Origin: Lysobacteraceae bacterium
GTDB lineage: Bacteria; Pseudomonadota; Gammaproteobacteria; Nitrococcales; AK92
DNA length: 64,000 bases
Reading direction: 5' to 3'
Assembly (NCBI GenBank): GCA_012523465.1
Contig: JAAYIK010000013.1
Coordinates: forward strand, 62,001 to 126,000
In this document: piece by piece, positions 1-64,000 of the stretch
Layout: each line of letters opens with the position of its first letter
How positions within the stretch are numbered: the stretch's first letter is position 1
The notes under the pieces: generated by a model
Told to the model about the DNA's origin: nothing
Database searches by the model: none
The model's input: only the letters and a program-made list of their open reading frames with translations
Position numbers and translations under genes: made by a program

Positions 1-1
1 C

Positions 2-1177
2 TTGCCCATCCCGACCAATGCCAATCTTTTCAACCCGGCGTTGTTGTCCGGATTCAAGACGGAGCGGGACGAGGACTTCGCTTTGGGATTTTCACTGGGC
101 GCGCGTGCCTACGACCCCGATGAGCTGCGGGATATCCTGGACGACGTGGCGGATGACTTCGACGAGCTGGATGATCTGGTCGATCGGCTCAACATGATGC
201 TGGCGAATCCGGCCAACTATACGTATGCCGAATTTCGGAGCATCCAGCAGGAACTGGTCGGTTCGGCCCGGCGGCTGGACCGCAATCTGAGCGCCGCCAG
301 CGGCAAGAGCGCGCAGCTCGAGCTCGGCTTGGCGATGCTGACCAATCTGCCCCGTGACCGCTGGGCCATCGGCCTCCATGCCTCCGGTCAGGCGACGGTG
401 GGCGCCCGCATCAACTACACTGCCAATGACAGCCATGTCTTGCGCGACCTTGCCCAGCAAGTTGAAGCCATTGATGCCGGCAACTGGAACAGCGGCAGCC
501 ACTCCATCGACTACGACAGCGATAGGGACTTGACCAGCGACGCCGAGCTGCTGGGAGCGGCCATTGCCGAGGCCGGCCTGAGCTTCGCCAAGAAGGTGGA
601 GCTCTTCGGCCAGGAGCTGTCGCTGGGTATTACGCCCAAATACGTGTGGGTGGAAACCATCTACTACCGCGCCGACATCAACGTCGTCGACGTCGACGAC
701 GTTGATGCCAACGACTACCGGGCCTCGCATGGCGACTTCAACCTCGACCTCGGTGTGCTGAAGGAATTCGCTAACGGCCTGTACGCCGGCCTGGTGGCGA
801 AGAACCTGATTAAGCAAGACTACGACACGGTCGAGCTCAACGGAGTTCGCCATACCATCGCGCTGCGGCCCCAGCTGCGCGCCGGCCTGGGCTACGATGG
901 CGGCTGGTATCGCCTGGGGCTGGATGTCGACCTGACCAAGAACAAGCCGCTGACCTTCGAGAACGCCAGCCGCTATGTGGCCATCGGCGGCGAGCTCAGC
1001 GCCTGGGGCTGGGCGCAGCTCCGGGCCGGCTATCGGTTCGATACCGAGAACAGCGACCGTAGCGTGGCCTCCGTCGGCATTGGCCTGTCGCCATTCAAGG
1101 TGCTGCATCTGGATCTGGCGGTGGCTGGCAACAGCAATGAGATCGGTGTGTCGACCCAGCTGGCGCTGACGTTCTGA
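2..1177 (+). CDS. TraF-like outer-membrane beta-barrel protein (5' end cut by the window)
   Basis: This is the C-terminal 391 residues of a protein resembling the family annotated as conjugal transfer protein TraF (TraF_2), which is related to plasma-membrane-independent outer-membrane barrels. The reading frame is open to the left edge, so the signal peptide and true start lie outside the window. What is visible is an acidic helical stretch early on (many Asp/Glu around residues 35-60), then alternating amphipathic strands rich in Gly, Tyr and Leu, ending in a C-terminal Phe, as expected of an outer-membrane barrel. There is no transfer operon next to it, so the name should not be read as proof of conjugation; chromosomal copies of this family have no settled role. 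A 32-bp perfect palindrome lies inside the gene at 676-707. Confidence 0.7.
   Translation: MPIPTNANLFNPALLSGFKTERDEDFALGFSLGARAYDPDELRDILDDVADDFDELDDLVDRLNMMLANPANYTYAEFRSIQQELVGSARRLDRNLSAASGKSAQLELGLAMLTNLPRDRWAIGLHASGQATVGARINYTANDSHVLRDLAQQVEAIDAGNWNSGSHSIDYDSDRDLTSDAELLGAAIAEAGLSFAKKVELFGQELSLGITPKYVWVETIYYRADINVVDVDDVDANDYRASHGDFNLDLGVLKEFANGLYAGLVAKNLIKQDYDTVELNGVRHTIALRPQLRAGLGYDGGWYRLGLDVDLTKNKPLTFENASRYVAIGGELSAWGWAQLRAGYRFDTENSDRSVASVGIGLSPFKVLHLDLAVAGNSNEIGVSTQLALTF
676..707. repeat. 32-bp perfect palindrome inside the TraF-like gene
   Basis: CATCAACGTCGTCGAC (676-691) is followed without spacer by its exact complement GTCGACGACGTTGATG (692-707). It encodes an Asp/Val run (INVVDVDDVD). 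Asp and Val codons (GAC, GTC) are each other's complement, so it may arise simply from alternating Val-Asp codons. Confidence 0.9.
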
Positions 1178-1264
1178 CCCGACCACGCCGGTCGTGGCGG
1201 GGCTGGCTTCCTTTGCCTCGAGCGCCTATTTTTGAGCTTTCAGTAAGGAAGGAGGGGCAAGCAG

Positions 1265-1945
1265 ATGACGCTCAAGGGGAAGATGATCCGCATGCCGATG
1301 AGCGACGGAAGCGAGATCGGCGTCTATCACGTCGAGCCGATCGGCAAGCGCCGGGGCGGGCTGGTACTGATTCAGGAGATCTTCGGCGTCACCGAGCACA
1401 TCATGGAGCAGTGTGATAGCTTCGCCGAGGAAGGCTATGAGGTGCTGGCGCCGGCGCTGTTCGATCGCATCGCTCCCGGCTTTCAGGCCACCTACAGCGA
1501 AGAAGACGTCCAACAAGCAATCAAGCTCTCGCGAGAGCTGCATCCTTTTCACCAATCGGTCGCCGACGTCCAGACTTGCATCGATGCCCTCAAGGACAAA
1601 GGGCCGGTCTTCATCACCGGCTATTGCTACGGCGGATCAGTCAGCTGGGCGGCTGCGGCCCGCTGTGACGGGCTGGCGGCGGCCGCCTGTTACTACGGTA
1701 GGTTGATCCCGCAGATGGCCGAGGAGAAGCCGCGCTGTCCGACCATCGTCCACTTTGGTCGCCATGATCGGACCATCCCCATGTCCGAGGTCGAGCACGT
1801 GCAGCGGCTGCGCCCCGAGGTAACGGTGTACATCTACGAGGCTGGGCACGGTTTCAATTCCGACCGCCGGGTCGACTACCATGCCGAGAGCGCGCAGCTG
1901 GCCCGACAGCGCACCCTGGAATTGTTCCGCGCCAACGGCGGCTGA
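1265..1945 (+). CDS. dienelactone hydrolase family protein
   Basis: A 226-residue cytoplasmic alpha/beta hydrolase of the dienelactone hydrolase family, which opens lactone or ester bonds with a cysteine nucleophile. The catalytic triad is visible: Cys121 in the elbow GYCYGG, Asp168 in GRHDRT and His195 in EAGHGF. Length matches the family (about 230-240). The ATG at 1265 is preceded by a strong ribosome site, AAGGAAGGAGG, at about 1247-1257. It is followed 27 bp later by an SDR gene on the same strand, so the two are probably cotranscribed. No chlorocatechol pathway genes are nearby, so the true substrate cannot be assigned from this window. Confidence 0.9.
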   Translation: MTLKGKMIRMPMSDGSEIGVYHVEPIGKRRGGLVLIQEIFGVTEHIMEQCDSFAEEGYEVLAPALFDRIAPGFQATYSEEDVQQAIKLSRELHPFHQSVADVQTCIDALKDKGPVFITGYCYGGSVSWAAAARCDGLAAAACYYGRLIPQMAEEKPRCPTIVHFGRHDRTIPMSEVEHVQRLRPEVTVYIYEAGHGFNSDRRVDYHAESAQLARQRTLELFRANGG

Positions 1946-1972
1946 GGTTCGCGGCGGCAAAGAGGAGGGATC

Positions 1973-2719
1973 ATGGAAAGGCTGGATGGGAAAATCGCTA
2001 TCGTCACTGGCGCTTCGTCCGGAATCGGCGAGGCCACCGCCCGGCAGTTGGCTGCGCAGGGAGCCCGCGTGATTGCCGCCGCTCGCCGCGAGTCGCGGCT
2101 GCAGGCACTGGCACGGCAAATCGAAGAGGCTGGCGGCCAGGTCGAGACGGCGACGCTGGACATGGCCGATGGCAGCCAGATCGAGCGACTGGTTGAGACC
2201 GTACGCGAGAAGCACGGCCGCATCGACATTCTGGTCAACAATGCCGGCGTCATGTTACTCGCTCCGGTGATGAGGGCCGACGTGAACGAGTGGCGCCGCA
2301 TGATAGACGTCAATTTGACCGGACTGTTCCATCTGACCCGGCTGGTCGTGCCCATCATGCGGGAGCAGGGAGGCGGCCACATCGTCAACCTGTCGTCGCT
2401 GGCCGGGCGTATCGCAATGCCGGGCGGCAGCGTGTACTCGGCGACTAAGTTCGGTGTCAATGCCTTCTCCGAAGCCCTGCGCCGCGAGACGCTCGGGGAC
2501 CGCATTCGCGTCACGCTGGTCGAGCCCGGACCGGTTGCGACCGAGCTGGCCGAACACATTACGGATACGGAATCGCGCCAGCGCATCGACGATTTGGCCA
2601 GCAGGATCGAGATGCTGCAGGCCGAAGACATCGCCGATGCGATCGTCTATGCCGTCACGCGCCCGGCACGGGTCAACGTCAATGAAATCCTAATCACCCC
2701 CACGGAGTACGCCCGCTGA
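1973..2719 (+). CDS. SDR family NAD(P)-dependent oxidoreductase (YdfG-like)
   Basis: A 248-residue classical short-chain dehydrogenase. The nucleotide motif TGASSGIG is at residues 12-19, NNAG follows near residue 90, catalytic Ser142 lies in NLSSLAG, and the YSATK motif gives Tyr155 and Lys159. The cofactor loop has AARRES after the second strand, and an Arg there usually favours NADP(H). Overall it resembles the YdfG type, which oxidises serine, 3-hydroxypropionate and similar hydroxy acids, but the substrate is an inference. A GAGGAGGG ribosome site lies a few bases before the ATG. It sits between the hydrolase gene and an MFS carrier, with only 5 bp before the carrier start, which suggests one transcript. 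Confidence 0.88.
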   Translation: MERLDGKIAIVTGASSGIGEATARQLAAQGARVIAAARRESRLQALARQIEEAGGQVETATLDMADGSQIERLVETVREKHGRIDILVNNAGVMLLAPVMRADVNEWRRMIDVNLTGLFHLTRLVVPIMREQGGGHIVNLSSLAGRIAMPGGSVYSATKFGVNAFSEALRRETLGDRIRVTLVEPGPVATELAEHITDTESRQRIDDLASRIEMLQAEDIADAIVYAVTRPARVNVNEILITPTEYAR

Positions 2720-2724
2720 ACAAT

Positions 2725-4023
2725 TTGAGCGACTACACCGAAGCAGATTCAGGCGCCGAAGCCGTGGCCTCGGTCCAGCGCGAAAATGCGAATGGGCTGG
2801 ACGGCCAGGTTACAGCGCAAGTTGCCACCGGCGTCAGCCGGCGGGCTTTTTTGTTGTTGTTCACCGGCTTGCTCAGCATCGGCATGGGGCAATCGTTGAT
2901 GTTTGCCATCCTGCCGCCGGTAGCACGCAATCTGGGGCTGTCGGAAGTGCAGGTGGGGATGATCTTTGCCATCTCCGGCCTGCTGTGGGCGCTGTCCAGT
3001 CCGTTCTGGGGGCGGCTCAGCGACCGCTGGGGCCGGCGTCCGGTCATCCTCGTCGGATTGCTGGGCTATGCAGTGTCGATGGCCATGTTCGGCTTCGTGG
3101 TCCAGATCAGCTTGACCGGCTGGCTGGCGCTGACGCCGGCCTATTTGCTGATGATCGCCACCCGCGCCGTCTTTGGCTATTTGGGCGCAGCCACCATGCC
3201 GGCCGCCAACGCCTATGTCGCCGACCGCACCGAAGCGACCGAGCGGGTGGCGCAGTTGGCTACCCAGAGCGCCGGCTTCGGTCTCGGCTTCACCATCGGC
3301 CCGGGCGTGGTTTCGCTGCTGCTGGTTTTCGGTCTGGTCACGCCATTCTATGTGATCGCCGGGCTGGCTTTTCTGTGCGCGCTGCTGACCGGGCTGCTGC
3401 TGCCAGAGGAACAGGCAGCGCGCCAGCGCGTGACCGGCCCGCAGCGTCGCATCAGCCCCTTCGATGGCCGCGTGCTGCCTTTCCTGCTGGTCGGCATCGC
3501 GCTCGGGGTCGGTCAGGCGACCGCCATGCAGACCGCGGGATTCTACGCCATCGACGTGCTGGGCATGAGTATCGAGCGAAGTGCCCGTCTGGTGGGCATC
3601 GCCCTCATGGGAGCGGCGGCGGCGGGCCTGTTCGTGCAGCTGGTGCTGGTGCGCTTGCTCAGGCTGCTGCCGCGCGCCATGATGGGTGCCGGTTCCTTGT
3701 GCGGTCTGGCTGGATTCATCCTGCTGGTTTTCGGCACAAGTTATCCTGTCTTTCTGGCGGCCATGATCATTCTGGGTTTTTGCTTTGGGCTAGTGCGGCC
3801 TGGCGTGACCGCCGGCGCCTCGCTGTGCGTCTCCAAGCAGGAGCAAGGGGCGGTGGCCGGGCTGATGAACACCACCGGCGCCTTGGGCACGGTGCTTGCC
3901 CCGGTGGTGGGAATGTCGCTCTACCAGCTTATGCCGCGGGCGCCTTACGTGCTGGATTTCCTGCTCATGCTGGTGGCGATCGCCCTGGTTGCCTGGCATC
4001 CCATGATCCGCAAGGCTTCCTAG
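2725..4023 (+). CDS. MFS transporter
   Basis: A 432-residue inner-membrane carrier of the major facilitator superfamily. After about 35 hydrophilic residues there are roughly twelve hydrophobic segments. The loop between helices 2 and 3 carries the family signature GRLSDRWGRRP, and a cytoplasmic linker (residues about 225-245, with QAARQR and RR) separates the two halves. The start is a TTG 5 bp after the SDR stop; there is no better ATG before the first helix, and translational coupling to the upstream gene is likely. The substrate is unknown. Proximity to the hydrolase and dehydrogenase hints at uptake or export of a small organic acid, but that is only inference. Confidence 0.85.
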   Translation: MSDYTEADSGAEAVASVQRENANGLDGQVTAQVATGVSRRAFLLLFTGLLSIGMGQSLMFAILPPVARNLGLSEVQVGMIFAISGLLWALSSPFWGRLSDRWGRRPVILVGLLGYAVSMAMFGFVVQISLTGWLALTPAYLLMIATRAVFGYLGAATMPAANAYVADRTEATERVAQLATQSAGFGLGFTIGPGVVSLLLVFGLVTPFYVIAGLAFLCALLTGLLLPEEQAARQRVTGPQRRISPFDGRVLPFLLVGIALGVGQATAMQTAGFYAIDVLGMSIERSARLVGIALMGAAAAGLFVQLVLVRLLRLLPRAMMGAGSLCGLAGFILLVFGTSYPVFLAAMIILGFCFGLVRPGVTAGASLCVSKQEQGAVAGLMNTTGALGTVLAPVVGMSLYQLMPRAPYVLDFLLMLVAIALVAWHPMIRKAS

Positions 4024-4092
4024 CGCAAGTCCCGCGAGCAACGCCGCTGCTGTTTTTGCAACCCATTGTGACCGTTGAGAGGGAAGCCCGAA

Positions 4093-5355
4093 TTGTCTGC
4101 TTTGTTACGTACCGTGCTCGGTGCGCTGTTGGGCTTGCTGCTGGCGGCATCCGCGCCGGCAGCGAGTACGGGAGCGGAGCCGCTGCGCATCGCCGTCATC
4201 GATACGCTCTCCGGTCCCTTCGCGCTGGAAGGCGAGGCCATGGTGGCCCATCTGCGCTACCTCGCCGGACTGTTTAACCGCCAGGGCGGTGTGCTGGGGC
4301 GGCCGCTCGAGATTCAGGCCTACGACAACAAGGGCAGTCCGCAGGAGACTCTGGTCATCTTACGCGACCTGATCGAGCGAGGCATTCAGTACGTCGCTCA
4401 AGGCAACGGCTCGCACGTCGCCGGCGCCATACTGGAAGCGGTGGAAAAGCACAGCCGGCGTCAGCCCGACCGCCCCGTCCTGTTCCTCAACTATTCGGCG
4501 CTAAATCCCGAGCTGACCAATGAACTGTGCAGCTTCTGGCACTTCCGCTTCGATGCCAACACCGCCATGCGGCTCGATGCCCTGACCGACGCCATCGCCA
4601 CTCAAGAGGGGCTCAAGCGGGTGTTCCTGATTAATCAGGACTATGCCCATGGCCACCAGGTGGCGGCGCTGGCGCGGGAAATGTTGGCCCGCAAGGCACC
4701 CTGGATAGAGATCGTCGGCGACGTGCTGCACCCCATCGGCAAGGTCAGGGATTTCGCGCCCTATGCCGCCCGCATCCGGGTCTCCGGCGCGCAGGCGGTC
4801 ATCACCGGCAACTGGGGCAACGACTTATCCCTGCTGATCCGCGCCGGGGCCGAGGCCGGCCTTGAGGTCGCCTACTATACGTTTTATGCCGGCGGCTTCG
4901 GCGTGCCCACGGCCATAGGCGCGGCCGGCAACGAACGGGTGTACCAGGTCAGCGAGTGGCACCGGGATTTGCCCGACGAGGAGAACCGGCCGGACTGGGC
5001 CGACTTTGCCGACACCTTCGAGCGCCATACCGACGGCCGCATTCCCTGGTATTTCCATCGCACCCATACTCTGCTCAGCATGCTGGTGAAGGCGATGGAG
5101 CAGGCGCAAAGCACCCATCCGCGGGATGTCGCCTATGCTTTGGAGGGAATGGAGCATGAGACCGCCTTCGGTCCGGCCTACATGCGCGCGGAGGACCATC
5201 AGCTGCTGCAGCCGCTGTTCTTGTCCCGCTTCAGCCGCGCCGCTCGCCACGAGGCGGAGAACAGCGGCTTCGGTTGGGTGACGGTCAGGCGCATACCGGC
5301 GGCGGCGACCGCATTGCCACACAATTGCCGGATGCAGCGGCCCGGCAGGGACTGA
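4093..5355 (+). CDS. ABC transporter substrate-binding protein (branched-chain amino acid type)
   Basis: A periplasmic binding protein of the Leu/Ile/Val type (Periplasmic_binding family 6), 420 residues from the chosen start. I place the start at the TTG at 4093, because GAGAGGGA lies 9-16 bases upstream and the product then begins directly with a signal peptide (hydrophobic core LLGLLLAASAPAAS, cleavage about residue 25). An in-frame TTG at 4075 would add six residues. The mature part opens with LRIAVIDTLSGPF, typical of the first lobe, and carries later features of the two-lobe fold. No permease or ATPase gene accompanies it. It lies 83 bp upstream of the formate dehydrogenase genes, so a role in sensing or delivering something for that enzyme is possible but unproven. 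Confidence 0.82.
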   Translation: MSALLRTVLGALLGLLLAASAPAASTGAEPLRIAVIDTLSGPFALEGEAMVAHLRYLAGLFNRQGGVLGRPLEIQAYDNKGSPQETLVILRDLIERGIQYVAQGNGSHVAGAILEAVEKHSRRQPDRPVLFLNYSALNPELTNELCSFWHFRFDANTAMRLDALTDAIATQEGLKRVFLINQDYAHGHQVAALAREMLARKAPWIEIVGDVLHPIGKVRDFAPYAARIRVSGAQAVITGNWGNDLSLLIRAGAEAGLEVAYYTFYAGGFGVPTAIGAAGNERVYQVSEWHRDLPDEENRPDWADFADTFERHTDGRIPWYFHRTHTLLSMLVKAMEQAQSTHPRDVAYALEGMEHETAFGPAYMRAEDHQLLQPLFLSRFSRAARHEAENSGFGWVTVRRIPAAATALPHNCRMQRPGRD

Positions 5356-5438
5356 GTGGAGGCAACGGACGCCACGGCATCGCGTCATCAGGGTGATCGG
5401 TGCATCCTTGGCCGGGCGCGGCAAGAAGAGGAGGGGTA

Positions 5439-7067
5439 ATGCGTCTATTGAAAGCCATGCTGGCGCTGCAAGAGGCCAAGGGGGCGGTCACTGACGCCGA
5501 TTTGCAGCGGCTAGCGCGTGACGAGGGGGTGCCGCTGCACCGGCTGCAAGGCCTGCGCAGCTTCTACCCTGCCTTCCGCGAGCAGCCTGGGCCGCCCGTG
5601 CAGATCCAACTGTGCCGTGACGTGGTCTGTCGCTTGGCCGCCGGACACGATCACTGCCAGCGAGTGCGTGCGGCCGTCGGCGATCGCGCCGACGTGGAGG
5701 TGCGCGAGGTTTCCTGCATCGGCCTGTGCGACCAGGCGCCTGCCATGCTGCTCAACGGTCAGCCGCGACGGGGCCGGCTGGAAGACGTGCGCGCCTGCCT
5801 CGGTGGGACGGGTTCCGATTCTGCCTGCGTTGCTGGCACCACCCCAGCCAGGCGCTGGCCGACCGATCCTTACGCCTCGCCGCAAGCGCGTTATGGCAGT
5901 CTGCGCCGCTTGCTTGCCGCGGGGCGGCCGGAGGAGGTGATCGCGTCGCTCAAGCAGGCTGCCCTGCGGGGCCTCGGCGGCGCGGCTTTCCCGACGGGAC
6001 TTAAATGGGAGCTGACCCGCCACGCCGCAGGAGCGGAGAAATACGTTGTCTGCAACGCCGACGAGAGCGAGCCGGGGACGTTCAAGGACCGTCTGCTGCT
6101 GGAGCAGTTGCCGCACTTGGTCGTCGAGGGCATGTTGATCGGCGCCTGGGTGATCGGCGCTCGCCGCGGGATCATTTACCTGCGCCATGAATACGTGCAT
6201 GCCGCGCAGGCGCTGCGACAGGAGATCGAGCGTGCCTACGCGACGGGCGCCCTGGGGCAGGGCATTTTCGGCAGCGATTTTGGCTTCGACCTGGAGCTGT
6301 TCATCTCGCCCGGCGGCTACATCTTGGGCGAGGAGACCGCGCTGCTGGAAGCGCTGGAAGACAGGCGCGGCGAGCCGCGCAATAAGCCGCCTTTCCCAAC
6401 CAACGCCGGGCTCCATGGCCGGCCGACCCTGATCAACAACGTCGAGACCTTCGCCGCGGTTCCCGCCATCTGCTGGCACGGCCCTGACTGGTGGGCGTCG
6501 CAGGGCAAGCCAGGCTACAAGGGGCTCAAGTTCGTCAGTGTCTCGGGCGATGTTGCCAGGCCCGGCGTCCATTGCGTGCCCTGGGGCAGCACTGTCAGGG
6601 AGGTGCTGGAGCTTTGCGGTGGCGTCGCCGGCGGGCGCAAGCTCAAGGCCTTCTCGCCAGGTGGTGCGTCGACGCCGTTTTTGCCCGCAAGCATGCTGGA
6701 CACGCCGCTGGACTTCGATGCCCTCAAGGCTGTCGGCAGCGCCTTGGGGACTGGCGCGATGGTATTCGTGGCCGAGCACCGGAATTTGCTGGACGTGGTG
6801 TTGGCTCAGGTGCGCTTTTTCCGCAACGAGTCCTGCGGCAAGTGCGTGCCCTGTCGGCTGGGCAGCCAGAAGGCAGTGGCGATGGTGGAGCAGGTGCTGG
6901 CGGGAGCGCGGGAGGCGCTGCCGGTGGACCTTGGCGAGCTGCACGAGACCATGGCAAGAACCTCGATCTGTGGACTGGGCCAGGTCGCCCTGCTGCCACT
7001 GATCGATGCGCTGCGCCGGTTTCCCCGCGAGCCTTCGCTGCAGAGCCTGCGGAGGGTGCGCTCATGA
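5439..7067 (+). CDS. fdsB: NAD-linked formate dehydrogenase beta (diaphorase) subunit, NuoE-NuoF fusion
   Basis: A 542-residue protein that passes electrons from formate oxidation to NAD+ through FMN. The N-terminal about 130 residues are a thioredoxin-like NuoE domain with [2Fe-2S] ligands C59-x4-C64 and C93-x3-C97. The NuoF part follows, with the NADH/FMN motifs GLGGAAFPTG and NADESEPGTFKDR, then GGYILGEETAL. The C-terminal [4Fe-4S] motif is C466-x2-C469-x2-C472 with C511. The ATG at 5439 has an excellent GAGGAGG ribosome site; an upstream in-frame start at 5400 has none. The fusion of NuoE and NuoF matches FdsB of soluble NAD-dependent formate dehydrogenases. Its stop overlaps the next start (ATGA). 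Confidence 0.9.
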   Translation: MRLLKAMLALQEAKGAVTDADLQRLARDEGVPLHRLQGLRSFYPAFREQPGPPVQIQLCRDVVCRLAAGHDHCQRVRAAVGDRADVEVREVSCIGLCDQAPAMLLNGQPRRGRLEDVRACLGGTGSDSACVAGTTPARRWPTDPYASPQARYGSLRRLLAAGRPEEVIASLKQAALRGLGGAAFPTGLKWELTRHAAGAEKYVVCNADESEPGTFKDRLLLEQLPHLVVEGMLIGAWVIGARRGIIYLRHEYVHAAQALRQEIERAYATGALGQGIFGSDFGFDLELFISPGGYILGEETALLEALEDRRGEPRNKPPFPTNAGLHGRPTLINNVETFAAVPAICWHGPDWWASQGKPGYKGLKFVSVSGDVARPGVHCVPWGSTVREVLELCGGVAGGRKLKAFSPGGASTPFLPASMLDTPLDFDALKAVGSALGTGAMVFVAEHRNLLDVVLAQVRFFRNESCGKCVPCRLGSQKAVAMVEQVLAGAREALPVDLGELHETMARTSICGLGQVALLPLIDALRRFPREPSLQSLRRVRS

Positions 7068-7744
7068 GCGGGAAAATGCTGACTCTGACCATCGACGGCC
7101 GGACAGTGTCGGTGCCGCCAGGCACCACGATCTGGGAGGCAGCTCGCCTCCTGGGCATTGACATCCCGGTGCTGTGCCACGAGCCGCGCATGGAACCAGT
7201 TGGCGTTTGCCGCCTGTGCGTGGTGGACGTCGGCGAGCGCACGCTGGCCGCAAGCTGCGTCCGGCTCTGCGAGGACGGGATGAACGTGGTCAGCCAAAGC
7301 GCCGAGATCGAGCATCACCGACGAATGCTGACGCTGCTGCTGCTGTCCGAGCAGCCTGAGTCGAGTGCCCGGGAGGCCACCACCGGTGACGATGCGCTGT
7401 ATGCCTTGGCGCGCCGGCAGGGCATCGACGAAATCCCGTTCCCGGACGGTGCCAGAGGGCATCCGCGCGGCCGTGACGATAGCTCGCCGGTGATCGCAGT
7501 CGATCACCAGGCTTGCATTCTCTGCGATCGCTGCATCCGGGGCTGCAACGAATTGCAGCACAACCATGTCATAACCCGTAGCGGTAAGGGATATCGCGCC
7601 CGCATTGCCTTCGATCTCGACGTCCCCATGGGGAGCAGCAGTTGCGTGGCCTGCGGCGAATGCGCCGCGGTCTGCCCGACCGGGGCGCTGACCCACAAGG
7701 CGCTGCAGCATTGGCGGCGGGAATGGGCGGGAGGAGAGGAATGA
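7064..7744 (+). CDS. HoxU/NuoG-type iron-sulfur subunit of formate dehydrogenase
   Basis: A 226-residue electron-transfer subunit that should link the molybdenum subunit to the diaphorase. A plant-type [2Fe-2S] domain comes first, with Cys38, Cys49, Cys52 and Cys65. Two [4Fe-4S] motifs follow: C151-x2-C154-x2-C157-x3-C161 and C194-x2-C197-x2-C200-x3-C204. The segment between (residues about 87-105), where NuoG and HoxU carry a His-x3-Cys-x2-Cys cluster motif, contains no Cys or His ligands here, so one cluster is predicted absent. In classical FdsA enzymes this module is the N-terminus of the catalytic subunit; here it is a separate gene, coupled at both ends by ATGA overlaps. Confidence 0.87.
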   Translation: MSGKMLTLTIDGRTVSVPPGTTIWEAARLLGIDIPVLCHEPRMEPVGVCRLCVVDVGERTLAASCVRLCEDGMNVVSQSAEIEHHRRMLTLLLLSEQPESSAREATTGDDALYALARRQGIDEIPFPDGARGHPRGRDDSSPVIAVDHQACILCDRCIRGCNELQHNHVITRSGKGYRARIAFDLDVPMGSSSCVACGECAAVCPTGALTHKALQHWRREWAGGEE

Positions 7745-9981
7745 AACGGTTTTCCCATGCGGCCATGGAGCGGCCGCCAGCGGTCAACGAAGTAGACACC
7801 CTGTGTCCATACTGCGGCGTCGGCTGCGCCGTCACCTATGTGACCGACCAGCAGGGACGCTTTCTCTACGCCCGCGGCCGCGACGGCAGTGCCAATGCTG
7901 GCCGGTTGTGCGTGAAAGGCCGCTATGGCGTGGACTACGCCCACCACCCGCAGCGCCTGACCAAGCCGCTGATCCGGCGCGAGGGTAGCTACCCCAAAGG
8001 ACCGCTAAGCCATTTTTCCAAGGCCGGCAGCAGCGGGCCGCGCAAGCCGGGCCGGCTGGTTGATTATGCGGAAGTCCTGCCGCACTTCCGTGAGGCGAGC
8101 TGGGACGATGCGCTGGATCTGGTGGCAAAGCGGCTGCTGGAGGTGCGCGCCAGCCATGGGCCTGACAGCTTGGCTGGACTAGGCTCGGCCAAAGGCTCCA
8201 ATGAAGAGGCCTATCTGTTCCAGAAGCTGGTGCGGGCGGTGTTCGGCACCAACAACGTCGATCATTGCACCCGGCTGTGTCATGCCTCCTCGGTCTATGC
8301 CCTGATGGAATGCCTGGGTTCCGGCGCCGTCACCAACGTGGTGCGCGATGTCGAGCACGCCGAGGTGGCGGTGCTGGCCGGCTGCAACCCCACCGCCAAC
8401 CATCCGGTCGCGGCCAGTTTCATGAAGCAAGCCGCGGCGCGCGGCACTAAGCTGCTGGTGGTCAATGTGCGGCGGCCGCCGATCGCCGACCATGCCGAGC
8501 AGTACGTGCAGATCCGCCCGGGCAGCGACGTTGCCTTCTATAACGGCGTAATGCACGTGCTGATCAAGGAGGCGCTGTACGATGCCGATTTCGTTGCCCG
8601 CCGCACCGAGGGCTTCGAAGCGCTGCGGGAAGTGGTGCGCCGCTATCCGCCGCAACGGGCAGCGGCCGAGGCCGGGGTGACGGCGGACGAGATCGTGCGC
8701 TTCGCTCGTACCTTGGGTAAGGCCGGGAGCGCCATGTTTTTCTGGGGTATGGGCATCAGCCAGCATGTCTACGGCACCGATAACGCCCGCTGCCTGATCG
8801 CCCTGGCGCTCTTGACTGGCAACGTCGGGCGGCCCGGCACCGGACTGCATCCGCTGCGCGGGCAGAACAACGTGCAGGGAGCTTCCGATGCCGGGCTGAT
8901 TCCCATGTACTACCCCGGCTACCAGCCCGTGGCCGACCCCGCGGTGCGGGCCCGCTTCGAGGCGCTGTGGGGCGTGAAGCTTTCCGCGCGCCCCGGCCTG
9001 ACCACCGTCGAGATCACCGAAGCGGCGCTGGATGGCCAGGTCCGCGCCCTCTACTGCATGGGCGAGAACCCGTTCATGTCCGACCCGGACATCAACAAGG
9101 TGCGTGAGGCGCTGGCCCGGCTCGAATTCCTGGTAGTGCAGGACATTTTTCTGACCGAGACCGCCGAGTTCGCCGATGTCATCCTGCCGGCCAGCTCCTT
9201 TCTCGAGAAAACCGGCACCTATACCAACACCGATCGTCGGGTGCAGCTGGGCCGTCCGGTGCGCGCCTTGCCAGGCGAGGCGCGGCAGGATTGGGAATTG
9301 ATCTGCGAGATCGCGCGGCGCATGGGGTATCCCATGCACTACCGGGATGTCGCTGCGGTCTTCGACGAGCTGGTCGCGGCCACGCCGCTGTACGCCAATC
9401 TTTCCCACGCCAATCTCGGTGCGTACGGCCGCTGGTATCCGTGCCCGCATCCCAACTCCGAAGGGGAGAAGATCCTCTTCCGCGAAAACTTCCCCATCGG
9501 GCGGGCCCGCTTCGTGCCGGCCGAGAGCGGACTCATCCCCGACCGGCCAGACCAAGATTATCCCTACATCCTCAATACCGGCCGGCAGCTAGAGCACTGG
9601 CACACCGGCGTGATGACGCGCCGCTCGCGGGCGCTGGACGAGATCGCGCCAGAGGCCTTCGTCGAGGTGCACCCGGCCGATGCGGCGGAGCTGGGGGTGG
9701 CCGACGGGGACCTTGTCCGAGTCAGTTCGCGGCGCGGCAGCATCCGGATCAGGGCCAGGCTCACCGAAGTCGTGGCGCGGGGGACGGTCTTCATTCCCAT
9801 GCACTTCCGCGAGGCGGCCGCCAACCTGCTGACCGATCCTAGCCTGGATCCGCTGGCCAAGATTCCTCAGCTCAAGGCCTGCGCCGTGCGGTTGGAGCCA
9901 CTGGCGCAAGGCACAGCTGCGCAGTCCGAAAACGCCTGCCACGAGCCGACGCTGCCGCCGGCGGATCAGCTCACTTCTTGA
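7741..9981 (+). CDS. formate dehydrogenase, molybdopterin catalytic (alpha) subunit
   Basis: A 746-residue cytoplasmic molybdopterin oxidoreductase that oxidises formate to CO2. The N-terminal [4Fe-4S] ligands are C22-x2-C25-x3-C29 and C57. The metal ligand and active-site residue is Cys180 followed by His (RLCHASS), the place of selenocysteine in E. coli FdhF, so this is a cysteine enzyme and needs no recoding. Later motifs GTGLHPLRGQNNVQGASD and GENPFMSDPD fit the bis-MGD domains, and a C-terminal dinucleotide-binding domain (about 600-720) is present. It overlaps the HoxU-like gene by 4 bp. The maturation gene usually found with fds operons (fdsC/fdhD-like) and the small fdsD are not next to it. 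Confidence 0.92.
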   Translation: MKRFSHAAMERPPAVNEVDTLCPYCGVGCAVTYVTDQQGRFLYARGRDGSANAGRLCVKGRYGVDYAHHPQRLTKPLIRREGSYPKGPLSHFSKAGSSGPRKPGRLVDYAEVLPHFREASWDDALDLVAKRLLEVRASHGPDSLAGLGSAKGSNEEAYLFQKLVRAVFGTNNVDHCTRLCHASSVYALMECLGSGAVTNVVRDVEHAEVAVLAGCNPTANHPVAASFMKQAAARGTKLLVVNVRRPPIADHAEQYVQIRPGSDVAFYNGVMHVLIKEALYDADFVARRTEGFEALREVVRRYPPQRAAAEAGVTADEIVRFARTLGKAGSAMFFWGMGISQHVYGTDNARCLIALALLTGNVGRPGTGLHPLRGQNNVQGASDAGLIPMYYPGYQPVADPAVRARFEALWGVKLSARPGLTTVEITEAALDGQVRALYCMGENPFMSDPDINKVREALARLEFLVVQDIFLTETAEFADVILPASSFLEKTGTYTNTDRRVQLGRPVRALPGEARQDWELICEIARRMGYPMHYRDVAAVFDELVAATPLYANLSHANLGAYGRWYPCPHPNSEGEKILFRENFPIGRARFVPAESGLIPDRPDQDYPYILNTGRQLEHWHTGVMTRRSRALDEIAPEAFVEVHPADAAELGVADGDLVRVSSRRGSIRIRARLTEVVARGTVFIPMHFREAAANLLTDPSLDPLAKIPQLKACAVRLEPLAQGTAAQSENACHEPTLPPADQLTS

Positions 9982-10003
9982 CCCACAACGGGAGGTTCGA
10001 CGC

Positions 10004-10558
10004 ATGAATGCCGCAGCCCTTCGAGCGACCGCTCCCCGAGAGACGATTCGCTACGCCATCGGCGAGTGCCAGCTTGGCAAGGCGCTGGTCGCGCACAGCG
10101 GCGCAGGAGTCTGTGCCATTCTGCTGGGCGACGAGGCGGAGCAGCTGCTGGCGGATCTCGGACGGCGCTTTCCCCGCGCCGAGCTGATTGCGGACCAGGA
10201 GGGCCTGGCCGCGGTGCTCTCGGCTGTGACGCGCTTTATCGCCGAGCCGCAGGCCGGCTGGATGCTGCCTCTGGATGTCCGCGGCACGCAGTTCCAGCGC
10301 CGCGTCTGGCAGGCGCTGCAGCAAATCCCTGCTGGCCGGACCGCGACCTACGCCGAAATTGCGGCCCGCGTTGGCCAGCCGGCGGCGGTGCGAGCGGTGG
10401 CCGGCGCCTGCGCCGCCAATCCGCTGGCCTTGGCGATACCTTGCCATCGTGTGGTGCGCAGCGATGGCCAATTGTCCGGCTACCGCTGGGGTGTGGAGCG
10501 CAAGCGGGCGCTGTTGGAGCGCGAAGCTGAGGGCGCGGTCCGACAGGCAGTCGTCTGA
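10004..10558 (+). CDS. ogt: methylated-DNA--protein-cysteine S-methyltransferase
   Basis: A 184-residue suicide repair protein that takes O6-alkyl groups from guanine. The acceptor motif PCHR is at residues 146-149 (Cys147), preceded by the DNA-binding helix region with RVWQALQQIPAGRTATYAEIA and followed by GYRWGVERKRALL. The first 80 residues resemble the regulatory-like half of Ada/Ogt proteins but lack the zinc-binding and AraC domains of full Ada, so it is a repair enzyme rather than a regulator. Start ATG at 10004 follows GGGAGG. The alkB gene begins 2 bp after its stop, so both alkylation-repair genes form one unit. Confidence 0.92.
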   Translation: MNAAALRATAPRETIRYAIGECQLGKALVAHSGAGVCAILLGDEAEQLLADLGRRFPRAELIADQEGLAAVLSAVTRFIAEPQAGWMLPLDVRGTQFQRRVWQALQQIPAGRTATYAEIAARVGQPAAVRAVAGACAANPLALAIPCHRVVRSDGQLSGYRWGVERKRALLEREAEGAVRQAVV

Positions 10559-10560
10559 GG

Positions 10561-11208
10561 GTGAGCAATCTCGAGCTGTTCGACGACGAGTGGGCCAGGC
10601 GAGAGCAGCTGGCGCCGGGTGCGATGCTGCTGCGGGGCTTCGCGCTGCCTCATGAGGTGGAGCTGTTGGCGGCGTTGCCCGAGCTGATCGCGCGGGCGCC
10701 GTTTCGCCACATGCCGACGCCGGGTGGTCGCCGCATGTCGGTGGCCATGAGCAATTGCGGCCGCTACGGCTGGGTGAGCGATCGGCAGGGATATCGGTAC
10801 GCGTCCGCCGCCCCGCTCAGCGGCCAGCCCTGGCCCGCCATGCCCGCCGTGTTCCGGCGGCTGGCCGTGGCAGCAGCGGCCAGCGCAGGCTTCCCCGGCT
10901 TCGAGCCAGACGCCTGCCTGATCAACCGCTACCTTCCCGGCGCGCGTATGGGGCTGCATCAGGACAAAGATGAGCGGGATCTCGCCGCCCCCATCGTGTC
11001 GGTGTCGTTGGGTCTGCCGGCGGTGTTTCTGTTCGGCGGCCTGCGGCGCGGCGACCGCCCCGCGCGCATCCTGCTTGAGCATGGCGATGCGCTGGTCTGG
11101 GGCGGGCCGGCGCGGCTGTGCTACCACGGTGTTGCACCTGTGAAAAAGGGGCAGCATCCCCGGCTCGGGGAGCAGCGCATCAATCTCACCTTCCGCAAGG
11201 CGCGTTAG
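10561..11208 (+). CDS. alkB: alpha-ketoglutarate-dependent DNA dioxygenase AlkB
   Basis: A 215-residue Fe(II)/2-oxoglutarate dioxygenase that removes 1-methyladenine and 3-methylcytosine lesions. The iron triad is visible as His133-x-Asp135 (GLHQDKDE) and His189 (CYHGV). The 2-oxoglutarate-binding arginines lie in the C-terminal RINLTFRKAR. NRYLPGARMGLHQD is a strong family signature. The start is a GTG 2 bp after the ogt stop, implying translational coupling. The 3' end overlaps the convergent permease gene by 4 bp. I see no Ada regulator in the window, so inducibility is unknown. Confidence 0.94.
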   Translation: MSNLELFDDEWARREQLAPGAMLLRGFALPHEVELLAALPELIARAPFRHMPTPGGRRMSVAMSNCGRYGWVSDRQGYRYASAAPLSGQPWPAMPAVFRRLAVAAAASAGFPGFEPDACLINRYLPGARMGLHQDKDERDLAAPIVSVSLGLPAVFLFGGLRRGDRPARILLEHGDALVWGGPARLCYHGVAPVKKGQHPRLGEQRINLTFRKAR

Positions 11209-11870
11209 CGGCCCAGATAGCGCTCGGCATCGAAGGTCGCCAGCCATTCGGGGCGATAGGCGGCGCAGGCGGCGACGAAGGCGCCGTTGACGAAGCTTTC
11301 GGGGAAAAGGGTAATCAGAAACACCGGCAGGTACTGCTCGCTCATGGTCAGCCAGTCGACGGCCCCGCTCAGCAGGAGCAGCATGGCGCAGACTAGGCGC
11401 GCCAAGGCAGTGGCGATGCAGGCGCCAAAGAACCCGCAGCCCAGGATGTAGATGAAAAGATTGGCCGGCATGTGGCGCTCCAGCAAGCGCCAGATGCAGT
11501 AGCTGACCGCGACCGGAATCAGTACCAGCACGGCACCCTGGAGTCCGAGTACGCTCCAGTGCTCGGCGCCGCTCACGGCCGACCCGATCAGAGCGAGAGT
11601 CGCTCCCAAAATGGCCAGGCGCCAGCCGAGCATCAGCGTGAAGGCCGTCATCCCCAGTAGGTGGATATCGAATCCTGGGGTGACGTCGGACCGTATCTGC
11701 CACAGCAGCATCAGCGAGAGCGAGGCCGCGCCCAGAAGATGCTGGCGCAATGGCGCATTGCCCAGGCCGGTTAGATCCAGGCCTACCAAGGCCCGCGCCA
11801 GCGCCGCTCCATACACCAGGAAGCCGCCTATCAGCCACGCTGCCGGGAAAGGGTCCTGAGCGAGGTCCAT
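11205..11870 (-). CDS. energy-coupling factor ABC transporter permease (CbiM-like)
   Basis: A 221-residue integral membrane protein with six to seven hydrophobic segments spread over its whole length. The pattern, including DLAQDPFPAAWLIGG at the start and FDIHLLGMTAFTLMLGWRLA in the middle, matches the CbiM-like permease family (energy-coupling factor permease) that imports Co or Ni ions. The conserved N-terminal metal-binding Met-His start of true CbiM (M-H-I/M) is not present, so the substrate is uncertain. No ATPase or CbiQ partner is nearby, so it is an orphan component. It is convergent with alkB. Confidence 0.78.
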   Translation of the reverse strand: MDLAQDPFPAAWLIGGFLVYGAALARALVGLDLTGLGNAPLRQHLLGAASLSLMLLWQIRSDVTPGFDIHLLGMTAFTLMLGWRLAILGATLALIGSAVSGAEHWSVLGLQGAVLVLIPVAVSYCIWRLLERHMPANLFIYILGCGFFGACIATALARLVCAMLLLLSGAVDWLTMSEQYLPVFLITLFPESFVNGAFVAACAAYRPEWLATFDAERYLGR

Positions 11871-11970
11871 GGCAAACCAGATCGTTTGGGTCCTGATTCA
11901 AATATAGTGTGCAGCCAGACGGTCAAGCCGGAGTCTACAGCGGGAATTCCCTATGCGACACGGGACGCTG

Positions 11971-11993
11971 CCGCCCCGGTCGAGCCGGGGCGG
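11971..11993. repeat. GC-rich inverted repeat downstream of ddh
   Basis: CCGCCCCGG and CCGGGGCGG form a perfect 9-bp stem around a 5-base loop, about 30 bp beyond the 3' end of the minus-strand ddh gene. There is no U-tract on either side, so it may stabilise a 3' end rather than act as a classical intrinsic terminator. Confidence 0.5.
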
Positions 11994-12020
11994 TCGCTGC
12001 CGAGAGGGCCGAGGCTTGCT

Positions 12021-13007
12021 TTACAGCAGTTCCTTGCGCAGCTGTTCGGGGCTCTTGGGAGAAAGCAACCCGGGGGCGACATCCAGCACCGTCTTGGCAC
12101 CGATCCGGCCGCGCCTGTTGAGCCGATACGCGGCACGCGCATAGGCCACCAGCACGCTGGCGGTGAACTCCGAGTTGCTGCCGAGCTTGAGCGAGAACTC
12201 CATCAGCTGTGCCGTGCCTTCACCGGTGCTGCCGCTGCGGATGACGAAGCCGCCGTGCGGCATGGCGGCATGGTCGCGCCGCAGTTCTTCCTCGCTGATG
12301 AAATGCACCGTGGTGTCGTAATCGGCGAAGTAGTGAGGCATGGTTACGATTTGCCGCTCCACCTCGGCCGGATCGGCGCCGTCCTCCAGCACCACGTAGC
12401 ATTCGCGCCGATGTTTCTCCCGAGTGGTCAGCGTCGGGCGAGCGCCGCTGCGCACCTGCGCAATCGCCTCGGGGGAAGGGATGGTGTACTGCACGCCGGC
12501 CTTGACGCCGGGCACGCGCCGGACCGCGTCCGAGTGGCCCTGGCTTAGCCCTTTGCCCCAGAAGGTGTAGGTATCGCCCTCCGGCAGGATGGCTTCGCCG
12601 AAGAGGCGATTGAGGGAAAACAGGCCGGGATCCCAGCCCACGGAGATGATGGCGGTGGTGCCAGCCTGCCGGGCGGCACGGTCAACGGCATCGAAGTACT
12701 CGGGAATCTTGGCATGGGTGTCGAAGCTGTCGACGGTATTGAACAGGGCTGCCAGCGCCGGGCCCTGCTTGGGCAAATCCTGCTTCGAGCCGCCGCACAG
12801 GATAAGCACGTCGATCTTTTCGTGGAAGGCGTCGATTTCCGCCAGCCGGTAGGCTGGAGTGGCGGGGTCTAGCAAGCGCAGCCCGCTCGGTTCACGCCGG
12901 GTGAAGACGCCGACCAATTCCATGTCGGGAGCGCGCTTGAGGGCGGCTTCGACGCCTTTGCCCAGATTGCCGTAGCCGACGATGCCAACTTTGATTGCCT
13001 GCTCCAT
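12021..13007 (-). CDS. ddh: meso-diaminopimelate D-dehydrogenase
   Basis: A 328-residue NADPH-dependent enzyme that converts tetrahydrodipicolinate and ammonia directly to meso-diaminopimelate, the one-step bypass to lysine and peptidoglycan precursors. The Rossmann motif GYGNLGKGVE is at residues about 11-20. The family signatures VGVFTRREP, LCGGSKQDLPKQ, NTVDSFDTHAKIP, SVGWDPGLFSLNRL and WGKGLSQGHSDA are all present. I chose ATG 13007 because AGGAAGG lies 9 bp upstream; a TTG six codons earlier would itself include that site. This enzyme is uncommon in gammaproteobacteria. dapB, for the acylated pathways, also lies in this window, so the cell may have two routes. Confidence 0.92.
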   Translation of the reverse strand: MEQAIKVGIVGYGNLGKGVEAALKRAPDMELVGVFTRREPSGLRLLDPATPAYRLAEIDAFHEKIDVLILCGGSKQDLPKQGPALAALFNTVDSFDTHAKIPEYFDAVDRAARQAGTTAIISVGWDPGLFSLNRLFGEAILPEGDTYTFWGKGLSQGHSDAVRRVPGVKAGVQYTIPSPEAIAQVRSGARPTLTTREKHRRECYVVLEDGADPAEVERQIVTMPHYFADYDTTVHFISEEELRRDHAAMPHGGFVIRSGSTGEGTAQLMEFSLKLGSNSEFTASVLVAYARAAYRLNRRGRIGAKTVLDVAPGLLSPKSPEQLRKELL

Positions 13008-13140
13008 GAGGAAACCTTCCTGCAACTATCCGTTGAGCCCGGCGCCGCTCGCATTGCTGGCGGCCCGCCTTTGAAACGCAGGAGGCTAATCCTACAGAGG
13101 CCGTGGCGAAGGAGCCAGTGAGCCGTGTTGCAAACATGGT

Positions 13141-13169
13141 TTGTGCAGCGCAGCAAAATGTGCCATACT
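13141..13169 (+). promoter_or_regulatory. putative sigma-70 promoter for a small RNA
   Basis: TTGTGC at 13141-13146 and CATACT at 13164-13169 are separated by 17 bp. No protein gene follows; the next clear signal is an intrinsic terminator about 45 bp further on. Confidence 0.45.
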
Positions 13170-13175
13170 AAGAAT

Positions 13176-13240
13176 CTCTCCTCCTCAGATATCTCCTTCT
13201 AGATGTCGTTTTGCCCGCCGCCCCCGGCGGGCTTTTTTTT
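13176..13240 (+). ncRNA. candidate small RNA with anti-Shine-Dalgarno motifs
   Basis: About 65 bases lie between a plausible promoter and a strong terminator, with no open reading frame of note. The 5' part is C/U-rich and unstructured by eye, with TCTCCTCCTC at 13176-13185 and TCTCCTTCT at 13192-13200. Both can pair with GGAGG-type ribosome sites. The 3' end is the hairpin GCCCGCC/GGCGGGC followed by eight T. This layout (single-stranded pyrimidine seed, then terminator with a long U-tail) is that of Hfq-dependent trans-acting RNAs. It lies upstream of, and divergent from, ddh. The assignment is inference from sequence alone. Confidence 0.4.
13213..13240 (+). terminator. intrinsic terminator (plus strand)
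   Basis: Stem GCCCGCC (13213-13219) and GGCGGGC (13226-13232) enclose a 6-base loop and are followed by TTTTTTTT at 13233-13240. No plus-strand protein gene precedes it, which is why a small RNA is suspected. Confidence 0.85.
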
Positions 13241-13804
13241 GCTTCAAGCCATCCAGGCTCTTGTCCCAGGCTTTGGGCGGGCTGCAGTGCCCATGCGGGT
13301 GGGCCGAGGCGGCATTCATTCCAGCTGGCTGCGGGCTCTCCAAGCCGTCGAGCTTGATCCTGTGGCGCGGCGACAGACCGTCGTCGGTGACGGACTTTGC
13401 AAGCTTTAAGAAAAAAAGCCCCCGAGGGGGCTAAAGATCAGGAGTCCGGTGCTTGTCCTTGGTCGGCGTCTCGGGTGGATTCTGCTCGGTTTCTGCTCCG
13501 GCCTGTCCGTCCCCAGGCCAGGGCTGGCGTTAAAGCTACGCCGGGCTTGTTACGGGAGCTTGACGGTCGGTCGAGTGGATTCAGCAACAAGCTGTCCGTC
13601 CCGAAAGTCGGGCTAGCGGTCGGCGCGCAAGTTGCGTTTCGGTCTCTCGATACCCGGTGCATGCTCGTGCATGCACGCCTCGCCTTTTCCGCTCGCGCTG
13701 CCGGCACTGGCTCGATGGGCATTGGCGTGTCAATGGGAGAGGGTGATCAGGCGGCTGCAATGGCCTGTGGGCCTGCCGATGCTACGCAAGGCATGGAAGC
13801 GACT
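13241..13804. other. stretch without a recognisable gene
   Basis: Between the small-RNA terminator and the ssrA terminator I recognise no protein. Open frames exist on both strands, for instance a 94-codon minus frame at 13438-13722 ending next to a terminator and a plus frame at 13397-13846. They lack ribosome sites and family motifs, and their composition is unlike the neighbours. The 3' side of ssrA is a common island integration point, but I see no integrase and no second copy of the ssrA end here. Confidence 0.5.
13410..13432 (-). terminator. intrinsic terminator (minus strand)
   Basis: The palindrome AGCCCCC-GA-GGGGGCT at 13417-13432 is followed on the minus strand by a run of T (the A-tract 13410-13417). 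It would end a leftward transcript arising in the unassigned stretch above it, or serve as a back-up behind ssrA. Confidence 0.75.
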
Positions 13805-13844
13805 GAAAAAAACGAAGGCCGACCAGATCCTGGTCAGCCTTCGT
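13805..13844 (-). terminator. ssrA intrinsic terminator
   Basis: On the minus strand, about 16 bases after the mature tmRNA end, a long stem (ACGAAGGC-type arms at 13812-13820 and 13836-13844, with GACCAG/CTGGTC inside) is followed by a T-run read from the A-tract at 13805-13811. Confidence 0.88.
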
Positions 13845-13859
13845 GAGGTTTGCGGAATT

Positions 13860-14216
13860 TGGTGGAGGCGGCGGGAATCGAACCCGCGTCCGTAGATCCT
13901 CCGCCGTCGGCTCTACATGCTTAGCCCAGTCTTTAGATTTAGCCGACCGCTACCCGACGGGCAGGGAACACGATCGGCAAGCCCTGGAAGGATTTAACAG
14001 CTTGGAGTCGGGCACTCCGCGCTGCGAGCTTGTGTGCTACGACCGCTGAGCAAGAGCCACAAGCAACTGCTTGTCAGCGGCTCGCGGGGATTAGGCCGCG
14101 AGAGCGTAGGTATCGTCGTTGGCGACTATTTCGTTTGTCACATGATTTACGAGGTGAGTGACGTCCTCGGCATGCACCTCAGGTTTCGCGATCCACGTCG
14201 AAGCCATGTCGCCCCC
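13860..14216 (-). ncRNA. ssrA: transfer-messenger RNA (tmRNA)
   Basis: A one-piece tmRNA of 357 bases that rescues stalled ribosomes with SmpB. The 5' end starts GGGGGCGACATGGCTTCGAC, and the 3' end has the T-arm GGTTCGATTCCCGCC and the acceptor end GCCTCCACCA, with CCA encoded. The tag reading frame at 14123-14091 encodes ANDDTYALAA then TAA; ALAA is the ClpXP/ClpAP degradation signal. Pseudoknot stretches are visible between. A -10 like TACAAT lies at 14241-14236 on the minus strand. It lies just downstream of smpB in the same direction. Confidence 0.97.
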
Positions 14217-14235
14217 GTGGTGTAAAGCTGTAGAC

Positions 14236-14241
14236 ATTGTA
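14236..14241 (-). promoter_or_regulatory. probable -10 box of ssrA
   Basis: TACAAT on the minus strand ends 19 bases before the mature tmRNA 5' end, leaving room for a short leader removed by processing. I cannot find a convincing -35 at 16-18 bp. Confidence 0.5.
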
Positions 14242-14292
14242 CCCGAGTGCAAAGTTCCGCGCGAGTCGGTCGGTTTGCTTCGGGCTATTCCA

Positions 14293-14772
14293 TCAGACCT
14301 TGTGCTTCAGCAGGCGTTCCTTCTCCCGGGCCCAGTCGCGCTCGCGCTTGTCGGCACGCTTGTCGTGCAGCTTCTTGCCCTTGGCAAGGCCGATCTCCAG
14401 CTTGGCACGCCCACGCTTCCAGTGCAAATCCAGGGGGATGAGCGTATAGCCGCGCCGCTCGGTGGCACCGATGAGGCGATTGAGTTCGTCACGGTGCAGC
14501 AGCAGCTTGCGGCTGCGGGTGGGATCAGGCTGCACGTGGGTGGAGGCCGTTGGCAACGGCGAGATGTTGGCGCCGATCAGCCAGGCTTCACCATCCTTGA
14601 TGGTGACGTAGCCCTCCTGGATGTTGGCGCGGCCGGCCCGCAGGCTTTTCACTTCCCAGCCTTCCAGCACGAGGCCGGCCTCGAAGCGCTCTTCGATGAA
14701 ATAATCGTGGTGCGCCCTGCGGTTGACGGCGATGATGGCGCTGTTGGATTTCGGCTTGTTGCGTTTGCTCAT
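14293..14772 (-). CDS. smpB: SsrA-binding protein SmpB
   Basis: A 159-residue RNA-binding protein that delivers tmRNA to stalled ribosomes. Hallmarks are [20 protein letters not shown] near the start, [17 protein letters not shown], and a basic C-terminal tail ([26 protein letters not shown]), which enters the empty mRNA channel. The ATG at 14772 is the usual start (MSKRNKPK). Its own partner ssrA follows 77 bp downstream, a common arrangement. A minus-strand TATAAT at 14901-14896 may be its -10 box. Confidence 0.97.
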
Positions 14773-14895
14773 GGCAGCAGTGTACGAAGTGGCCGGCGTC
14801 AGGGCCAGTCAGGATGCTTCGGGTGGCCGCTACGGGCGGACTGCGACGTCATTTTATGTTGCGAGCGCGGCCGCTGTCCTCGACAATGGCGGCGG

Positions 14896-14901
14896 ATTAT
14901 A
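14896..14901 (-). promoter_or_regulatory. probable -10 box of smpB
   Basis: TATAAT on the minus strand, about 125 bp before the smpB start, in the divergent gap shared with the NSS transporter. No good -35 is visible. Confidence 0.4.
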
Positions 14902-14938
14902 CGGGTGCAGGTCGCCGTTTGAGGAGATAAGGAATAAC

Positions 14939-16324
14939 GTGTCAGCCTCCAAACGCTCGCGGGATACCTGGTCCAGCGGGCTCATCTTCGGTCTGGTTCT
15001 GACCGGCGCGACGGCAGGGTTTGGCAACTTTTGGCGCTTTCCCTATCTGGTCGGCGAGCACGGCGGCGGGGCGTTCCTGCTGGTTTACCTGCTTTGCCTG
15101 CTAGCGCTGGGCGTGCCGCTGCTGGCGGCGGAGATCCTCGTTGGGCGTCGCGGACGGGGCAGTCCGGTTGCGGCCGTCGCAAGGCTCTCCCTGCAGGAAG
15201 GACTGTGGCCGTCCTGGCGCGCGCTCGGCTGGTTGTGCCTGCTCAGCTGCTGCCTGCTGCTGGCGACGCTCAGCGTGGTCGGCGGCTGGGCGCTTGCCTA
15301 TGTTTTCCGCGCCGCCTCCGGAGCGTTCGCTGAGTTGGATGCGTTGCAGGCGGCGGATCTTTTCCAGCAACTGATCCGTGATCCGGAGCGGTTGCTGGCT
15401 TGGCATACCCTGTTCCTGGGCTTTGCCATGATGGTGGTGGCGCGCGGCGTTCGCTGGGGGCTGGAGGAGGCGGCACACTGGTTTGTACCGATGCTGTTTG
15501 GTCTGCTGCTGCTGTTGGTTGGCTATACTGCAGCGGCCAGCGGGCAGAGCTCGGATGCGCTTCGGCACATGCTGTGGCCCCGCCTCGGCGCCCTGGGCTG
15601 GGAATCGCTGCTGCTGGCGATGCGGCACGCCATTTATACGCTGTCGCTGGGTCTCGGGGTGGCCCTGACGTTGGGAGCCTATCTCGATGAGCGAGTGTCG
15701 ATACTGAAGGCATCGCTGCTGGTCGCGATCGCCGACACGGCGCTGGGGATTTTGGCGGGGCTGATGGTGTTTCCGGTGCTTTTCGGCGCCGCGCTGCTTT
15801 CCAGCTCCGGTCCCGAGCTGGTGTTTCAGGCCATCCCGCTTGCCTTGGGACAGCTGCCGAGCGGCACCTGGTTCGGGACGCTGTTTTTCTTGCTGCTGGT
15901 GTTCGCCGCCTGGACTTCCGCCATCGCCCTGTTGGAGCCGCTGGTGGCGTATCTGATGGAGCGGCGTGGGCTGGAGCGGCCGCATGCCACCAGCTACGCG
16001 GGCATTGTGGCTTGGTCCCTGGGCGTGGTGGCGCTGCTGTCATTGAGCCTCTGGGCTCATGTGCGTCCTCTGGGCCGGCTCGACGGTTTTGCGGAAAGCA
16101 CGCTGTTCGACATCATGGCCTTCGTCGCCGCGGACCTTTTCCTGCCGGTCAGCAGCCTGGCGCTGGCGCTGCTCGTCGGCTGGCGGATGTCGGCGCGCAG
16201 TGCGGAACTGGAACTCGGATCGGGAGTCGGATTCAGAATCTGGCTGGTACTGATCCGCTACGTCGTTCCCCTGGGCCTGCTGGTGGTGTTGGCAGACGGT
16301 CTTGGGCTTTTTGGTTTTGCTTGA
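14939..16324 (+). CDS. sodium-dependent transporter, NSS (SNF) family
   Basis: A 461-residue inner-membrane symporter of the neurotransmitter:sodium symporter family, importing amino acids or related solutes with Na+. The diagnostic first helix motif is present as GATAGFGNFWRFPYLVGEHGGGAF in two parts (residues about 22-45), including the Asn, Gly and Phe residues that line the sodium and substrate sites in LeuT. About eleven to twelve hydrophobic segments follow. The start is a GTG at 14939 with AGGAGATAAGGA just upstream; the frame is open further upstream but shows no membrane-protein character there. ratA starts 6 bp after its stop. Confidence 0.92.
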   Translation: MSASKRSRDTWSSGLIFGLVLTGATAGFGNFWRFPYLVGEHGGGAFLLVYLLCLLALGVPLLAAEILVGRRGRGSPVAAVARLSLQEGLWPSWRALGWLCLLSCCLLLATLSVVGGWALAYVFRAASGAFAELDALQAADLFQQLIRDPERLLAWHTLFLGFAMMVVARGVRWGLEEAAHWFVPMLFGLLLLLVGYTAAASGQSSDALRHMLWPRLGALGWESLLLAMRHAIYTLSLGLGVALTLGAYLDERVSILKASLLVAIADTALGILAGLMVFPVLFGAALLSSSGPELVFQAIPLALGQLPSGTWFGTLFFLLLVFAAWTSAIALLEPLVAYLMERRGLERPHATSYAGIVAWSLGVVALLSLSLWAHVRPLGRLDGFAESTLFDIMAFVAADLFLPVSSLALALLVGWRMSARSAELELGSGVGFRIWLVLIRYVVPLGLLVVLADGLGLFGFA

Positions 16325-16330
16325 GGTGCT

Positions 16331-16762
16331 ATGGCTACCGTTTCCCGTAGCGCGCTGGTGATGCATTCGGCGCAGCAGATGTATGACTTGGTGGTGGATG
16401 TGGATTCCTACCGTGAATTCCTGCCTTGGTGCGGCGACAGCCGAGTCCTGAAGCAGGAGGGCAACGAGGTCGAAGCCTGCATCCTGATTTCCAAGGCCGG
16501 AATCGAGCGCGCTTTTACTACCCGCAACCGCATGGAGCCGGGCAGGCTGGTGGAAATTCGCCTCGTTGAGGGGCCCTTCAAGCACTTGGATGGCCATTGG
16601 CGCTTCCATCCCCTGCGCGAAGACGCCTGCAAGGTCACCCTGGATCTGGAGTACGAGTTTTCCTCCAAGATCTTCACCGTGGCTTTTGGCAGCGTTTTCA
16701 CCCAGATTGCCAACACCCTGGTCGATGCCTTCGTGAAACGGGCCAAAGAGCTTTATGGCTGA
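16331..16762 (+). CDS. ratA: RatA / Coq10-like START-domain protein
   Basis: A 143-residue polyketide-cyclase/START-fold protein. The family pattern SRSALVMHSAQQMYDLVVDVDSYREFLPWC is spread over residues 5-34, and the C-terminal helix VFTQIANTLVDAFVKRAKELYG closes the lipid-binding cavity. Homologues are named RatA (reported to block ribosome subunit joining) and Coq10 (ubiquinone binding); the name toxin should be used cautiously because the same proteins support respiration. It overlaps the ratB start by 8 bp and lies near bamE, the standard neighbourhood. Confidence 0.93.
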   Translation: MATVSRSALVMHSAQQMYDLVVDVDSYREFLPWCGDSRVLKQEGNEVEACILISKAGIERAFTTRNRMEPGRLVEIRLVEGPFKHLDGHWRFHPLREDACKVTLDLEYEFSSKIFTVAFGSVFTQIANTLVDAFVKRAKELYG

Positions 16763-17045
16763 GCAGGGATTCGTGGTCGAGGTGGTCTATGCGCGGGCCG
16801 ACGTGCAAAGCCTGGTCAGCGTGCTGGTTCCTGCCGGAGCGGTGCTGCGTGACGCGGTGCAGCGTTCCGGTTTGGCCGAGCACTATCCCGAGCTCGATCT
16901 CGACCGGCTGGATGCCGGCATCTTCGGCAAGCCGGCAGCGCCGGATACGCCGCTGCGCCCGGGCGATCGGGTCGAACTTTATCGTCCGCTGTTGGCCAAC
17001 CCCAAGGAGATGCGCCGGCAGCGCGCCCAGCGCCAGCGACGGTAA
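16755..17045 (+). CDS. ratB: RnfH family ubiquitin-like protein (RatB)
   Basis: A 96-residue beta-grasp protein of the RnfH/RatB family. Visible features are VEVVYARADVQSLVSVLVPAGAVLRDAV at the start and GIFGKPAAPDTPLRPGDRVELYRPL near the end, the stretch that defines the family. Its biochemical role is not settled. It overlaps ratA and is convergent with bamE, leaving 34 bp between them. Confidence 0.92.
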   Translation: MAEQGFVVEVVYARADVQSLVSVLVPAGAVLRDAVQRSGLAEHYPELDLDRLDAGIFGKPAAPDTPLRPGDRVELYRPLLANPKEMRRQRAQRQRR

Positions 17046-17079
17046 AGCCGGCTCCAGGCCCTGGCAAGGGCGGGTGCGG

Positions 17080-17436
17080 TCATTTTTCGTCGAGGCTGCG
17101 CCAAGTGCGAGGTTGCAGGTCGCCTTCCACGGCAACGAGGCGGTCGTTCTCGAAGAACACCGTCACACGCTTGCTGTTCAGTTCACCGCCGCCGGGCTTG
17201 ACGGCTTCGATATAGTCCCAGCGGTCTCGGGTGAACGGGTCCACCAGCGGGGGAGAGCCAAGCAGGAACTGGACCTGGCGACGGCTCATGCCGGGGCGCA
17301 GCTGGTCGACCATTTCCTGGGTGATGATGGTGCCCTGATGGATGTCGGGCTTGTAGACGAAGGGCAGGCTGTCGAGCGCACAACCTCCGCACAGGCTGGC
17401 GACCACGATCAGACCAAGGATGCGCTGCCGTATCAT
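17080..17436 (-). CDS. bamE: outer membrane protein assembly factor BamE
   Basis: A small lipoprotein (118 residues from ATG 17436) of the BAM complex that inserts outer-membrane barrels. The N-terminus is a lipoprotein signal, IRQRILGLIVVASLCGGC, with Cys19 as the likely lipidated residue. The SmpA/OmlA core shows YKPDIHQGTIITQEMVDQLRPGM then LLGSPPLVDPF and RWDY. I prefer the ATG at 17436 (GGAG 10 bases before) to a TTG six codons upstream. It is divergent from fur, a classic arrangement. Confidence 0.95.
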   Translation of the reverse strand: MIRQRILGLIVVASLCGGCALDSLPFVYKPDIHQGTIITQEMVDQLRPGMSRRQVQFLLGSPPLVDPFTRDRWDYIEAVKPGGGELNSKRVTVFFENDRLVAVEGDLQPRTWRSLDEK

Positions 17437-17463
17437 TGTGGAACATCTCCGCAAGCTTGGGCG

Positions 17464-17492
17464 ATAATACTAACCATTCACGAGCTGCTTAA
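17464..17492 (-). promoter_or_regulatory. putative bamE promoter
   Basis: On the minus strand TTAAGC (17492-17487) and TATTAT (17469-17464) are separated by 17 bp, placing transcription start about 20 bases before the bamE ATG. Confidence 0.55.
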
Positions 17493-17737
17493 CGACCCTT
17501 TCCTGCGCAAGGGTCGGGCGAGACCGGTGAGCGTCGGGGTGACCGCGGTGCGGCGTGCATTGCGCGCGGCGGGGGATGGAATGGAATCCGGATCGAGCGG
17601 TCTTAGTTCGAGGGGCGGCTGCAACAGGAAGCAATGTTTTGCGGAGGCGCTACCACCGGCATGGGATACGGCCTGATGCGCCCCCTGTTGGAACACTCCC
17701 TGGGTTCTCAGGCGGCATCGATAAAAGGGGGAGCTTT

Positions 17738-18148
17738 GTGGTAACCAAAGACCTTCGCGAAGCGGGACTCAAGGTCACGCACCCACGAATGAAGATCCTC
17801 GAGCTGCTGTCGCAGAGCGAGAACCGCCACGTAACGGCGGAAGACGTCTACAAGGCACTGCTGGAGTCCGGCGAAGACATCGGCCTGGCGACGGTGTACC
17901 GGGTACTTACCCAGTTCGAAGGGGCGGGCATCGTCCAGCGCCATTATTTCGAGGGCAACCAGTCGGTTTTCGAGCTGGCCGAAGGCGAGCACCACGATCA
18001 CATGGTGTGCACCAAATGCGGCGCGATCGAGGAGTTCGTCGACGCGACGATTGAGAAGCGCCAAGAAGCCATCGCCAAGGAGCGGGGCTTCGAGATCACC
18101 GACCACTCGCTGATTCTTTATGGCCGCTGCCGCGACTGCCGTGAATAA
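17738..18148 (+). CDS. fur: ferric uptake regulator Fur
   Basis: A 136-residue iron-responsive repressor. The winged-helix part carries GLKVTHPRMKILELL and the recognition region GLATVYRVLTQFEGAGIV. The dimer domain has the metal-binding run GEHHDHMVC and the CTKCG and CRDC cysteine pairs. The start is the GTG at 17738, giving MVTKDLREAG, with AAAAGGGGGA seven bases upstream. The divergent gap to bamE (about 300 bp) presumably holds both promoters; I could not pick out a convincing Fur box there. Confidence 0.96.
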   Translation: MVTKDLREAGLKVTHPRMKILELLSQSENRHVTAEDVYKALLESGEDIGLATVYRVLTQFEGAGIVQRHYFEGNQSVFELAEGEHHDHMVCTKCGAIEEFVDATIEKRQEAIAKERGFEITDHSLILYGRCRDCRE

Positions 18149-18210
18149 AGTTGCCGGGCATGCCAAGGCATGCCCGGCAGTAAGCGCAGACGGAATGGTC
18201 TATCCCGGTT

Positions 18211-19896
18211 TCAGGCCTGCTTTGCCATGCGGCCATGGGCGGTGGCCAGCATCTCCCGCGCGTGGCCGATGGTCTGATCGGTGATTTCCACGCCGCCCAG
18301 CATGCGGGCGATTTCTTGAATACGCTCTTCCAGGCCCAGCGGCCGCACCTGGGTGTAAGTGCGATCGCCGTCGGTATGCTTGCTGACCTGGAAATGATGA
18401 TGGGCCTGGGCGGCGACCTGCGGCAGATGGGTCACGCAGAGCACCTGCCGGTCGTTGCCCAGCAGCCGCAGCTGCCGGCCCACCACCTCGGCGATGGCGC
18501 CGCCGATGCCGACGTCGGCTTCGTCGAAAACCAAGGTGGGAATGCGGCCGCTCTTGGCGGTGGCAACCTGTATCGCCAGGCCGATGCGCGATAGCTCGCC
18601 GCCGGAGGCGATGCGGGTGAGCGGTCCCATGGGCAGTCCCGGGTTGGTGCGCACCAGGAATTCTACGCTGTCGAGCCCGTGACGAGCCGGCCGGCCGTCG
18701 GCGTCATGGTTGACGTTGACCGTGAATTCCGCGCCCGGCATACCCAGCTCGTGGATGAAGCGGGTGACCCGCTCGGCCAGGGCGGCGGCGGCTTTCTGGC
18801 GGGCACGACTGAGCGCCGCGGCAGCTTTGCGGTAGGCCGCATCGGCCGCGGTGCGCTCCTGCTGCAGCTCGGCCAGTCGCTGCTCGGCGTTTTCCAGTCG
18901 TGCCAGCTCGCGGGACAACGCTTCTAGCCACTCCGGCAGCTCTTCCACTCGCACCCGGTGCTTGCGTGCCAGGTCGTTGAGCAGGCCCAGCTGCTCTTCC
19001 ACCCAGGCCAGCCGCTCCGGGTCGAGCTCCAAGCCGTCGGCATAGCGACGCAGGCTATCGCAAGCTTCTTGGATCTGGATCAGGGCGCTGCTCAGCAGCG
19101 CGTAGGGCTCATTGAGCTCGGGGTCGGTCTTGAGTAGCCGCTGCAGGGCACCCGCCGCATGGGCCAGAGCCTGCTGCACACTGCTTTCTCCCTCGTAGAG
19201 CAGGTCGATGATCCGCTGTGCCGTGGCGAGCAGGTCGCCAGCTGCCGCCAAGCGTCTTTGCTCGCTGTCGAGCTCGGCGATGCCGTCGGGGGTCGGCTTG
19301 AGTGCGCTCAACTCCTCGACTTGGAAACGCAGCAGCTCCAGGCGGTCGCGGTAGTCGCTGTCGCCGTCGAGCGAGCGAATCTCGGCCTCGATCGCCGTCA
19401 GCTTTTGATGGGCCTGCGCCACGGCGGCTAGCTCGGCCTCATGCTGGCCGAAGCCGTCCAGGGCGTCCCGTTGCGCGTCGCGGCGGAATAGCGACTGGTG
19501 CGCATGCTGGCCATGAATGTCCACTAGGAATTCGCCCAGCTCGCGCAGCATCTGCACGGGGACCGGAGTGCCGTTGATGAAGCCGCGGGAGCGTCCGTTG
19601 GCGTGAATAACCCGCCGCAGCATGCATTCATCGTTGGTGGCGAGATCGTTGTCCTGCAGCCAACGCGCGGCATCGCTGTCGGGAGCGATGCGAAAGATGG
19701 CGGTGACCTCGGCCTTGTCTGCCCCGGCGCGTATCATGTCGGCCTCGGCACGGTCGCCCAGGCAGAGGCCGAGCGCATCGAGCAATATGGATTTGCCGGC
19801 GCCGGTCTCCCCGGTCAGCGCGCTCATGCCCTCTGCGAAATCCAACTCCAGCGTTTCGACGATCGTGAAATTGCGGATGTGGATGTGGCTCAGCAT
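18211..19896 (-). CDS. recN: DNA repair protein RecN
   Basis: A 561-residue SMC-like ATPase used in double-strand break repair. The Walker A motif GETGAGKS is at residues about 29-36, followed by long heptad-rich stretches (about 150-370) forming the coiled coil. The ABC signature region RIASGGELSRIGLAI and Walker B LVFDEADVGIGG lie near residues 430-470. It starts 13 bp after the nadK stop, so the two are probably cotranscribed. No LexA box is visible directly in front of it, unlike E. coli recN. Confidence 0.97.
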   Translation of the reverse strand: MLSHIHIRNFTIVETLELDFAEGMSALTGETGAGKSILLDALGLCLGDRAEADMIRAGADKAEVTAIFRIAPDSDAARWLQDNDLATNDECMLRRVIHANGRSRGFINGTPVPVQMLRELGEFLVDIHGQHAHQSLFRRDAQRDALDGFGQHEAELAAVAQAHQKLTAIEAEIRSLDGDSDYRDRLELLRFQVEELSALKPTPDGIAELDSEQRRLAAAGDLLATAQRIIDLLYEGESSVQQALAHAAGALQRLLKTDPELNEPYALLSSALIQIQEACDSLRRYADGLELDPERLAWVEEQLGLLNDLARKHRVRVEELPEWLEALSRELARLENAEQRLAELQQERTAADAAYRKAAAALSRARQKAAAALAERVTRFIHELGMPGAEFTVNVNHDADGRPARHGLDSVEFLVRTNPGLPMGPLTRIASGGELSRIGLAIQVATAKSGRIPTLVFDEADVGIGGAIAEVVGRQLRLLGNDRQVLCVTHLPQVAAQAHHHFQVSKHTDGDRTYTQVRPLGLEERIQEIARMLGGVEITDQTIGHAREMLATAHGRMAKQA

Positions 19897-19909
19897 AGGA
19901 CGGACATGA

Positions 19910-20791
19910 TTAGTGGGTATTGGTATCGCCCCAGCGCAGCTTGGCGCGCAGGATGTCGAAATAGCGGTAGTGCGGCGGGTGGATCAGCCGGACGCGGTGG
20001 TCGTGCCGGCGGATGCGCAGCCGGCTCCCGGGCTGCAGCCCCATGTCGCTTTGTCCGTCGCAGCTGACGCCGACCCGCTGAATGTAATCGTCCGGAACTT
20101 CCACCTCGATGAGGCTGTCGGCGGAAATGACCAGCGGCCGGTTGCTCAGCGTGTGGGGGCAAACGGGTACCAGAGTGATGGCGTCCACTGCCGGATGGAC
20201 GATGGGGCCGCCGGTTGCCAGCGCATAGGCTGTGGAGCCGGTCGGGGTGGCGATGATGATGCCATCGGCCCGGTGCGGCGTGAGCAGGCTGCCGTCGATG
20301 TAAGTTCGGAATTCGATCAGCCGCGCCGTGTTCCACTTGTAAAGGACAACGTCGTTCAGCGCCAGGCTGCTGACCAGCACCTTGCCCTGGCGATGGATCT
20401 CGGCGCGCAGCAAGATGCGGTCCTCCTCGATGAAGTCGCCGCCGAGCACGGCATCCAGACCGTCGAAATCGTAGGGCGGGAGGTCCACCAGAAAACCCAG
20501 GCGGCCGCGGTTGACGCCGAGCAGGGGAATGCCGTGATCGACCACCAGACGCGCGGTATGCAGCAAGGTGCCGTCGCCGCCTACCGAGATGACCAGGTCG
20601 GTACCTTCGACGAGAGCGGGGGAGTCGAGGCAGCGACTGCCGCTGGGCGTCGGAGCATTGCCGACGATGGCGCTGTCGAGCGCAACCTCCATTCCGCGCT
20701 TGAGCAAATGGCCGGCAATGTGCAGAACCGTCTCCAGGGTTCCGGCATCCTGCGGTTTACCAGTGATCGCGATTTTCTTGAAAGCGTGCAT
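19910..20791 (-). CDS. nadK: NAD(+) kinase
   Basis: A 293-residue enzyme that phosphorylates NAD+ to NADP+. The catalytic GGDGTLLHTAR motif (residues about 65-75), GVNRGRLGFL and the ADGIIIATPTGSTAYALATGGP segment are all present, as in bacterial NadK. ATG 20791 is chosen (MHAFKKIAITGKP); a TTG four codons upstream is possible. recN follows closely. The start lies about 75 bp from the heat-shock promoter region, transcribed the other way. Confidence 0.96.
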   Translation of the reverse strand: MHAFKKIAITGKPQDAGTLETVLHIAGHLLKRGMEVALDSAIVGNAPTPSGSRCLDSPALVEGTDLVISVGGDGTLLHTARLVVDHGIPLLGVNRGRLGFLVDLPPYDFDGLDAVLGGDFIEEDRILLRAEIHRQGKVLVSSLALNDVVLYKWNTARLIEFRTYIDGSLLTPHRADGIIIATPTGSTAYALATGGPIVHPAVDAITLVPVCPHTLSNRPLVISADSLIEVEVPDDYIQRVGVSCDGQSDMGLQPGSRLRIRRHDHRVRLIHPPHYRYFDILRAKLRWGDTNTH

Positions 20792-20898
20792 GGGGAAAAC
20801 CAACGAGCAACTGCGGCGAACTTAACACGGGCGCCGGAGTAGCCGCCAGATGCGGTGTTTCGCCTTGACACGATCTGTTCATATTGTTAGCGTTCCTT

Positions 20899-20925
20899 TT
20901 AGCACTCGAAGGGTGAGAGTGCTAA
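20899..20925 (+). promoter_or_regulatory. CIRCE operator (HrcA binding site)
   Basis: A perfect inverted repeat TTAGCACTC-N9-GAGTGCTAA, the consensus HrcA operator. It lies 45 bp upstream of the chosen hrcA start, downstream of a TTGACA at 20865-20870. It should give heat-inducible, self-repressed control of hrcA-grpE-dnaK. Confidence 0.95.
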
Positions 20926-20969
20926 TAATGGCAAGCCGTTTTCCGCATGATAGCGGATGCGATAACGAC

Positions 20970-22040
20970 ATGGTCGACAACCAATACAGCGAACTGAGCG
21001 AGCGCGCCCAGCATTTGCTGAAAGTGCTGGTGCAAAGGCACATACGCGATGGCCAGCCGGTCGGATCGCGCACGCTCACTCGTGATTCCGGGTTGCCATT
21101 GAGTCCGGCGACGGTCCGCAACGTGATGTCGGATCTGGAAGACCTCGGCTATGTGCAGGCGCCGCACACCTCGGCTGGGCGGGTGCCTACGGACAAGGGG
21201 TATCGCTTTTTCGTCGACACGTTGCTGACCGTCCGCAACCTCAAGCTGCCCGAGGCCGATCGCATGCGGCTGCGGCTGGATGCCAGCAGTGGGCCGACCG
21301 GCCTGGTGGACTCCGCCTCCAATTTGCTGTCGGGCCTGACCCGCTATGCCGGTTTGGTGACGCTGCCGCGCCAGGCCTATCATGCCTTTCGGCAGGTGGA
21401 GTTCCTGCCGCTGTCGGAGCGGCGGGTGCTGGTCATCATCATTGTCAACGATCAGGAGATTCAGAATCGGGTCATCGAAACCGACCGGAACTTCACCGCC
21501 GACGAGCTGTGCAAGGTGGCCAATTTCCTGAATCAGCGGTTTGCTGGCAAGGACTTCCGCACTGTCCGCGAGCAACTGATTCAGGAAATCGACCATGCCC
21601 GGCAGGACATGAATAGCCTGATGGAGGCGGCGGTCCAGGTTGCCAAGCAGGTGTTCATTGATCAGCCGGAAGAGAAGGACTACGTCCTGGCTGGACAGAC
21701 CAACCTGATGGAGCATGCCGACCTGGCCAATGTCGAGAAGCTGCGTGAGCTGTTCGAGGCGTTCAACCAGAAGCGCGACGTGCTGCACATCCTCGACAAG
21801 AGCATTAAGGCGCAGGGTGTGCAGATCTTCATTGGCCAGGAGTCCGGCTACACCGTGTTCGATGGCTGCAGCCTGGTGACCTCCACCTATGAAGTCGATG
21901 GCGAGGTCCTGGGCGTCCTGGGCGTAATTGGCCCGACCCGCATGCCCTACGAACGGGTCATCCCTATCGTCGACATGACGGCGCGGTTGTTGGGTGAGGC
22001 GCTCAACCCCAAGTCAGGGGCGGATTCCGATTCCGACTAG
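20970..22040 (+). CDS. hrcA: heat-inducible transcription repressor HrcA
   Basis: A 356-residue repressor that binds CIRCE and is kept active by GroEL. The N-terminal winged helix shows ERAQHLLKVLVQRHIRDGQPVGSRTL and SPATVRNVMSDLEDLGYVQAPHTSAGRVPTD. The C-terminal dimerisation region ends with GVIGPTRMPYERVIPIVD. I take ATG 20970 because it gives the normal N-terminus; an ATG at 20928 sits against the operator and adds 14 residues. It heads a heat-shock cluster with grpE 49 bp downstream. Confidence 0.95.
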   Translation: MVDNQYSELSERAQHLLKVLVQRHIRDGQPVGSRTLTRDSGLPLSPATVRNVMSDLEDLGYVQAPHTSAGRVPTDKGYRFFVDTLLTVRNLKLPEADRMRLRLDASSGPTGLVDSASNLLSGLTRYAGLVTLPRQAYHAFRQVEFLPLSERRVLVIIIVNDQEIQNRVIETDRNFTADELCKVANFLNQRFAGKDFRTVREQLIQEIDHARQDMNSLMEAAVQVAKQVFIDQPEEKDYVLAGQTNLMEHADLANVEKLRELFEAFNQKRDVLHILDKSIKAQGVQIFIGQESGYTVFDGCSLVTSTYEVDGEVLGVLGVIGPTRMPYERVIPIVDMTARLLGEALNPKSGADSDSD

Positions 22041-22089
22041 ATGCCCGGGCACAGCGCTGCGATTTTCAGTAGCAACTGAGAGGTTCGTA

Positions 22090-22659
22090 ATGACGGAAGA
22101 ACAGCGGCAGGATCAGGCCGAAGAGCCGCAATCCAGTGAAGCGCCAGATCGCGTGGCGGAGCTGGAAAAGGAACTGGCCGAAGCGCGCCAGAAAGCTGAA
22201 GAGAACTGGAACCAGTTCCTCCGTGCGCGGGCTGAGCTCGAGAACACTAGGCGCCGCACCGAACGAGAAATCGAGCAGGCGCACAAGTTTGCCCTGGAGA
22301 ACTTCGCCAGCCAGTTGCTGGGCGTATGGGACAGCCTTGAGATGGGGGTGGCCGCAGCGCAGGATCCCAACGCCGATGTCGCCTCTCTGCGCGAAGGCAC
22401 GGAGCTGACGCTGAAGATGCTGACCCAGGTGATGGAGAAGTTCGGTATCGTGCAAATTAACCCGCAAGGGGAGAAGTTCGATCCCTCCAGGCATGAGGCG
22501 ATGGCGGCTCAGGAGGCCGACGGGGTCGAGCCGAACACTGTGCTGACCGTCGTCCAGAAAGGCTACATGCTGCATGACCGCCTGCTGCGGCCGGCCATGG
22601 TCGTGGTCTCGAAACAGGCAGCGCAACCGGCCGGCGGTCAGGTCGACGAACAAGCTTGA
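22090..22659 (+). CDS. grpE: nucleotide exchange factor GrpE
   Basis: A 189-residue homodimeric co-chaperone that releases ADP from DnaK. An acidic N-terminus leads into a long coiled coil (residues about 20-90, RVAELEKELAEARQKAEENW and on) and the beta-wing domain with FDPSRHEAM and VLTVVQKGYMLHDRLLRPAMVVV. Start ATG 22090 follows GAGAGG. It lies between hrcA and dnaK. Confidence 0.97.
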   Translation: MTEEQRQDQAEEPQSSEAPDRVAELEKELAEARQKAEENWNQFLRARAELENTRRRTEREIEQAHKFALENFASQLLGVWDSLEMGVAAAQDPNADVASLREGTELTLKMLTQVMEKFGIVQINPQGEKFDPSRHEAMAAQEADGVEPNTVLTVVQKGYMLHDRLLRPAMVVVSKQAAQPAGGQVDEQA

Positions 22660-22749
22660 AGACGAAAGCGGTCGGGCACTGGTTTAGGTTGTAGTGTCTC
22701 GGGCGCTGGGGGGTTACAGCGCAGCCGGGACGATGTCAGGAGTTGAAGC

Positions 22750-24672
22750 ATGTCGAAAGTCATCGGAATCGATTTGGGAACGACGAACTCGTGCGTCGCC
22801 GTCATGGAAGGCGGGAAGCCGCGAGTCATCGAGAACAGCGAAGGCGATAGGACGACGCCGTCCGTCGTTGCTTTTGTCGACGGCGACGAGATTCTGGTGG
22901 GCCAGCCGGCCAAGCGTCAGGCGGTCACCAACCCCGAGAATACCATCTTCGCTGCCAAGCGCCTGATCGGTCGGCGCTACGACGAGGACGTCGTGCAGCG
23001 GGACATCCAGAAGATGCCCTACAAGATCGTCCGGGCCGACAATGGCGACGCCTGGATCGAAGCGCGTGGCCGCAAGATGGCGCCGCCGGAGATCTCCGCC
23101 CGCGTGTTGATGAAGATGAAGCAGACCGCCGAGGATTACCTGGGCGAGCCGGTTACCGAAGCGGTCATCACCGTGCCGGCCTACTTCAACGACTCCCAGC
23201 GGCAGGCGACCAAGGATGCGGGACGCATTGCCGGCCTCGAGGTCAAGCGCATCATCAACGAGCCGACCGCGGCGGCCCTCGCCTACGGCCTGGACAAGGT
23301 GCGCGGTGACCGCAAGATCGCGGTGTACGACCTCGGCGGCGGCACCTTCGACATTTCCATCATCGAGATCGCCGAGATCGACGGCGAGCACCAGTTCGAG
23401 GTGCTGGCCACCAACGGCGACACTTTCCTCGGTGGCGAGGATTTCGACCGGCGCATCATCGAGTACATCATCGGCGAGTTCAAGAAGGACCAGGGCATCG
23501 ACCTGTCCGGCGACCCGCTGGCGATGCAGCGTCTCAAGGAGGCCGCCGAGAAGGCCAAGATCGAGCTTTCCTCCACGCAGCAGACCGAGATCAACCTGCC
23601 GTACATCACGGCCGACCAGAGCGGGCCCAAGCACCTCAACATGAAACTGACTCGGGCCAAACTGGAGTCGCTGGTGGAGGACCTCATCGAGCGTGCCATC
23701 GAGCCGTGCCGGATTGCGCTCAAGGACTCGGGGCTGTCCGCTTCCGAGATCGACGAGGTCATCCTGGTCGGCGGTCAGACCCGCATGCCCAAGGTCCAGG
23801 AGGCGGTCAAGGCATTCTTCGGCAAGGAGCCTCGGCGTGACGTCAATCCGGACGAAGCCGTGGCGTTGGGCGCTGCCATCCAGGGCGGCGTGCTGGCCGG
23901 CGAGGTTAAGGACGTCCTGCTGCTCGACGTGACGCCGCTGTCACTGGGCATCGAGACGCTCGGCGGCGTGATGACCAAGATCATCGAGAAGAACACCACC
24001 ATCCCGACCAAGGCGACGCAGGTGTTCTCTACCGCCGAGGACAACCAGACCGCCGTGACCGTGCACGTGTTGCAGGGCGAGCGGGAAATGGCGCGCGACA
24101 ACAAGTCGCTGGGTCGCTTCGACTTGACCGACATCCCGCCGGCTCCGCGTGGCGTGCCGCAAATCGAGGTCACCTTCGACATCGATGCCAACGGCATTCT
24201 GCACGTCTCGGCGCGCGACAAGGCCACTGGTAAGCAGCAGTCCATTGTCATCAAGGCCTCTTCCGGGCTGAGCGAGGAAGAGATCGAGCGCATGATTCGC
24301 GACGCCGAGCTCCATAAGGAAGAGGACCGGCGCGCTCGCGAGCTGGTGGAGGCGCGCAACCAGGCCGACAACCTGATCCACGCCACCCGCAAGTCGATGA
24401 AGGAACTCGGTGACAAGCTCAGTGAAGGCGAGAAGCAGGAGCTGGAGGCCGCAATCAAGGAGCTGGAGGATGTCCTGCAGGGCGACGACAAGCAGGCCAT
24501 CGAGCGCAAGGCGCAGGCCTTGGCCGAGCGCTCCGGCAAGCTGGCGGAGCGGCTTTATGCCCAGAACCAGACCTCCGGTACGGAGCAGCAGTCGCAGAGC
24601 GGCCAGCAGCGGGACGAGGACGTGGTCGATGCCGAGTTCGAGGAGGTCAAGGACGACGACCGCAAGAACTGA
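22750..24672 (+). CDS. dnaK: molecular chaperone DnaK
   Basis: A 640-residue Hsp70. Visible signatures include [16 protein letters not shown] at the N-terminus, [15 protein letters not shown] near residue 190, [14 protein letters not shown] near 340, the substrate domain (about 390-500), the helical lid, and an acidic C-terminal tail [17 protein letters not shown]. The ATG has CAGGAG 9 bp upstream. It is under the CIRCE-controlled cluster and is followed by a stem-loop before dnaJ. Confidence 0.99.
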
Positions 24673-24698
24673 GGCGGCAGCTGCCAACAGCGGCAACG

Positions 24699-24728
24699 AC
24701 GAAGGCGCGGGAATTCCTGCGCCTTCGT
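24699..24728 (+). terminator. stem-loop between dnaK and dnaJ
   Basis: ACGAAGGCGC and GCGCCTTCGT form a perfect 10-bp stem with a 10-base loop. Only ATTT follows, so termination is probably partial. It could set the lower level of dnaJ relative to dnaK. Confidence 0.6.
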
Positions 24729-24806
24729 ATTTGGGGGTAGGGAAGCGCATCCCAGCCTGCTGCGGAACTTGCCAGCCGGTTGGAATGCGTTTCTCCGCCG
24801 TTGCCC

Positions 24807-26807
<2,001 letters not shown>

Positions 26808-26881
26808 GCGGTGCTTTACCCTCCCGCTGTCCGCCTACGCCGGCCGCTGCGGTCCGGCGTCTCGCTCGCCCTGGGGCGGCT

Positions 26882-27565
26882 TCAATCGACGCTGACCCTG
26901 AGGGCGGCGGCGATAGCCATGGGCGCAAAGCTTAGCGAGAACAGCATGAGGCTGGCGATCAGATACAGCTGGCCGCGGGCCGGCAGGCCGGCGGCGGAGG
27001 CCTCGACGGCCGCCGCGGCAAACACCAGCACCGGCACGTAGAGCGGCAGTATCAGCAGCGACAGCAGCATGCCGCCCCGCCGCAGGCGTACCGTCAGCGC
27101 CGCCCCAATGGCGCCGATGGCGCTCAGGATGGGGGTGCCCAGCAAAAGCCCGCTGGCCAGGGTGAGGAGGGCCGGGGCTGGCAGATTGAGCATAGCGCCA
27201 AGCAGGGGGGCGACCAGCACCAGCGGCAGCCCGGTCACCAGCCAGTGGGCGAAGATCTTGGCCAGCACCAGCAACGGCAAGGGATGGGGGCTCAGCACGA
27301 GCTGCTCCAGGCTACCGTCATCGTGGTCGGAGCGGAACAGCTGATCCAGCGAGAGCAGGGTGGCGAGCAGCGCGGCGACCCAAATGATGCCTGGCGCTAG
27401 CAGGCGCAGTACGCCCGGTTCCGGACTGGTGGCCAGCGGAAACAGGCTCACCACTAGAGCGAAGAAGATCAGCGGGTTGAGCAGCTCGCTACGGGCCCGA
27501 AACGCCAGCAGCAAATCGCGACGCAGCAGGGCGAGTATCGCCCGGAGCAAGGAAGGCTGGTTCAT
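26882..27565 (-). CDS. ccmB: haem exporter membrane subunit CcmB
   Basis: A 227-residue inner-membrane protein with six hydrophobic segments, part of the System I cytochrome c maturation ABC complex. Diagnostic stretches are LLRRDLLLAFRARSELLNPLIFF near the start and DDGSLEQLVLSPHPLPLLVLAKI in the middle. It overlaps the 3' end of ccmA by 4 bp. ccmC, ccmD, ccmE and the rest are not next to it, so the maturation genes are split in this genome or follow elsewhere. Confidence 0.95.
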   Translation of the reverse strand: MNQPSLLRAILALLRRDLLLAFRARSELLNPLIFFALVVSLFPLATSPEPGVLRLLAPGIIWVAALLATLLSLDQLFRSDHDDGSLEQLVLSPHPLPLLVLAKIFAHWLVTGLPLVLVAPLLGAMLNLPAPALLTLASGLLLGTPILSAIGAIGAALTVRLRRGGMLLSLLILPLYVPVLVFAAAAVEASAAGLPARGQLYLIASLMLFSLSFAPMAIAAALRVSVD

Positions 27566-28188
27566 GTGCCTAGCTTCAGTCGGCGCCGCTGCGGGACCTC
27601 GACTGGCTGGTGCGAGGTCATGACCACCATGCCGCCGCGGTCGAGGTGGCGCTTGATCAGCTCGGTCATGAGTTCGACGCCAGTGTGGTCCAGCGCGGTA
27701 AAGGGTTCATCGAGTATCCAGAGAGGGGCCGGTCGCAGCAGCAGGCGCGCCAGCGCGGTGCGACGCTGCTGGCCGGCCGACAGGGTGTAGGCGGGCTGTT
27801 CGGCGTGGGCAGCCACGCCCATGGTCTCCAGCGCGACTCCGATGCCGCCGCCACCCATGAAGTCGACCACGAAACGCAGGTTTTCCGTCCCGGTCAGGCC
27901 GCTCTTGAGCCCCGTCTGATGGCCGACGTAGTGCAACGCCAGCGCATACTCGGCGCGTTGGCGTCGGATGGGAACGTCGTTCCAGTAAATCTCGCCGTCC
28001 TCGGGCAGGCTGAGCCCGGCCAGCATGCGCAGCAGGCTGGTCTTGCCGGAGCCGTTCGGACCTTCGATCTGCAGCAGCTCTCCGGCTCCGACCTGCAGAT
28101 TGAGCTCATCGAACAGCAGCAGATCGCCCCGCAGGCAGGCCAGTTTTTCGGCGCGCAGCGTGTTGTGAGAATCGTACCTGATTGCCAT
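27562..28188 (-). CDS. ccmA: cytochrome c biogenesis ATP-binding protein CcmA
   Basis: A 208-residue ABC ATPase that drives release of haem-loaded CcmE with CcmB, CcmC and CcmD. Walker A is GPNGSGKTS (residues about 43-51), the signature LSAGQQRRTALARLLL lies near 137-152, and Walker B is LWILDEPFTALD. The length matches the short CcmA family. Start ATG 28188 (MAIRYDSHNTLRAEKLACLRG, shown in part). The truncated phosphatase-like gene ends 74 bp upstream on the same strand. Confidence 0.94.
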   Translation of the reverse strand: MAIRYDSHNTLRAEKLACLRGDLLLFDELNLQVGAGELLQIEGPNGSGKTSLLRMLAGLSLPEDGEIYWNDVPIRRQRAEYALALHYVGHQTGLKSGLTGTENLRFVVDFMGGGGIGVALETMGVAAHAEQPAYTLSAGQQRRTALARLLLRPAPLWILDEPFTALDHTGVELMTELIKRHLDRGGMVVMTSHQPVEVPQRRRLKLGT

Positions 28189-28262
28189 GCATGCTCCCCA
28201 TGCCGGTCGCTATCCTGGCCCAGCTTGGCGCGGGGAACAAGTCCGACTGTGAGAACGCGGTG

Positions 28263-28889
28263 TCAGTGCCGGCTCAGCCGAGCCAGCAGCCGGGGCAGCT
28301 CGCGCAGGCGCCGCAAGGCCTTGCCGCGATGCCAGTCGATGGCCGGTTCGATCTCGTGCCCGTCCTCGCGCTGCCGCGCCCGCAGGCGCGGGCGCTGCGC
28401 CAGCAGTATCGCTAATGCGGCGTCGAGCTGCGACACATGCTCGGCAGCAACCCGTCTGGTGCATACCGACAGTGCATAGCGCCGGTGCTCGACGACCAGC
28501 CCCGCTACGGGCGGCAGCTCGATGAGACAGGCCTCGTAACAGTCGTCCAGCTCGGCGCGGTAATCGGCGCCGAATTCCCAGCAAATGTCCGATTCGCTCG
28601 GGCCGGCGATCTCCAGGCCGTGGTTGCCGAGATAGAACAGCTGCGGTAGGCCGACCCGCCGGCGCAGCTCGATGAGCTCCAGGCGGCTGATGACGGCGGT
28701 GGGATGGTGCCCCGCCAGGTCGCGCAACATGTCCAAGGCGGCCGGCTTGGTTCCCGGGGTGGCGTCGCGCAAGGCAGTGTCGTAGTCGAGGCAGACGAGC
28801 AGGGAAGGGCCTGCCCCAGCGCGGCTGCGCGACCTGGCTTCGCGTGGGACGGGCTGCTGGGCGCGGGACGGGCGCGGCTCAGTAGGCAC
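28263..28889 (-). CDS. truncated trehalose-phosphatase-like HAD protein
   Basis: Resembles trehalose-6-phosphate phosphatase (OtsB) but is shortened and altered. The first HAD motif reads LDYDTAL where the family has DxDGT. The motif II region is ISRLELIELRR in place of SGR. The middle YLGNHGLEI and the lysine region DWHRGKALRRL are kept. The protein then stops, so the usual C-terminal part with GDDxTDE, which binds Mg2+, is missing; the next bases lead straight to ccmA. It overlaps the 3' end of otsA, and I use the GTG at 28889 as start (208 residues). It may be inactive, regulatory, or a decaying gene; only experiment can tell. Confidence 0.65.
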   Translation of the reverse strand: MPTEPRPSRAQQPVPREARSRSRAGAGPSLLVCLDYDTALRDATPGTKPAALDMLRDLAGHHPTAVISRLELIELRRRVGLPQLFYLGNHGLEIAGPSESDICWEFGADYRAELDDCYEACLIELPPVAGLVVEHRRYALSVCTRRVAAEHVSQLDAALAILLAQRPRLRARQREDGHEIEPAIDWHRGKALRRLRELPRLLARLSRH

Positions 28890-30408
28890 GCGGCAGGTAC
28901 TCGCCTGCAACGGCGCTTGGACTCGGCCTGCGCTTGGCCGAGGCGGCCAGGAAGGCGTCAGCCCAGCGGTGGACGTCCTGGCTGCGTATCGTCCGTCTCA
29001 GTAGCCGCATGCGCTGTTTGCGCTGGTCGATCCGCATGTCGAAAGCGCGATGAATGCGCTCGGCCGATTGCTCGATGTCGTGAGGGTTGATCAGCAGGGC
29101 GCCTTTGTGCAGTTGGGCCGCGGCGCCGGCAAACTCCGACAGGATCAGGACGCCGTCGTTGTCGATCTTGGAGGCGCAGTACTCCTTGGCAACCAGATTC
29201 ATTCCGTCCTTGAGCGACGTCACTAGGGCGATGTCGGCGGCGACGTAGTAGGCCACCAGCTCTTCGAAGGGAAGGCTGTGGAACATGTAGTGGATGGGGA
29301 CCCAGCCCGATTCGGTGAACTCGCCGTTGATCTCGCTGATCAGCCCTTCCATGTCGAGGCGCAGCTGGTTGTAGTCGGGGATCTCCCGCCGGCTGGGCAC
29401 GACATGCTGCACCAGATGGACCTGACCGTGCATTTCCGGATAGCGGCGCAGCGCGTAACGGAAGGCATTGAGCCGGTTCAGCAGCCCCTTGGTGTAGTCG
29501 AGGCGGTCAACGCCGAGGATGATCTTGCGGTCGCCGAGATCGGCCCGCAGTTGCCGGGCGCGTTGCTGCACCTGATCGGTGGCGGCGGTGTTGGCCAGGC
29601 GATCGAAATCGATGCCGATGGGAAAGACGCCGACGGCGATTTCCTTGCCAATGTGGGTCCTGCCGTCTTCGCCCAAGCTGTCGTGCACCCGCAGCCGTAC
29701 AACGGAACCCGTACCTTCGACGTTGGCGTGGAAGAGGGCGCGCACGCAATAGAGGAAGTTGCGGCGATCGCGCAGGGTCTGGAAGCCGATGGCGTCGTAG
29801 GCCAGCAAATCGCTGAGGATGTCAAAGCGCCACGGCATCTTCAGGAAGATCTCCAGCGGCGGAAAAGGCGTGTGCAAAAAGAACCCGGTGGTGGCCGGCA
29901 CACCCAAGCGTTGCAGCTCGGAGGCGACCGACATCAGGTGGTAGTCGTGCACCCAAACGAAGTCGTCGGCATCGCAGACCTCGGCAGTTACCGCGGCGAA
30001 GCGGCGATTGACCTCCTGATAGGTCTGCCAGTAAGTAGGCTCGAAGTTGCAGTTCGTGAACAGGTCGTGGAACAGCGGCCAGATGACCTCGTTGGAGAAG
30101 CCGAAATAAAAGCCGTTGACGTCCTCTTCGCTGAGCATGACCGGCTTGAAGGTGCAGCCGTAGTCGCTGCTGACCTGCTCCAGCGCCGGTCCGACCTGGA
30201 ATTCAGTGGCATCCGTCGTGCCCGGCCAGCCGATCCAGATTCCGCCGCGCCGCTGCAGCACCGGCACCAGTGCGCTGACCAATCCGCCGCTGGACGGCTT
30301 GGCTTCCCATTGGCCGTCTTCGCGTTGATTGAGCACCAGGGGGAGACGGTTGGAAACGACGATCAGGCGATCCGGCACTGGGTCTCTTTGACGATTGCGA
30401 AGCATCAC
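28879..30408 (-). CDS. otsA: alpha,alpha-trehalose-phosphate synthase (UDP-forming), GT20 family
   Basis: A 509-residue retaining glycosyltransferase that joins UDP-glucose and glucose-6-phosphate. Family marks are LIVVSNRLPLV and SSGGLVSAL (residues about 15-50), VWVHDYHLM (about 153-161), FFLHTPFPP, GVDRLDYTKGL, and DGMNLVAKEY with LSEFAGAA near the C-terminus. It makes the stress solute trehalose together with a phosphatase. A glucosylglycerol-phosphate synthase role cannot be excluded from sequence alone, because the families are close. The start ATG 30408 is one codon before a second ATG. Confidence 0.88.
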   Translation of the reverse strand: MMLRNRQRDPVPDRLIVVSNRLPLVLNQREDGQWEAKPSSGGLVSALVPVLQRRGGIWIGWPGTTDATEFQVGPALEQVSSDYGCTFKPVMLSEEDVNGFYFGFSNEVIWPLFHDLFTNCNFEPTYWQTYQEVNRRFAAVTAEVCDADDFVWVHDYHLMSVASELQRLGVPATTGFFLHTPFPPLEIFLKMPWRFDILSDLLAYDAIGFQTLRDRRNFLYCVRALFHANVEGTGSVVRLRVHDSLGEDGRTHIGKEIAVGVFPIGIDFDRLANTAATDQVQQRARQLRADLGDRKIILGVDRLDYTKGLLNRLNAFRYALRRYPEMHGQVHLVQHVVPSRREIPDYNQLRLDMEGLISEINGEFTESGWVPIHYMFHSLPFEELVAYYVAADIALVTSLKDGMNLVAKEYCASKIDNDGVLILSEFAGAAAQLHKGALLINPHDIEQSAERIHRAFDMRIDQRKQRMRLLRRTIRSQDVHRWADAFLAASAKRRPSPSAVAGEYLPRAY

Positions 30409-30797
30409 TGCACCTCACCAAGACAATCCCTTGCCTTGACAGTGGATGGGACGCGGCTGCCATCTGCAGGGCGAGGCCAGGCGGCAGGGTGCCGCGACGG
30501 CACGCGCCTTGGCAGGCAGTCGCCCGGAGTGGGCGAGGCGGCGCGCGTAATTAAGCAAACTTTAATATTCAAGGTTGGGTTTGGATTTTCCGTTGCCAAG
30601 TGACGACAGTCTTCCGGCGGCGAGCCGGTTCGGGCCCGCTGCTGCGGCCGTCGATGCGCTGCATGCAGGGCGGATGCTTGGACCTGTCGACATCTGGCCC
30701 AAGCTAGGGATGCGTCAGAGATTTGGTGGCCGCCTTGGCTACAGGCAAGTGCGGTGACCAGCGCGATTCCTTCCAAGTCAGGAAAGCAAGTCAAGGA
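30409..30797. other. divergent gap between otsA and the MFS gene
   Basis: About 390 bp without a supported gene. The part near 30545-30600 is distinctly AT-rich (TTAATATTCAA and TAATTAAGC) against GC-rich surroundings and is the likely promoter area for otsA. I see no clean -35/-10 pair and no terminator. Confidence 0.4.
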
Positions 30798-32141
30798 ATG
30801 ACGCAGGCGCTACGCTCCATCTACGTGATCCTGGTCAGCCTCGCGCTGTTTACCGCCGGTAGCGGCATGCTGGGCACGCTGCTGGGCGTGCGCATGGCGA
30901 TCGAGGGATTCAGCCATCACTCCATCGGGCCCATCCTGGCCTGCTATTCGTTCGGCTTCGTGCTGGGCACGCTGTACATGGTCCGGGTCATTCGCCGGGT
31001 GGGCCACATCCGCTCGTTCGCCGCTTTCGCCGCCATAGCCTGCATCTCGGCACTGGCTCACCCGCTTTGGATCGATGGCGTGTTCTGGGCCTTGCTGCGG
31101 GCGGTGACGGGGTTTTGCGGCGCCGGGCTGGTGATGGTGATGGAGAGCTGGATCAACGACCGGGCCAGCAACCAGATCCGGGGCACCATCATGGCCACCT
31201 ATGCCGCCACATCCAATCTGGCGCAAAGCAGCGGACAGTTCGGTCTGGGCCTGGGCAAGCCGGAAAGCTACGTGCTGTTCAGCATCTGCGCTGCCTTGAT
31301 CGCGGCTTCGCTGGTGCCGCTGGCCCTGACCCGCTCCAAGGCGCCGCTGCTCGAAAGTCATGAGCGGATGGGAGTGCGCAAGCTTTTCGATCTGGCTCCG
31401 ATCGGCATCGTCGGCGCTTTCATTGCCGGCGTTGCCATGGCCGGCATGATGGCGGTGCTGCCGGTCTACGCGCAGCAGGAAGGCTACAGCGTGCAGAGCA
31501 TCTCCCTGCTGATGGGGATCGCCGTGCTGGCCAGCATGGCAACGCAATGGCCGGTAGGACGGCTGTCGGACCGGGTCGATCGGCGCGCCTTGATCGTCCT
31601 GCTAGCCTTGCTGGGCCTGCTGGTATCACTGCCGCTGAGCCGGCAGGAAGGCGACAGTTTTATGCTGCTGGTGGCGCTGGCCGCGGCCTTCGTCGGCATT
31701 GCAGGCACCATGTATCCCATGTGCGTCGCTCTCACCAATGATCAGCTGCATTCCCACCAGATGGTCAGTGCCAGTGGCACGCTGCTGCTGATCTTTGGCA
31801 TCGGCACCATTGTCGGTCCGGTCGGGGGATCCCTGGCGATGCAGTATCTCGGTGGCGCCGGGCTGTTCACGTTTCTCGGCGCCGCGATGGCGTTGGTCTC
31901 GGCTTTCGGGCTATACCGCTACCTACGGGCCAAGCCCATTGTCGTGGAGGAACAGGCCGAGTACGTGCCGGTCAGTGTGGTCGCGACGCCGGTCATCATG
32001 GAAGTCGATCCGCGCAATCCGGAGTTCGATCCACCGGTTAATATGCCACCGGTCGAGCGCCGCACGGGCATCCGGGACCGGCGCAAGGATAGCCAGAGCG
32101 GCGGACGCCGGCGTACCGACGCGGCCGACTTCAACGAATGA
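30798..32141 (+). CDS. MFS transporter (YcaD-like)
   Basis: A 447-residue inner-membrane carrier with about twelve hydrophobic segments. The pattern FTAGSGMLGTLLGVRM at the start, ESWINDRASNQIRGTIMATYAATSN in two parts, and the second-half signature GRLSDRVDRR place it with YcaD-type MFS proteins of unknown substrate. A hydrophilic C-terminal tail of about 60 residues ends with a basic run (RRTGIRDRRKDSQSGGRRR). The ATG at 30798 starts the first helix directly; longer in-frame starts add a segment with no membrane character. Confidence 0.85.
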   Translation: MTQALRSIYVILVSLALFTAGSGMLGTLLGVRMAIEGFSHHSIGPILACYSFGFVLGTLYMVRVIRRVGHIRSFAAFAAIACISALAHPLWIDGVFWALLRAVTGFCGAGLVMVMESWINDRASNQIRGTIMATYAATSNLAQSSGQFGLGLGKPESYVLFSICAALIAASLVPLALTRSKAPLLESHERMGVRKLFDLAPIGIVGAFIAGVAMAGMMAVLPVYAQQEGYSVQSISLLMGIAVLASMATQWPVGRLSDRVDRRALIVLLALLGLLVSLPLSRQEGDSFMLLVALAAAFVGIAGTMYPMCVALTNDQLHSHQMVSASGTLLLIFGIGTIVGPVGGSLAMQYLGGAGLFTFLGAAMALVSAFGLYRYLRAKPIVVEEQAEYVPVSVVATPVIMEVDPRNPEFDPPVNMPPVERRTGIRDRRKDSQSGGRRRTDAADFNE

Positions 32142-32276
32142 CCGCACACCTGCACGCCGCTGGCCCGGAGCGGTCCCTGCTATCGTCTTGATTAGCATTC
32201 CCTTGTATTGACCGTCTTTGCCCACAAGCTCAAATGCATGGATCGCGCGGGCTGGCAACCGAGGGAGTGGGTGCAG

Positions 32277-34065
32277 ATGGCGGCAACCGTCAGCGACTTC
32301 ATGCTGGAGCACCTGCATCAGTGGGGCGTGCGCCGGGTTTACGGCTATCCTGGTGATGGCATCAACGGCATCCTGGGCGCCGTCGGCCGCAATCCCGGGC
32401 TGATCGAGCTCATCCAAGTGCGCCATGAGGAAGAGGCGGCATTCATGGCGTCGGCGCATGCCAAGTACTCCAACGGCAAGCTGGGCGTGTGCCTGGCGAC
32501 CTCAGGTCCCGGCGCTATCCATCTCCTGAACGGCCTGTACGATGCCCGCAAGGACCACCAGCCGGTACTGGCCATCGTTGGCCAGGCGGCACGAATCAGC
32601 CTCGGCGCCCAGTACCAGCAGGAAGTTGACCTGGCCAGCCTGTTTAAGGATGTCGCTGGTGACTATGTGCAAACCGCCATGGTGCCGGCGCAGATGCGTC
32701 ATTTGATCGATGAAAGCGTGCGCATCGCGCTCTCCCAGCGCTGCGTCACCTGATTGATTGTGCCGCAGGACGTGCAGGACCTGCCGATGGAGGAGCCGCC
32801 GCGCAAGCACGGCTCGACCTTCTCGGGGCCTCGGCTACAGCGCGCCGCGGCTGGTCCCGCAGCGAGAGGATCTGCAGCGTGCGGCGGAGGTGCTCAACAG
32901 CGGCCGCAAGGTGGCGATGCTGGTCGGCGCCGGCGTGCGGGATGCGGTCAACGAGGTCATCGAGGTGGCGGAGCTGTTGGGAGCCGGTGTCGCCAAGGCG
33001 CTGCTGGGCAAGACTACGGTGCCCGACGATTTGCCTTTCGTCACCGGCGCCATTGGCCTGCTGGGGACCACGGCGACCGATCAGATGATGCGCAACTGCG
33101 ACACCCTGCTGGTTGTGGGCTCCAGCTTCCCCTATGCGGAATTCCTGCCGCCGCCCGGTCAGGCCCTAGGCGTGCAGATCGACATCGATGCTCGCATGCT
33201 GGGGGTGCGCTATCCCATGGAAGTGAATCTGCAGGGTGATGCGCGGGTGACACTGCAGGCGCTGCTGCCGCTGCTGCGGCGCAAAACCAGCCGGGGCTGG
33301 CGCCGGCGCATCGAGGGCTGGGTCGCCGATTGGTGGAAGACCGTGGAAAATCGCGCCCGGATGGGAGCCAAGCCGATCAACCCGCAGCGGGTGTTCTGGG
33401 AGCTGTCCGGCCGCCTGCCGGACAACTGCCTGATTGCCGCCGACAGCGGTTCCACCACCAACTGGTATGCCAGCGTCTTGCGCGTGCGGCGCGGCATGCT
33501 CGGCTCCCTGTCGGGCAACATGGCTAGCATGGGCCCGGCCATTCCCTATGTCGCTGCGGCCAAGTTCGTTTATCCGGAGCGTCCGGCGCTGGCCATCACC
33601 GGCGACGGTGCCATGCAAATGCTGGGCAATTCGGCCCTGATCACGGTGGCCAAATACTGGCGCCAGTGGGCCAACCCCCAGTTGGTGGTGTTGGTGGCCA
33701 ACAACCGTGATCTCAATCAAGTGACCTGGGAGCAGCGGGCGCTGCAGGGTGACCCCAAGCTGGCGGTGTCCCAGGACATTCCCGATTTCGATTACGACAA
33801 GTATGCGCAGATGCTCGGTCTGGTTGGACTGCGTCTGGAACGGCCCGAGGACATCGGCCCGCTGCTCGACGAGGCCTGGCGCTGGGACCGGCCGGTGGTG
33901 ATCAACGCCTACACCGACCCCAACGTGCCGCCGCTGCCGCCGCACATCACTCTGGAGCAGGCTCGCAACTACATCGGCGCTCTGTTGCGCGAGCCCGAGG
34001 CGGCGGGAATCGTGGCGCAGACGGTCAAGGGCATGCTTGGCCGCTATTTTCAACGCGCCGATTGA
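32277..34065 (+). pseudogene. ThDP-dependent enzyme (pyruvate oxidase / acetolactate synthase-like), disrupted
   Basis: Read together, two frames make one thiamine-diphosphate enzyme of the pyruvate oxidase type. The N-terminal part (from ATG 32277) has VYGYPGDGINGILGA and the catalytic Glu region RHEEEAAFMA. The central and C-terminal parts have AMLVGAGVRDA and the cofactor-binding ITGDGAMQMLGNSALITVAK with NNRDLNQVTWEQ. Two lesions lie about 75 bp apart. A TGA at 32751-32753 interrupts the frame, although the same frame continues sensibly after it (LIVPQDVQDLP). A +1 shift then occurs at the GGGG run near 32824-32827, after which the product continues as GLGYSAPRLVPQ. A sequencing error could explain one lesion; two suggest a decaying gene. 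Confidence 0.8.
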
Positions 34066-34111
34066 GGCGGCTTGCCGGCCTGATCGATGGATGCCAAGGG
34101 GACCGAAGCCT

Positions 34112-34459
34112 ATGCGAACGATACGAGCGGTTTTCCGGGATCACCTGCAGCAGGCGCTCCAGGAACTCCCTTGCAGTGACATCTGCAGCCTGTTTTCCGA
34201 GGACTGCGTGCTGGTCACCTGTTTTGGCACCTTTCACGGCCATGAGGGCGTGCGGCAGGCTGCCATTCTACTGGAAGAATATCTTCCAAATGCCCGTTAT
34301 AACTACGAAGAGTGCATACGTGAAGGTGAGCTTTGCTTTCTTGGTTGGTCGGCCGAGGCGGACGATGTCCGGGTTGATGATGGTGCCGATTCCTTTTTGA
34401 TCCAGGACGGCACCATCCGGGTAATGACGATTTCCTACACCAAGGTTCCGGCATCCTGA
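34112..34459 (+). CDS. NTF2/SnoaL-like family small protein
   Basis: A 115-residue protein resembling the nuclear transport factor 2-like superfamily, a cone-shaped fold used by many small enzymes and binding proteins. The pattern GHEGVRQAAILLEEYLP, then the hydrophobic strand run with FLGWSAEADDVRVDDGADSF and a final QDGTIRVMTISYT, fits SnoaL-like members. Function and ligand are unknown. It starts 46 bp after the broken ThDP-enzyme gene and is convergent with the SDR-like gene, with 1 bp between their ends. Confidence 0.7.
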   Translation: MRTIRAVFRDHLQQALQELPCSDICSLFSEDCVLVTCFGTFHGHEGVRQAAILLEEYLPNARYNYEECIREGELCFLGWSAEADDVRVDDGADSFLIQDGTIRVMTISYTKVPAS

Positions 34460-34460
34460 G

Positions 34461-35420
34461 TCAGCGCTCGGGGCGGCTCAGCGCCGCCCAGATGAGCAAG
34501 CCGGCCGCTGTCACCAATACAGCGGCAAGAGCCGGTCGGCCGACACCGCGAACATCCGGCGTATAGGGCAAGGCTGGCGTGGAGACGCCCGGCAGTGCGC
34601 TGCCATCCTCGGCGGGGGCTTGGGACGCAGCGGCGCCTGCGGTCAAACGCCTGTTCAGGCGCGGCGGCAGGCGTCCGGCCAGGTTGATGCGCCGGCCACC
34701 GCGGCTACCCAGCACCAGATTGCGCAGCGGGTGCTGGGCAGCATGGAGCACCGCCTCGGCGACCGGTCCGGCGGCATAGGACGGACGCGCTCCGGCAGAC
34801 TCGCCGGCCGGTGAATCGGTGCTGCGCGGCAAGCCCGTGGAGGAGCGCGCGGTCGGCGTGATCAAGGTAACGGCCACGGGGGTCTTGGCCTGCTCGATTT
34901 CGGCGCGCAGCGTGTCAGTGAAGCCTTTGATCGCTTGTCGGGCGACGGCGTCCATTCCCTGCGGCCCATCCTCTGCCGGCGCGGGAATGCCGACCGTGAT
35001 CAGCGCGCCACCGGTACGTTGCAAGTGGTGGACGGCAGCCAGCGACCCATGCACGACCCGCCAGTAAGTGGGGGCGAAGCCATCCTGCAGTGCTTCCAAG
35101 GACTGCTCCAGCAAGGGCCCTGCGCTTGCCGTTGCCGCCATGTTGATCCAGGTGTCGAAGCCGCCGAAACGCGCCAATGCCGCCTCGGTAATGCGCCGGG
35201 CCGCGCTGGCCGCAGTAGCGTCGGCGACCACGATCTCGACCTCGCCGCCGTCGGCGCGGATGTCCTCGGCGAGGGCACGCAGGGCGGGCTCTTCGTCCGC
35301 GGCCAGCAGCAGGCGCGCTCCCGCCTGGGCCGCGCGGCGGGCGAGGACCGGACCGACGCCCCCGGTGGCATTGGCGATGACCATGACCTGCTCGCGCAGC
35401 GGCTTGAGCCGAATTCTCAT
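34461..35420 (-). CDS. SDR-like protein lacking catalytic residues, with C-terminal membrane anchor
   Basis: A 319-residue relative of short-chain dehydrogenases. The N-terminal Rossmann part has VIANATGGVGPVLARRAAQAG in place of TGxxxGIG, followed by the normal DATAASAARRI and INMAAT (NNAG position). The catalytic region does not fit an enzyme: VGI replaces the Ser site, and the Tyr-x3-Lys position reads DAVARQ before AIKGFTDTLRAE, so Ser, Tyr and Lys are all gone. A Pro-rich linker leads to a hydrophobic segment (ALAAVLVTAAGLLIWAAL) at the very C-terminus, a tail anchor. ATG 35420 is chosen because of AGGAG 7 bp upstream. A binding or scaffolding role at the membrane is inference. Confidence 0.75.
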   Translation of the reverse strand: MRIRLKPLREQVMVIANATGGVGPVLARRAAQAGARLLLAADEEPALRALAEDIRADGGEVEIVVADATAASAARRITEAALARFGGFDTWINMAATASAGPLLEQSLEALQDGFAPTYWRVVHGSLAAVHHLQRTGGALITVGIPAPAEDGPQGMDAVARQAIKGFTDTLRAEIEQAKTPVAVTLITPTARSSTGLPRSTDSPAGESAGARPSYAAGPVAEAVLHAAQHPLRNLVLGSRGGRRINLAGRLPPRLNRRLTAGAAASQAPAEDGSALPGVSTPALPYTPDVRGVGRPALAAVLVTAAGLLIWAALSRPER

Positions 35421-35770
35421 TGGAGGCTCCTGCACAAGACGACGTCTGTGGAGATGCGGCCGGAAGGCTGCCTTGCAAACGGGAGCGCGGGGTAGAATTG
35501 AAGAGGGTCGCGGAGATGGCCGCGCGCTTTCCTATCAGCCGACTTGATTTCTTCAGATTTCTACATGAAAAAGATACGATCGTCTGGACGAATTTGTTGG
35601 CGCTGCGCTTTTCCAGCGGCGCCGTCTTGGCTTGCCGGGCTTGCCTGCCCGGCAGCATGGGATCGCAAGGTCCCAAATCGCCGCGCTAAGACAGCCGGCG
35701 CCCGGTGGTGCGTCAGCTGCGGACGCCGCAAGCATGACTTGCAGCAAGAACTCGATGGGAGGCGACGAGC
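35421..35770. other. intergenic stretch without a recognised gene
   Basis: About 350 bp between divergent genes. Open frames of 80-90 codons exist on both strands but show no family pattern. The part around 35545-35585 is AT-rich and may carry promoter elements; I see no clear pair. Confidence 0.4.
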
Positions 35771-36346
35771 GTGGAAGGATTCGGCAATGGGCGGCTGCTT
35801 TTTGCAAAAAATTTCATAAGATATCCGGCAATGCTGGGATCCCTCATTCCCAGCTCCCGCATTTTGGTCGAGCGGCTGCTGTCGCGGGTGGACTGGAAGC
35901 GGGCGCACGTGATCGTCGAGTACGGACCCGGCATCGGTACCTTTACCGAAGCGATCCTGGAGCGCCTGCCGGCTGACGGAAAGCTCATCGCTATCGAGAC
36001 CAATCGCGATTTCGTTGACTATCTGCAGCAGGAATTGCAGGACCCGCGCCTGCACGTGGAGTGCGGTTCCGCGGCCGACGTCAGAGACATTCTGCAGCGC
36101 CGCGGGCTGGACAGGGTAGACTACGTGATCTCCGGCATTCCCTTCAGCGTCATGCCGGACGAGCTGCGCCAGGCGATACTGGCCAGTACGCACGAGGTGC
36201 TCAAGCCTGATGGCGCGTTCCTCGTGTATCAATTTTCCAACAAAGTGCTGCGGGATTTGGAACGCACCTTTGGCGAGGTCGAGCGGGGTTTCGTTTTCCG
36301 CAACGTGCTCCCCGCCCATTGGTACGATTGCAAACCTCGTGGCTAG
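35771..36346 (+). CDS. class I SAM-dependent methyltransferase (PmtA/KsgA-like)
   Basis: A 191-residue protein with the SAM-binding motif [15 protein letters not shown] (residues about 40-54) and the acidic IAIETN at the end of strand 2. The N-terminus [24 protein letters not shown] matches phospholipid N-methyltransferases and rRNA dimethyltransferase relatives of similar size. Motif IV reads [10 protein letters not shown], typical of the lipid methylase type. A substrate such as phosphatidylethanolamine is possible but not shown. The start is GTG 35771 after GGGAGG. Confidence 0.75.
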
Positions 36347-36483
36347 TCGCTGCAGCCGCGTGCCGGCGAGGCTCGGCGGGCGCGTCAAGCATGCCGAAGT
36401 CGGCGATTTCGGCTAGACTGTCGGTCTTTTGCGGCCGACGGCGGCTGCTTTTCACACATGGATCCGGAGAGCGAGGCCCAAAT

Positions 36484-38676
36484 ATGACAGAACGAGTTCA
36501 GATAGGTGGACTGCAGATCGCGAAAGAGCTGTACGATCTGGTAGCCAAGGAGATTGCGCCAGGGACGGGTATCGATCCGGATACCTTCTGGACGGAGTTC
36601 GGCCGTATCGTCGAGGACTTGGGGCCCAGGAACAAGGCGCTGCTCGAGAAGCGGGCCGAGCTGCAGCGGCAGATCGACGCCTGGCACAAGGAGCGTAAAG
36701 GCCAAGAGATCGATTTGGCCGCCTATAAGCAGTTTTTGAGCGAAATCGGCTACCTGGTGCCAGAAGGCGAGGATTTCACCATCGGCACAGAGAACGTCGA
36801 TCCCGAGATCGCCACCATGGCCGGTCCGCAGCTGGTGGTGCCGGTAACCAACGCCCGCTATGCCCTCAACGCCGCCAATGCGCGCTGGGGCAGCCTCTAC
36901 GATGCGCTGTACGGCACCGATGTGCTGCCCGAGTCTGGCGGCGCCGAGAAGGGCGATAGCTACAATCCGACCCGCGGCGAAAAGGTCATCGCCTTCGCTC
37001 GTCAGTTCCTGGACGAGCATCTGCCGCTGGCCACCGGCTCGCACAAGGACGTCGTCGAATACGGCCTGGCCGACGAGGGGGGGCGCAAGCGGCTGCAGGT
37101 AAAGCTGCAGGACGGCAGCACCACCGGCCTCAAGGATCCGGGCCAGTTCGTCGCCTATGCCGGCCCCGCCGACAGTCCCAGCGCCATCCTGCTCAAGCAT
37201 AACGGGCTGCACGTCGAGATCCAGATCGACCGCGCCAGCTTCGTCGGCAAGACTGACGCCGCCGGCGTCAAGGACATCCTCCTCGAGGCGGCCATTACCA
37301 CCATCCAGGACCTTGAGGACTCGGTTGCCGCCGTCGATGCCCAGGACAAGGTGCTGGCCTATCGTAACTGGGCGGGCCTGATGAAGGGCGACCTGGAGGA
37401 TACCTTCGTCAAGGGCGGCAAGCAGATGACCCGCCGCCTTAACGAGGACCGTCGCTACACCGCTGCCGACGGCAGCGAGCTGGTGCTGCCTGGCCGCAGC
37501 CTGATGCTGGTGCGCAACGTCGGTCACTTGATGACCACGGACGCCGTGCTGGACAAAGACGGCAACGAGATTCCCGAGGGCATTCTGGACGCGGCGGTCA
37601 CTACGCTGGCGGCCATGCACGACCTCAAGGGCACCGGCAAGTTCCGCAACAGCCGCACCGGCAGCATCTACATCGTCAAGCCCAAGATGCATGGGCCGGA
37701 GGAAGTGGCGTTCGCCAACGAGCTGTTCGCGCGCGTCGAGGACATGCTGGGTTTGGAGCGCAACACCCTGAAGATGGGCATCATGGACGAGGAGCGGCGC
37801 ACCACGGTCAACCTCAAGGAGTGCATCCGCGCCGCCAAGGATCGGGTCATCTTCATCAACACCGGCTTCCTCGATCGCACCGGCGACGAGATCCACACCT
37901 CCATGGAAGCCGGGCCGATGGTGCGCAAGAACGACATGCGCGCTCAGCCCTGGATTGCCGCCTACGAGAACTGGAACGTCGACATCGGCCTGGCCTGCGG
38001 CCTGAGCGGCAAGGCGCAGATCGGCAAGGGCATGTGGGCGATGCCGGACGAGATGAAGGCCATGCTGGAGTCCAAGGTGGCCCATCCTATGGCCGGCGCC
38101 AACACCGCTTGGGTGCCATCGCCCACCGCCGCCACCTTGCATGCGCTGCATTACCATCAGGTCGACGTCTGGGCGCGGCAGGAGGAAATCCGCAAGCGTG
38201 AACGGGCCAGCCTGGACGATATCCTCACCATTCCGCTGCTCAAGGATCCCAGCAAGCTGACGGCGGAGGAGATCCAGGAAGAGTTGGACAACAACGCCCA
38301 AGGTATTCTGGGCTACGTGGTGCGTTGGGTCGAGCAGGGGGTCGGCTGCTCCAAGGTGCCCGACATCCACGACATCGCTCTGATGGAAGACCGGGCGACC
38401 CTGCGCATCTCCAGCCAGCACATCGCCAACTGGCTCTATCACGGCATCGTCACCGAAGAGCAGGTAATGGAAACCCTGAAGCGCATGGCGGCAGTGGTGG
38501 ATCGCCAGAACGCGGGCGATCCAAACTACCGCAACATGGCGCCGGACTTCGACAACAGCGTCGCCTTCCAGGCCGCCTGCGATCTGGTCTTTAAGGGGCG
38601 GGAACAGCCTAACGGCTACACCGAGCCGATCCTGCACCGCCGCCGGCAAGAGGCCAAGCGCAAGTACGGCTGCTGA
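36484..38676 (+). CDS. glcB: malate synthase G
   Basis: A 730-residue monomeric enzyme that condenses glyoxylate with acetyl-CoA to malate, the second step of the glyoxylate bypass. The N-terminus [20 protein letters not shown] and the long inserted domains are those of isoform G. Later marks are [39 protein letters not shown] and the C-terminal NWLYHGIVT and HRRRQEAK. The ATG at 36484 follows GGAGAGCGAGG. Isocitrate lyase is encoded about 13 kb further on. Confidence 0.98.
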
Positions 38677-38700
38677 AGCGGCGCTTCGGCGCAGAAGGGT

Positions 38701-38734
38701 GCCGCCCGCGGGAGCCGCTGCTCCCGCGGGCGGC
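38701..38734 (+). terminator. long perfect stem-loop after glcB
   Basis: A 14-bp perfect stem (GCCGCCCGCGGGAG and its complement) encloses a 6-base loop, 24 bp after the glcB stop. No U-tract follows, so it may protect the 3' end or attenuate rather than terminate by itself; a second, U-tailed terminator lies at 38901. Confidence 0.6.
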
Positions 38735-38789
38735 ATGATCTAGCCAGGTGGTCATCAGGGAAGGCCGAAAAATAATTTTCTGTCTCCCC

Positions 38790-38817
38790 TTGAAACCGGA
38801 ACGGCAGGCCATATACC
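38790..38817 (+). promoter_or_regulatory. putative promoter for a small RNA
   Basis: TTGAAA at 38790-38795 and TATACC at 38812-38817 are 16 bp apart. The downstream transcript would run about 105 bases to the terminator at 38901-38931. Confidence 0.4.
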
Positions 38818-38823
38818 TGTTTT

Positions 38824-38931
38824 TACCTTGTAGGGAAACGTAGGCAACGGAAGCTGATCCTAGATTGGCGGAAGCTTGCCGGACCACCCTGCAAGGCAAG
38901 GCCCCGCTCTACGGAGCGGGGCTTTTTATTT
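38824..38931 (+). ncRNA. candidate small RNA or processed glcB 3' UTR
   Basis: This non-coding stretch lies between a plausible promoter and a strong terminator. It contains several GGA trinucleotides (in AGGGA, ACGGA, GCGGA, CCGGA and ACGGA contexts). At least one is in a hairpin loop (CTTGC...GCAAG near 38874-38894), reminiscent of RNAs that bind CsrA/RsmA. The alternative is that it is simply the tail of the glcB message. No reading frame of note. Confidence 0.35.
38901..38931 (+). terminator. intrinsic terminator
   Basis: GCCCCGCTC (38901-38909) and GAGCGGGGC (38914-38922) close a TACG tetraloop, followed by TTTTTATTT. The U-tract is only on the plus strand, so it belongs to glcB or to the candidate RNA and not to the minus-strand gene beginning beyond it. 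Confidence 0.88.
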
Positions 38932-38957
38932 GTATTCCATTCGGTTGCGTGAATTTC

Positions 38958-39251
38958 CTAAAAGGGAATCTCGTCATCGAAGTCGTCCTGCACCGCCGCC
39001 GCAGCGACCGCCTTGCGGTAGGCAGCGGGCCGCCCCGCCGCGTTGCGCGGCGCTGGCCGCTGCTGTTCGGAGTTGACCTCGCACAGCTGGAACCAGCCGT
39101 CGCTGCCCAGTGGGACCGCCTCAAGCTTGGGGCTAAGACCTTTCTCGGTTTCGAAGACGGCGCCGCAATTCATGTAGCGCCGTCTTTCCTGTCCGTTGCG
39201 GTCGATGTAGCTACCGGTGACCGCGACCACGTCATAGCGCTTGATGGCCAT
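38958..39251 (-). CDS. small phage-type protein with SSB-like acidic C-terminus
   Basis: A 97-residue protein ending in DDFDDEIPF, very close to the C-terminal tip of single-stranded DNA-binding proteins (DDDIPF) that recruits repair enzymes. The N-terminal 60 residues (MAIKRYDVVAVTGSYIDRN and on) look like a compact beta-rich domain, possibly an OB fold, joined by an Ala/Arg/Pro linker. It is the last gene of a three-gene unit, 2 bp after the YqaJ exonuclease gene. I infer ssDNA binding or partner recruitment; the domain itself I do not recognise for certain. Confidence 0.7.
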   Translation of the reverse strand: MAIKRYDVVAVTGSYIDRNGQERRRYMNCGAVFETEKGLSPKLEAVPLGSDGWFQLCEVNSEQQRPAPRNAAGRPAAYRKAVAAAAVQDDFDDEIPF

Positions 39252-39253
39252 GG

Positions 39254-40147
39254 TTACTCCTGTTCGGTGATGCGGAAGCGCCAGCTGCCGGGTTTGCGGT
39301 ATCGCTCCAGATCAAGATCGATGTCGGCACTCACCCGCTGCCAGTCGATCTCGCCCCGCTTGAAATAGCGGGTGAGCTTGACACCGGCGCCTTTGGTGTC
39401 GCGGTTGCCGGCTTCCCTGATCAGCGCGGCGCGGGCTTCGGCTTCGGCGCGTCGGGCCTCGTCCAGCCACATCTTGGCTTCCCGCCAGCTGGCGACGGCG
39501 TCGCGCCAGGCAGGATCGGTGCGCTCATGGACATCGCGATCGGTCAGCGGCGGTGCCTGATCTTCGTCCAGGTAGTGGAAGAAGGTCTCCCAGGCCGCTG
39601 CCAACGCCACTTGCGCCGCCGGGTCCGGGCCAACCTCGCAGACCAGGCAGTCGGTGACGACGCTGCCTTCGGCGTGGCAGACGACGAAATGGGCCTTGGC
39701 TGCGGTCGCGCAGTACAGCCCTTGCTGGAGCTGCCACCAGTAATGCTCTGGTGGGCCACCATGGCGCGCCACATAGCACCAGAGATCGGAGTCACGGCCT
39801 CGGGTCGGACACTTGATTTCCAGCACCGTCCGGCCGTCGAAGGAGAGCCCGTCGAGGCTGGCGCTGATGCGTCCTCGAGCAATCACCTGCGGTTCGAACA
39901 CCTCGCCGAGCCTGCCTTCGATGAAGGCTCTGGCGGCAGGCTCCAGCGCCAGGCCTCGTCGCATGGCGGGCGTCACTCCCGGCTCGACCCGACCGCTTTT
40001 CAGCAGCCAGAGCTCGTAGGGCGTGCGCGGAAACCAGGGCGAGCAATCCATCAGGGCAGCCAGCTCCGACGCATTGCCCATGCGGCTGCGGTATTCCCGC
40101 CATTCCCGGCTGCCCTGCCACTCGTGCAGGCGAACCACCGAGCTCAT
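39254..40147 (-). CDS. YqaJ-family viral recombinase / exonuclease
   Basis: A 297-residue PD-(D/E)xK nuclease of the lambda-exonuclease-like YqaJ family. The first motif is NASELAALMDCSPW (residues about 25-38). The catalytic residues appear in ISASLDGLSFDGRTVLEIKCP, with the Asp and the E-x-K spaced as in the family. A C-terminal helical part (about 215-260) is rich in Arg, Glu and Ala. Such enzymes resect 5' strands to feed an annealing protein. It overlaps the upstream annealing-protein gene by 4 bp, so the two are translationally coupled. Confidence 0.87.
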   Translation of the reverse strand: MSSVVRLHEWQGSREWREYRSRMGNASELAALMDCSPWFPRTPYELWLLKSGRVEPGVTPAMRRGLALEPAARAFIEGRLGEVFEPQVIARGRISASLDGLSFDGRTVLEIKCPTRGRDSDLWCYVARHGGPPEHYWWQLQQGLYCATAAKAHFVVCHAEGSVVTDCLVCEVGPDPAAQVALAAAWETFFHYLDEDQAPPLTDRDVHERTDPAWRDAVASWREAKMWLDEARRAEAEARAALIREAGNRDTKGAGVKLTRYFKRGEIDWQRVSADIDLDLERYRKPGSWRFRITEQE

Positions 40148-40983
40148 GCCACGTCCTCCTTGTCCTGCTTCTTCTTCTCCAGCATGCGCCGGGCGCGCTC
40201 GAAGTCGTCGCGTGGCAGCTCGTGCAGATCATCGACCTTGAAAAAGCGGCGGAACTTGACGTCGTCGGTATCGGTTTCCGCGATCAGCTGCTCAAGGATG
40301 CTGACTTGCTCGGCGCTGATCTTAGGTGCCAGCTGGCGCTGCTCGGCCTCATGTTTTTCTGCAAATTCCTGCTGCAGGTCACTGACATATTTGTTGTCGT
40401 CGAAGCGGCCCAGATACACGTCAGCGGAGAAGCCGAGCAGCGACAGGCACTTGCTCATGGCGTCGGTGAGAGATTTCTTCGGCGCTTCCTCGTCGGTGAA
40501 CAGGCCGTTGCGGTTGCGGCCGACGAAGGTGGTCTGGCCGAACTGCACGACCTCCCCGCGCACGCCGTCGAGGCGATACCAGAGCTTGACTCGAACCTTG
40601 TGAATCTTCTCGTGGTTGCCTTGGGCGTCGAGCGGAGCGCCTTCCATGATAGCTTCGTCCAGGATCTCCAGTCCCCAGCCGATGCCGATCGGGCCGAAGA
40701 TCTCGGTCGCCTTCTTGGCCAGATAGGTGGCATTGGTCGCCGTGCCCCGAAAGCCTCCGCCGCGACTGAAGGGCTTGGTGTACTGCGGGTCAGTTTTCTC
40801 GACTCGCTGCCAAAGCGCCAGGTTCTCGGCGGCGGCCCGCTGTTCCTGTTTCAGCTGCGCGGCCTTGACGTTGCGATTGGCGCGACTATCGGTCGCAGCG
40901 CTCTTGCTGGTTGCCATCTCGAATTCCTCAACGTAGCGACGGTGTTCGCACTCTTCCTGCTGACGGAAAGATGCGTCTTCCAT
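40144..40983 (-). CDS. phage-type single-strand annealing / recombination protein
   Basis: A 279-residue protein whose core (about residues 65-190) contains QYTKPFSRGGGFRGTATN, YLAKKATEIFGPIGIGW and a C-terminal KSLTDAMSKCLSLLGFSADVYLG. This resembles ERF/DUF1071/Rad52-like single-strand annealing proteins of phages and mobile elements. A charged C-terminal tail follows. Two starts are plausible: ATG 40983 (GGAG nine bases upstream) and ATG 40917 (GAGGA eight bases upstream, 257 residues). I use the longer. It is the first gene of the cassette, and a LexA box lies 150 bp upstream. The exact family needs a profile search. Confidence 0.75.
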   Translation of the reverse strand: MEDASFRQQEECEHRRYVEEFEMATSKSAATDSRANRNVKAAQLKQEQRAAAENLALWQRVEKTDPQYTKPFSRGGGFRGTATNATYLAKKATEIFGPIGIGWGLEILDEAIMEGAPLDAQGNHEKIHKVRVKLWYRLDGVRGEVVQFGQTTFVGRNRNGLFTDEEAPKKSLTDAMSKCLSLLGFSADVYLGRFDDNKYVSDLQQEFAEKHEAEQRQLAPKISAEQVSILEQLIAETDTDDVKFRRFFKVDDLHELPRDDFERARRMLEKKKQDKEDVA

Positions 40984-41133
40984 TTCTCGGCTCTCCCGAA
41001 GGCGGCGGCGGGCGCTGGGGCCGGCCTGACCGCGCAATGGCTCATGGCTGGCACACGTCGGCGGGATGAACGCTGCGAGGCCTTTAGTATGTTGAGGCGA
41101 GGCTCAGGAGAATGATCGAATACAGTTACATGA

Positions 41134-41149
41134 CTGTATAGACATACAG
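41134..41149 (-). promoter_or_regulatory. LexA (SOS) box upstream of the recombination genes
   Basis: CTGTATAGACATACAG fits the gammaproteobacterial LexA consensus CTG-N10-CAG, with matching inner ATA bases. A further half-site TACAGT at 41121-41126 forms TACAGT-N6-ACTGTA with the left arm of the box, so three half-sites are regularly spaced. The only gene whose 5' region this is belongs to the minus-strand recombination cassette. Confidence 0.75.
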
Positions 41150-41259
41150 TGATATAGAAGGTTCCAAGCCAGGATGGAAAAACGCTCCAAGCCGTTGCCA
41201 GAGAAGCTGATGTGCAGCGTCTGGAGCGAGAATTCAAGGACTTGGCTGCCTGCGCGGCC

Positions 41260-43926
41260 CTAATCGAGCAGGCTTTTCTCGACGATGCGGATGTTGAAGT
41301 CGTCTCGGCTGGGGCGGACCGTAAAGCCGAGACGACGCATCAGTGCCAACATCTTGGTGTTGTTGCTGAGAACATCGCCTTGGATTTTCTTCAGCCCCTT
41401 GGCAGTGGCCACGTCCATCAGGCGGTTCATCAGCAGGGTGCCCAGCCCTTGGCCCTGCACCTCGTCGCTGATGGCGATGGCGAATTCGCAGCTTTCGCCG
41501 TCCGGCAGGATGACGTAGCGGGCGACCCCGATTTGTTGCTCCTCGCCGTTTAGGTCACGGGTGGCAATCAGGGCCATTTCGCGGTCGTAGTCGATCTGGG
41601 TAAAGCGCACCAGCATGCTCGGCGTCAGCTCGCGCCGCTGCTCCATGAAGCGGAAGTACTTCGACTCGGCCGACAGCCGATACACGAAATCCTGCTCGAG
41701 CTCCGCGTCCTCGGGACGGATGGGACGGATGGTGATGGGCGTGCCGTCACGCAACGCGGCCTGTGATACCAGGTGCATGGGGTAGGGCGAGATCGCCATG
41801 TGCGGATAGTGATCACTGCCCGTCGGGGGCGGGCCGATCACGAAGCGCGCGTCCAAAGCCAGCGCGCCGGTCTCGTCAAGGACCAGCGGATTAATCTCCA
41901 GCGCCCGAATGTGCGGCAGCTTGCAAATCATTTCCGACAGCTGCAGCAGCACGCGGACCAGCGCCTCCTGATCGGCGGCCGGCCGGCCATCGTAGGCCTG
42001 CAGCAGGCGGACCAGCCGCGAGCGGCGGATCATGTCGCGGGCGATGATCTCGTTCAGCGGCGGCAATCCTACGGCGCGCTCCTGGACCAGCGCCACCATG
42101 CCGCCCCCGGCGGCCAGCGTCACTACCGGGCCGAACACCGGATCGGTGTCGATGCCTACCGACAGCTCGCGGCCATGCGGACTGTCGTACATGCGCTCCA
42201 GAGTAACGCCAGTGATATGCGCGCCGGGCACCGCGTTGTGGGCGGCGCTAACCAGGTCGTTGAAGGCCATGCGCACCGCCTGCGGGGTGTTGATGTTGAG
42301 TCGCACGCCGCCGATGGCTGATTTGTGCTGGATGTCCGGTGAGCTGATCTTCATTGCCACCGGAAAACCCAGGGATTCCGCCAGCTGCAGGGCTTCGTTG
42401 ACGTTGCGCGCTTCCAGGCTGCGGACGACCGGAATTCCGAAGGCCGTGAGCAGGGCCTTGGCCTCCATCGGCGTCAAATGTTGTCGGCCTTCGCCGAGCG
42501 CGCTCTCGATGATGAGGCGTGCGTTCTGTATGCCGGGCTCGGGACGGAACGCCATGGCGCCGGGCACTTGCAGCAGTAGGCGCTGGTTGCGCTGGTACTG
42601 GGCCAGATAGCTGAATGCTTCGACCGCCGCCTCCGGGGTGTCGAAATGGGGCAGGCGGTTGGCGGCGAACATTTCTCTGGCTGGCTGGGCTCGGCTCTCG
42701 CCCAGCCAGCCCGCCAGCAGCGGCTTGTTGCGCCGGCCGCCAGCGACCAGGGCCGCTGCCGTCGCCGAAGCCAGCCGCTCGCTGCGGGGAATGTAAAGCG
42801 CCACGGCGCCGTCGACGTTGGCGTCCTTGAGACAAACGTCGACCGCCTTGGCATAGGCTTCGGGCGCGATGTCGGCGGGCAAATCGAGCGGGTTGCCGAG
42901 CAGTTGCGGTCGAGGCAGCAGGGGAGCGAGTCGGTCGGCGCTGTCGGCATCCAGTTCTGGCAGGCTCAAGCCTAGCTCCACGGCCCGATCCGCAGCCACC
43001 ACCGCAGGACCGCCGCCGTTGGTGATGATAGCCAGCCTGTCGCCGGCGGCGCGTTGACCAGCGGCGAGCACGGCGGCGGCAGCAAACAGCTGATCGATGG
43101 AGCGCACGCGCACGGCGCCGGCGCGGGCTAGCGCGGCGTCAAAGACGTCATCGGCACCGATCGCGGTGCGCGTGCGGGCGGTGACCAGTCCGGCCGTCTC
43201 CTGATGGCGCCCGCTTTTCATGACTATGACGGGCTTGATGCGGGCGGCGGCACGCAGGCCGCTCATGAAGCGGCGCGGCTGGGGCACGGCCTCGATGTGC
43301 AGGAGTATGCTGCGAGTCTCGCTGTCGGTGGCGAGAAAATCGAGCACTTCGCCGAACTCAACGTCGCTGGCATTGCCGAGTGAGACCACGGTGGAAAAGC
43401 CGATATTCCTCTCCTTGGCCCAGTCCAGTGTCACGGAGCACAGGGTCGAGGATTGCGCCACCAGGGCGAGCTGCCCTGGCGTCGGCATGTCGCCACTGGG
43501 GGTGGCATTCAAATGAAGGCTGGGCCGCATGATGCCGAGGCAGTCGGGTCCGACCAGGCGGATGCCGTGCTGCTGGCAGATTTTTTTGATCTCCGCCATC
43601 TGCCGGTCGGTGAGCGGCTGGCTGCTGAGGACGATGACGGCCCGGATGCCCTTTTTGCCGCACTGCTTGAGAACGTCGGCAAGGACCCTGTTGGGACTGG
43701 CGATCACGGCGAGATCGACTTTCTCCTCGATCTCTTCCACTGTGCGGTAGCAGGGCAGGCCGCAGACGCTGCGATGCTTGGGATTGACGGCGTGCAGGCT
43801 GCCCTTGAAACCTGCCGACAGCAGATTTTCGAAGGCCAGCGAACCCAGCGCCCCCGGCCGGTCGCTGGCGCCGATCATGGCAACACTGGAAGGGGCGAAA
43901 AAGTTTTTGAGATAGTGCGTCGTCAT
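41260..43926 (-). CDS. bifunctional acetate--CoA ligase (ADP-forming) / GNAT N-acetyltransferase (Pat-like)
   Basis: An 888-residue fusion. The CoA-binding domain (about 1-130) has MIGASDRPGALGSLAFENL. The succinyl-CoA-ligase-like domains follow (about 150-450), then an ATP-grasp domain (about 480-700) with EAKALLTAFGIPVV and PVAMKISSPDIQHKSAIGGVRL. The last 150 residues are a GNAT acetyltransferase with QGQGLGTLLMNRLMDVA, the acetyl-CoA-binding loop. Salmonella Pat/YfiQ has the same architecture and acetylates acetyl-CoA synthetase. Whether the ligase part is active cannot be read from sequence. ATG 43926 gives the usual N-terminus. Confidence 0.93.
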   Translation of the reverse strand: MTTHYLKNFFAPSSVAMIGASDRPGALGSLAFENLLSAGFKGSLHAVNPKHRSVCGLPCYRTVEEIEEKVDLAVIASPNRVLADVLKQCGKKGIRAVIVLSSQPLTDRQMAEIKKICQQHGIRLVGPDCLGIMRPSLHLNATPSGDMPTPGQLALVAQSSTLCSVTLDWAKERNIGFSTVVSLGNASDVEFGEVLDFLATDSETRSILLHIEAVPQPRRFMSGLRAAARIKPVIVMKSGRHQETAGLVTARTRTAIGADDVFDAALARAGAVRVRSIDQLFAAAAVLAAGQRAAGDRLAIITNGGGPAVVAADRAVELGLSLPELDADSADRLAPLLPRPQLLGNPLDLPADIAPEAYAKAVDVCLKDANVDGAVALYIPRSERLASATAAALVAGGRRNKPLLAGWLGESRAQPAREMFAANRLPHFDTPEAAVEAFSYLAQYQRNQRLLLQVPGAMAFRPEPGIQNARLIIESALGEGRQHLTPMEAKALLTAFGIPVVRSLEARNVNEALQLAESLGFPVAMKISSPDIQHKSAIGGVRLNINTPQAVRMAFNDLVSAAHNAVPGAHITGVTLERMYDSPHGRELSVGIDTDPVFGPVVTLAAGGGMVALVQERAVGLPPLNEIIARDMIRRSRLVRLLQAYDGRPAADQEALVRVLLQLSEMICKLPHIRALEINPLVLDETGALALDARFVIGPPPTGSDHYPHMAISPYPMHLVSQAALRDGTPITIRPIRPEDAELEQDFVYRLSAESKYFRFMEQRRELTPSMLVRFTQIDYDREMALIATRDLNGEEQQIGVARYVILPDGESCEFAIAISDEVQGQGLGTLLMNRLMDVATAKGLKKIQGDVLSNNTKMLALMRRLGFTVRPSRDDFNIRIVEKSLLD

Positions 43927-44072
43927 GCCAGCCCTGCCTCGTTTCCCCTGCCATGATGATGCGATGAGCTCGACAGCAGTGCAATCGACCTGGCTCAAGT
44001 CTGCGCCACATGGGCAGGGTGAAGTCGGCTGCCGGCTGCTGGAAGGCGCGGCCAGGCTCGCTGCATGCCCGC

Positions 44073-44687
44073 TTAGTGCTGGCGCTCCAGCGCCTGCGCG
44101 AGCGTCTCGAGCGAGTCTGCGCCGGTGAACACCCGCGAGCCGACCTGGAGCGCCGGCACGCCGCTCAGCTGCAATTCCGTGGCCGCTTCGACGTGCTTGA
44201 GCAGCCGGGTCAAATAGGTGGGGCTTTCCCAGGCGACCGGCAGCAGGTCGGCGACCCCATGTCGCTGCGCCAGGCCGGTCAGCACCTCGGGGTCGCCGAT
44301 GTTGCGGCCATCGACGAAATAGGCGGTGAATATGGCTTCGTGCAAGGCGGGAAAGCGTTCGGGGCGCTGCGCAAGGGCAGCCATGCCGAGCAGCAGCGCC
44401 TTGCGGGAATTGACGACGAAGTCAGGCGGAGACAGCGGGATGGCATTCTCCTGCGCCAGCCGCAGCAGATTCGCATGGACCTGGGCCAGCTGGGTCGGCG
44501 AGTAGCCCAGCTCGTCGAGCCGGCGGCCTTGCACCGGCGTGCCCGGGTGGATCTCGATGAAGCGCCAGTGAATGAGAAGCGGGAAGCGTTCGCCCAGCCG
44601 CAGCAGGTGAACGCTGCCGATGTAGCAGAAAGGGCAGTTGTAGTCGAAGAAGAAGCTGACCGGAACGGCCACTCGGGCTCTGGGCAT
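44073..44687 (-). CDS. DsbA-family oxidoreductase (FrnE-like)
   Basis: A 204-residue thioredoxin-fold protein with a CPFC active site in FFFDYNCPFCYIG (residues about 12-24) and the cis-Pro loop GVPALQVG near residue 178. No signal peptide is visible, so it is cytoplasmic, as for FrnE-type disulfide isomerases and the related 2-hydroxychromene-2-carboxylate isomerases. It follows the transhydrogenase gene by 1 bp on the same strand, so they share a transcript. The substrate is unknown. Confidence 0.88.
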   Translation of the reverse strand: MPRARVAVPVSFFFDYNCPFCYIGSVHLLRLGERFPLLIHWRFIEIHPGTPVQGRRLDELGYSPTQLAQVHANLLRLAQENAIPLSPPDFVVNSRKALLLGMAALAQRPERFPALHEAIFTAYFVDGRNIGDPEVLTGLAQRHGVADLLPVAWESPTYLTRLLKHVEAATELQLSGVPALQVGSRVFTGADSLETLAQALERQH

Positions 44688-44688
44688 G

Positions 44689-46086
44689 TCAGAAGAGCCG
44701 GTTGTAGCCGTTGAGCGCGGCCACTCGGTAGGCCTCGGCCATGGTCGGGTAGTTGAAGGTGGTGTTGATGAAATACATCAGGTTATTGGCCTCTCCTTTC
44801 TGCGACATGATGGCCTGGCCGATGTGGACGATCTCCGCGGCCTGGTCGCCGAAGCAGTGGATGCCGAGCAGCTCCAGCGTCTCGGTGTGGAACAAGAGCT
44901 TCAGCATGCCGACGGTCTGACCGGAAATTTGTGCGCGGGCCAGATCCTTAAAGAAGGCATGGCCGATTTCGTACGGGATTTGCGCCGCTGTCAGCTCGCG
45001 CTCCGGTTTGCCCACCGAGCTGATCTCGGGGATAGTGTAGATGCCAGTCGGGATGTCCTGCCCGAGCTTGACGTCGCACACCCCCTTGGTGATGTGGGTG
45101 GCAGCGAAGCGGCCCTGGTCGTAGGCAGCGCTGGCGAGGCTCGGGTAGCCGATGATGTCGCCCACGGCATAGATGTGCGGCTGAGCGGTCTGGTAATTCT
45201 CGTTGACGGTCAGCTGGCCGCGCTCGTTGGGAATGATGCCTAGGTCTTCCAGTCCCATGTCCTGGCTGTTGCCGGTGCGGCCGTTGGCCCATAGCAGGAT
45301 CTCGCCGCGGACGCGCTTGCCCGAGGCCAGATGCACCACTACGTCCCGGCTGCTAGGTTCGACCTTGACGTAGCTTTCATTGTGGCGGATGACCACGCCC
45401 AGCTCGCGCAAGTGGTAGCTGAGGGCGTCCGAAATCTCGTCGTCGAGAAAGGACAGCAGGCGGTCCCGAGTGTTGATCAGATCGACCTTGACACCCAGGC
45501 CGCGGAAAATCGAGGCGTACTCGCAACCGATGGTGCCCGCGCCGTAGATGATGATGGAGCGGGGAGTGTAGTCCAGGCTCAGGATGGTATCGCTGTCGAA
45601 GATGCGAGGGTGGTTGAAATCGACGTCTTCGGGCCGATAGGGCCGCGAGCCGGTGGCGATGACGAAGTTCTTCGCGGTCAGCTGTCGGACCCGGCCGCGG
45701 CCGGAATCGAGCTCTATGGTATGGGCGTCGAGGAAGCGCGCGCGCCCTTGCAGCACCGGGACGTCGTTGCGGGCGTAGAAACTGGCCCGCAGGCTGACCT
45801 GGCTGCGGATGACGGATTCCGTCCAGCTCATGACCTCTGGGAAGGACAGCCGCTTGGGCGCGGCCGCCGAGCGGAACAGGGGATTGGCGTTGTACTCCAT
45901 CATGCGCCGCACGGTATGGCGCAGCGCTTTGGAGGGGATGGTGCCCCAGTGGGTCGAGCCGCCGCCAACTTCACGATGGCGCTCGATGACGGCGACCCGC
46001 TGTCCATCCTTCGCCAGTTTCATGGCGGCGCCTTCGCCGCCGGGTCCGCTGCCGATGACGATCGTGTCGAATACAGGTTGTTTCAT
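44689..46086 (-). CDS. sthA: soluble (Si-specific) NAD(P)+ transhydrogenase
   Basis: A 465-residue flavoprotein that equilibrates NADH and NADPH. The FAD motif [17 protein letters not shown] is at residues about 11-27, and [17 protein letters not shown] follows. The redox-active cysteine pair of related dihydrolipoamide dehydrogenases is absent, as expected of SthA; here even the single Cys common in E. coli is a Ser. The second nucleotide motif is [18 protein letters not shown] use ATG 46086 ([12 protein letters not shown]) with AGGAA just upstream, not the longer frame. Confidence 0.96.
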
Positions 46087-46253
46087 TGCCGATTCCTGAT
46101 CCTTTTTACGCAGGGTGAAGCGCGTCGGCGCGCCCACGCTGGCCGGGCCTGGCGGATGCGGGCGAGGAGGCCGAGAAGCATCGTGTGGCTGCATTATAAG
46201 GCAGCGCGTCAGGCGTGCCCCGGAAAGCCGTTGCGGCCCATTGCCGCCGCCAT

Positions 46254-46291
46254 AAAAAAATGCCCGCCAGGGGAAGGCTGGCGGGCATTTT
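46254..46291. terminator. bidirectional intrinsic terminator between sthA and acnA
   Basis: TGCCCGCCAG (46261-46270) and CTGGCGGGCA (46278-46287) enclose a 7-base loop, with an A-tract before and TTTT after. On the minus strand it ends acnA, which terminates 45 bp upstream. Confidence 0.9.
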
Positions 46292-46335
46292 GCCGGTCGA
46301 CATGAAGACAGACTCGCTGTCGGGCTGCCGTCGTC

Positions 46336-49026
<2,691 letters not shown>

Positions 49027-49192
49027 CGTACCTCCCATAGCGTATTGTCAGGTTAGCCATGCTGCACAGCTCGGCACGCAGCGCTTGATTCCTCTCGGCA
49101 CGCGGCCAAGCCCCTCGGAATGCGGCGCTAATCATACACTAAGGCGGCAATAAATGGTCCCTCTTGCCGCCGGCGCAGCTCGGGCCGGGATC

Positions 49193-49810
49193 TCAGCGTT
49201 CCGCCAGCAGACCGTCCACTGTCCCCAGCAAGGCCGAGCGCCGCAGCAGCAGCCCCAGCCGGCTGCCACCGTGCTGGCGCCAGAAAGCCAGTGCCCGCAG
49301 TGCGGCCAGCAGCAGAGCCCGGATCAGATCGGCATTCTGCGGTTGCTCCAGGTATGCGCGCTCGCCGGTGACCAGGACCCGCGGCCGCAGCGTACTGACC
49401 TGCTCGCTGTAGAGATGGGCCAGTGCCGCGATGACCGGGCCATTGGTTTCGCCGTCGAAGTACGATGCTTGCCGGCGCACCTTCTCCAGGCCCTGCGCAA
49501 TGGCCTGAAGCCGTTTCGGCTGCCGCCGCAGGCGGTTCTCCAGGTGTAGTAGCACCGCGGCATAGCGCATCTGTTCCGGGTCGCGCACATGGGTCAGCTG
49601 CGCCCGCAGGTTGATGAGCCCCGGCCGCAGCGCGGCAGTGCCGCCGTAAAGCGTCTCAACGTCGCCCTCGTATGGTTGCAGCAGCCCCTGCAGGCAGACT
49701 TTGACCAAGGCTTGGTCGGCGCGGCCACGGCGGGCGATGTCGACGATGAGAGAGATCGCCTGGAAGGCGGCGGCAAGGGCCAAGGTCTGATGACGAATGG
49801 CTTTGTTCAT
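49193..49810 (-). CDS. hflD: high frequency lysogenization protein HflD homologue
   Basis: A 205-residue mainly helical protein of the HflD family, membrane-associated in E. coli, where it affects phage lambda CII. The normal host role is not established. Family stretches are [31 protein letters not shown] and the Arg/Leu-rich C-terminus. It overlaps mnmA by 4 bp, the conserved nudJ-mnmA-hflD arrangement. purB, which follows in E. coli, is not here; acnA is next. Confidence 0.94.
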
Positions 49811-50907
49811 GACGCGAGAGGGTGACCGAGACTGATGATGCCTCCACCCAGGCAGACGTCGCCGTCGTACAGCACCACAGACTGACCGGGCGTGACGGCC
49901 CGCTGCGGCTCGTCGAACTGCACCTGGATGCGATCGTCGGCAACGACCCGCACGAGGCAGGGCTGATCGGACTGTCGGTAGCGGATCTTGGCGCGGCAGC
50001 GAAATTCGGCTGCCGGTGGCGCGCCGGCGACCCAGCTCGGCTGCTCGGCGTCCAGCCCGCTGGAGTAGAGCAGTGGATGGTCATGGGAAGGCACCACGAT
50101 CAGGGTATTGCGCTCGGCGTCCTTGGCGGCCACGTACCAGGTGGCGCCTTCGTAGCCGCGCAGGCCACCGATGCCCAGCCCCTGGCGCTGCCCCAGGGTA
50201 TAGAAGGCCAGACCGCGGTGGCGGCCGATCACTTCGCCCTTGGGCGTGACGATGTCGCCGGGCTGGCGCGGCAGGTAACGGCCAAGAAACTCGGCAAAAT
50301 CGCGCTCGCCGATGAAGCAAATGCCGGTGCTGTCCTTTTTGTCGAAATTGGCGAATCCGGCCTGTTCGGCCAATTCCCGCACGGCCGGCTTTTCCAGGCT
50401 GCCGAGCGGGAACAGGGTACGGGAAAGCTGTTCCTGCCCCAGGGTGTAGAGAAAATAACTCTGATCCTTGTTACGATCCTCGCCTTTCAACAGTTGCCAG
50501 CGTTCGCCGTCGCGCCCGATGCGCGCGTAATGGCCGGTCGCCACCAGATCCGCTCCCAGCCGCAGCGCGTAATCGAGAAACGCCTTGAACTTGATGCGCT
50601 GATTGCAAAGCACGTCCGGGTTCGGCGTGCGGCCGGCGGCGAACTCGCGCAGGCAATGGTCGAACACCTGCTGCCGGTATTCCTTGCTGAAATTGACCTG
50701 ATGCAGGGGGATGCCCAGCTCGGCGCAGACCTGCTTGGCATCGGCTAGGTCCTGCTCGGCGGTGCAGGTGGTGGCATCGTCGTCTTCTTCCCAATTTTTC
50801 ATGAACATGCCTTCCACTCGATAGCCCTGCTCAAGCAGCAGCAGGGCGGCGACGGAAGAGTCCACGCCTCCGGAAAGGCCGACGATGACGAGCTTTGATG
50901 AATTCAT
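49807..50907 (-). CDS. mnmA: tRNA-specific 2-thiouridylase MnmA
   Basis: A 366-residue enzyme that thiolates U34 of Lys, Glu and Gln tRNAs. The ATP-pyrophosphatase loop [13 protein letters not shown] is at residues about 11-23. The catalytic cysteines fall in [12 protein letters not shown] and [12 protein letters not shown], spaced as in the family. GHYARI and [10 protein letters not shown] are further marks. ATG 50907 is chosen ([11 protein letters not shown]). It lies between nudJ upstream and hflD downstream. Confidence 0.98.
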
Positions 50908-51045
50908 GAATAAAGGTTCGAGAGCGTTGAGGTTAGAGTCGGTCTCAGGTTGCCCGTTGCCATCGACCGGCAAGGCGCGCGCCCGGTTCGCGCCGATCGC
51001 CGGCGCGGCGCCAAGGATACCACGAGGATGCTGCAAAGCTCGCCG

Positions 51046-51492
51046 CTAGTCGAGGTCGACCAAGGCCGTCAGCGGCAGCCGCTGGCCGGCCAGGTAGTCC
51101 TCCAGGCAGCGGCCGACCAGGGGACTGCGGAAGCGGTTGGCTTGGGCGGCGATCTCGGCCGCGCTTAGCCAGACCGTGGCGGTGATGTCCGGATCCAGCG
51201 GCTGCGCAGCATGATGGCGCCCCAGCCGGCCGGTGAAGCAGAAGCGGAAAAACGTGGCGTCGCTCTCATCCTGCCGCCAGCGGTAGATGCCGACCAAGGC
51301 CTCGGGGACGAACTCCCAGGCGGGCTCTTCTCGGACCTCGCGCACGATGGCCTGCAGCAGCGATTCGTTCGGCTCGACATGGCCGGCCGGCTGGTTCAGC
51401 ATAAGGTGGCCTTGGATGTGCTCCTCAACCAGGAGGAAGCGGTGGTCGCGCTCGATCACGGCGGCGACGGTCAAATGCGGTCTCCAGTGCAT
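51046..51492 (-). CDS. nudJ: NUDIX hydrolase (NudJ-like)
   Basis: A 148-residue NUDIX phosphatase, HMP-PP or nucleotide phosphatase in E. coli. The box is visible as GHVEPNESLLQAIVREVREE (residues about 37-56), with the REVREE catalytic core intact; the Gly after EE is replaced in EEPAW. The start ATG 51492 has AGGAG 7 bp upstream. It lies 138 bp upstream of mnmA, as nudJ (ymfB) does in E. coli, which supports the name. Confidence 0.9.
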   Translation of the reverse strand: MHWRPHLTVAAVIERDHRFLLVEEHIQGHLMLNQPAGHVEPNESLLQAIVREVREEPAWEFVPEALVGIYRWRQDESDATFFRFCFTGRLGRHHAAQPLDPDITATVWLSAAEIAAQANRFRSPLVGRCLEDYLAGQRLPLTALVDLD

Positions 51493-51582
51493 GTCAGCTC
51501 CTGGCGCTGGCGGCGGTTTTCGTCTCGCCAGCCCGGCAAGTCCAAAGCGCAAATATGCAAGCGGTTGCAATCTTGCGAAAGA

Positions 51583-51612
51583 TTGCTTAATGCTGCGTTG
51601 CCGCAATATAAT
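51583..51612 (+). promoter_or_regulatory. putative promoter toward aceA
   Basis: TTGCTT (51583-51588) and an exact TATAAT (51607-51612) are 18 bp apart. It points to aceA, giving a leader of about 430 bases. Confidence 0.5.
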
Positions 51613-52005
51613 TGCGGGCCGCTGGCGATGCGGTCAAATCCGCCCGGATGTGTTGTCATCCCATTCGGTCGAAGCGCGGAAGCGGAATGGGTCGGTGATC
51701 GAGCCGCCGCAGACCGCCGATCTTGTCTTGCAGTCGCCAGTCTTGATGCCGGCGCGGCTCGATCCCGGGCATTTCTGGATCAAGGCTGCGCTGCCTGCGT
51801 GGGGTTCTTCATGCCTAACCCGTGCGTGTAGAACTGCAGACGATCGCTCCGAACGCGGCGCGACGGATTGCTTCCGCGGCTGGGGCTACCAGCCCCGGCC
51901 GCCGGATCAATCACCACGTGCGGCGCTTGTTCGAGTGCTCAACGCACTGGATGTGGTGCCCATATATGGGTGCCTAGGCCATCGGTCCTCCGTGAGGAGG
52001 CGGTC
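51613..52005. other. long leader region of aceA
   Basis: About 390 bp with no protein gene I can support. It holds a CCCATATATGGG palindrome at 51959-51970 and the hairpin CCTCC-GTGA-GGAGG at 51987-52000 just before a short leader peptide. An inverted repeat GGCTGGGG/CCCCGGCC lies near 51878-51902. The rest appears featureless. Confidence 0.45.
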
Positions 52006-52065
52006 ATGGCTGCTGCGGTATTCAACCCCCAATTTCAGAGGAATGACCATGTCTCAGTATTCTAA
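52006..52065 (+). CDS. possible 19-residue leader peptide overlapping aceA
   Basis: ATG 52006 is preceded at 6 bp by GAGGAGG, a better ribosome site than that of aceA. It encodes MAAAVFNPQFQRNDHVSVF and stops at 52063-52065, 14 bases inside aceA in a different frame. The ribosome site sits in a small hairpin with CCTCC. Translation of the leader could couple to, or compete with, aceA initiation at 52049. It may also be chance, since short frames are common. Confidence 0.35.
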   Translation: MAAAVFNPQFQRNDHVSVF

Positions 52066-53647
52066 GGACATCCAAGAGGTCGCTGAGCTGCGAAAGCCGT
52101 ACGGCAGCGCCTGGAATGCGATCAACCCTGAATATGCTGCCCGCATGCGTGCCCAGAACCGTTTCAAGACCGGTCTGGATATCGCCAAATACACGGCAGC
52201 CATCATGCGCCGGGACATGGCCGAATTCGACGCGGATCCCAGCAAATACACCCAGTCGCTGGGCTGCTGGCATGGCTTCATCGCGCAGCAGAAGATGATC
52301 TCCATCAAGCGCCGCCACGGCACCACCAAGGGCCGCTACCTGTACCTGTCCGGCTGGATGGTGGCCGCGCTGCGCTCCAAGTTCGGCCCGCTGCCCGATC
52401 AGTCCATGCACGAGAAGACCGCCGTGCCGGAACTGATCGAGGAGATCTACACCTTCCTCAAGCAGGCCGACGCGTGGGAGCTCAATCACCTGTTCAGGGA
52501 GCTGGACGTCGCTCGCAAGGCCGGCAACCGCGAGAAGGAAGCCGAGATCCTGCATAAGATCGACAACTTCGAAACCCACGTGGTGCCGATCATCGCCGAC
52601 ATCGACGCCGGCTTCGGCAACGAGGAGGCGACCTACCTGCTGGCCAAGAAGATGATCGAGGCCGGCGCCTGCGCCATCCAGATCGAGAACCAGGTGTCGG
52701 ACGAGAAGCAGTGCGGCCACCAGGACGGCAAGGTCACCGTGCCGCACCAGGACTTCCTGGCCAAGATTAACGCCATCCGCTACGCCTTCCTCGAGTTGGG
52801 CGTCAACGACGGCATCATCGTTGCCCGCACCGACTCGCTGGGCGCCGGGCTCACCAAGCAGATCGCGGTCACCAAGGAGCCGGGCGACCTGGGTGACAAG
52901 TACAACAGCTTCCTCGACGGCGAGTACATCACCAGCGCCGACGACATCGAGAACGGTGACGTGGTGATCAAGGCCGAGGGCAAGCTGAAGAAGGTCAAGC
53001 GGCTGCCGTCCGGCCTGTTCTGCTTCAAGGAAGGCACTGGCGAGGATCGCGTGGTGCTCGACTGCATCACCGCGCTGGAGAACGGCGCCGACCTGCTGTG
53101 GATCGAGACCGAAAAGCCGCATGTCGGCCAGATCGCCGGCATGATGAATCGGATCCGCGAGGTGATCCCGAACGCCAAGCTGGTCTACAACAACAGCCCG
53201 TCCTTCAACTGGACGCTGAACTTCCGCCAGCAGGTGTACGACGACTGGGTCAAGCAGGGCCGCGACGTCTCCGATTACGATCGCAACAACCTGATGAGCG
53301 CCGAGTATGACGGCAGCGAGCTGTGTCAGGAGGCTGATCGCCGGATCCAGAACTTCCAGCGCGAGGCTTCCCGTGAGGCCAACATCTTCCACCACCTGAT
53401 CACGTTGCCGACCTACCACACCGCAGCGCTGTCCACCGACGAGCTGGTGCGCGGCTACTTCGGCGAGGAAGGCATGCTGGCCTATGTGGCCGGGGTGCAG
53501 CGGCGCGAGATCCGTGAGGGCATCGCCACCGTCAAGCACCAGGACATGGCCGGCACCAACATCGGCGACGACCACAAGGAGTACTTCTCCGGCGAGGCCG
53601 CGCTGAAGGCAGGTGGTGCCGCCAACACCATGAACCAGTTCGAGTAA
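52049..53647 (+). CDS. aceA: isocitrate lyase (long form)
   Basis: A 532-residue enzyme splitting isocitrate into glyoxylate and succinate, the first glyoxylate bypass step. The active-site motif reads KQCGH (in DEKQCGHQDGK, residues about 217-227), as in the long Pseudomonas/Acinetobacter class; shorter E. coli forms have KKCGH. ADIDAGFGN and ARTDSLGAG follow the fold, and NNSPSFNW is near the C-terminal region. ATG 52049 has AGAGGA 7 bp before it. It partners malate synthase G and aconitase in this region. Confidence 0.97.
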   Translation: MSQYSKDIQEVAELRKPYGSAWNAINPEYAARMRAQNRFKTGLDIAKYTAAIMRRDMAEFDADPSKYTQSLGCWHGFIAQQKMISIKRRHGTTKGRYLYLSGWMVAALRSKFGPLPDQSMHEKTAVPELIEEIYTFLKQADAWELNHLFRELDVARKAGNREKEAEILHKIDNFETHVVPIIADIDAGFGNEEATYLLAKKMIEAGACAIQIENQVSDEKQCGHQDGKVTVPHQDFLAKINAIRYAFLELGVNDGIIVARTDSLGAGLTKQIAVTKEPGDLGDKYNSFLDGEYITSADDIENGDVVIKAEGKLKKVKRLPSGLFCFKEGTGEDRVVLDCITALENGADLLWIETEKPHVGQIAGMMNRIREVIPNAKLVYNNSPSFNWTLNFRQQVYDDWVKQGRDVSDYDRNNLMSAEYDGSELCQEADRRIQNFQREASREANIFHHLITLPTYHTAALSTDELVRGYFGEEGMLAYVAGVQRREIREGIATVKHQDMAGTNIGDDHKEYFSGEAALKAGGAANTMNQFE

Positions 53648-53688
53648 GAGCCGAGCTGCGGCGCGGACCCGGTCCGCGCACATTGAAC

Positions 53689-53720
53689 AAAGGCGAGCCC
53701 CTGGGCTCGCCTTTTTATTT
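53689..53720 (+). terminator. intrinsic terminator of aceA
   Basis: AAAGGCGAGCCC and GGGCTCGCCTTT form a strong stem with a very short loop, followed by TTTTTATTTT, 45 bp after the aceA stop. Confidence 0.92.
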
Positions 53721-54088
53721 TCATTGGGCCTTGAGTTCCTCGCCGTTAAGCGGCGGCAGACGCCTGCCTGTTCGACCCGGCAGAAAGCAGGATCTCGCCG
53801 CAGCTGGGTCCTCCCGACCTTCGGCAAGGCCTTGCTCAGGAACCATCCGGCCTTGCCAGGAGTCGTACGGTGGTAGAATGTAGCACCATACCACCGCAGC
53901 CTCGCACGCCGGGAATCGCGCTCAACCGCTTGAATCCGTTCCGCCAGTCGCCATTTGATGGCAGGGCGAGAGCGTCATGCCTGCTGAAGGCGGTTCCCGT
54001 CACGCGTGGAGTGTGGCTATCGGTGGTTGGAGGTCGCATGAGGGGTCTTTTAAACTAGCTGCAACGCACTCAGATAGTTTGGAAGGCG
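53721..54088. other. intergenic stretch upstream of clpS
   Basis: About 370 bp without a supported gene. A TTGCCA (53853-53858) and TAGAAT (53874-53879) are 15 bp apart and may form the clpS promoter. They are overlapped by the inverted repeat listed separately. Leader to clpS would be about 200 bases. Confidence 0.4.
53868..53896. repeat. inverted repeat overlapping the possible clpS promoter
   Basis: CGGTGGTA (53868-53875) and TACCACCG (53889-53896) are perfect complements 13 bp apart and flank the -10-like TAGAAT. The spacing of about two helical turns between centres suits a dimeric regulator, but I recognise no known operator. Confidence 0.45.
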
Positions 54089-54415
54089 ATGACCGGACAC
54101 GACACGAAACGCGACTGGGACGGGGATCTTGCAGTAAAGGAGGCGCAGCCGAAACTCAAGCGGCCGCCTCTCTATCGCGTGGTTCTGCTCAACGACGATT
54201 ACACCCCGATGGATTTCGTCGTTGAGGTGCTGGAGAAGTTCTTCGGCATGGATCGCAGCCGGGCGACCCAGGTCATGCTGCATGTCCACACCCGGGGCAA
54301 AGGTGTCTGTGGCGTCTACAGCCGCGACGTTGCGGAGACCAAGGTCGAGCAGGTCAATACGTATTCCCGGCAGCATCAGCATCCGCTGTTGTGCCAGATG
54401 GAGCCGGCCGAGTAG
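54089..54415 (+). CDS. clpS: ATP-dependent Clp protease adaptor ClpS
   Basis: A 108-residue adaptor that delivers N-degron substrates to ClpAP. The core shows [23 protein letters not shown] (residues about 27-49); the NDDYTPM stretch forms the N-terminal-residue pocket, and the helix [14 protein letters not shown] lies further on. An N-terminal extension of about 25 residues engages ClpA. It precedes clpA by 72 bp. Confidence 0.97.
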
Positions 54416-54487
54416 CCGGAACCCGGCGCCTTGCCAAAGGTCAAATCAAGGCGCGCGATTGGATGCGCCGGTCAGTGAGGTGGGTCA

Positions 54488-56752
54488 ATGTTAAGCAAGG
54501 AGCTGGAGTTTACGCTCAATCTGGCTTTCAAGGAGGCCAGAGAAAAGCGCCATGAATTCCTCACCGTAGAGCATCTGCTGCTGGCGCTGACGGACAACCC
54601 TGTCGCGGCCGCGGTCCTGCGCGCCTGCGGCGCCGATCTCGAGCAATTGCGCCGCGATCTGATCACCTTTCTGGAAGAAACGACCCCGCTGCTGCCTCTG
54701 AACGACACCCGGGAGACGCAGCCGACGCTCGGCTTCCAGCGCGTGCTGCAGCGCGCCATCCTGCATGTGCAGTCCTCCGGTAAGACCGAGGTGACCGGCG
54801 CCAACGTCCTGGTCGCCATCTTCAGCGAGCAGGAGTCGCAAGCGGCTTATTTTCTGCACAAGCAGAACATCACGCGACTGGACGTCGTCAACTACATCTC
54901 GCACGGGATATCGAGCAGTGGTCCTAGCGAAGAGGATCTAGGTAACGTGAATCCCTCAGTGGACGAGGAAACGGGTGAGGTCAGCGGTAAGAGTCCGTTG
55001 GAACAGTTTGCAACCAATTTGAATCAGCGCGCCCGTCAGGGGTTGATCGATCCACTGATCGGCCGGCGTCAGGAAATCGAGCGCACCATCCAGGTCCTGT
55101 GCCGTCGGCGCAAGAACAACCCGCTGTATGTCGGCGAGGCCGGGGTCGGCAAGACCGCCATTGCCGAAGGCCTGGCGAAGATGATCGTCGACGGCGAGGT
55201 GCCGGAAGTGCTGCGCAATTGCACTATTTACTCGCTGGATCTCGGCGCCCTGGTCGCCGGGACCAAGTACCGCGGCGACTTCGAGAAGCGGCTGAAGAGC
55301 CTGCTGCAGCAGCTGAAGAAAGACAAGGGCGCGATACTTTTCATCGACGAGATTCACACCATTATCGGTGCCGGCTCGGCGTCGGGCGGGGTGATGGACG
55401 CCTCCAACCTGATCAAGCCGATGCTTGCGAGCGGCGAACTGAAGTGCATCGGCTCGACCACCTACCAGGAATACCGCAGCATCTTCGAGAAGGACAGGGC
55501 GCTAGCCCGCCGCTTCCAGAAGATCGACGTCAGCGAACCGAGCGTGGAGGAAACGATCCAGATCCTGCGCGGTCTCAAGGACCGCTTCGAGAAGCACCAC
55601 GGCGTGCGCTACACGGACTCCGCCCTGGTGGCAGCGGCCGAGTTGTCGGCCCGCTACATTACCGACCGGCGTCTGCCCGACAAGGCCATCGACGTCATCG
55701 ACGAGGCCGGCGCGCGGGTCCAACTGGCGCCGCCATCCAAGCGCCGTAAGACGGTCAATGTGCAGGACGTGGAAGCCATCGTCGCCCACATCGCCCGGAT
55801 TCCGCCGAAGCGCGTTTCTTCCAGCGACATGCGGGTGCTGGCCAACCTGGAGGCCGAGCTCAAGCGGGTCATCTTCGGTCAGGACCAGGCCATCGAGGCG
55901 CTAGCTTCCACCATCAAGATGTCGCGGGCCGGCCTAAGCTCGCCCAACAAGCCGGTGGGCAGCTTCCTGTTTGCTGGCCCGACCGGTGTCGGCAAGACTG
56001 AGGTGACCAAGCAGCTGGCGGAGATTCTGGGAATTCCGCTATTGCGCTTCGACATGTCCGAGTACATGGAGCGGCATACGGTCTCCCGCCTCATCGGCGC
56101 GCCGCCGGGTTACGTCGGCTTTGACCAGGGTGGTCTGCTCACCGAGGAGGTGATCAAGCACCCGCACTCGGTGGTTCTGCTGGACGAAATCGAGAAGGCG
56201 CACCCGGATGTCTTCAACCTGCTGCTGCAGGTGATGGACCACGGTACGCTCACCGATAACAACGGCCGGCAGGCTGATTTCCGCAACGTGATCCTGGTGA
56301 TGACCACCAACGCCGGTGCCGAAGAGATGAGCCGGCCGTCGATCGGGTTCACGCCCCAGGACAACAGCTCCGACGGCATGGAGGCCATCCGCCGGACCTT
56401 CTCGCCGGAGTTCCGCAACCGGCTGGATGCCATCATTCAGTTCAACCCGCTGGGGCCGGACGTGGTGCTGCGGGTGGTGGACAAGTTCATCCGCGAGCTG
56501 GAGAACCAGCTGGCCGAGCGCAAGGTGACGCTGGAGGTCTGCGACGAAGCCCGCTTGTGGCTGGCCGAGAAGGGGTACGACCCGAAGATGGGCGCTCGCC
56601 CCATGGCCCGTGTGATCCAGGATCACATCAAGCGACCGCTGGCCGAGAAGCTACTCTTTGGCGAGCTGGCCGGCGGCGGCCACGTGACCATTCGGCTCGA
56701 AGGCGGCGAGCTGACGTTCGACCTCAGCCGCAAGGCGGAGCTAGTCCACTGA
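54488..56752 (+). CDS. clpA: ATP-dependent Clp protease ATP-binding subunit ClpA
   Basis: A 754-residue AAA+ unfoldase that feeds ClpP. The N-terminal repeat domain ([29 protein letters not shown], given in part) binds ClpS. First ATPase: Walker [10 protein letters not shown] near residue 217 and Walker B ILFIDEIH. Second ATPase: GPTGVGKTE near 498 and [13 protein letters not shown]. Length is normal for ClpA and there is no ClpB-type middle coiled coil. It probably shares a message with clpS. Confidence 0.98.
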
Positions 56753-56891
56753 GGATGGCGCGAGAAACGACTGGGCGGCGTCGCCGGTTGGCGGCGCCGC
56801 ACGCGTCTGACCGAGCGGAGAAACGCCTGGCGCGCTCAAGCGGCGCCAGGAATCGGCGTTCTAGGGTAGCGTCGTCGAGCGCGACCCTCGG

Positions 56892-57110
56892 CTAGCGGGC
56901 GCGGTAGGTGATACGGCCTTTGGTAAGGTCGTACGGGGTGAGCTCCACCGTCACCGTATCGCCGGTCAGGATGCGGATGTAATTCTTGCGCATTTTCCCG
57001 GAGATATGGGCCGTTACGACATGCCCGTTCTCCAGCTCAACGCGGAACATCGTGTTGGGCAGGGTTTCGATGACCTTGCCCTGCATTTTGATGGATTCTT
57101 CCTTCGCCAT
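56892..57110 (-). CDS. infA: translation initiation factor IF-1
   Basis: A 72-residue OB-fold protein that blocks the ribosomal A site during initiation. The sequence [19 protein letters not shown] and [20 protein letters not shown] is nearly invariant across bacteria. It is convergent with clpA and follows the bpt gene on the minus strand. A promoter with GTGACA (57198-57193) and TAGAAT (57176-57171), 16 bp apart, overlaps the end of bpt. Confidence 0.99.
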
Positions 57111-57170
57111 TCAGCCTCTCATTCAATACCTGTGACGACAGGATGGTTAGACAACAAAAGCCGTCGCGGG

Positions 57171-57198
57171 ATTCTACCAAAGTCCAAGGCGATGTCAC
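57171..57198 (-). promoter_or_regulatory. putative infA promoter
   Basis: GTGACA and TAGAAT on the minus strand are separated by 16 bp and lie about 60-88 bp before infA, giving it independent transcription from bpt. Confidence 0.5.
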
Positions 57199-57932
57199 CT
57201 GCTCGGCTGCTGCGCGATGCGCTGCCACCGATTGTCGACATAAATCTCGTGAGGCACGAAGTCGGCCTTGTAGCGCATCTTGTCGGATTCGGCAATCCAG
57301 TAACCGAGATAAAGGTAATCGAAATCGCGACGCTGCGCTTCGCCGATCAGCCAGACGATGGCCAGCGTGCCCAGGCTGCGCTTGGACAGGGATGGTTGAT
57401 AAAAGGTGTAGACCGCCGATAAAGCGTTGCTAAGAATATCGACCACGCTGACCGCCAGCAGTTCCCCTTTCTCCCGGAATTCATAGAACACGCAGTCCCC
57501 CCATGAGGTGGTCAGGAATTCGAGATACTGCTGCGGCGTCGGGTCCGCCATCTGGCTGCCGACGTGACGCTCATTGATGTAGCGCCGGTATAGCTCGAAT
57601 TGCTCTGCGCGGAACACTGCCGTGCGCTCATGCACTGTAACGGCGCGGTTGGCCTTGAGGCAGCGCTTGTGACGCCGGCTCAGGCGGAACTCCTGCACCG
57701 GAATGCGCAGTGATATGCAGGCGCTGCAGCCATGGCAGCCCGGACGATAGACATAATCGCCGCTGCGACGGAAGCCCTGCTCGACGAGTGAGGTGTAGAT
57801 GGAGCTGTCGAGCGGCTGCCGAGGGTCGACGAACAGCGTGCGCGCCTTGCGGTCGGGCAGGTAGGCGCAATCGTGCTCGCCGGTGGCATAGATGGGCAGC
57901 GGCAGCTTGGGCGGCCGGGTGTGTGGCTTCAT
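57195..57932 (-). CDS. bpt: aspartate/glutamate leucyltransferase (arginyltransferase family)
   Basis: A 245-residue aminoacyl-tRNA:protein transferase that adds leucine to N-terminal Asp or Glu, making N-degrons. The N-terminal cysteine motif YRPGCHGCSACISLRIP (residues about 67-83) and SRRHKRCLKAN match the Ate/Bpt family. The C-terminal half has YINERHVGSQM and YLYLGYWI. ATG 57932 gives the normal start; the frame extends 24 codons further without similarity. It sits with aat and upstream of infA. Confidence 0.94.
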   Translation of the reverse strand: MKPHTRPPKLPLPIYATGEHDCAYLPDRKARTLFVDPRQPLDSSIYTSLVEQGFRRSGDYVYRPGCHGCSACISLRIPVQEFRLSRRHKRCLKANRAVTVHERTAVFRAEQFELYRRYINERHVGSQMADPTPQQYLEFLTTSWGDCVFYEFREKGELLAVSVVDILSNALSAVYTFYQPSLSKRSLGTLAIVWLIGEAQRRDFDYLYLGYWIAESDKMRYKADFVPHEIYVDNRWQRIAQQPSR

Positions 57933-58051
57933 CGCTGACCTGGAGCTCCCTGGAATGTCATCGTCGTCCAAATTCCCTTTGGCAGGCCATGCCGTATTTC
58001 GCACCCATTCACCATAGCAGAACGGCCGGGCCGCAGCGCATGGGTTGCTTA

Positions 58052-58795
58052 CTACGTGGAGCCCATCGCCTGCGGCGCCAAGGGATCGAGATCCGGGTCG
58101 AAGCGCCAGCGGCCTTGCTGGCCCGGATGCTCTAGCGCTTCCCGGAGCCGCAGGAGAAATTCACTGCGCGGGATGGCGATGGCGCCAAGGCTCTCGAGGT
58201 GGGGGGAGGGGATTTGGCAATCGAGCAGCTGATACCCCCAGCGGCGCAGTTGCGCTGCCAGCCAGACCAGGGCCACCTTGGAGGCATCCGACTCGCTGCT
58301 GAACATGGACTCTCCGAAGAAGGCGGCGCCGAGCGCCACCCCGTAGAGTCCGCCGACCAGGCGATCTTGGCGATAGACCTCGACCGAATGGGCAAGTCCG
58401 CGCTCGTGCAGCACGCAATAGGCAGCGATCATTTCCGGCGTGATCCAGGTGCCGGACTGGCCGGGACGTTTAGCCGCGCAGGCCCGCATCACCTCCTCGA
58501 AGGCCGTATCGAGCCGAACCTCGAAGCCGCCGTTGCGAACACGCTTGCGCAGGCTGCGGCTGACGCGGATGGCGTCCGGTGTCATGACGGCGCGCGGATC
58601 CGGACTCCACCAAAGGATGGGCTGGCCTTCAGAGTACCAGGGGAAGATGCCGTTGCGATAAGCCTCCTCCAGCCGCCACGGGCTGAGCGAGCCGCCGATG
58701 GCAAGTAGTCCGTTGGGTTCGTCCAGCGCGGTTTCCGCCGGCGGGAAGGGCGTGCTCTCGTCGTCGGGATGAATCAGGACAGGACGGTAGAACAT
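58052..58795 (-). CDS. aat: leucyl/phenylalanyl-tRNA--protein transferase
   Basis: A 247-residue transferase that adds Leu or Phe to N-terminal Lys or Arg. The family pattern [61 protein letters not shown] and [15 protein letters not shown] is complete (quoted in parts). Together with Bpt, ClpS and ClpA it makes a full N-degron pathway in one place. A FemAB-like gene lies 27 bp upstream on the same strand. Confidence 0.96.
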
Positions 58796-58822
58796 GATGG
58801 CTTGCTGGCCGTGGTTGTCGGT

Positions 58823-59965
58823 TCAAGTGTCCGGAGCTTGCCGAAACGGGCTCTGCCGCGACATGTATTCCATGTAGGCCGCGACCTGGGGCTTCTCGCG
58901 CTGTAGAAACGCCGCGATGACGCGCTGCAGCTGTGGATCCTTGATCCAGTGCGCCGAGTAGGTGCGGCTGGGAAGAAAGCCGCGAGCCACCTTGTGCTCA
59001 CCCTGTGCCCCCGGCTCGAAGCGCTGCAGGCCATGGCGGATACAGTACTCGATGCCCTGATAGTAGCAAGTCTCGAAATGCAGGCCGGAAAGCGCGATGC
59101 TGCTGCCCCAGTAGCGGCCGTAGAGGGTGTCGCTGCTGCGCAGGAACAGGGCACCGGCTACCGTGCGGCCCCGTTGCCTGGCCAGCACCAGCAGGACGCG
59201 ATCGCCCAGGTGGCGCCCGACGTCCTGGAAGAAGGAGGCGTTAAGAATGGGAACGTTGCCGTAGGCGAGAAAAGTGTCACGGTAGAAGCGCTCGAAAGTC
59301 AGCCAGTCGGTGCTGCTGGCGTCGGTGCCGTGCAGCCATTCGAACTCGATCCCGGCTTCGCGGACGCGACGCCGTTCCTGGCGCAGATTTTTTCGCTTTT
59401 TGGCGCTGAGGGCGGCCAGAAAGTCGTCGAAGTCCCGATAGCCGCGGTTCTCCCAATGGAACTGGCAGCCGTGGCGAAGCATATAGCCCGACTCTGCGAG
59501 TAGCCGCGCTTGCTCGGCGGTCGGGAACAGCCAATGCGCCGAGCTAAGCGCGTGCTCGCTCAGCAGTTGGCGGGCTGCATCGGCCAGGGCAGCGGCAGCT
59601 GTGGCCGTCGACAGCTCCGGCGCGCTCAGCACCCGGGGACCGGTCGCGGGCGAGTAGGGGACGCCGAAGATGAGCTTGGGGTAATAGGGCGGGCCGCGCT
59701 GGGCATGGGCATCGGCCCAGCTGAAGTCGAATACGAACTCGCCCCAGGAATGCCCTTTGAGGTAAGCGGGCGCGGCGGCAAGAATCCGTCCGCCGTCTTC
59801 CAGCAGCAAATGGAACGGTTGCCAGCCATTGCCTGGATGGATGCAGCGGTGTGTCTCGAAGGCGTGCAGGAACTCGTGGCGCAGGAACGGATTGTCGGTT
59901 CCCTGCAGCCGGTTCCAGGCGGCTGGCTCGATCTCGTTCAGGTTCTGGATGACTCGGATATTCAC
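58823..59965 (-). CDS. FemAB-like / GNAT family protein (DUF482)
   Basis: A 380-residue protein of the FemAB-like acyltransferase family (formerly DUF482), annotated as a possible peptidoglycan-modifying or GNAT enzyme. Features are NPFLRHEFLHAFE near the start, FDFSWADAHAQRGPPYYPKL in the first third, and the second acyltransferase half with GALFLRSSDTLYGRYWGS, HFETCYYQGIEYCI and FEPGAQGEHKVARGF. The actual acceptor is unknown. The start is a GTG (59965). It shares direction with aat, and in many proteobacteria it sits in the same neighbourhood. Confidence 0.87.
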   Translation of the reverse strand: MNIRVIQNLNEIEPAAWNRLQGTDNPFLRHEFLHAFETHRCIHPGNGWQPFHLLLEDGGRILAAAPAYLKGHSWGEFVFDFSWADAHAQRGPPYYPKLIFGVPYSPATGPRVLSAPELSTATAAAALADAARQLLSEHALSSAHWLFPTAEQARLLAESGYMLRHGCQFHWENRGYRDFDDFLAALSAKKRKNLRQERRRVREAGIEFEWLHGTDASSTDWLTFERFYRDTFLAYGNVPILNASFFQDVGRHLGDRVLLVLARQRGRTVAGALFLRSSDTLYGRYWGSSIALSGLHFETCYYQGIEYCIRHGLQRFEPGAQGEHKVARGFLPSRTYSAHWIKDPQLQRVIAAFLQREKPQVAAYMEYMSRQSPFRQAPDT

Positions 59966-60152
59966 GGGCTGGGCCGGTAACTCGTCGACAGTGGCCGTGG
60001 AGGCGCTGTTGTATACTCAGGCAAACGGGGCTTTGGCAGGGATGCAACGCCTCCGGCGGCGCGCCGGGAAGACACATCTTGCCACTTGGAAAACCTGCGT
60101 CAACTCGGTACCTTGCATCTGTTTCTTGCAGTAAAAGATAACGATATCCGTC

Positions 60153-62471
60153 GTGGCTAAATCAGAAACCGCCAAGACCGCGCCCGCGCCGCTGCGGCAC
60201 CATATCAACCGTGGGATGCGAGAAGCCGGGCTGCTGTTGCTGCTGGCTCTGGCCGTCTACCTCCTGGTGTCGCTGCTTACCTACGACGTGCGTGATCCGG
60301 GCTGGAGCTACAGCGCTGCCAGCACTCAGGTGCGCAACGCGGGCGGCACCGTCGGCGCCTATTTCGCCGACATCGCTCTCTATCTGTTGGGCTATCTGGC
60401 CTATTTGTTCCCGGTCATGATCGGCTGGGGCGCACTGCAGGTCTACTGCTGGCAGCGGCGCGAGGAGCCGATCCGCTGGGGCGTGCTCGGGCTGCGTTTC
60501 GGCGGTTTCCTGGTTACCGTGGTCTCCGGCTGCGTCCTGGCGACCCTGCACTTCAAGGCCATTCCCGGCACCGTACCGCTGGCCTCCGGCGGCGTGCTGG
60601 GCGATCTGGTCAGCTCGGCCCTGGTTGGCTCGTTCAGCTTCGTCGGTGCCACGCTGTTCTCGCTGGCGGCTTTCCTGGGCGGGGTGACCTTGTTCACCGG
60701 GTTGTCCTGGATCGGCTTGATGGATTTTCTTGGCCGCCTGGTGCTGCGCCTGCTAGGGCTGATCGCGGCGCAGCTGCGCCGCTTCGCTGAGTATCGCGCC
60801 GGCCGCCGCGCTAAGCGGGTGCGGGCTGAAGTGCTGGTGCGAGAAACCGAGCGCAGTCGCAAGCGCAAGCCACCGCAGATCGAGCCGGTGTTCACGGTGA
60901 TTCCGGAGGGCGAGCGGGCTCGCAAGGAGCGGCAGATTCCGCTGTTCAAGAACGGCAGCGACGACAAGCTGCCGCCGGTCAGCCTGCTGGAACCGCCGCC
61001 GCAGCAGACCAAGGGTTACTCCAGCGAAGCGCTGGAGGCCATGTCTAAGCAGGTCGAGTTGAAACTGCGCGATTTCGGCGTCGAGGTCGAGGTGGTCGCA
61101 GTGCAGCCTGGGCCGGTGATCACGCGCTTCGAGCTGCAGCCGGCTCCCGGGGTCAAGGTCAGCCAGATCAGCAACTTGGAGAAGGATCTTGCGCGCTCGC
61201 TTTCGGTGGTTTCGGTGCGTGTGGTGGAGGTGATACCGGGCAAGTCAGTGGTCGGCCTGGAGATTCCTAACGAGCAGCGCCAGCTCATCGCCTTCAGCGA
61301 GATCGTCCGCTCGCAGGAGTTCGAGCGCGCCAGCTCGCCGCTCACGCTGGCGTTAGGCAAGGATATCGGCGGGCGGCCGGTGGTGGCCGACCTTGCCCGC
61401 ATGCCGCACCTGCTGGTGGCCGGCACCACCGGCTCAGGCAAGTCAGTGGGCGTCAACGGAATGATCCTGAGCCTGCTGTACAAGAACACGCCCGAGCAGG
61501 TGCGACTGATCCTGATCGACCCGAAGATGCTGGAGCTGTCGGTTTATGACGGTATTCCGCACTTGCTCACACCGGTGGTCACCGACATGAAGGATGCCGG
61601 CAATGCGCTGCGCTGGAGCGTCGCCGAAATGGAACGGCGCTACCAGCTGATGGCGGCGCTCGGCGTGCGCAACATTGGCGGCTTCAACAAAAAGGTGGCC
61701 GAAGCGCGCGAGCGTGGCGAACCGATCCGCGATCCGCTCCACAAGCACGATCCGGCCGAGCTGGCGCGAGCGGATGGCGAGCCGCCACAGGTGCCGGAGC
61801 TGGAGCCGCTGCCCTATATCGTCATCGTCGTCGACGAGTTCGCCGACATGATGATGATGGTGGGTAAGAAAGTCGAGGAGCTGATCGCTCGCCTGGCGCA
61901 GAAGGCCCGTGCCGCCGGCATCCACCTGATCCTGGCTACCCAGCGGCCCTCAGTGGACGTGATAACCGGCCTGATCAAGGCCAACATCCCGACCCGCATC
62001 GCCTATCAGGTCTCCTCCAAGGTCGACTCCCGCACCATTCTCGACCAGATCGGTGCCGAGGCGCTGCTGGGGCAGGGCGACATGCTTTACCTCGCCCCCG
62101 GCACCGGGTTGCCGCAGCGCGTCCATGGCGCGTTCGTGGCTGATCAGGAAGTGCACCGGGTGGTGGAGTATCTCAAGCAAACCGGTGAGCCGCAGTACAT
62201 CGACGACGTGCTCAGCGACCCCGGCGAGCATGCCGCCGCCATCCCCGGGCTGACCCCGGAAGGCGGTGAGTCCGACCCGCTCTACGATCAGGCGGTGCGC
62301 ATCGTGCTGGAGACACGGCGGGCTTCGGTTTCCGGTATCCAGCGCCGTCTCAAGATCGGCTATAACCGTGCCGCCAGGTTGGTCGAGGAGATGGAGGCGG
62401 CCGGTCTGGTCGGGCCGCTGCAAAGCAACGGCACGCGTGAGATCCTGGTGCCGCCGCCAACCGGCGAATGA
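60153..62471 (+). CDS. ftsK: DNA translocase FtsK
   Basis: A 772-residue septal DNA pump that helps resolve chromosome dimers. About four to five N-terminal membrane segments (residues about 25-190) anchor it. A short linker, much shorter than in E. coli FtsK, leads to the motor domain. Walker A is [11 protein letters not shown] near residue 424, and Walker B is [13 protein letters not shown] near 560. The C-terminal gamma winged helix ([20 protein letters not shown]) reads orientation sequences. The start is GTG 60153. lolA and rarA follow, the conserved order. Confidence 0.97.
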
Positions 62472-62604
62472 CCGACGCCGCTTGCCAACCCTTGCCGTCC
62501 GATTGCGGAGGAAGAACGAGGCGCTTCCTGGTAAGCTTTGCCGCGTTCTTTGATCACTTGCCCAGGCGGAAAGTCATCAGTCATCGCCTGACTGGGGAGT
62601 CTTC

Positions 62605-63219
62605 ATGCTCAAGCGCTTGATGCCGATCCTGCTGTTGCTGCTCGCCCTGCCGGTGTTCGGCCAAGGCGAGGCCGCGCTGCAGGAGTATTTCCGTTCGGTC
62701 GAATCGCTGCATGGCCGGTTCGTGCAAACCACCTACAGCGACTCCGGCGAGGTGCTGGAGATCTCCCGCGGCACGCTCTGGCTGCAGCGTCCCGATCGCT
62801 TCCGCTGGTCCTACAGCGAGCCATTCGCGCAGGAGATCGTCGCAGATGGCCGCAAGCTGTGGGTCTATGACGTCGATCTTGAGCAGGTGACGGTGCGACC
62901 CTTGGACGAAGTGCTGGGAGTAGGGCCGGCGCTGCTGCTGAGTGGTGACTACGCGGCGCTAGAGCAGAATTTCACCATCGAGGTGCAGGCCGACGGCAGC
63001 CTGCTGCTGCTCCCTCGGCGGCAAGACTGGGATTTCCAGTCGATCCTGCTTCGGCTCGAGGGCGGGGTGCCGCACATCATCGACGTCGACACCGGGCTGG
63101 GGCAGAGCACCCGCTTGGAGCTGAGCGAGCTGCAGCGCAACATCGCCATCGACCCGCAGCGCTTCGTGTTCACGCCGCCGCCCGGGGTAGACGTGATCGC
63201 GCCTTCGCTGGAGAACTGA
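62605..63219 (+). CDS. lolA: outer-membrane lipoprotein carrier protein LolA
   Basis: A 204-residue periplasmic chaperone that ferries lipoproteins from LolCDE to LolB. The signal peptide [19 protein letters not shown] is cut about residue 19. The mature part shows [43 protein letters not shown] and [17 protein letters not shown] (in parts), the conserved first half of the barrel. Start ATG 62605 follows GGGGAG. rarA begins 1 bp after its stop. Confidence 0.96.
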
Positions 63220-63220
63220 C

Positions 63221-64000
63221 GTGCAGCCGCTGGCGGATCGCATGCGTCCCCGCAGCCTTGACGAATACGTGGGCCAGGCGCATTTGCTGGGCCCCGACAA
63301 GCCGCTACGCGCGGCCATTCTGGCTGGCAAGCCGCACTCCATGGTGCAGTGGGGACCGCCAGGCACGGGCAAGACCACCCTGGCGCGGCTGGTGGCCGCC
63401 CATGCCGACGCCGAGTTTATGACCCTGTCGGCGGTCACCTCGGGCGTGAAGGACATCCGCGAGGCGGTCGAGGCGGCGACCCGGGCCCGCCAGGCAGGCC
63501 GCCGTACCATTCTTTTCGTCGACGAGGTGCACCGCTTCAACAAGGCGCAGCAGGACGCTTTTCTGCCTTACGTCGAAAACGGCACCGTCATCTTTATCGG
63601 CGCCACCACAGAAAATCCGTCCTTCGAGCTCAACAACGCGCTGCTGTCCCGGGTCCGCACCTATGTGCTGAAGGCATTGAGCGCCGAGGATCTCGGCCGC
63701 CTCGTCGACCAGGCGCTGCAGGACAGCGAGCGCGGCCTGGGCGCGCGCCGGTTGCGCTTGACGCCCAAGGCGCGCGAGCTGCTGATCCAGGCGGCCGACG
63801 GCGATGGCCGCAGAGTGCTCAACCTGTTGGAGATCGCTGCCGATCTGGCCGAAGACGGTGAGGAGCTGGTGGAGGAGCTCATCGCGCAGGCTGGCGCCGG
63901 CACGCTGCGCCGCTTCGACAAGGGCGGCGACGCTTTCTATGACCAAATTTCGGCGTTGCACAAATCGATCCGCGGCTCCGATCCGGACGCCGCGCTTTAT
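63221..64000 (+). CDS. rarA: replication-associated recombination protein A (3' end cut by the window)
   Basis: The first 260 residues of RarA/MgsA, an AAA+ ATPase related to clamp loaders that acts at stalled forks. The reading frame is open to the right edge. Opening residues are [19 protein letters not shown], Walker A is [10 protein letters not shown] (about 44-53), Walker B is [10 protein letters not shown], and the sensor is [10 protein letters not shown]. The start is GTG 63221, 1 bp after the lolA stop, so it is translationally coupled. The C-terminal domain lies outside the window. Confidence 0.96.

Follow-up and report, generated by a model that had tools for sequence, protein, structure and literature searches.

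We identified a three-gene operon on the minus strand of a 64-kb stretch of bacterial DNA (the window) that, as read from its open reading frames, encodes a single-strand annealing protein (SSAP), a YqaJ exonuclease and a 97-aa protein. We estimate a probability of roughly 0.7 that this operon is a phage recombination module, comprising SSAP, exonuclease and SSB-tail protein, which has been domesticated in the chromosome and, in one genus, brought directly under the control of LexA. An earlier note, made from the sequence alone, had described a tight minus-strand operon between malate synthase G and an acetate-CoA ligase gene, away from phage genes, and on both counts the description was borne out by the open reading frame coordinates, by Pfam searches of the neighbouring genes and by our reading of the full 64 kb. 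The SSAP and exonuclease genes lie on the same strand and overlap by 4 bp (40144-40147), and a 2-bp gap (39252-39253) separates the exonuclease gene from that of the small protein. The SSAP and exonuclease genes are thus arranged as an operon, with a predicted transcript. An alternative SSAP start is possible at an upstream TTG at 41037. A consensus scan for a promoter of the operon found none.

Table 1. Features of the operon and its surroundings (window positions)
Feature	Position	Strand	Basis and remarks
LexA box CTGTATAGACATACAG, perfect CTGTAT-N4-ATACAG arms	41134-41149		Near-consensus scan; conserved in G001
Additional LexA-like half-site ATACAG	41120-41125		Forms with the box a second inverted repeat, ATACAGT-TACATG-ACTGTAT; not conserved in G001
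Gene 1, RAD52-fold (modelled) SSAP, 279 aa from ATG	40144-40983	-	PHROGs, AlphaFold/Foldseek
Gene 2, YqaJ/lambda-exonuclease family 5'-3' exonuclease, 297 aa	39254-40147	-	PF09588, TIGR03033, motif
Gene 3, small beta-domain protein, 97 aa, flexible linker, SSB-Ct-like end DDFDDEIPF	38958-39251	-	phrog_18187
Terminator-like hairpin between operon and converging malate synthase gene	38898-38925	+	Pattern scan, scored on the + strand only

The operon is flanked by malate synthase G (plus strand) on one side and an acyl-CoA-ligase/GNAT (acs) gene (minus strand) on the other. Pfam assigned the nearest neighbours to metabolic families only (malate synthase G, CoA-ligase/GNAT, DsbA, transhydrogenase-like, aconitase and other metabolic genes), and the translations of the remaining window read as housekeeping proteins (DnaK, DnaJ, DapB, ClpA, FtsK and others). 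Across the whole 64 kb, reading of the open reading frames found no integrase, structural or replication genes of phage. The GC and GC3 of the operon genes are host-like. A known anti-phage defence system was rejected, as none of the three proteins matched a PADLOC defence model. The genes for tmRNA are usual integration sites; ARAGORN identified one in the window, about 25 kb from the operon (13860-14216, tag ANDDTYALAA), beside a smpB-like gene and with no integrase seen alongside.

The first protein of the operon belongs to a phage family. It matches PHROGs 7838 (E=8e-66) and 2489 (E=5e-55), and its match to Pfam Rad52_Rad22 is weak (14.7 bits against a cut-off of 20.3; 17.5 bits for the G003 homologue). 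We modelled the protein with AlphaFold (pLDDT 88), and Foldseek returned human RAD52 as the first match to this model (E=4e-8, prob 1.00), with the aligned part confined to the core and a TM-score by query length of 0.36. The modelled SSAP has the RAD52 N-terminal fold. PHROGs 7838 and 2489 name the SSAP family 'exonuclease', a label repeated in phage records, which is contradicted by the RAD52 fold of the model.

The second protein matches PF09588 (YqaJ) at E=5.9e-15 and TIGR03033 (lambda-exonuclease) above cut-off. Its predicted active-site motif, SLDG...LEIKCP, is intact and conserved in the alignment, and is the motif expected in the lambda/YqaJ nuclease superfamily. By these matches, gene 2 is a lambda/YqaJ-type 5'-3' exonuclease with its predicted catalytic motif intact.

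The third protein matches phrog_18187, a PHROGs family of unknown function, and has no match in Pfam or NCBIfam, including none to the OB-fold domain of SSB. Its model has four strands and a low-confidence linker, and yielded no match at E<0.001 among solved structures. When 20 relatives were aligned, the C-terminal PF was invariant and in most rows was preceded by an acidic stretch; an acidic tail ending in PF resembles the C-terminus of SSB. In IMG/VR, viral relatives of the small protein are encoded directly after or near YqaJ exonucleases and SSAPs of ERF, RAD52-like and RecT types (families assigned by eye from sequence unless annotated). Several phage modules share the order seen here, with SSAP, YqaJ and small protein in succession, and in a Microcystis phage the relative comes right after a gene annotated Rad52. 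These recombination-gene neighbours suggest that the small protein is an accessory of phage recombination modules. The phrog_18187-like proteins with invariant C-terminal PF (L056-L059, L121-L149; window 38958-39251) form a family of recombination accessories that has yet to be named and shares an SSB-like tail. The assignments made from the letters alone held for the three proteins: profile searches placed YqaJ above cut-off and the SSAP in phage PHROGs families, with a weak match to Pfam Rad52, and the small protein has the SSB-like tail.

We examined the region upstream of the operon for LexA sites. In the 3.0-Mb genome, just three sites lie within 3 mismatches of CTGTATATATATACAG, one upstream of lexA, one upstream of a umuD-like gene and one upstream of the operon, in keeping with the initial reading that the upstream site fits the LexA consensus; none of the three was seen to belong to recA. 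The reversed pattern of CTGTATATATATACAG, scanned as a control, gave 0 sites within 3 mismatches, and at 2 mismatches or fewer composition predicts 0.064 sites per genome, or about 2e-5 per 300-bp upstream region. The genus-mate G001 carries the identical 16-mer CTGTATAGACATACAG upstream of the same operon, where it is the best-scoring site found in that genome, and when the two upstream regions are aligned, no uninterrupted match is longer than the 17 bp that have this 16-mer at their core, the flanks being poorly conserved. Together, the site counts, the reversed control and the conservation in G001 rule out a chance occurrence of the box. Only one gene of the genome has a LexA DNA-binding domain; TIGR00498 confirms it as lexA, and the box CTGTATATATTTACAG lies 24 bp upstream of its start. 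Boxes related to CTGTATATATTTACAG also occur 23 bp upstream of lexA in G001 and G003, and the LexA motif is thus conserved in the family. The concern that the host LexA might recognise a different site was thus not realized, and in sequence the operon box matches the host LexA motif defined by the lexA and umuD boxes of the same genome. The acs gene upstream runs in the same direction and stops at 41260, which leaves the intergenic region bearing the box to the operon alone. No LexA box was found upstream of the SSAP-exonuclease pair in G002, G003 or G053, suggesting that the ancestor lacked SOS control or that these lineages lost it. The candidate SOS control is seen only as a box that the two genomes of a single genus conserve.

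We next consider how the genes are distributed. Every one of the four family genomes (the source genome G000, its genus-mate G001, G002 and G003) carries the SSAP, as does G053 from another family, against 0 of the 49 other genomes of the order; in 5/5 carriers the exonuclease gene follows it. The third gene and the LexA box occur in G000 and G001 only, the genus being sampled by these two genomes, one of them a 78%-complete draft, and no third gene was found elsewhere in G002, G003 or G053. This distribution may reflect loss of the small protein from a complete module outside the genus, or a gain within it. The absence of mobile-element genes noted at the original locus extends to the relatives: in G001, G002, G003 and G053 alike, the pair has neither phage nor ICE genes beside it. 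In G000, G001 and G003, which represent two genera, the operon or pair lies downstream of an aconitase (acnA)-sthA-(dsbA)-acs cluster, between a few hundred bases and about 5 kb away. In G002 the pair is beside murI and in G053 near a cold-shock gene, and there is no single fixed site. The acnA-sthA-acs neighbourhood is shared by these three genomes, not by G002 and G053.

All three operon genes are under purifying selection. Between G000 and G001, dN/dS is 0.16 for the SSAP, 0.21 for the exonuclease and 0.17 for the small protein, near the value for sthA (0.13) and below that for acs (0.28). SSAP identity to the source genome is about 80-81% in G001, 68% in G003, 69% in G053 and 68% in G002, running close to LexA identity (83%, 73%, 76% and 74%, respectively). 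The exonucleases of the five carriers form one clade (support 100/99). In the SSAP tree, the chromosomal copies and a G002 prophage copy fall together (98-99% support), the prophage copy nesting beside the G002 chromosomal SSAP; monophyly of the chromosomal SSAPs was rejected (p=0.03) in the presence of long branches. The nested position of the prophage copy makes host-phage exchange possible. The LexA tree, built as a stand-in for the species tree, is too weakly resolved to confirm descent across the two families.

The same G002 prophage contig (C41) provided two further observations. An N-terminal stretch of the chromosomal SSAPs (window 40920-40983; WQQQDEYAHRRWVEEY in G002) has its counterpart there in another frame (L010 427-1260), within a small ORF that overlaps the start of the SSAP gene, and from sequence the chromosomal SSAP genes look like an in-frame fusion of small ORF and SSAP. 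The contig also carries a LexA-like site, CTGTCTGTATGTACAG, at L010 3677-3692, near the repressor region.

These data bear on whether the operon is kept by its host. It might be the stranded remnant of a decayed prophage, of little use to the host and yet to be lost, whose box is left over from a phage early promoter. All three proteins do fall into phage-type families, the G002 prophage holds a related SSAP on a contig with a LexA-like site, and the genes adjoining the pair differ among genomes. The dN/dS of 0.16-0.21 across three genes has already weakened this explanation, and the retention of the pair in every genome of the family and in one of another family, the lack of further phage genes in the window and the host-like GC and GC3 also speak against it, such that we regard it as quite unlikely. 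We consider it very unlikely that a small plasmid or phage cassette, spreading independently of the host, was recently inserted in the genus. Such an insertion would fit the other flanks in G002 and G053 and the prophage copy nested in the SSAP clade, but it is at odds with the acnA-sthA-acs neighbourhood common to three genomes in two genera, with SSAP divergence close to that of LexA, and with the exonuclease, whose best match among phages, plasmids and viral contigs has about 34% identity and is no close relative. The best plasmid exonucleases are only 24-34% identical to that of the operon, and the viral-contig scan, a method that reaches close relatives only, returned no match. The earlier note had left open whether the module was domesticated or stranded; this reading was supported, and we favour domestication because of the family-wide presence, the single exonuclease clade and dN/dS values well below 1.

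For a domesticated module, we infer from sequence a mechanism that runs from LexA repression and induction through the enzymatic steps and the role of the small protein to a benefit for the cell. In an undamaged cell, LexA bound at 41134-41149 would keep the operon off, and following DNA damage, RecA-stimulated self-cleavage of LexA would turn it on. As expected from their families, the YqaJ exonuclease would then trim 5' strands at double-strand ends, and a RAD52-fold ring would pair the exposed 3' strands with complementary ssDNA. The small protein, via its SSB-like acidic end, might recruit or displace SSB-partner proteins at ssDNA. The outcome would be a RecA-independent annealing route of repair that supplements RecBCD, with a presumed benefit to the cell. 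All four family genomes and G053 have RecC, which rules out the operon as a RecBCD replacement and suggests that it adds to RecBCD. A more far-reaching proposal, which we offer tentatively and hold to be somewhat less probable than its opposite, is that this lineage has made RAD52-type annealing a standing part of its SOS response, that is, a vertically inherited, LexA-controlled and RecA-independent form of double-strand break repair beside RecBCD, with the SSB-tail protein as loader.

Alternatively, the module could serve gene acquisition instead of repair, with SOS or another stress letting cells use annealing to recombine linear or diverged DNA that arrives by phage, conjugation or transformation. 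SSAPs are known to recombine sequences that are short and diverged (PMC8093625, PMC3945230). Related three-gene modules, such as SXT ssb-bet-exo (PMC3118119), reside on conjugative elements, and SSAP relatives are found on conjugative plasmids. There is, however, no sign of DNA uptake at the locus, and the operon, which has no fourth gene, contains no Gam-like RecBCD inhibitor though RecC is present, so that incoming linear DNA would be exposed. We therefore view gene acquisition as an unlikely role.

Comparison with known systems helps to delimit what is new in the domesticated module. Like lambda Red and Rac RecET, it combines in one operon an SSAP with a 5'-3' exonuclease of the lambda-exonuclease/YqaJ superfamily. 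Gam, the RecBCD inhibitor, is part of lambda Red and not of RecET. Unlike these systems, the operon has a predicted RAD52-fold SSAP of a sequence family other than Red-beta/RecT, and it lies outside a prophage, lacks Gam and has a LexA box for direct control in place of a phage repressor. In umuDC and other LexA-controlled repair genes, the same class of box occurs in the same genome, but these are known core SOS genes; to our knowledge, no phage-type annealing operon is among the known LexA-controlled repair genes. The ssb-bet-exo operon of SXT/R391 (PMC3118119) is likewise a three-part set of SSB, SSAP and YqaJ-type exonuclease outside phage, but it is on a mobile element, its SSAP is of the Bet type and its SSB is complete. 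The phage SSAP-YqaJ-phrog_18187 modules (L056-L059, L122, L131, L133-L148) contain the same kinds of parts, several in the same order, and differ in their location in phage genomes, in SSAPs that are mostly ERF, RecT or other, and in small proteins that are about 30-50% identical. Xanthomonas phage Kintu similarly encodes an SSAP, a 'recombinase' and an 'ssDNA binding protein'. A review (PMC8987985, citing Iyer 2002) presents bacterial RAD52-type/ERF genes as sporadic captures with phage genes flanking. Relative to Red, RecET, SXT and the phage modules, the new features are the stand-alone position, the family-wide retention and, as predicted from the box, direct LexA control in one genus; a search of open-access papers found no earlier description of a LexA/SOS-controlled YqaJ/SSAP operon. 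A virus recombination kit appears to have joined the host repair response. If damage induction is true, bacteria would regulate annealing repair as a function of the host, and this lineage would be a natural test of what an annealing pathway adds to RecBCD and RecA. For the phrog_18187 family, there would also be a role in phage recombination modules to test.

Stand-alone pairs of an SSAP-like protein and YqaJ, with no adjacent phage genes, occur in other gammaproteobacteria as well. In family f31, two genera (G224, L061 7919-9465; G079, L062 8746-10343) have an unclassified SSAP-like and YqaJ pair beside rlpA and dapE, an apparent second case of domestication, with no LexA box. G363 (L060 7767-9457) has a pair of SSAP_Sak (PF06378) and YqaJ, on a 12-kb contig with no obvious phage structural genes. 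These pairs differ from the operon described here in their first protein, which is SSAP_Sak in G363 and lacks a Pfam match in f31, in that no LexA box was seen, and in exonucleases that are 36-40% identical to ours. Their independent occurrence suggests that domestication may be commoner than recorded, and that the link to LexA is the rarer feature.
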